Shown here: in pieces, positions 1 through 20,996 of the stretch
How positions within the stretch are numbered: position 1 is the first letter of the stretch
How the letters are laid out: the number at the start of each line of letters is the position of its first letter
Assembly (NCBI GenBank): GCA_015493625.1
Contig: WGCT01000564.1
Coordinates: forward strand, 1-20,996
Length of the DNA: 20,996 nucleotides
Direction of reading: 5' to 3'
DNA from: Draconibacterium sp.
Lineage (GTDB): Bacteria > Bacteroidota > Bacteroidia > Bacteroidales > Prolixibacteraceae
The notes under the pieces: generated by a model
Databases searched by the model: none
Seen by the model: the letters and a program-made list of their open reading frames with translations, nothing else
What the model was told of the DNA's origin: nothing
Position numbers and translations under genes: made by a program

Positions 1-1320
1 GTAACATTGGGATGTCAGATGAATTTATCGGACAGCGAACGGGTAATTTCGGTACTCGAGGAGGTAGGTTACAGCTGGACCGACGATGAAAACGAGGCCG
101 GATTAATTGGAATAATTGCCTGTTCGGTACGACAAAAAGCAATTGATAAAGTCTATTCGCGCATTCATAAATGGAACAAATGGAAAAACAATAAAAACCT
201 TATTACGTTTATTTCGGGCTGTATTTTACCCAGCGACCACGAAAAATTCTTAAAGCTTTTCGATATTACTTTTCAGATGAAAGATTTACCAAAACTTCCT
301 GAAATGATAAGTCGCTACGGAGTAGTTACGCCCACTCATTTAAAGGTTGGTATCGACCCGCACAACGAAAATATTGAGCAATTTTGGAATGTAAAACCTG
401 TCTACCAGTCGGATTTTGAGGCGTTTGTGCCCATTCAAAACGGATGCGATAAATTTTGTACATTTTGTGCTGTTCCTTATACGCGTGGCCGCGAAGTTTC
501 GCGCCCGTCGGAAGATATTATTGCCGAGGTGGAGCAGCTGGTTGCACAAGGATATAAAACCATTACCCTGTTGGGGCAGAATGTAAATTCGTATGGGCTC
601 GATAAAAAGGGTGAGGAGATAAATTTTGCACAATTGTTGCGCGAAATAGGCGAGTTTGGAAACCGGTCGGAGAAAGATTTCTGGGTCTATTTTACATCGC
701 CACACCCGCGCGATATGAACGATGAGGTGCTTGAAGTAATATCGGAGTATAATGTTTTGGGAAAACAGATTCATATTCCAATGCAAAGTGGCGACGATGA
801 AGTTTTGCACCGGATGAATCGAAAACATAACCTCGAAACGTACCGGAAAATAATACATTCTATTCGTCGCCTGCTTCCGGAGGCAACAATTTTTACCGAT
901 ATTATTGTTGGATTTACGGGCGAAACGGTTGAGCAGTTCGAAAACTCGCGGCGTGCTATGGAGGAGTTTAAGTTTAATATGTCGTACACGGCTATTTATT
1001 CGCCGCGCCCCGGGGCAAAAAGCCACGAGTGGATCGATGATATTCCACAAGACGAGAAAAAACGGCGGTTACATGTTTTAACCGAAGAGCTACGAAAACA
1101 TAATCTGCCCTTCAATAAAAAAATGGTTGGAAAAACTGTTCGCGTTTTGGTTCGCAATACCGACCGGAAAGAGGGGTTTCTATCGGCACATACCGAAGGA
1201 AAACTTATCGTTCGATTTGCTTCAACAGAAAAACGTTTAATTGGGCATTTTGCTAATGTGAAAATTATTTCGGCTTCCGATTTCTCTATGGAGGGCGAGT
1301 TGGTTGAGGAGATACTTTAA
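1..1320 (+). CDS. miaB: MiaB-type tRNA methylthiotransferase (5' end cut off)
   Basis: Radical SAM enzyme that would add the 2-methylthio group to N6-isopentenyl-adenosine 37 of tRNAs, using two 4Fe-4S clusters. The frame is open from base 1 and reads VTLGCQMN, so only about the first ten residues are missing; the TTG at base 7 is not the start. Visible are the N-terminal cluster cysteines (GCQMN, ACSVRQKA, SGC), the radical SAM triad in GCDKFCTFC followed by VPYTRGREVSR, and a C-terminal TRAM-like region. GREVSR favours MiaB over RimO or MtaB. The N-terminal motifs are off-consensus: IIACSVR replaces the usual NTCSVR, and SGCILP replaces GCMA. It could therefore be a divergent MiaB or a second MiaB-like paralogue. 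The gene converges on the DUF4421 gene with a 4-base gap. The family is certain; the exact substrate is likely but not proven. Confidence 0.8.
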   Translation, partial: VTLGCQMNLSDSERVISVLEEVGYSWTDDENEAGLIGIIACSVRQKAIDKVYSRIHKWNKWKNNKNLITFISGCILPSDHEKFLKLFDITFQMKDLPKLPEMISRYGVVTPTHLKVGIDPHNENIEQFWNVKPVYQSDFEAFVPIQNGCDKFCTFCAVPYTRGREVSRPSEDIIAEVEQLVAQGYKTITLLGQNVNSYGLDKKGEEINFAQLLREIGEFGNRSEKDFWVYFTSPHPRDMNDEVLEVISEYNVLGKQIHIPMQSGDDEVLHRMNRKHNLETYRKIIHSIRRLLPEATIFTDIIVGFTGETVEQFENSRRAMEEFKFNMSYTAIYSPRPGAKSHEWIDDIPQDEKKRRLHVLTEELRKHNLPFNKKMVGKTVRVLVRNTDRKEGFLSAHTEGKLIVRFASTEKRLIGHFANVKIISASDFSMEGELVEEIL

Positions 1321-1343
1321 AACGTTACATTTTTCGTTTTAAA
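1316..1343. terminator. Possible weak bidirectional terminator
   Basis: A 9-bp perfect inverted repeat, TTTAAAACG and CGTTTTAAA, with a 10-base loop spans the 4-base gap between the converging miaB and DUF4421 genes. It overlaps the stop codons of both. The stem has only two G-C pairs, so it would be weak. The position suits a shared terminator, but AT-rich inverted repeats arise easily by chance here. Confidence 0.3.
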
Positions 1344-2386
1344 AACTTTGGGGCTTTAAAACGATACCCTGCAAACACCTGAAATGTGCTGTAGTAGTTC
1401 ATCTGTTTTGTTTTGCTAGCCCCCTGTCTCTCGGTGGTTTGCGATGCTAATAACTGAACTCCCGTAAAGAATCGTTTTATATTTATTCCAAAATTTATCT
1501 GTTCGTTTATTCTAAAAATTGGTTCGTGATAGTATTCTGTATACATCTTTTCGCTAACGAAAGTGTATAATTTAGTAATGCTGTAACCTGCTGCAGGCGA
1601 GATGCCTCCCGAAATGTACCAGTTTTTATGGAAGACAAACGTGTGCATATACCAAATGGCCAGCAGTCCTTCGAAATTTTTACTGTTTTGGTACGACTCT
1701 TCGCCTGATTCTGAATTGTTAATAGTGTAATAACTATAAATAAATGAAGGCATAAAACTGCCTGCACTTTTTTTCTGAATTTCGGTATGATTGCGAATTG
1801 CCTTTAACGAGAAATTTGAATTGGTAAGGTACGAAGTTGCGCCCCTGAAAACAGTGAACTTCAGGTCGGGGAATTGGATAAACGGGTCTTTCCCCTCTTC
1901 CCAATCGGGGGCTTCGTAATCGGCAGTGTTGCTTAAATAGAATCCTTTGGTTTTGTTGTATTGAAACTCTTGTACCCAATGATTCATGAAAAAGTTCAGA
2001 TTAAAAGTAAATGAATGGGTTTGTCCCCTTAAATTGCTATCGCGATTGCCGGGAATAAATTTAGGAGCAAAAGCTATTGCTGCCGTAATAAAACGGTAAT
2101 TCACAAAGAATCTGGTTTTTAAAGTGAAATTTGGCTTTAACAAAATAGTATTGTTGTTGGAGTTAATTTGAAAATCCTGATTTAAATTATAGAAACTGAA
2201 CTTAAAATTAATTAGTGTGTCTTCTTTTTGAATATAGTCGCATCTCGCTGGTTTTGCAATTGGTTGTTCTTGCCCGAAGGTTGCAAACGAAACTAAAACC
2301 AACAGGACGAATAGTGCCGGTTTGGCAATAAATGCTAATAATTTTACAAAGCATCTGCAATATTTTATTTTGTTGCTGCTACTCAT
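1325..2386 (-). CDS. DUF4421-family envelope protein
   Basis: Protein of 353 residues, function unknown. The N-terminus has a basic stretch, then a hydrophobic segment (about residues 14-36, ending LVSFATFGQ) that looks like a Sec signal peptide. The rest is rich in alternating aromatic and polar stretches (for example NYRFITAAIAFAPKF and KGFYLSNTADYE), as expected for a periplasmic or outer-membrane beta-rich protein. The pattern matches the Bacteroidota DUF4421 family as I remember it. The ATG at 2386 lies 4 bases after the stop of the cysteine desulfurase gene, so it is the last gene of the mnmH operon. A role in selenium handling would be a guess from position only. Confidence 0.7.
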   Translation of the reverse strand: MSSSNKIKYCRCFVKLLAFIAKPALFVLLVLVSFATFGQEQPIAKPARCDYIQKEDTLINFKFSFYNLNQDFQINSNNNTILLKPNFTLKTRFFVNYRFITAAIAFAPKFIPGNRDSNLRGQTHSFTFNLNFFMNHWVQEFQYNKTKGFYLSNTADYEAPDWEEGKDPFIQFPDLKFTVFRGATSYLTNSNFSLKAIRNHTEIQKKSAGSFMPSFIYSYYTINNSESGEESYQNSKNFEGLLAIWYMHTFVFHKNWYISGGISPAAGYSITKLYTFVSEKMYTEYYHEPIFRINEQINFGINIKRFFTGVQLLASQTTERQGASKTKQMNYYSTFQVFAGYRFKAPKFLKRKM

Positions 2387-2390
2387 TCTT

Positions 2391-3548
2391 CTATAGTTGC
2401 TTGTTTTTATTGCCCGGTTTTTGCAACTGCATTATCTGGTTTAATATTTCTTGTGCAGCAAATTCAATATCTTTTAATGTCGTCTCTCTGCCTGTCGAAA
2501 GCCGAATGGTACCCATTGCAAAATCGATGGGAATATTCATTGCTTTTAATACTGTTGATATGCTAATGTTTTCGGTGTGGCAGGCAGCACCAGCCGAGGC
2601 CGCAACATCTTTTAACTTGCCAATAAGCCTATTCGCTTCTACTTTTTTAAACGAAATGCTTAATGTGTTGGGAAGACGGTTTTTACTGTTCCCGTTAATT
2701 TTTGTCGACGGAAAAGCTTCTGTTAGAAGTTTTTGAAGATAATCGCGAGTTTGGCTGTAATGAGCTATGTTTGCCTGTAAATTTACTTTTGCAATTTCGG
2801 CTGCCTGTCCCAACCCGGCAATTTCGAGAACATTTTCGGTGCCTGCCCGTAAGTTTTGTTCGTGGTTGGCACCGTGAATGAGTTTTTCGAGTGTTATCCC
2901 TTTTCGAATGTAAAGAGCACCAACACCTTTGGGAGCATACAATTTATGTCCGGCAATACTTAATAAATCAACGCTCATTTCGTTAACGTTTACTGCTACT
3001 TTCCCCAACGACTGTGCTGCATCGGTGTGCATAACAATGTTGTTCAATTTTGCAATTTCCGAAATTTTGTTAATGGGTTGAATGGTTCCAACTTCATTGT
3101 TGGCGTGCATAACCGAAATTAAAATTGTGTCGTGCCGAATGGCAGCTTTTAATTTATCAATTTTAATGGTTCCGTTTTTATCGACCGGAATAATAGAAAT
3201 ATCGAAGCCAATTTTTTCGAGGTATTTACAAACCTCTAAAACGGCAGGATGTTCTACTGCCGAAGTGATGATGTGTTTGCCGCGCATGTGGTTGGCAAGG
3301 GCAATTCCTTTTATTGCGTAATTGTTCGATTCGGTTCCTCCGCTTGTAAAAACAATTTCTGCTGCATTGCACCCAATTAATCCGGCCACCTGACTTCGTG
3401 CTTTTTCAACAGCCAGTTTTGCTTTTACCCCAAAACTGTGGGCGCTCGAAGGGTTGCCAAAATTGGTGTGTAAAAAGGGTAGCATAGCATCGGCAACCTC
3501 TTTTGCAATTGGTGTTGTAGCGTTGTAATCGAGATAAACGGGTTTCAT
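2391..3548 (-). CDS. Cysteine desulfurase / selenocysteine lyase-like enzyme
   Basis: PLP enzyme of the NifS/IscS aminotransferase class V family, 385 residues. It removes sulfur from cysteine, or selenium from selenocysteine, and leaves it as a persulfide or selenide. Visible are YLDYNATTP at the N-terminus, TSGGTESNN for cofactor binding, the PLP lysine K202 in AGHKLYAPKG, and the active-site cysteine C323 in SAGAACHTEN. The GAACH context differs from the SSGSACTS loop of housekeeping IscS and resembles eukaryotic selenocysteine lyase and NifS-like proteins near selenium genes. Its ATG overlaps the mnmH stop by 4 bases (ATGA), implying translational coupling. That neighbour makes supply of selenium to MnmH or to selenophosphate synthetase a reasonable inference. 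A general sulfur-donor role is not excluded. Confidence 0.88.
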   Translation of the reverse strand: MKPVYLDYNATTPIAKEVADAMLPFLHTNFGNPSSAHSFGVKAKLAVEKARSQVAGLIGCNAAEIVFTSGGTESNNYAIKGIALANHMRGKHIITSAVEHPAVLEVCKYLEKIGFDISIIPVDKNGTIKIDKLKAAIRHDTILISVMHANNEVGTIQPINKISEIAKLNNIVMHTDAAQSLGKVAVNVNEMSVDLLSIAGHKLYAPKGVGALYIRKGITLEKLIHGANHEQNLRAGTENVLEIAGLGQAAEIAKVNLQANIAHYSQTRDYLQKLLTEAFPSTKINGNSKNRLPNTLSISFKKVEANRLIGKLKDVAASAGAACHTENISISTVLKAMNIPIDFAMGTIRLSTGRETTLKDIEFAAQEILNQIMQLQKPGNKNKQL

Positions 3549-4576
3549 TGTTCTACTTTTTTAATGAATTCCAAAATGGCCAAGGCATTTGTTTCCGGGT
3601 CATCTTTTTCAAGATTTATTTCAAATATTTTCTCCTGAGAGCGTTTCGAAATTCCATAATTGTAAGCTTTGTCGTAATAAATTAATGTAATGTCGGCAAC
3701 CGTTTCGAGGTGGTTATTGGCAAGTGCTTTTAGTGCATCTTTTGTATTTTGCCCGCCCAGTCGTTCTCTTATTTTATTAACTTGTTGTGCCAATAATTCT
3801 GTATCGAAACTTCCGTATTCGTTTACAAGGCGTTTTATACGTTCTTTTTTCGGAACATTAATTTTAATAACTGTTGCCGTTCTCATTTGCTCAAAGAGAG
3901 GATTTGGAATGCCACACTTCCCCAATTGCCTGCTTTCGTCTTCAACCCAAATGGGTTTTGTTAGGTCGAACTTTTGCCACGCGGCCGCCATATTATTTTC
4001 GAACTGTTCGTTGGTGGGCTGTGGTTTTTGTCCGAGTGGCCCAAAAACAGAGCCTTTATGATGTGCAATTCCTTCAATGTCGAGAAACTGTTCGCCAAGT
4101 TTTTGCAACTCTTTTAAAATTGCTGTTTTCCCGCTCCCCGTTGAGCCGCCAAGGATAAAAAGTTTTGCTTCATTCGAAAATCTATTTCTAATAAAATGGC
4201 GGTATGCTTTGTACCCTCCCTCGAGTGTATATGTTTTAAGACCAATGGTTTCGAATAGCCAGGCCATGCTTGCCGAGCGCATTCCCCCACGCCAACAATG
4301 AACCATTACGGTTCTGTTAACGGCCAGTTTCCGCGCCTGTTTTACAACCTCCGCCATTCGCGGGCCAATGTAATCTAACCCCAGTAGAACAGCACTCTCT
4401 TTTCCTTTTTGTTTATAGGTTGTTCCCACCTGTTTACGTTCTTCGTTGTCGAATAAAGGAATATTAACTGCTCCCGGAATGTGTGCTTGCTCAAATTCGG
4501 CAGGCGAGCGCACATCGATAAGTGGAAATGTTTCGTTTAATTTTAAAAATTCTTCTATTGTTTTTTTTGTTGGCAT
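3545..4576 (-). CDS. mnmH: tRNA 2-selenouridine synthase MnmH (SelU/YbbB)
   Basis: Converts wobble 2-thiouridine 34 of certain tRNAs to 2-selenouridine through a geranylated intermediate, using selenophosphate. From the ATG at 4576 the protein has 343 residues. A rhodanese domain comes first (IDVRSPAEFEQAHIPGAVN, about residues 20-38), with catalytic C94 in VHCWRGGMRS. A P-loop domain follows, with Walker A GGSTGSGKT at 143-151. The frame is open to an upstream ATG at 4645. I reject that start because a TAnnTTTG box lies at 4595-4602, between the two, and homologues begin just before the rhodanese domain. It is the first gene of a three-gene operon, overlapping the desulfurase by 4 bases. The required selenophosphate synthetase gene selD is not in the window. 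Confidence 0.93.
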   Translation of the reverse strand: MPTKKTIEEFLKLNETFPLIDVRSPAEFEQAHIPGAVNIPLFDNEERKQVGTTYKQKGKESAVLLGLDYIGPRMAEVVKQARKLAVNRTVMVHCWRGGMRSASMAWLFETIGLKTYTLEGGYKAYRHFIRNRFSNEAKLFILGGSTGSGKTAILKELQKLGEQFLDIEGIAHHKGSVFGPLGQKPQPTNEQFENNMAAAWQKFDLTKPIWVEDESRQLGKCGIPNPLFEQMRTATVIKINVPKKERIKRLVNEYGSFDTELLAQQVNKIRERLGGQNTKDALKALANNHLETVADITLIYYDKAYNYGISKRSQEKIFEINLEKDDPETNALAILEFIKKVEQ

Positions 4577-4594
4577 ATACTTCGTTTCAAATTG

Positions 4595-4602
4595 CAAAGG
4601 TA
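4595..4602 (-). promoter_or_regulatory. Bacteroidota-type -7 box for the mnmH operon
   Basis: On the minus strand the sequence TACCTTTG matches the Bacteroidota sigma consensus TAnnTTTG exactly. It lies about 18 bases before the ATG at 4576, giving a short leader. No clear -33 TTG is seen at the expected spacing. It supports separate transcription of mnmH from tamL, whose stop is 54 bases further upstream. Confidence 0.5.
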
Positions 4603-4656
4603 TAAATTTATACAGCTCATTTCGGTTTCTGTTTTTCAAACACAAGAAAAATGAAA

Positions 4657-7032
4657 TTAGAACGGGTAACCAATTGCCAGCGAGAAAATGAACTCGTGAA
4701 AAAAGCTAATGTCGTTAAAAATCCAAGCTTGTGAACCTGATAAATATGGTTTCCTTATTGGAATTGCTCCGTCGAGCCGAATAATAAAATAGTCTAAATC
4801 AACCCGTATTCCTGCGCCTGCACCAATTGCAATATCGCCTAAAAAGCTGTTAAATTTAAATTTGCCACCCGGACGGCTGGGGTCTTCGTTTATTAACCAC
4901 ACATTTCCGGCATCGGTAAAAAGTGCCCCGTTTATGCGGTACGAAATAGGGAACCGGTATTCGATATTGCTCATTAATTTTATCTCGCCCGACTGGTCGA
5001 GAAAGCTGCCGTTGTTATGCGGGTTGGTCGAGAAGTAGCTGCCCGGCCCAATTGAACGTGCGTAAAATGCGCGAATATCCTGGCTTCCTCCGGCAAAAAA
5101 CTGTTTCGCATAAGGCAATACCGACGAATTCTGATAAGGAACCCCAACACCAACAATCAGGCGGGTTGCAATCTGGCTCTTTTCGTGAAAATAGATGTAG
5201 TATCGAAAGTCATTTTTTATTTTTGTGTATTGTGCAAACGGTATTCCCAGTAGTGTATTCGGAGCCGATGCACTGTTTTTGTTGCCCGTTAACGAATAGA
5301 TGCTTTGCAAAATATTTCCCGATAAATCTAATTTCGCCTTGTAGTAAAAGTAGTTCAGTTTCCTCCGTTTCGATTTTGTTGAATAGGTGTAGCTGTATTG
5401 CGAACCAAAAATAAACTGCTCATTAAAACTTAAAGCAACCTGCGGATATTTTACTAAGAAATCGATAAATTCCTGCGATTGACGAGGTAAATGAAAGTAA
5501 TCGATTGAAATGGGTTCAACTTTAAATTCTCGCTTTGGAGAGCTTTGCCAGTTGTATCCAAATTTTATTTGAGCCACATTCATTGTGTAATATTTTACCC
5601 GTTGAAGCGAGTGGAATCCAATACTCGTATAGGTTTTGGGTACATATCTTTTCGACTGGTTTTGTAAGTTGAAAGGCACGATGAACCGGGGGAATATCAA
5701 TTTTAAATTTGTACCAAATACATACGAGTTTAGTCCTAGCTCATACTGTTTCCGTTTCGATCGTTTTTGCCATTCAAACCCACCGTCAACTTCCAGAGTC
5801 AGGTTTTCGGCTCCTCCAAAAAGATTTAAATGGCTAATTGAGGCTGTTGCTGACGGACCAAGAAAATCGTTCGATTTTGTCGAAAAATTAACCTCCAGAT
5901 TTGTTTGAACCGGTTGGAGCGGTTTTAACCTGATGTTGGCTGCCAAACTCCTCGAAATATTTAAACTGTCGAGCGGACTGTAACTGATATTTATTGTGCT
6001 GAATGCACCCAACCCCTGCAAATATTTTATGGTATTCTCGTGGTCGGTTAGAGTGTACTCTTTTCCCGGGGTTATTGAAATACAGTCGGATATTATTTTA
6101 GCTTTGAATGTTCCGCTTTCGTCGTAATAAAACAAATTGTTTATAAAAATTGGCTCTTTCAAATGCGGTTGTTTCTTGCGGCTTTCAATAACAATATTTA
6201 CCTGGTCGACTTTATACGGAGAGAACGATTTTGGGGGTATGTTATCTTTTATCAGCAGTTTTAAATCTACTTGTTTATTTCCCACGGTACTGTCGGCAAA
6301 AAACTGTAAATATTCGGGTTTAAAATAGTAATAGCCTCGGTTCTTTATATCTGTTGTTAAACGTTCGCGCTCTTCTTTTAGGTTTTTTAACCAATAATCG
6401 TCGCCCGGCTTAAGTTTTTTGTTTTCGAATGATTTTATAAGAATTGTATCGACAAAATTCTTTCCGCTCGGGATAAATGTAATGTTACGGTAAGTATATG
6501 CCGGTTTAAAAGTAATCAAGTATTTTGTTCGTGCTTTTTTATCTCCTTTGCCGTAATACTTTGTGTCGTAGTTTACGTAGCTGTCGAAATGCCCCATCTC
6601 ATCTAATTTTTGGTTCATAACTTTGGTGCGCAACTCAGGATTTATCTCTTTTAACAAAACCGGTGGTTGTGCCATTACTTTATAAATATAGTGGCGGGGC
6701 CCAAATTTTCCCGATGGTTTCATGTAGTTGTAAACCAGTAGTTTTGTGCGAGGCAGGCCAACAAAAGCACGGTTTGTTTTTACTCTTCCTATCGAATAGA
6801 GTTCGTATGCTTTTAACGGTTTGTTTTTTATTTTTCCAAACCCTTTTTGGCGGAACCATGTGTAGGTATATAGTTTTTCGTCGTTGGTTAAAAATTTGGT
6901 GTTCGAGCACGACTGAAGTAACAAAATTGCAACAAGGAGCAGTGCAAGCGAATGCCGATACTCTTTTTTTGCAAAAAACAGATTTATTGTTAATTGCAAA
7001 TAGTCCTTAATTATGTTATTCCGTTTTCTCAA
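4657..7032 (-). CDS. tamL: TamL: BamA/TamA-family outer-membrane lipoprotein
   Basis: Omp85-superfamily outer-membrane protein of 791 residues, the lipoprotein variant of TamA found in Bacteroidota. With TamB it forms the translocation and assembly module, implicated in outer-membrane protein insertion and envelope lipid homeostasis. A hydrophobic segment ends in the lipobox LLQSC (lipidated C42). POTRA-like repeats follow to about residue 380, for example the DHENTIKYLQGLGAFSTINI unit. The C-terminal half is a predicted beta barrel. It contains GGSQDIRAFYAR, matching the conserved loop-6 VRGF-type motif of the family, and ends in an aromatic beta-signal (SLAIGYPF). The frame has no ATG ahead of the lipobox. 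The best start is the TTG at 7032, 5 bases after the tamB stop; a TTG 11 codons later is the alternative. Confidence 0.9.
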   Translation of the reverse strand: MRKRNNIIKDYLQLTINLFFAKKEYRHSLALLLVAILLLQSCSNTKFLTNDEKLYTYTWFRQKGFGKIKNKPLKAYELYSIGRVKTNRAFVGLPRTKLLVYNYMKPSGKFGPRHYIYKVMAQPPVLLKEINPELRTKVMNQKLDEMGHFDSYVNYDTKYYGKGDKKARTKYLITFKPAYTYRNITFIPSGKNFVDTILIKSFENKKLKPGDDYWLKNLKEERERLTTDIKNRGYYYFKPEYLQFFADSTVGNKQVDLKLLIKDNIPPKSFSPYKVDQVNIVIESRKKQPHLKEPIFINNLFYYDESGTFKAKIISDCISITPGKEYTLTDHENTIKYLQGLGAFSTINISYSPLDSLNISRSLAANIRLKPLQPVQTNLEVNFSTKSNDFLGPSATASISHLNLFGGAENLTLEVDGGFEWQKRSKRKQYELGLNSYVFGTNLKLIFPRFIVPFNLQNQSKRYVPKTYTSIGFHSLQRVKYYTMNVAQIKFGYNWQSSPKREFKVEPISIDYFHLPRQSQEFIDFLVKYPQVALSFNEQFIFGSQYSYTYSTKSKRRKLNYFYYKAKLDLSGNILQSIYSLTGNKNSASAPNTLLGIPFAQYTKIKNDFRYYIYFHEKSQIATRLIVGVGVPYQNSSVLPYAKQFFAGGSQDIRAFYARSIGPGSYFSTNPHNNGSFLDQSGEIKLMSNIEYRFPISYRINGALFTDAGNVWLINEDPSRPGGKFKFNSFLGDIAIGAGAGIRVDLDYFIIRLDGAIPIRKPYLSGSQAWIFNDISFFHEFIFSLAIGYPF

Positions 7033-7037
7033 AGTAT

Positions 7038-10000
7038 TTACTTGTTTTTCAACTCTTTCTGTTTCGGTTCTTTTCGTTTAAAAATATCTTTAATCGAATC
7101 GTATTTTTTACGTATTCGTATGCCGCCGCCTGTTTCAATTAATTCGCCTTCAAGCAGCCCCTCGTATTTGTTTTTCATAAAAAATACGCCTCTGTATGCA
7201 CCGTCTTTGGTGAGTTTTACCTCCAGTTCCAATTCGTTTTGAACAAATTGCGAATTGCTTTGAAGGGTTTCTTGTGAAGACCACGCACCAATATTCCCTT
7301 TGTAATTTATCTTTGCGCGGTCACCAAACATACTTTTCCCAACATTGAAATACAAGTCGCGGTGAAAGACATACTGGCTTGATGAGTTTACATCGAAATA
7401 CGATTGAACATCAAATTTTAAATCGACAAAATGAATATTATCCGAGATAATCTGGTTGAGTTGATTGGCATAAAATTTATCAATCTGCGCATCCAACATA
7501 TCGGTTGACCCAATAAGCGAATTCCCTTTTGTGTTGAGCAAAAACGATCCTCTTATCATTAGGTTTAAAGCATTTATATTGCGCTCCTTGTCCGATAGTT
7601 GTGCCAGTCGCGACGAAACAATTGCGTCGGTAGTTACTGTCGAAATATCAAATTTCATTTTTAAATCATTCAAATCGCCAACAAGTTGCAACAGAATCTT
7701 AAAGGTTAAAACTTTGTTGTAGTCGGGTATTAGCCCGTCGGTTGAGGCTCGTATTTCGGTCGATGCAATTAGATTTAAATAGGGAACGGTAATTTTATCC
7801 GACATTTTAATGTAACTGTTGGGTTCGAGAACGAAATCTTTAACTTTTACCATAGGAATTGAATAGTGAAGATTTCCTTTATCAATGTCAATTCTTCCCG
7901 AAATAGCGTTGTCTTCTTCGGTCGAGAAGTAATCGAGTGTGCCTTTTATTTTAGCTTCAAGAAAATCTTCTCCATCTTTTTCGAAATAGAATTTTATTTT
8001 TGTTCCGTTTCCAATTTCTACTGTCGAATGTATCTTTTCGAAAAGGTTGTTGTGATAAAATGTTGCACTGTCTATTAAATCCCGAACAGGTACCGAGTCG
8101 TTTTTAAACTTGGTAAATTTAACAATTCCTTTGCTGTTGTTTAAAACCAATTGTTCCGGAATTGTATAAGTAATATTGGTTTTTCCATCAATATTTAAAT
8201 TAGAGTTGAGTAGAAGTTTATTGTTTTTACTGGTTAACGAAAGGTTGGCCTGTGCTTTTAATAGTCCGTAAAGCAGCTCATTATCCTCTTCTTTCGAATT
8301 CATTAAAACCATGTCTTGTGTAGTAATTTGCAGGTTTGGTTGTATGTTCATTGCCGAATCGAAAGCAACTGTTCCATCAATTTCGGCACCGTAATTTTCA
8401 TCGTTTTTAATTTTAAACTTATTGAATTGGATTTTATTTTCGACAACAGAAACCTGTTCATTTTCCATTTTAAATCGCCGGTTAAGTGCCTTTATTCCTA
8501 CTGTTGTTTTTTTGAAATTTAGATTTCCGTTTACATTTGGGTGGCTTTCATCGCCCGTAATTTTCAGTTTTCCGTTTAGTACACCTCCCAAATCATAAGT
8601 GAGATCGTTTAAAAGGTATTTTAGTTGGTTAAGATTAATTTGGTTAATATTCATGCTTAAATCGAATGCATCTCCTTCTGAATGAGTGAAATAATTCCCG
8701 TTTGCGCTAATGTCAATATAGTTGCTCTTAACCGAACTATTTATTGCAAAACCATTACTTGTATACTTAAACTCCGGTATTTCCAGATTTCCCATATTTA
8801 TATCGAAAACCTGTAAATTAGTAATCGATAAATCTCCGTCGATTTGTGGGCTGGTTTGTTGTTGTGCTATATTTATATTGGCATTAATAATTCCCGTAAG
8901 CAACGAATCGATATTTAATAAATTATCGATGCTTCCAAAGCTAAAATCTTTAATTTTTATTGAAGTGTTCTCTCCGCTTTTATCAGAATGAACAATAATT
9001 TTTTGTTTGTCGCTTGTTAAATTCACATTGTCGAATTGTACTGTTTCGGGCGATATTGTAATCTGATTTTTTGTGGCTATATTCCATAAGTTGTAGTTAA
9101 AAATAATAGAATCGGGCTTGATGTTAACAATCGTTTTGTTGTCTGCTTTGTGCAATTTTGTATGTATATTAAAATATTTTATCGAATTTAAATCGGTAAA
9201 ACTCAATTCCGATTCAAGCGCCGAATTCTCAAATCTCCCTTTAAAAACAAGTTCTCCGTTTATATACGTGTTGTGTATTTTGTTGAGTGCCAATTTGAAA
9301 TTTAGTTTTTCGGGGTTTATTTTTATGCTCGCCGTAGTATTGTCGATGTGGCTGTTAAAACTATTAACGTCTGCGATGTCAAGTGTCAGAAATCCATTTT
9401 TTAAAGTTCTAGAATAGTTTCCGTTAATATCTATTTTACTGAATGGTGGGAGGTTCTTTGTCATCATTTTTGTGAAAACATCCTGATAGTCAATAACCGA
9501 ATTTACTTTAAATGAGGGGAGAAGCAGCGGAATAGCTTCGTTTTTAGTCGAATCGGTTAAGTAGTGGTTGCGTAAATTATCGTAAATTACCGGTATTTGT
9601 GTAATATCTTCATCCATTGCAAACGAAATGTTGTTATACTGACTTGTCATCTCTATCGACGATTTTCCGGTGCCGTTTTTTATTATGAATTTAGAATCGG
9701 GAATATTAAATGTGCTGTCGGTTAACGTAAAACGAACCCCGGTAAGGTTTGTTGAAACAGAAAAATTGTGTGTGCTGTTAAAATCTATGGTTGTGTTTGC
9801 TTCTCCTTCTACCGATTTCGCATCGGGAACAAGTGCCAACGATTCAATGTCGAAATGCTTGGCCTTTAAATTTAGAGCAAGTTTCTTTTGTTGGTCAGAA
9901 ATATTTCCCGTAGCCAATAGATTGAACAGTAGCTTTTTATCGTTCGAATTTAATGCTATGTTTAATTTTCCCGAATCCAGTTTACTCGAAAATGAAATTG

Positions 10001-11882
10001 CTTTAAACGGTGTGTCTTTATAATTTAAACTATCTATTGAAAAGTCAAGCAGTGCCGTACCTTTCTGTAAATTAGTGCCATTAAGTTTTCCGTTTAGTTT
10101 GAACGAGATACTGTTTAATCCCACACGAGAAATTGTATTTAAATGATGGGCCGATGCGCTTAAATCTATGGTATAATAGTCTTTGTTGGTATTTGCTGCA
10201 ATATTATTTATGGTAACATTTCCAATATTCGATTCTATTTTCCCTTTGAACGAATAATTGTTGTTCGTTTCATGCAAACGTCCGTTAACTAGTAAAAAAT
10301 TGGGAAAAGATATGGTTGAATCGGTTGGCAAATTAGCCGTAATTTTCTCGAAATTGTTTTTCGAAATCAGAAGTTTCTCAAGGTTCAATTGCAATTTCGA
10401 TTGGATAGAATCTTGCGTGTTTACAACTCTTCCGTTTGCAATAAAAAGGATAGAGTCGAGCAGTTGAGCTCTTATGCTTTCAATGTTAATTAAACTTGGT
10501 GTACCGTTAATTTTTGTGCTTAATTTAAATTTGCTGTTTTTTGCTTTCCCCGATAAATATTCAATATTATTCAGGTTGTAAAAGGTGTTAAAATCGTTAA
10601 GATTATTGCTTTTAACATCAATGACTGCATCAAACCATTCTCTTCCTTTATCGAAAAAAAGAGGGTGGAGCGTTGTTTTAAGCTTAAAATTATATTTTCC
10701 GTTTTCCGTCTCAATATTTAGTTTGTTTACTGTAAAAACCGAATCTCTCTGGCCAATATCGGTTTCTAAACGGATAACGTTCAATCCCGACTTCTCTTTA
10801 AAGCTCAAGTTATCGGTTCTAATTTTAAGTGTGTGTGTATTCATAAAAAAATTAGAAATGACACCTGAGATATCGGACATCTGGAGGTGATAAAAATTAA
10901 ACAGGTCGGTTGTATCAGGTTGGTCGGTAAAATCGATACTGAATTTTAGGTTGTCTGCATCGGCTTTATTAAAGTCGACGCCCCAGAGTTGGAGTGGTTC
11001 GGCAACCTGTTCGGGAATAAATGTAAAGGCAACATTTCCATTGGTCGTGCCTTTATCGAAAAAAACGTGCCGGTGCCAAACATCAACCAAAATGTCGTTT
11101 GCTTTTACTTTCTCACCGTCGATAAACAGTAGCATTCCACCAACCGAATCGGAATAGTTAATTTTAACTTCATTTAAATCTACGTTTTCAATAAGAATAT
11201 TAGCCATTTTAAACGCACCTGTATCAATTAGTGCCATTTCGGGGGAGGTAAGCGATTTGTATCCGATTGTCAATTTCGAGGCGTTGAGGTTTTTTATCGA
11301 AATAATAGAATCTGAATTTATATAACCCAAATCGATGTCCATTTTCCCAATGTCGAGAATTAGTTCAAATCCGGTGCTGTCATCGTTTCTGTATTTGTAG
11401 TAACAATTTTTAATCGACAACCGATTAATTGCAATGTCCCACGGCGAGGACTTGGAACTGTTCTCTGCTTCCGGTAAATTGTTTGTGTCCGGTTCTGCAT
11501 TGGCAAATAGTTTGTCGAAATCGCCGTAACTGTTAACTAATCCTATTTTCTGAATGTCTATTTTGTGTTTAAAAAGAGGAAAAAGATTTATGTTCACCGA
11601 AAAATCATTCAAATAAAAAAGGGTGTCGGCAGCATTTATTTTTGTAATTAAAATATTTTTTATTGCCAACTCTTTGGGGAGTTTTAAATAAAAATTGCCT
11701 ATGGAAACAGTTGCATTTAACCGGGAAGAAAGGGATGTTGCTATTTTTTGCTTTATTTTGTTCTGGATGGCAGGTATTTGAATGGTAAGCTTAAAAACAA
11801 GTACTAGCAAGAAAATTGTAACGAAAAATATTCCGCCAAGTTTTACTGCTTTTTTAAAAATTGTTTTATAGTTTATTTGCAC
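7038..11882 (-). CDS. tamB: TamB: inner-membrane-anchored translocation/assembly module subunit
   Basis: Protein of 1614 residues of the TamB/AsmA-like family. These are long periplasm-spanning beta-helical grooves that partner TamA or TamL and are linked to outer-membrane protein assembly and lipid transport between membranes. A single N-terminal transmembrane helix (about residues 15-34) is followed by more than 1500 residues of beta-strand-rich sequence with recurring DI.N.N and L.L..K patterns. The C-terminal roughly 450 residues correspond to the conserved TamB (DUF490) domain. The start is a GTG at 11882 with no nearby in-frame ATG. The gene directly precedes tamL with a 5-base gap, the expected operon order. 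It is somewhat longer than E. coli TamB (about 1260 residues), as is usual in Bacteroidota. Confidence 0.9.
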   Translation of the reverse strand: MQINYKTIFKKAVKLGGIFFVTIFLLVLVFKLTIQIPAIQNKIKQKIATSLSSRLNATVSIGNFYLKLPKELAIKNILITKINAADTLFYLNDFSVNINLFPLFKHKIDIQKIGLVNSYGDFDKLFANAEPDTNNLPEAENSSKSSPWDIAINRLSIKNCYYKYRNDDSTGFELILDIGKMDIDLGYINSDSIISIKNLNASKLTIGYKSLTSPEMALIDTGAFKMANILIENVDLNEVKINYSDSVGGMLLFIDGEKVKANDILVDVWHRHVFFDKGTTNGNVAFTFIPEQVAEPLQLWGVDFNKADADNLKFSIDFTDQPDTTDLFNFYHLQMSDISGVISNFFMNTHTLKIRTDNLSFKEKSGLNVIRLETDIGQRDSVFTVNKLNIETENGKYNFKLKTTLHPLFFDKGREWFDAVIDVKSNNLNDFNTFYNLNNIEYLSGKAKNSKFKLSTKINGTPSLINIESIRAQLLDSILFIANGRVVNTQDSIQSKLQLNLEKLLISKNNFEKITANLPTDSTISFPNFLLVNGRLHETNNNYSFKGKIESNIGNVTINNIAANTNKDYYTIDLSASAHHLNTISRVGLNSISFKLNGKLNGTNLQKGTALLDFSIDSLNYKDTPFKAISFSSKLDSGKLNIALNSNDKKLLFNLLATGNISDQQKKLALNLKAKHFDIESLALVPDAKSVEGEANTTIDFNSTHNFSVSTNLTGVRFTLTDSTFNIPDSKFIIKNGTGKSSIEMTSQYNNISFAMDEDITQIPVIYDNLRNHYLTDSTKNEAIPLLLPSFKVNSVIDYQDVFTKMMTKNLPPFSKIDINGNYSRTLKNGFLTLDIADVNSFNSHIDNTTASIKINPEKLNFKLALNKIHNTYINGELVFKGRFENSALESELSFTDLNSIKYFNIHTKLHKADNKTIVNIKPDSIIFNYNLWNIATKNQITISPETVQFDNVNLTSDKQKIIVHSDKSGENTSIKIKDFSFGSIDNLLNIDSLLTGIINANINIAQQQTSPQIDGDLSITNLQVFDINMGNLEIPEFKYTSNGFAINSSVKSNYIDISANGNYFTHSEGDAFDLSMNINQINLNQLKYLLNDLTYDLGGVLNGKLKITGDESHPNVNGNLNFKKTTVGIKALNRRFKMENEQVSVVENKIQFNKFKIKNDENYGAEIDGTVAFDSAMNIQPNLQITTQDMVLMNSKEEDNELLYGLLKAQANLSLTSKNNKLLLNSNLNIDGKTNITYTIPEQLVLNNSKGIVKFTKFKNDSVPVRDLIDSATFYHNNLFEKIHSTVEIGNGTKIKFYFEKDGEDFLEAKIKGTLDYFSTEEDNAISGRIDIDKGNLHYSIPMVKVKDFVLEPNSYIKMSDKITVPYLNLIASTEIRASTDGLIPDYNKVLTFKILLQLVGDLNDLKMKFDISTVTTDAIVSSRLAQLSDKERNINALNLMIRGSFLLNTKGNSLIGSTDMLDAQIDKFYANQLNQIISDNIHFVDLKFDVQSYFDVNSSSQYVFHRDLYFNVGKSMFGDRAKINYKGNIGAWSSQETLQSNSQFVQNELELEVKLTKDGAYRGVFFMKNKYEGLLEGELIETGGGIRIRKKYDSIKDIFKRKEPKQKELKNK

Positions 11883-12256
11883 AAAAAATCGCTTTATTAT
11901 TTAGGTTTCAGATTGTATATACAGTTAACAGCCGTTTTTGTTTAATCCTATATTAATTTTCGTTGTTTAACTTATTGCTGCTAATTTAGACATATTTACA
12001 AAATAACCTTTTTTTTTAGCGACGAAATCCAGATACAGGAAGTTCCCAGATGTAGGAAGTTAATATTTGAGTAAATGTGGTTACACTTGCCGAACAGGAT
12101 AAAACCTGGCTTTGCGCAAGCTTTTGGTCATCCATTTTTATTGCGCTGAAAAAATTTGTGATTTTAGGGTGTGAAATTTCTGTTGTTAATAAAAAAATGG
12201 TGATTAAAAACCATATTTAATTATCTTTGGTCGAACTTCAGTGGTTAAGTTAGAAT
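11883..12256. promoter_or_regulatory. Divergent promoter region between tamB and dnaX
   Basis: This 374-base gap separates the divergent tamB and dnaX genes and holds no credible gene. For dnaX, TATCTTTG at 12222-12229 matches TAnnTTTG, 28 bases before the ATG, but no -33 element is obvious. A small inverted repeat (ATGGT at 12197-12201, ACCAT at 12210-12214) lies just upstream of that box. For tamB only a poor match is seen (TTATTTTG on the minus strand, about 12000-12007). The region also contains a palindrome TTGCGCAA at 12112-12119, with TTGCGC repeated at 12141-12146, and the tandem repeat listed separately. The nine T at 12009-12017 follow no hairpin. Confidence 0.55.
12029..12061. repeat. 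Tandem direct repeat, 16-base units with 17-base period
   Basis: Two copies of CCAGATacAGGAAGTT (12029-12044, and 12046-12061 with gt in place of ac) match at 14 of 16 positions. They lie about 195-228 bases before dnaX and 147-179 bases before tamB. They may be paired protein-binding sites or simply a small duplication; nothing in the sequence decides which. Confidence 0.6.
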
Positions 12257-13360
12257 ATGGAAAATTTTATTGTTTCAGCACGAAAATACAGGCCCGATAC
12301 ATTTGAATCGGTAATTGCACAAAAGGCAATAACTAACACGTTAAAGAATGCAATAAAGAGCAATCAACTTGCTCATGCATATTTGTTTTGTGGGCCGCGT
12401 GGCGTTGGAAAAACAACCTGTGCACGTATTTTTGCAAAAACCATAAATTGCAGTAATTTAACTTCCGAAACAGAAGCTTGTAACGAGTGCGAATCGTGTG
12501 TTTCGTTTAACAGCAGCCGCTCATTTAATATTCACGAATTGGATGCTGCTTCGAATAATTCAGTCGACGATATTCGGAATCTGACCGATCAAGTTCGTAT
12601 TCCTCCGCAAATGGGGAGATATAGTGTGTATATTATCGACGAGGTTCATATGCTGTCGGCGCAAGCTTTTAATGCATTTCTAAAAACACTTGAAGAGCCG
12701 CCAAATCATGCAATATTTATTTTGGCAACCACCGAAAAACATAAAATAATACCAACCATTTTATCGCGGTGTCAGATTTTTGATTTTAACCGGATTGGAG
12801 TTTCCGACATCACTTCGCATCTCGAATATGTTGCTAAAAGCGAAGGTGTTGAGGTTGAAAGTGAGGGGCTGAATGTGATTGCGCAAAAGGCCGACGGTGC
12901 AATGCGCGATGCACTCTCTATTTTCGATCAGATTGTAAGTTTCTCGGGAAAAAAAGTTACTTACAAAGATGTAATTACCAACCTGAATGTGTTGGATTAC
13001 GATTACTATTTCAAACTGGTCGACCAATTCTTAAAAAACGATGTTACTCAAGTATTGTTAACATTCGACGATATTTTAAGTCACGGTTTCGATGGTCACC
13101 ATTTTATTAATGGCCTGAGTAACCATTTTCGCGATTTGCTGGTTTGTAAAGACCCTGCAACAGTACAACTTTTAGAGGTTGGCGGCGAAATAAAAGAACG
13201 GTATAAACAGCAGGCCGGGTTGGCCGGCAGTGGCTTTTTGCTCGATGCATTGCAAATTAGTAACGAGTGCGATTACCAATATAAATTAAGTCAGAACAAA
13301 CGGCTGCTGGTTGAATTGGCAATAATTAGGATAGCACAGCTGACCTTAAAAAAAAAATAG
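12257..13360 (+). CDS. dnaX: DNA polymerase III gamma subunit (0-frame product of dnaX)
   Basis: AAA+ ATPase subunit of the clamp loader, which opens and places the sliding clamp at replication forks. The 0-frame gives 367 residues. Visible are Walker A GPRGVGKT (46-53), a zinc-binding set C65, C75, C78, C81, Walker B YIIDEVHM (125-132), sensor 1 ATTE (157-160), the SRC arginine finger (170-172), and the helical domain III ending in LLVELAIIRIAQL. The frame then reads TTA AAA AAA AAA TAG, so it stops straight after three lysines, at the boundary between the clamp-loader core and the tau-specific region. This matches the position where E. coli makes gamma. As a clamp-loader subunit this product would be complete. 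The ATG at 12257 is preceded by a -7-like box. Confidence 0.93.
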   Translation: MENFIVSARKYRPDTFESVIAQKAITNTLKNAIKSNQLAHAYLFCGPRGVGKTTCARIFAKTINCSNLTSETEACNECESCVSFNSSRSFNIHELDAASNNSVDDIRNLTDQVRIPPQMGRYSVYIIDEVHMLSAQAFNAFLKTLEEPPNHAIFILATTEKHKIIPTILSRCQIFDFNRIGVSDITSHLEYVAKSEGVEVESEGLNVIAQKADGAMRDALSIFDQIVSFSGKKVTYKDVITNLNVLDYDYYFKLVDQFLKNDVTQVLLTFDDILSHGFDGHHFINGLSNHFRDLLVCKDPATVQLLEVGGEIKERYKQQAGLAGSGFLLDALQISNECDYQYKLSQNKRLLVELAIIRIAQLTLKKK

Positions 13361-13382
13361 TTGACACATCGGAGAACGATGT
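13348..13382 (+). promoter_or_regulatory. dnaX: Probable recoding (-1 frameshift) site in dnaX
   Basis: Ten A (13348-13357) form a slippery run containing A AAA AAA, directly followed by the 0-frame TAG at 13358. Eight bases after the run begins a perfect 6-bp hairpin, ACATCG at 13366-13371 and CGATGT at 13377-13382, with loop GAGAA. A slippery run, a stop and a hairpin at this spacing is the E. coli dnaX layout. A Shine-Dalgarno-like AGGA at 13328-13331 is further upstream than the roughly 10 bases used in E. coli, so it may not contribute. RNA polymerase slippage on the A run, as in Thermus dnaX, is an alternative mechanism. Confidence 0.7.
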
Positions 13383-13992
13383 TTTGGAACCTATTTTTTC
13401 AGGAAAAGATTTACCCGAAGAGAGCACTACAAAAGAGAAAGTTGTTACTCAAACACCGCAGGCACCTGTTCGTAATGAACCTGAGCACCAGAAGCGCATT
13501 GTAAAACGAACGCCAAAAGCAATTCATACCCCATCGATAAAAGCGGCATTGAAAGGCGAATTTAAAGACGAAAAAGAGACTGTTTCTGCAATCGACCAGT
13601 TTAAGCAGCATACAAAAGCCGACGAAACCGAAGAGTTTACTGCTGCCGATTTAACTGTAAAGTGGAAAGAATATTTGGTGCGGCTCGATGATCGTCCTAA
13701 TTTACAGGCAACACTATCGAATGTCCCTGAACTAAAAGAGAATGCACAATTGTATTTGGAACTCGATAATTCCATTCAAAACGAATTAGTAAATTCGATT
13801 AAACCGCAGTTGGTTTCGTTTCTGCGCCGCGAGCTGAAAAACTCGAAAATAGAACTGGTAACAAAAGTTGCCGAGAAAGTGAAAAATAAAATTATTTATA
13901 CCGACACCGATAAATTTGAAGCGATGGCTAAGAAAAATCCCAGTCTTATAAAACTAAAACAGAAGTTTAATCTTGATTTTGGCGAAGTTTAA
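13357..13992 (+). CDS. dnaX: Tau-specific C-terminal part of dnaX, read after a -1 frameshift
   Basis: This frame continues dnaX one base back relative to the gamma frame. Shifting on the A run gives a joined protein of 578 residues (367 plus 211), a usual length for Bacteroidota DnaX. The first part is a low-complexity charged linker (about 13357-13650). It is followed by a conserved tau domain starting at WKEYLVRLDDRP and ending in FEAMAKKNPSLIKLKQKFNLDF, typical of Bacteroidota tau C-termini. That domain should contact the polymerase alpha subunit. No good start codon sits at its head; the TTG at 13384 has no supporting signal. It is therefore made by recoding, or the split is a sequencing error or mutation in the A run. 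Confidence 0.85.
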   Translation: MVDTSENDVLEPIFSGKDLPEESTTKEKVVTQTPQAPVRNEPEHQKRIVKRTPKAIHTPSIKAALKGEFKDEKETVSAIDQFKQHTKADETEEFTAADLTVKWKEYLVRLDDRPNLQATLSNVPELKENAQLYLELDNSIQNELVNSIKPQLVSFLRRELKNSKIELVTKVAEKVKNKIIYTDTDKFEAMAKKNPSLIKLKQKFNLDFGEV

Positions 13993-14021
13993 ATTTTAAC
14001 CTGAACTATTTTTAACCTGTT

Positions 14022-14564
14022 CTATTCCAACTCCTTTTCGAAAAAACTAAAATTTACTTTCCCGTAGTTTCTAATCTCCTTAAAACAGTTGTGTTTCGAA
14101 AAATTAAACTCTTTTGGATGTTCTAAAATAAAAAGTCCGTTTGGAGCAAGAATACCGGCATTAAGAATTGTGTCGGGGACATTCTCAAAGTTGCGAAGAT
14201 TAAATGGAGGATCGGCAAAAATAAAATTGAAATGAATTGGGCAGGTTTTTAAAAACCTGAAAACATCGGATTTAAATACTGTGGCGTTTTCAATTTTTAA
14301 TGTATCAATTACTTCTGTAATAAACCGGTAATGGTTAACGTCTGCCTCAACAAGGGTTGCCTCTTTACAGCCGCGGCTTAAAAACTCGTACCCCATACTT
14401 CCGGTTCCCGAAAAGAGGTCGAGTACCGTTTTATCTTCAAAATTATAACGGTTCTCGAGAATATTAAATAGCCCCTCCTTCGCAATATCGGTTGTAGGTC
14501 GTGCCTTAAACTTTTTATTCGGTCTAAAAATTCGTCCGCTGTATTTTCCTCCAACAATTCTCAT
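14022..14564 (-). CDS. rsmD: 16S rRNA (guanine-966 N2)-methyltransferase RsmD
   Basis: SAM-dependent methyltransferase of 180 residues that would methylate N2 of G966 in 16S rRNA during small-subunit assembly. It starts with the family signature MRIVGGKYSGR and then RPTTDIAKEGLFNIL. The SAM-binding motif I VLDLFSGTG is at about 47-55, the acidic motif VEAD at 72-75, and the catalytic motif FADPPF at 116-121, which fits base N-methylation. The length is typical. The ATG at 14564 lies 13 bases after the DUF3822 gene, and the gene converges on dnaX with a 29-base gap that holds no convincing terminator, only a 10-base direct repeat TTTTAACCTG (13994-14003 and 14010-14019). Confidence 0.92.
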   Translation of the reverse strand: MRIVGGKYSGRIFRPNKKFKARPTTDIAKEGLFNILENRYNFEDKTVLDLFSGTGSMGYEFLSRGCKEATLVEADVNHYRFITEVIDTLKIENATVFKSDVFRFLKTCPIHFNFIFADPPFNLRNFENVPDTILNAGILAPNGLFILEHPKEFNFSKHNCFKEIRNYGKVNFSFFEKELE

Positions 14565-14577
14565 TTAGCTAACCTTT

Positions 14578-15360
14578 TTATATATTTTCTTTTTTAACCC
14601 CCAGAAACGATACCAGTTGAAGGTTTTGAATGGTTGAAAAATAGGGGAGAAGAGCTTTTTCTGTTTCTAAATATTTCTCTTCGGTTTCGGTAATAAACAA
14701 TTCTGTTTCTGCCGGTTTTATATTGTGTTGTTTTAAAATAGAAAGTACGTAAAAAACAACATCGGTTTCGTGTGCCATTTTAAAACTGTTGGCAAGCAAT
14801 ATTTTACTTGGTGTAAAAAGTATTGTGAAAAAGCTGTTTTTGTTAAAAAGCAAAATTATTCCGTACTCTTTTTTTATCTCAGGAATATGATTTAAAATTG
14901 TTTTTATCGGATGAATAATTTCGCACTCTCCAATTTTATCCTGAATAACTTTGTTTAATCCCTCGGGAAGTGTAAATAGTAGCCGGGTTTTAAATTTACT
15001 AACGCTGTTTACTGCAATTTCAGTTTGCTCATTCTCGTTATACAACAAATTTGTGATTTCTGTTTTTAATGTCTCTTCGAAATACTCCTCCGGAACAAGA
15101 GAAAAACCTTCGGCAAAAACAATTATACTTGTTTTTCTGAATGGTTTTTGCAGAATGTCTTCCGACTCAATCCATTCGGCAAAGTGGCGCGAAATTAGCC
15201 TGCTGCTACTTATTTTTTGCTGAATAGTCTTCGATGCAACCGGTTGATTGTTTGAAAGGATTAAAAAAGAAAATCCATCCGGGCGAACCCGAATGGATAA
15301 TATATATTCATATGTTTTTTCTATATCGAACAACGAGGTGTCGGTCGCTAATTTATGCAT
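14578..15360 (-). CDS. DUF3822-family protein, possibly ASKHA-fold
   Basis: Cytoplasmic-looking protein of 260 residues with no signal peptide or membrane helix; function not established. It begins TDTSLFDIEKTYEYILSIRV, characteristic of the Bacteroidota DUF3822 family, which commonly lies next to rsmD. The layout of an N-terminal D....F...YEYILSIRV..DGFSFLIL strand pair and a later IILLFNKNSFFTILF...ILLANSF unit, followed by a helix and then ETELFITE, recalls actin-like ATPase folds such as PilM. This is my reading of the pattern, and I see no clear nucleotide-binding motif. It is the middle gene of an operon: 5 bases after the pilin-like gene, 13 bases before rsmD. Confidence 0.75.
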   Translation of the reverse strand: MHKLATDTSLFDIEKTYEYILSIRVRPDGFSFLILSNNQPVASKTIQQKISSSRLISRHFAEWIESEDILQKPFRKTSIIVFAEGFSLVPEEYFEETLKTEITNLLYNENEQTEIAVNSVSKFKTRLLFTLPEGLNKVIQDKIGECEIIHPIKTILNHIPEIKKEYGIILLFNKNSFFTILFTPSKILLANSFKMAHETDVVFYVLSILKQHNIKPAETELFITETEEKYLETEKALLPYFSTIQNLQLVSFLGVKKENI

Positions 15361-15365
15361 TTGTT

Positions 15366-15998
15366 TTACTCCCAGTTACCTGCATTGTTAACCGTTTCGG
15401 TAAGCGAACCAACTCGTAGTCCGGGGTACTTTTCGTTCGTTCTCGCCCGGTCGTTTAAGTTAATAACCAGTTGCCGGTCGAGCCCTCGCAGAATAACGTT
15501 GTTATGTGCTTTGGCTTCAAATACCGGAACTTTAATTCCCGACCCTGTAACAATAACTGTTGCGCCTAAATGAAACTCGCTGGGTTCTCCGGGTACCGGA
15601 ACAAATTTTAAATTTTTAGCATCGAACGTTTTTGGGAAAACCGATCCTAAAACACTTTCGCGAATAGTATCTCTAATAATTAATCCCATCTTAATTGCTT
15701 TTTTCCTGCTAATTCCTGCATCCATCATACTATCGGTTAGCTGACCAATCTTACGAATATTCCTTACCGAGTCGGTAAGAACAAAATTAATTAGTGTATC
15801 CCAGCTTCCTGTAAATTTACCATAAACATCTTTGTATGCGATCTCAGCTTTTCTAATGTCTTTCAATTTGTTTACTGTAGCTTCGTAACGCGCTTTTTTC
15901 GCTTTTTCGAACTTAATAGGGCGATTAACGCTCTGAAAGATAAAATAGGTAATTACAATTGCAGCAATAACAAGTAAAATTTGTAATACGGTTCTCAT
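15366..15998 (-). CDS. Conserved Bacteroidota membrane-anchored protein with pilin-like N-terminus
   Basis: Protein of 210 residues, function unknown, from the ATG at 15998. It has an N-terminal transmembrane helix (about residues 3-21) with almost no cytoplasmic residues before it. A charged helix follows (KFEKAKKARYEATVNKLKDI), then IRKAEIAYKDVYGKFTGSWDTL. That order resembles type IV pilins and pseudopilins, where the membrane helix runs on into a helix ending near Y...GKYP..L..L. No prepilin peptidase site (G before F-T-L-x-E) is visible. An in-frame TTG at 16037 is rejected as start because it lies inside the -7 box. It is the first gene of an operon with DUF3822 and rsmD. I recall similar proteins next to these genes in other Bacteroidales. 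Confidence 0.7.
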   Translation of the reverse strand: MRTVLQILLVIAAIVITYFIFQSVNRPIKFEKAKKARYEATVNKLKDIRKAEIAYKDVYGKFTGSWDTLINFVLTDSVRNIRKIGQLTDSMMDAGISRKKAIKMGLIIRDTIRESVLGSVFPKTFDAKNLKFVPVPGEPSEFHLGATVIVTGSGIKVPVFEAKAHNNVILRGLDRQLVINLNDRARTNEKYPGLRVGSLTETVNNAGNWE

Positions 15999-16034
15999 TT
16001 TTATAATTTTAATAAGTATATTTCTAGTTGCTTG

Positions 16035-16042
16035 CAAATTTA
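16035..16042 (-). promoter_or_regulatory. -7 box for the pilin-like/DUF3822/rsmD operon
   Basis: Minus-strand TAAATTTG is an exact match to the Bacteroidota -7 consensus TAnnTTTG, 36 bases before the ATG at 15998. It implies a leader of roughly 30 bases and excludes the TTG codon at 16037 as a start. On the plus strand a weaker box, TAGCTTCG at 16058-16065, could serve the divergent helicase gene, with a TTG at 16032-16034 placed 23 bases upstream of it. Confidence 0.5.
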
Positions 16043-16090
16043 TAAAAAAAAATAAATTAGCTTCGTTTACCGAAAGTTATTTTACCGAGT

Positions 16091-17524
16091 ATGATTAAAA
16101 ATCATTTAAAAAATATTTTAACTCAAAATTTGCCTTTTCAGCCTACCGGTTGCCAACAAGGCTTAATCGATGTTTTGTCCGAATATATTGTATCGCATAA
16201 ACCCGACCAAATTATGTTGATAAAAGGTTATGCCGGAACCGGAAAAACAACTATGGTTTTCTCTTTAACACAAGCACTTGCATCCCTCAAAATTCGTTCC
16301 GTTTTGTTGGCTCCAACAGGAAGAGCAGCAAAAGTTATGGCCGGATACAGTAAAATGCCTGCATTTACCATTCATAAAAAAATTTATCGTCAAAAATCTT
16401 CCGCTGACGGAATGGGAAAGTTCTCGTTAGATAAAAATTTATTTAAAAACACCTATTTTATTGTCGACGAAGCTTCGATGATTTCGAACGAGCGAAATGA
16501 GAACTCTGTTTTTGGCAGTGGCCGGTTGTTAGACGATTTGCTCGAATATGTCTATTCGGGCGAAAATTGCCGACTGGTTTTGGTAGGAGATACCGCCCAG
16601 TTGCCTCCGGTGAAATTAAATATTAGTCCGGCTTTGGAAGCTGCTACATTAGAATATTATGGTTTTACAGTAAAAGAGGTGGAGTTAAAAGAGGTGGTGC
16701 GGCAGGAATACGATTCGGGAATTTTATTTAATGCCACAAAAATTAGAGACAGAATAGGCAACATCAATGAAAATTCAGGTTTTTTTCGTGTTGATGTAAA
16801 TCCGTTTCCCGATGTTGAACGTGTTTCGGGGGAGGAGTTAATTGAAACCATTTCGGGGGCTTACGACAAATATGGACTGTTTGAAACAACCGTGGTAACA
16901 CGCTCGAACAAAAGGGCAAATTTATTTAATAAAGGAATTCGCGGATCGATTTTATACAAAGAGAATGAAATTGAAAAGGGCGATCTGTTGATGATTGTAA
17001 AAAATAACTACTTCTGGATGAATGACGATATGGAGCTCGATTTTATTGCCAATGGCGATATTGCAGAGATTGTTGCCATTTCGGGCTATGAAGAGTTATA
17101 CGGATTCCGCTTTGCAAACGTGAGTTTGCGTTTTATTGATTACGATAATGTTGAAATAGATTGTAAAATATTTCTAGAAACTCTTGATATTGAGTCAGCC
17201 TCATTTTCAAACGAGCAAAACCGAAAACTTTTCGATGCAGTTGCCGAAGATTATATGGAGATAAGAAACAAACGTAACCGTTGGAAAAAAATTAAAGAGA
17301 ATCCGTATTACAATGCTTTGCAGGTAAAATTTGCCTATGCAATTACTTGTCATAAAGCACAGGGAGGACAGTGGAAAAGCGTGTTTGTCGACCACGGTTA
17401 TGTAACCGAAGAGATGTTAAACACCGAGTATTACAGGTGGTTATATACTGCATTTACTCGCCCAACGGAAAAGCTGTTTCTGGTTAATTTTCATAAAAAT
17501 TTTTTTGAAAGCGAGGATTTTTAA
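16091..17524 (+). CDS. SF1B DNA helicase, RecD/Pif1-like
   Basis: ATP-dependent 5'-3' type helicase of 477 residues, probably acting in DNA repair or recombination. Motifs in order: Q-motif-like QPTGCQQGLI near residue 17, Walker A GYAGTGKTT (46-54), motif Ia LAPTGRAAKVM (73-83), Walker B FIVDEASM (123-130), motif III GDTAQLPPV (166-174), the motif V-type region AYAITCHKAQGGQW, and motif VI YTAFTRPTEKLFLV near the C-terminus. The C-terminal UvrD-like part is as in RecD. The protein is much shorter than RecD2 and lacks its N-terminal region, which fits the short stand-alone RecD-like helicases common in Bacteroidota. It is transcribed alone, diverging from the pilin-like gene and converging on rnz. 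The ATG at 16091 is the first start in the frame. Confidence 0.88.
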   Translation: MIKNHLKNILTQNLPFQPTGCQQGLIDVLSEYIVSHKPDQIMLIKGYAGTGKTTMVFSLTQALASLKIRSVLLAPTGRAAKVMAGYSKMPAFTIHKKIYRQKSSADGMGKFSLDKNLFKNTYFIVDEASMISNERNENSVFGSGRLLDDLLEYVYSGENCRLVLVGDTAQLPPVKLNISPALEAATLEYYGFTVKEVELKEVVRQEYDSGILFNATKIRDRIGNINENSGFFRVDVNPFPDVERVSGEELIETISGAYDKYGLFETTVVTRSNKRANLFNKGIRGSILYKENEIEKGDLLMIVKNNYFWMNDDMELDFIANGDIAEIVAISGYEELYGFRFANVSLRFIDYDNVEIDCKIFLETLDIESASFSNEQNRKLFDAVAEDYMEIRNKRNRWKKIKENPYYNALQVKFAYAITCHKAQGGQWKSVFVDHGYVTEEMLNTEYYRWLYTAFTRPTEKLFLVNFHKNFFESEDF

Positions 17525-17607
17525 TTCAATTGTATTCAACTCAGACCGGTATTGGGGGAAATATCTGATTTGAGAATATTATCGACTAACCGTAAGAACC
17601 GATTGCT

Positions 17608-18531
17608 TTATGTTTTGCTGATTATTTTATATGTTTTTCCTTCCTGTACTGCTTCACAATTTTCGAAAAAAGTACGTGCTTCGTTTTCAAAAAGCGAACT
17701 ATTGTTGTACCGCGCAGAGAAATGGCCGATAATTAGTTTTTTTGCATTGGCAAGTTTTGCAATTTTTGCAGCATCAATTGCGGTCGAATGCATTGTTTTA
17801 GCGGCAAAGTCGCGCATCTCTTCAGGAAATGTTGCTTCGTGGTACAATAAGTCCACATTTTTAATCACCTCAACAATGGGCTCGTGGTAGGCTGTGTCGG
17901 TGCAAAATGCGTATGAACGTGGGTGGGGTGGAGGAGTAGTGAGAGTTTTGTTTAGAATAGTCTCTCCGTTTTCAGTTATGAAATCTGCTCCCGCTTTAAT
18001 CTTTTTTATCTGTGCAATGGGAATAGTAAATTGCTGAATAGCCTCTTTTTTTATGTTGGCTTGTTTTTTTATCTCTTTAAACAAAAAACCACACGTTGAA
18101 ATGCTGTGATTTAGCGGAAACGAAAAAACTTCGACACGTTTGTCTGAATAAATTTTCTGTTTTTTCTTAAAGTTTAGCGGATGGAAAATTAAATTAACGT
18201 TCATCTCTCCTTTTATGAAATTGAGTTGGGGCTGTATTAAATCTTTTAATTCAGAAGGAGAATAAATATGAACTTCAGTTTTTAGTCCCAGTAAATTTAG
18301 TGTTGAAATTAATCCGATTAATCCGTAATAATGGTCGCCGTGCAGGTGCGAAATAAAAATGTGTTTAATTTTGCTGAATCCGATTTTTAACCGGCGCAGT
18401 TGTATTTGGGTTCCTTCTCCGCAATCGATTAAAAAAAACCGCCCAAGTATATTTAATACCTGGGCGGTTGGATATCTCTCGGATGTAGGTAATGCTGAGC
18501 TACTTCCTAATATGGTCAATTCAAAAGGCAT
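17608..18531 (-). CDS. rnz: Ribonuclease Z
   Basis: Metallo-beta-lactamase-fold endonuclease of 307 residues that trims the 3' ends of tRNA precursors. It has the RNase Z N-terminus (ELTILGSSSALPT), IDCGEGTQIQLRR, the zinc ligands HLHGDH (62-67), the later TDTAYHE and YHEATF segments, and a C-terminal LIIGHFSARY with the last histidine ligand. The length is normal for a bacterial enzyme, and 6 bases separate it from the STAS gene. It is the third gene after rpsA. Codons 22-33 form a strong hairpin followed by a U run in the mRNA (separate entry). The residues there (LGRFF) replace a stretch that is less conserved in the homologues I remember. Confidence 0.93.
   Translation of the reverse strand: MPFELTILGSSSALPTSERYPTAQVLNILGRFFLIDCGEGTQIQLRRLKIGFSKIKHIFISHLHGDHYYGLIGLISTLNLLGLKTEVHIYSPSELKDLIQPQLNFIKGEMNVNLIFHPLNFKKKQKIYSDKRVEVFSFPLNHSISTCGFLFKEIKKQANIKKEAIQQFTIPIAQIKKIKAGADFITENGETILNKTLTTPPPHPRSYAFCTDTAYHEPIVEVIKNVDLLYHEATFPEEMRDFAAKTMHSTAIDAAKIAKLANAKKLIIGHFSARYNNSSLFENEARTFFENCEAVQEGKTYKIISKT
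18431..18469 (-). terminator. Intrinsic-terminator-like hairpin inside the rnz coding sequence
   Basis: Read on the minus strand, AACCGCCCAGGTAT (18469-18456) and ATACTTGGGCGGTT (18450-18437) form a 14-bp stem with a 5-base loop. Six further T follow at 18436-18431, so the T run is eight long in all. Thirteen pairs are Watson-Crick and one is G-U in the sense RNA; in the plus-strand RNA that pair is A-C and no U run follows. The hairpin begins 62 bases after the first base of the rnz start codon. It could act as an attenuator or polarity site limiting transcription from rpsA, or it could be an accident of coding. Shape is certain; function is inferred. Confidence 0.6.
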
Positions 18532-18537
18532 TCCTTA

Positions 18538-18891
18538 TTACAGGTTTTCCTTTTTTTTCAATAAATCTTTTGCCTCATCGGCAGTTCCGGTAATTAGCAG
18601 AACTGTGTTCAGCATCGAGATATTTACTAAATTTTCCACATCGGGCTGAAGACCACACAAAACAAATGTACCTATTGAATCTTCGCATAACCGATTGGCA
18701 ACCAAAACGGCTCTCAATCCAGATGAGTCGCAATAATTGCAACTACTTAAATCGAGAATAATGTTTTTTTCGCCTTCGTTATTAACAACAACCAACTTCG
18801 ATTTTAAATCGGGCGCATTGTTTGTGTCAAGTCTGTCGGAATTTACTTTTATTAAAGTATGATTTCCGTTCTTTTGAATTTCGAATTCCAT
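18538..18891 (-). CDS. STAS-domain protein (anti-sigma factor antagonist-like)
   Basis: A single STAS domain of 117 residues, the SpoIIAA/RsbV type. Such proteins usually bind and release serine-kinase anti-sigma factors, or act as phosphorylation-controlled switches. The core signature LDLSSCNYCDSSGLRAVLVANR is present, with S56 after D55 at the position phosphorylated in SpoIIAA. No kinase, phosphatase or sigma factor gene is in the window, so the partner is unknown. It lies 47 bases after rpsA and 6 bases before rnz on the same strand, probably co-transcribed. The 47-base gap holds a 12-base direct repeat, AGAATTTgGTAA and AGAATTTcGTAA (18924-18935 and 18904-18915), and no good -7 box or terminator. 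Confidence 0.88.
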   Translation of the reverse strand: MEFEIQKNGNHTLIKVNSDRLDTNNAPDLKSKLVVVNNEGEKNIILDLSSCNYCDSSGLRAVLVANRLCEDSIGTFVLCGLQPDVENLVNISMLNTVLLITGTADEAKDLLKKKENL

Positions 18892-18938
18892 TATCTAATC
18901 AATTTACGAAATTCTTCTGGAAATTACCAAATTCTGAC

Positions 18939-20996
18939 TTATTTATCTTTTTTCTCTTTTTCTTCCATTTTCGATTTCAATGCAGCCAAGTCACTGATAT
19001 CTCCCAATGTAGTTTTTTCGATGTTGTCGCTAACCGATTTCATAGCTTTTTTGTTCGAACGCGATTGCGTTTTACGTTTAGCTCCCTCTTCGGCACGTTT
19101 TACATCTTCAAAAATTCTTGAGTGCGATACAATAATTCTTTTTGCTGACTTGTTGAATTCGATAACTTTGAAATCGAGTTTTTCGTCTTGTTTAACCGAT
19201 GTTCCGTCTTCTTTAACAAGGTGACGGGGTGTAGCAAAACCTTCAACACCGTATGGAAGTGCAATAACAGCACCTTTGTCCATTAAATCAACCACTGTTC
19301 CTTCGTGAATTGAATCGGTTGTGAAAATTGTTTCGAATACATCCCATGGATTTTCTTCCAGTTGTTTATGTCCTAAACTTAATCTACGGTTATCTTTATC
19401 AATATCGAGAACAACTACTTCAATGGTTTCTCCAATTGCAGTAAATTCCGATGGGTGTTTAATTTTTTTCGTCCAGCTAAGGTCCGAAATATGAATTAAG
19501 CCATCAACTCCTTCTGCGATTTCAACAAAAACTCCAAAGTTTGTGAAGTTGCGAACGGTAGCTTTATGCTTACTTCCAACTTGGTATTCTGTATCAATTT
19601 TCTCCCATGGGTCGGGTTTCAATTGTTTAATACCGAGCGACATTTTACGCTCTTCGCGATCTAATGTAAGAATTGCAGCTTCTATTTCGTCTCCCACTTT
19701 CAGGAAGTCTTGTGCGCTTCTCAGGTGTTGGCTCCACGACATTTCCGAAACGTGAATTAAACCTTCAACTCCCGGAGCAATTTCAACAAATGCACCATAG
19801 TCGGCAATAACAACAACTTTACCTTTTATTTTGTCGCCCACTTTTAATTCTGCATCCAAATTATCCCATGGGTGCGGAGTAAGTTGTTTTAATCCTAAGG
19901 CAATACGTTTTTTGTCATCATCAAAATCGAGAATTACAACATTTAATTTCTGATCCAATTCAACAATTTCGGTTGGGTGCGAGATGCGTCCCCACGAAAG
20001 GTCGGTAATATGAATAAGTCCATCAACACCGCCAAGATCCATAAATACTCCGTATGAAGTAACGTTCTTAACCGTTCCTTCAAGAACTTGTCCTTTTTCG
20101 AGTTTAGCAATAATCTCTTTTTTCTGTTGTTCGAGTTCGGCTTCGATAAGTGCTTTGTGAGAAACAACAACGTTGCGGTATTCCTGATTAATTTTAACCA
20201 CTTTGAATTCCATTGTTTTTCCAACAAATACATCGTAGTCGCGAATGGGTTTAACATCGATTTGCGAACCGGGTAAGAATGCTTCAATTCCAAAAACATC
20301 GACAATCATACCTCCTTTGGTACGGCACTTAATGTATCCCTTAATAATTTCGCTGTTTTCGAGCGACTCGTTAACACGCTCCCAAGAACGGGTGGCACGT
20401 GCTTGTCGGTGCGACAGAATCATCTGTCCTTTTTTGTCTTCCAGACTTTCGATGTAAACATCAACTTTGTCGCCTACTTTTAAGTCGGGATTGTAGCGGA
20501 ATTCGTTTAAACTAACAATTCCGTCAGATTTGTAACCTATGTCGACTACAACTTCGCGTTTGTTTAACGAAATAACAGTTCCTTCCAGAACCTCTTTTTC
20601 CGAAACGGTGTTTAATGTGTTGTCGTACAAGCTTGCAAGTTCTTCTCTCTCTTTTGCAGAGTAAGTGTCAACATTGCTTTCAAGGCTGTCCCAATCGAAC
20701 TCTTCTTCGGCGGGTGCCTCTTCTTTTGTTTCAACCGGAGCTTCTTTTTTTGTTTTTTTAGCAGCTTTAGGTTTCTTTTCAGCAACAACTTCTTCAGTTG
20801 CAGCTTCTTTAATTTCTTTGGTTGCTTCTTCAGCAACTTTTTCTTCTTTTGGTGCCTCTTCGGCAACAACTTTTTCAGTTGTTTCTTCAGCAACTGCTTC
20901 AACTTTCTTCTTTGTTGCAGCTTTTTTTGCTTTTTTCTCTTCTTGAGCGGGGGCTTTTTTTACCTCCTCTTCAATAATCTCTTTTTTCTTTTCAGT
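18939..20996 (-). CDS. rpsA: Ribosomal protein S1 (5' end outside window), with long charged N-terminal extension
   Basis: Single-stranded RNA-binding 30S protein needed for mRNA loading; it is especially important in Bacteroidota, where Shine-Dalgarno sequences are rare. The visible 685 residues contain six S1 domains. They begin near VLEGTVISLNKREVV, IIKGYIKCRTKGG, VLEGTVKNVTSYG, KIKGKVVVIADYG, KHKATVRNFTNFG and IHEGTVVDLMDKG. A Lys-rich tail (KSKMEEKEKKDK) ends the protein. The frame stays open to the window edge, so the TTG at 20630 is not the start. The first 99 visible residues are almost only K, E, A, V, T and P with loose AEE repeats. They lead into EFDWDSLES, which aligns with the DFNWD segment near the N-terminus of S1 in Bacteroides. 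It heads the likely rpsA, STAS, rnz transcript. Confidence 0.94.
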   Translation of the reverse strand, partial: TEKKKEIIEEEVKKAPAQEEKKAKKAATKKKVEAVAEETTEKVVAEEAPKEEKVAEEATKEIKEAATEEVVAEKKPKAAKKTKKEAPVETKEEAPAEEEFDWDSLESNVDTYSAKEREELASLYDNTLNTVSEKEVLEGTVISLNKREVVVDIGYKSDGIVSLNEFRYNPDLKVGDKVDVYIESLEDKKGQMILSHRQARATRSWERVNESLENSEIIKGYIKCRTKGGMIVDVFGIEAFLPGSQIDVKPIRDYDVFVGKTMEFKVVKINQEYRNVVVSHKALIEAELEQQKKEIIAKLEKGQVLEGTVKNVTSYGVFMDLGGVDGLIHITDLSWGRISHPTEIVELDQKLNVVILDFDDDKKRIALGLKQLTPHPWDNLDAELKVGDKIKGKVVVIADYGAFVEIAPGVEGLIHVSEMSWSQHLRSAQDFLKVGDEIEAAILTLDREERKMSLGIKQLKPDPWEKIDTEYQVGSKHKATVRNFTNFGVFVEIAEGVDGLIHISDLSWTKKIKHPSEFTAIGETIEVVVLDIDKDNRRLSLGHKQLEENPWDVFETIFTTDSIHEGTVVDLMDKGAVIALPYGVEGFATPRHLVKEDGTSVKQDEKLDFKVIEFNKSAKRIIVSHSRIFEDVKRAEEGAKRKTQSRSNKKAMKSVSDNIEKTTLGDISDLAALKSKMEEKEKKDK

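Follow-up and report, generated by a model that had tools for sequence, protein, structure and literature searches.

A ten-adenine tract between the gamma and tau frames of Draconibacterium dnaX, a probable slippage site kept across Bacteroidota

We analyzed a 20,996-nt stretch of DNA from Draconibacterium sp. (contig WGCT01000564.1), hereafter the window, in which dnaX is split between two overlapping reading frames that meet at a run of ten A. This run very probably makes the gene-reading machinery slip, giving a short and a long protein from one dnaX. Judging from the sequences compared here, we put at roughly three in four the probability that it is RNA polymerase that slips on the tract, so that mixed mRNAs yield both gamma and tau. 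A −1 ribosomal frameshift accounts for the pattern less well than polymerase slippage of the kind known from Thermus dnaX. We infer that the polymerase rather than the ribosome is the main slipper, and that the cell makes both products and needs each of them; ribosomes may take part, and in some relatives they may even do most of the slipping. A single dnaX set up for gamma and tau by means of an A run had been proposed from the window's sequence alone, and the comparison with relatives supports it.

The split dnaX gene and long runs in coding DNA

The gene occupies positions 12257–13992 of the plus strand, a gamma frame followed by a tau frame at −1 (Table 1). The gamma frame ends in TTA AAA AAA AAA TAG, and its residues 1–365 are covered by NCBIfam NF011531. 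Domain III (PF12169) falls just under the Pfam cut-off in this part (23.9 vs 24.4 bits). The sequence-only reading had placed the split at the end of domain III, leaving gamma as a clamp-loader core, and this is supported; its count of ten A, with tau one base back, was exact. The tract is the longest A or T run of the window. Stops follow at once, TAG at position +1 from the end of the run and TGA at position +5, so that the DNA reads A10-TAGTTGA.

Table 1. Features of the dnaX gene in the window
Feature	Position	Strand	Remarks
Gamma reading frame of dnaX, 367 aa: AAA+ ATPase, lid, domain III	12257–13360	+	Clamp-loader ATPase PF13177 and lid PF22608 both above the Pfam cut-off; NCBIfam NF011531
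A10 tract, putative slippage site at the gamma/tau junction	13348–13357	+	Exactly ten A; A9–A11 in 49/49 family genes scored
TAG, stop of the genomic (gamma) frame	13358–13360	+	TAG/TAA directly after the run in 41/49 family genes
TGA, third-frame stop	13362–13364	+	Makes the double stop TAGTTGA with TAG
6-bp hairpin, ACATCG (13366–13371)/CGATGT (13377–13382)	13366–13382	+	Starts 8 nt after the run; perfect pairing
Tau-specific C-terminal frame, −1 to gamma, 211 codons plus TAA	13357–13992	+	NF011531 match; homology to single-frame tau C-termini; pS/pN

The −1 frame is open as far as the TAA at 13990–13992, which gives a tau of 578 aa. Its translation is homologous to the C-termini of single-frame tau proteins and matches positions 430–612 of NF011531 (E = 8.3e-26, 90.9 bits), a score far lower than the whole-protein cut-off of 685 bits since only part of the protein is aligned. 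The C-terminal part (13384–13989) had no match in the Pfam copy searched; PF28557 is annotated on full-length relatives such as P0011 in the protein record listing. Purifying selection acts on the tau C-terminus, with pS of 0.205 against pN of 0.034 across L001 (the window) to L006. A search of the genome assembly (587 contigs, 94% complete) revealed no second dnaX, the other matches being short and weak.

Two further long runs of the window, A9 at 16044–16052 and T9 at 12009–12017, lie outside every open reading frame of at least 80 aa, in keeping with avoidance of such runs within genes. We also sampled 400 kb of a 5.6-Mb single-contig genome of the same genus, distinct from the window's own genome, with 263 long ORFs (327,528 nt). 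Two A runs of nine or more were observed against 26.8 expected from synonymous shuffling, each of them at the second codon of its ORF as called, and no T runs of that length against 8.0 expected. Depletion of long runs is a sign used for slippage-prone genomes, and the length at which selection shows varies, being nine in a large proportion of genomes; replication slippage could also cause such depletion (Baranov et al., PMC1088944; papers given here by PMC number are cited from excerpts).

The A tract and its frame across Bacteroidota

Relatives were collected at the level of genus, family, class, and phylum. All 37 genomes of the genus search had some match, weak only in G024 and split between contigs in G008. 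In the family, 130 of 140 genomes matched at 1e-60, and the open frame was at most 421 aa in 125 of the 130; DNA from 50 of these 130 genomes underlies the family counts. Five family genomes have a longer frame, three of them with A11 and tau in frame (L031, L172, L181); for the other two, the DNA of G111 (L186) reads gamma and that of G050 was not fetched. Genomes of at least 90% completeness were searched for the class (149, of which 147 matched) and the phylum (148, of which 146 matched). To these we added the best 80 of 594 named stretches and the DNA of 100 further genes. Eight of the 263 loci collected had fewer than 400 nt after the site and were dropped, leaving 255 scored genes, which are related by descent and not independent; L088/L232 and L102/L246 are apparently the same records, and the tree holds 253 different rows. 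The scored run was the longest A run 285–400 codons past the Walker motif, and the tau frame was the longest of the three frames after it.

Among the 30 genus loci read first (the window plus 29), 28 have A10, one has A9 (L023), and one has A11 with a single frame (L031). The 49 family genes scored comprise 43 with A10, five with A11, and one with A9; a fiftieth, L008, stands outside this count, with A10 and an end cut short by its contig. In none of the 255 genes does the stretch from the Walker motif to the junction region contain a further A run of nine or more. Because of this absence and the recurrence in 43 of 49 family genes, A10 at the junction goes beyond chance.

A run of at least nine A stands at the junction in 208 of the 255 genes: A9 in 27, A10 in 164, A11 in 15, and A12 in two, with no tract of exactly eight in the sample. 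By group, it is present in 49/49 family genes, 78/91 genes from other families of the class, 58/75 named loci of the class, and 23/40 genes from outside the class; counted by family, at least one gene with a tract occurs in 40 of 47 families inside the class and 10 of 23 outside it. The suggestion that the device is specific to this lineage is therefore not borne out. Genes that lack the tract number 13/91 in the other class families and 17/75 among the named class loci. Thirteen loci have no A run longer than five at the junction (L070, L075, L078, L080, L084, L099, L100, L101, L103, L116, L118, L129, L136); they are Bacteroidales-type, some labelled Bacteroides, Prevotellaceae, or Bacteroidaceae, and the tract seems to have been lost in them.

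While the tract stays, the frame in which the genome reads it does not. The genomic default among the 208 tract genes is tau in 109, gamma with tau at −1 in 93, and gamma with tau at +1 in six, and the tau C-terminus is recognizable downstream in every gamma-default gene (93/93 and 6/6). All 47 scored genes without a tract are single-frame tau. The statement in the sequence-only reading that Bacteroidota DnaX usually has a single frame is roughly half true: single-frame genes make up 156 of the 255, yet the tract persists in 109 of them. A FastTree phylogeny built from the ATPase portion requires no fewer than 30 changes of default frame, an approximate figure, as the program warned of long branches meeting; 30 shuffles of the labels gave 62–75 changes, and with well-supported branches alone the gamma label must still have changed at least 16 times.

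At the sequence level, the strongest case against a device run by ribosomes alone comes from the six +1 genes, although some may be assembly errors. Any of them may reflect a homopolymer error: L128 comes from a metagenome-assembled genome, and L164, L253, and L265 come from assemblies of 90–250 contigs. L023 (G007), the lone A9 among the 30 genus loci, lies in a single-contig genome and represents a genuine +1 case or else a homopolymer error.

Both non-tau frames are closed soon after the run. They stop within 24 nt in 187 of the 208 tract genes, compared with 20% at random codons, 15% and 20% after other A runs, and 5 of 47 genes that have no tract. The frame for which a −1 ribosomal shift has no need is itself closed within this distance in 97/109 tau-default genes and in 85/93 gamma genes with tau at −1. 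In the family, TAG or TAA, one base, and TGA or TAA follow the run in 41/49 genes. All 31 family genes that read TAGC continue with TGA, which fixes an alanine codon as GCT, a codon used for 320 of the 1,125 alanines encoded in the gamma part of the same genes; these 31 genes are related and do not represent 31 independent events.

RNA structure around the tract

The sequence-only reading had called for a comparison of relatives at the nucleotide level, in which the run and the stop turned out to be conserved and the hairpin did not. The perfect 6-bp hairpin that it noted 8 bases past the run is present in the window, but it does not hold as part of the device: among the 49 family genes folded, this stem occurs in L001 and L006 only, and it is probably without function. 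The window's own 50-nt fold after the run has a z score of −1.8. Across the family, the 50 nt after the run have a mean z of −0.24, as do control windows downstream, with 2/49 below −2 in both. The picture elsewhere is similar, with a mean z of −0.37 vs −0.13 in the control for the other gamma-default genes (n = 53; six vs four below −2) and −0.37 vs −0.32 for tau-default tract genes (n = 106; nine vs 12 below −2). Some single genes do fold well here (L031, z −3.1; L011, z −2.2), and in several congeners another short stem lies a little further downstream, for instance CAGGAT..ATCCTG in L013–L015. We therefore rejected a 3′ hairpin as a conserved stimulator, since folding after the run is about that of the downstream control window. 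Rfam gave no match to 12200–14100 at E values up to 1.

A second pairing brackets the tract itself. All six pairs of a stem, mostly CAGCTA/TAGCTG, form in 29 of the 49 family genes and are incomplete in the other 20. In the window, the corresponding bases (13337–13342 and 13358–13363) read CAGCTG/TAGTTG, with G-U pairs, and L006 has CAACTA/TAGTTG, one compensated pair. We do not claim this stem as a functional part. Coding together with the double stop can explain the pairing, which probably arises as their by-product.

On the 5′ side, stems of at least 6 bp abut the run in 15/208 genes vs 130/16,640 control positions, but stems of at least 4 bp show no clear excess (26/208 vs 1,787/16,640); taking one gene per family, abutting 5′ stems occur in 4/50 vs 29/4,000. 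The window's family has an abutting stem of at least 5 bp in 1/49 genes. The 40 nt before the run in the 159 genes outside the family have a mean z of −0.92, with 31 below −2, against −0.06 to −0.33 and six to 15 below −2 further upstream; with one gene per family, the values are −0.59 vs −0.16, with 2/50 vs 20/250 below −2. Inspection by eye of ATAGCACAGCTGACCTT upstream of the run, made without a scan, revealed no Shine-Dalgarno-like 5′ stimulator.

Some Flavobacteriaceae-type loci carry a perfect or near-perfect 8-bp stem within 20 nt 5′ of the run (L053, L123, and L142, among others). Such a stem, for example CTCCATCA..TGATGGAG, ends directly at the A10 whichever frame is the default. In 25 hand-picked loci of this type, 155 of the 200 cells of the 8-bp stem pair, where the best of 1,000 shuffles reached 154; several of the 25 are without the stem. 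It is reminiscent of a Roseiflexus IS, where slippage is stimulated by a stem in the nascent RNA (PMC5009743). As with the adjacent 5′ RNA stem-loop of that element, the stem in these dnaX genes, of up to 8 bp, stands directly 5′ of the run; however, the window's family hardly has one, and slippage in Roseiflexus takes place on a motif other than an A run (PMC5009743).

Proposed polymerase slippage, its rivals, and known systems

We propose that the ten T in the template strand would cause RNA polymerase to slip, yielding a mixed set of dnaX mRNAs. Messages with 10 A, or with another non-tau count such as 9 or 12, would end at the TAG or the following TGA and give gamma, a clamp-loader core that lacks the tau C-terminus. 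An extra A (11 in all), or a count of 8 or 14, would instead carry translation on into the tau C-terminus. In the A10 species, −1 slippage of ribosomes on A AAA AAA may contribute as well, and both mechanisms may act together. Polymerase slippage would spread the mRNAs over all three frames and hence predicts a stop in each non-tau frame, whereas a −1 ribosomal device needs only one.

The strongest rival, which we nonetheless consider unlikely, is a programmed −1 ribosomal frameshift, in which two tRNA-Lys would slip on A AAA AAA before the TAG, aided by a hairpin, and part of the ribosomes would make tau. Ribosomes are reported to slide on A runs (PMC4363877), and the window does have A AAA AAA followed by a stop, a perfect hairpin 8 nt downstream, and congeners with other short stems. 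The 3′ folding, however, equals the control in the family and differs little elsewhere, and Rfam offers no match. A −1 step is needed in 93 of the 99 gamma-default genes, the favored ribosomal direction, but insertion of an A by the polymerase gives the same bias. A seven-A heptamer would be enough for ribosomes, yet the shortest tract sampled has nine A, and the third frame is closed too. Furthermore, the six +1 genes cannot make tau by −1 slippage, and the tau C-terminus is homologous in all six. Two-ORF dnaX genes with seven or eight A have been reported in Chlorobium (PMC3711429), so some relatives may use ribosomes, and the lower limit of nine applies to this sample. Of the −1 frameshift on ten A first proposed for the window, then, the −1 step between gamma and tau is real, while the ribosomal mechanism is the weaker option, because the tract occurs in every phase, six genes need +1, the unneeded frame is closed, and all tracts have at least nine A.

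It is very improbable that gamma simply stops at the TAG and the tau C-terminus is made alone, as a separate protein, by re-initiation. The window has a TTG in the tau frame at 13384, 26 nt after the run, but across the 49 family genes the first tau-frame start lies anywhere from 17 to 341 nt after the run and is not conserved, and 109 relatives encode one fused tau. Still less credible is a miscounted A run in what is really one continuous tau frame, a caveat raised when the window was first read. Such errors exist, and L023 may be one, but all 49 family genes scored have A9–A11, the A10 genes among them including L016, L017, L020, and L024 from single-contig genomes; in addition, 367-aa proteins of 99% identity are encoded on other contigs (P0002–P0004), and TAG-N-TGA after the run is conserved. 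A broken gene that lost tau through a frameshift mutation would suit a downstream frame with no conserved start of its own, but we can practically dismiss it given the purifying selection on the tau C-terminus, the split gene kept throughout the family, and the lack of another dnaX in the 94%-complete assembly.

Returning to polymerase slippage, we lean, with less confidence than for the window itself, toward seeing slippage on 9–12 A as an old and widespread route to gamma and tau in Bacteroidota, with the tract and double stops kept and the default frame drifting freely. The frame could drift because the mRNA pool would hold all three frames whatever the genome says. The default would then have switched about 30 times, with genes that lack the tract left in the tau frame (47/47).

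Parts of this picture have precedents. A two-ORF dnaX with A10, and the idea of slippage in it, have been known since 2013, when Antonov et al. (PMC3711429) presented a new type of dnaX with two ORFs, comprising 17 genes in 12 genera. Twelve of the 17 had poly-A, nine of them with 10 A, and Thermus-like slippage was proposed; the genomes scanned included Bacteroidetes and Chlorobi. Three further genes had nine A (Chloroherpeton), eight A (Chlorobium chlorochromatii), and seven A (C. phaeobacteroides) (PMC3711429). Those genes share with the window adjacent ORFs for gamma and tau at −1 and A10 at the transition; they differ in including seven- and eight-A cases, and the excerpts of that paper make no mention of phase drift, double stops, or a survey of the phylum. 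The reversed arrangement also comes up in a review by Atkins et al., which treats Chlorobium phaeobacteroides as a ribosomal candidate with E. coli-like stimulators (PMC5009743). No paper on the wide tract or drifting frame was found by title and the start of abstracts in the literature searched, which excludes most subscription journals. The wide, phase-drifting pattern may be the new part.

Thermus dnaX slips at nine A (PMC1088944), and the RNA-DNA hybrid in Thermus polymerase is 9–10 bp (PMC5009743), about the tract length found in Bacteroidota dnaX. Thermus thermophilus shares with the window a single gene for gamma and tau, an A run that is unbroken over at least nine bases, and near stops in both non-tau frames. 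In Thermus, however, the DNA spells tau and slippage yields gamma, whereas the window's DNA spells gamma; its relatives show both defaults, as in the family A11 genes with tau in frame. E. coli dnaX resembles the window in its lysine-coding slip site, its downstream hairpin, and its production of gamma and tau from one gene, but there the site is A AAA AAG with a Shine-Dalgarno stimulator and gamma is the shifted product (PMC5009743, PMC3711429). In the window, A10 is followed by T, the hairpin is not conserved, and tau would be the shifted product.

The split also affects how DnaX appears in databases. Among the best 120 of 8,000 protein records, 116 are of 367–409 aa and four of 576–580 aa. 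Those nearest to the window that carry a genus name are Draconibacterium (87% and lower), which places the window in this genus or close to it. Records of 367 aa are named gamma/tau (e.g., P0024 and P0049), though their frame is without the tau C-terminus; because such records cover the gamma frame only, the tau end of this replication protein is missing from many of them.

The role of gamma has long been disputed in E. coli (PMC5009743). That a slip tract is kept over most of the class despite the drift of the frame suggests that both products are selected for there. Genes without the tract provide a natural comparison for their tract-bearing relatives, and the case offers a testable class of cellular genes whose frame would be set by RNA polymerase.
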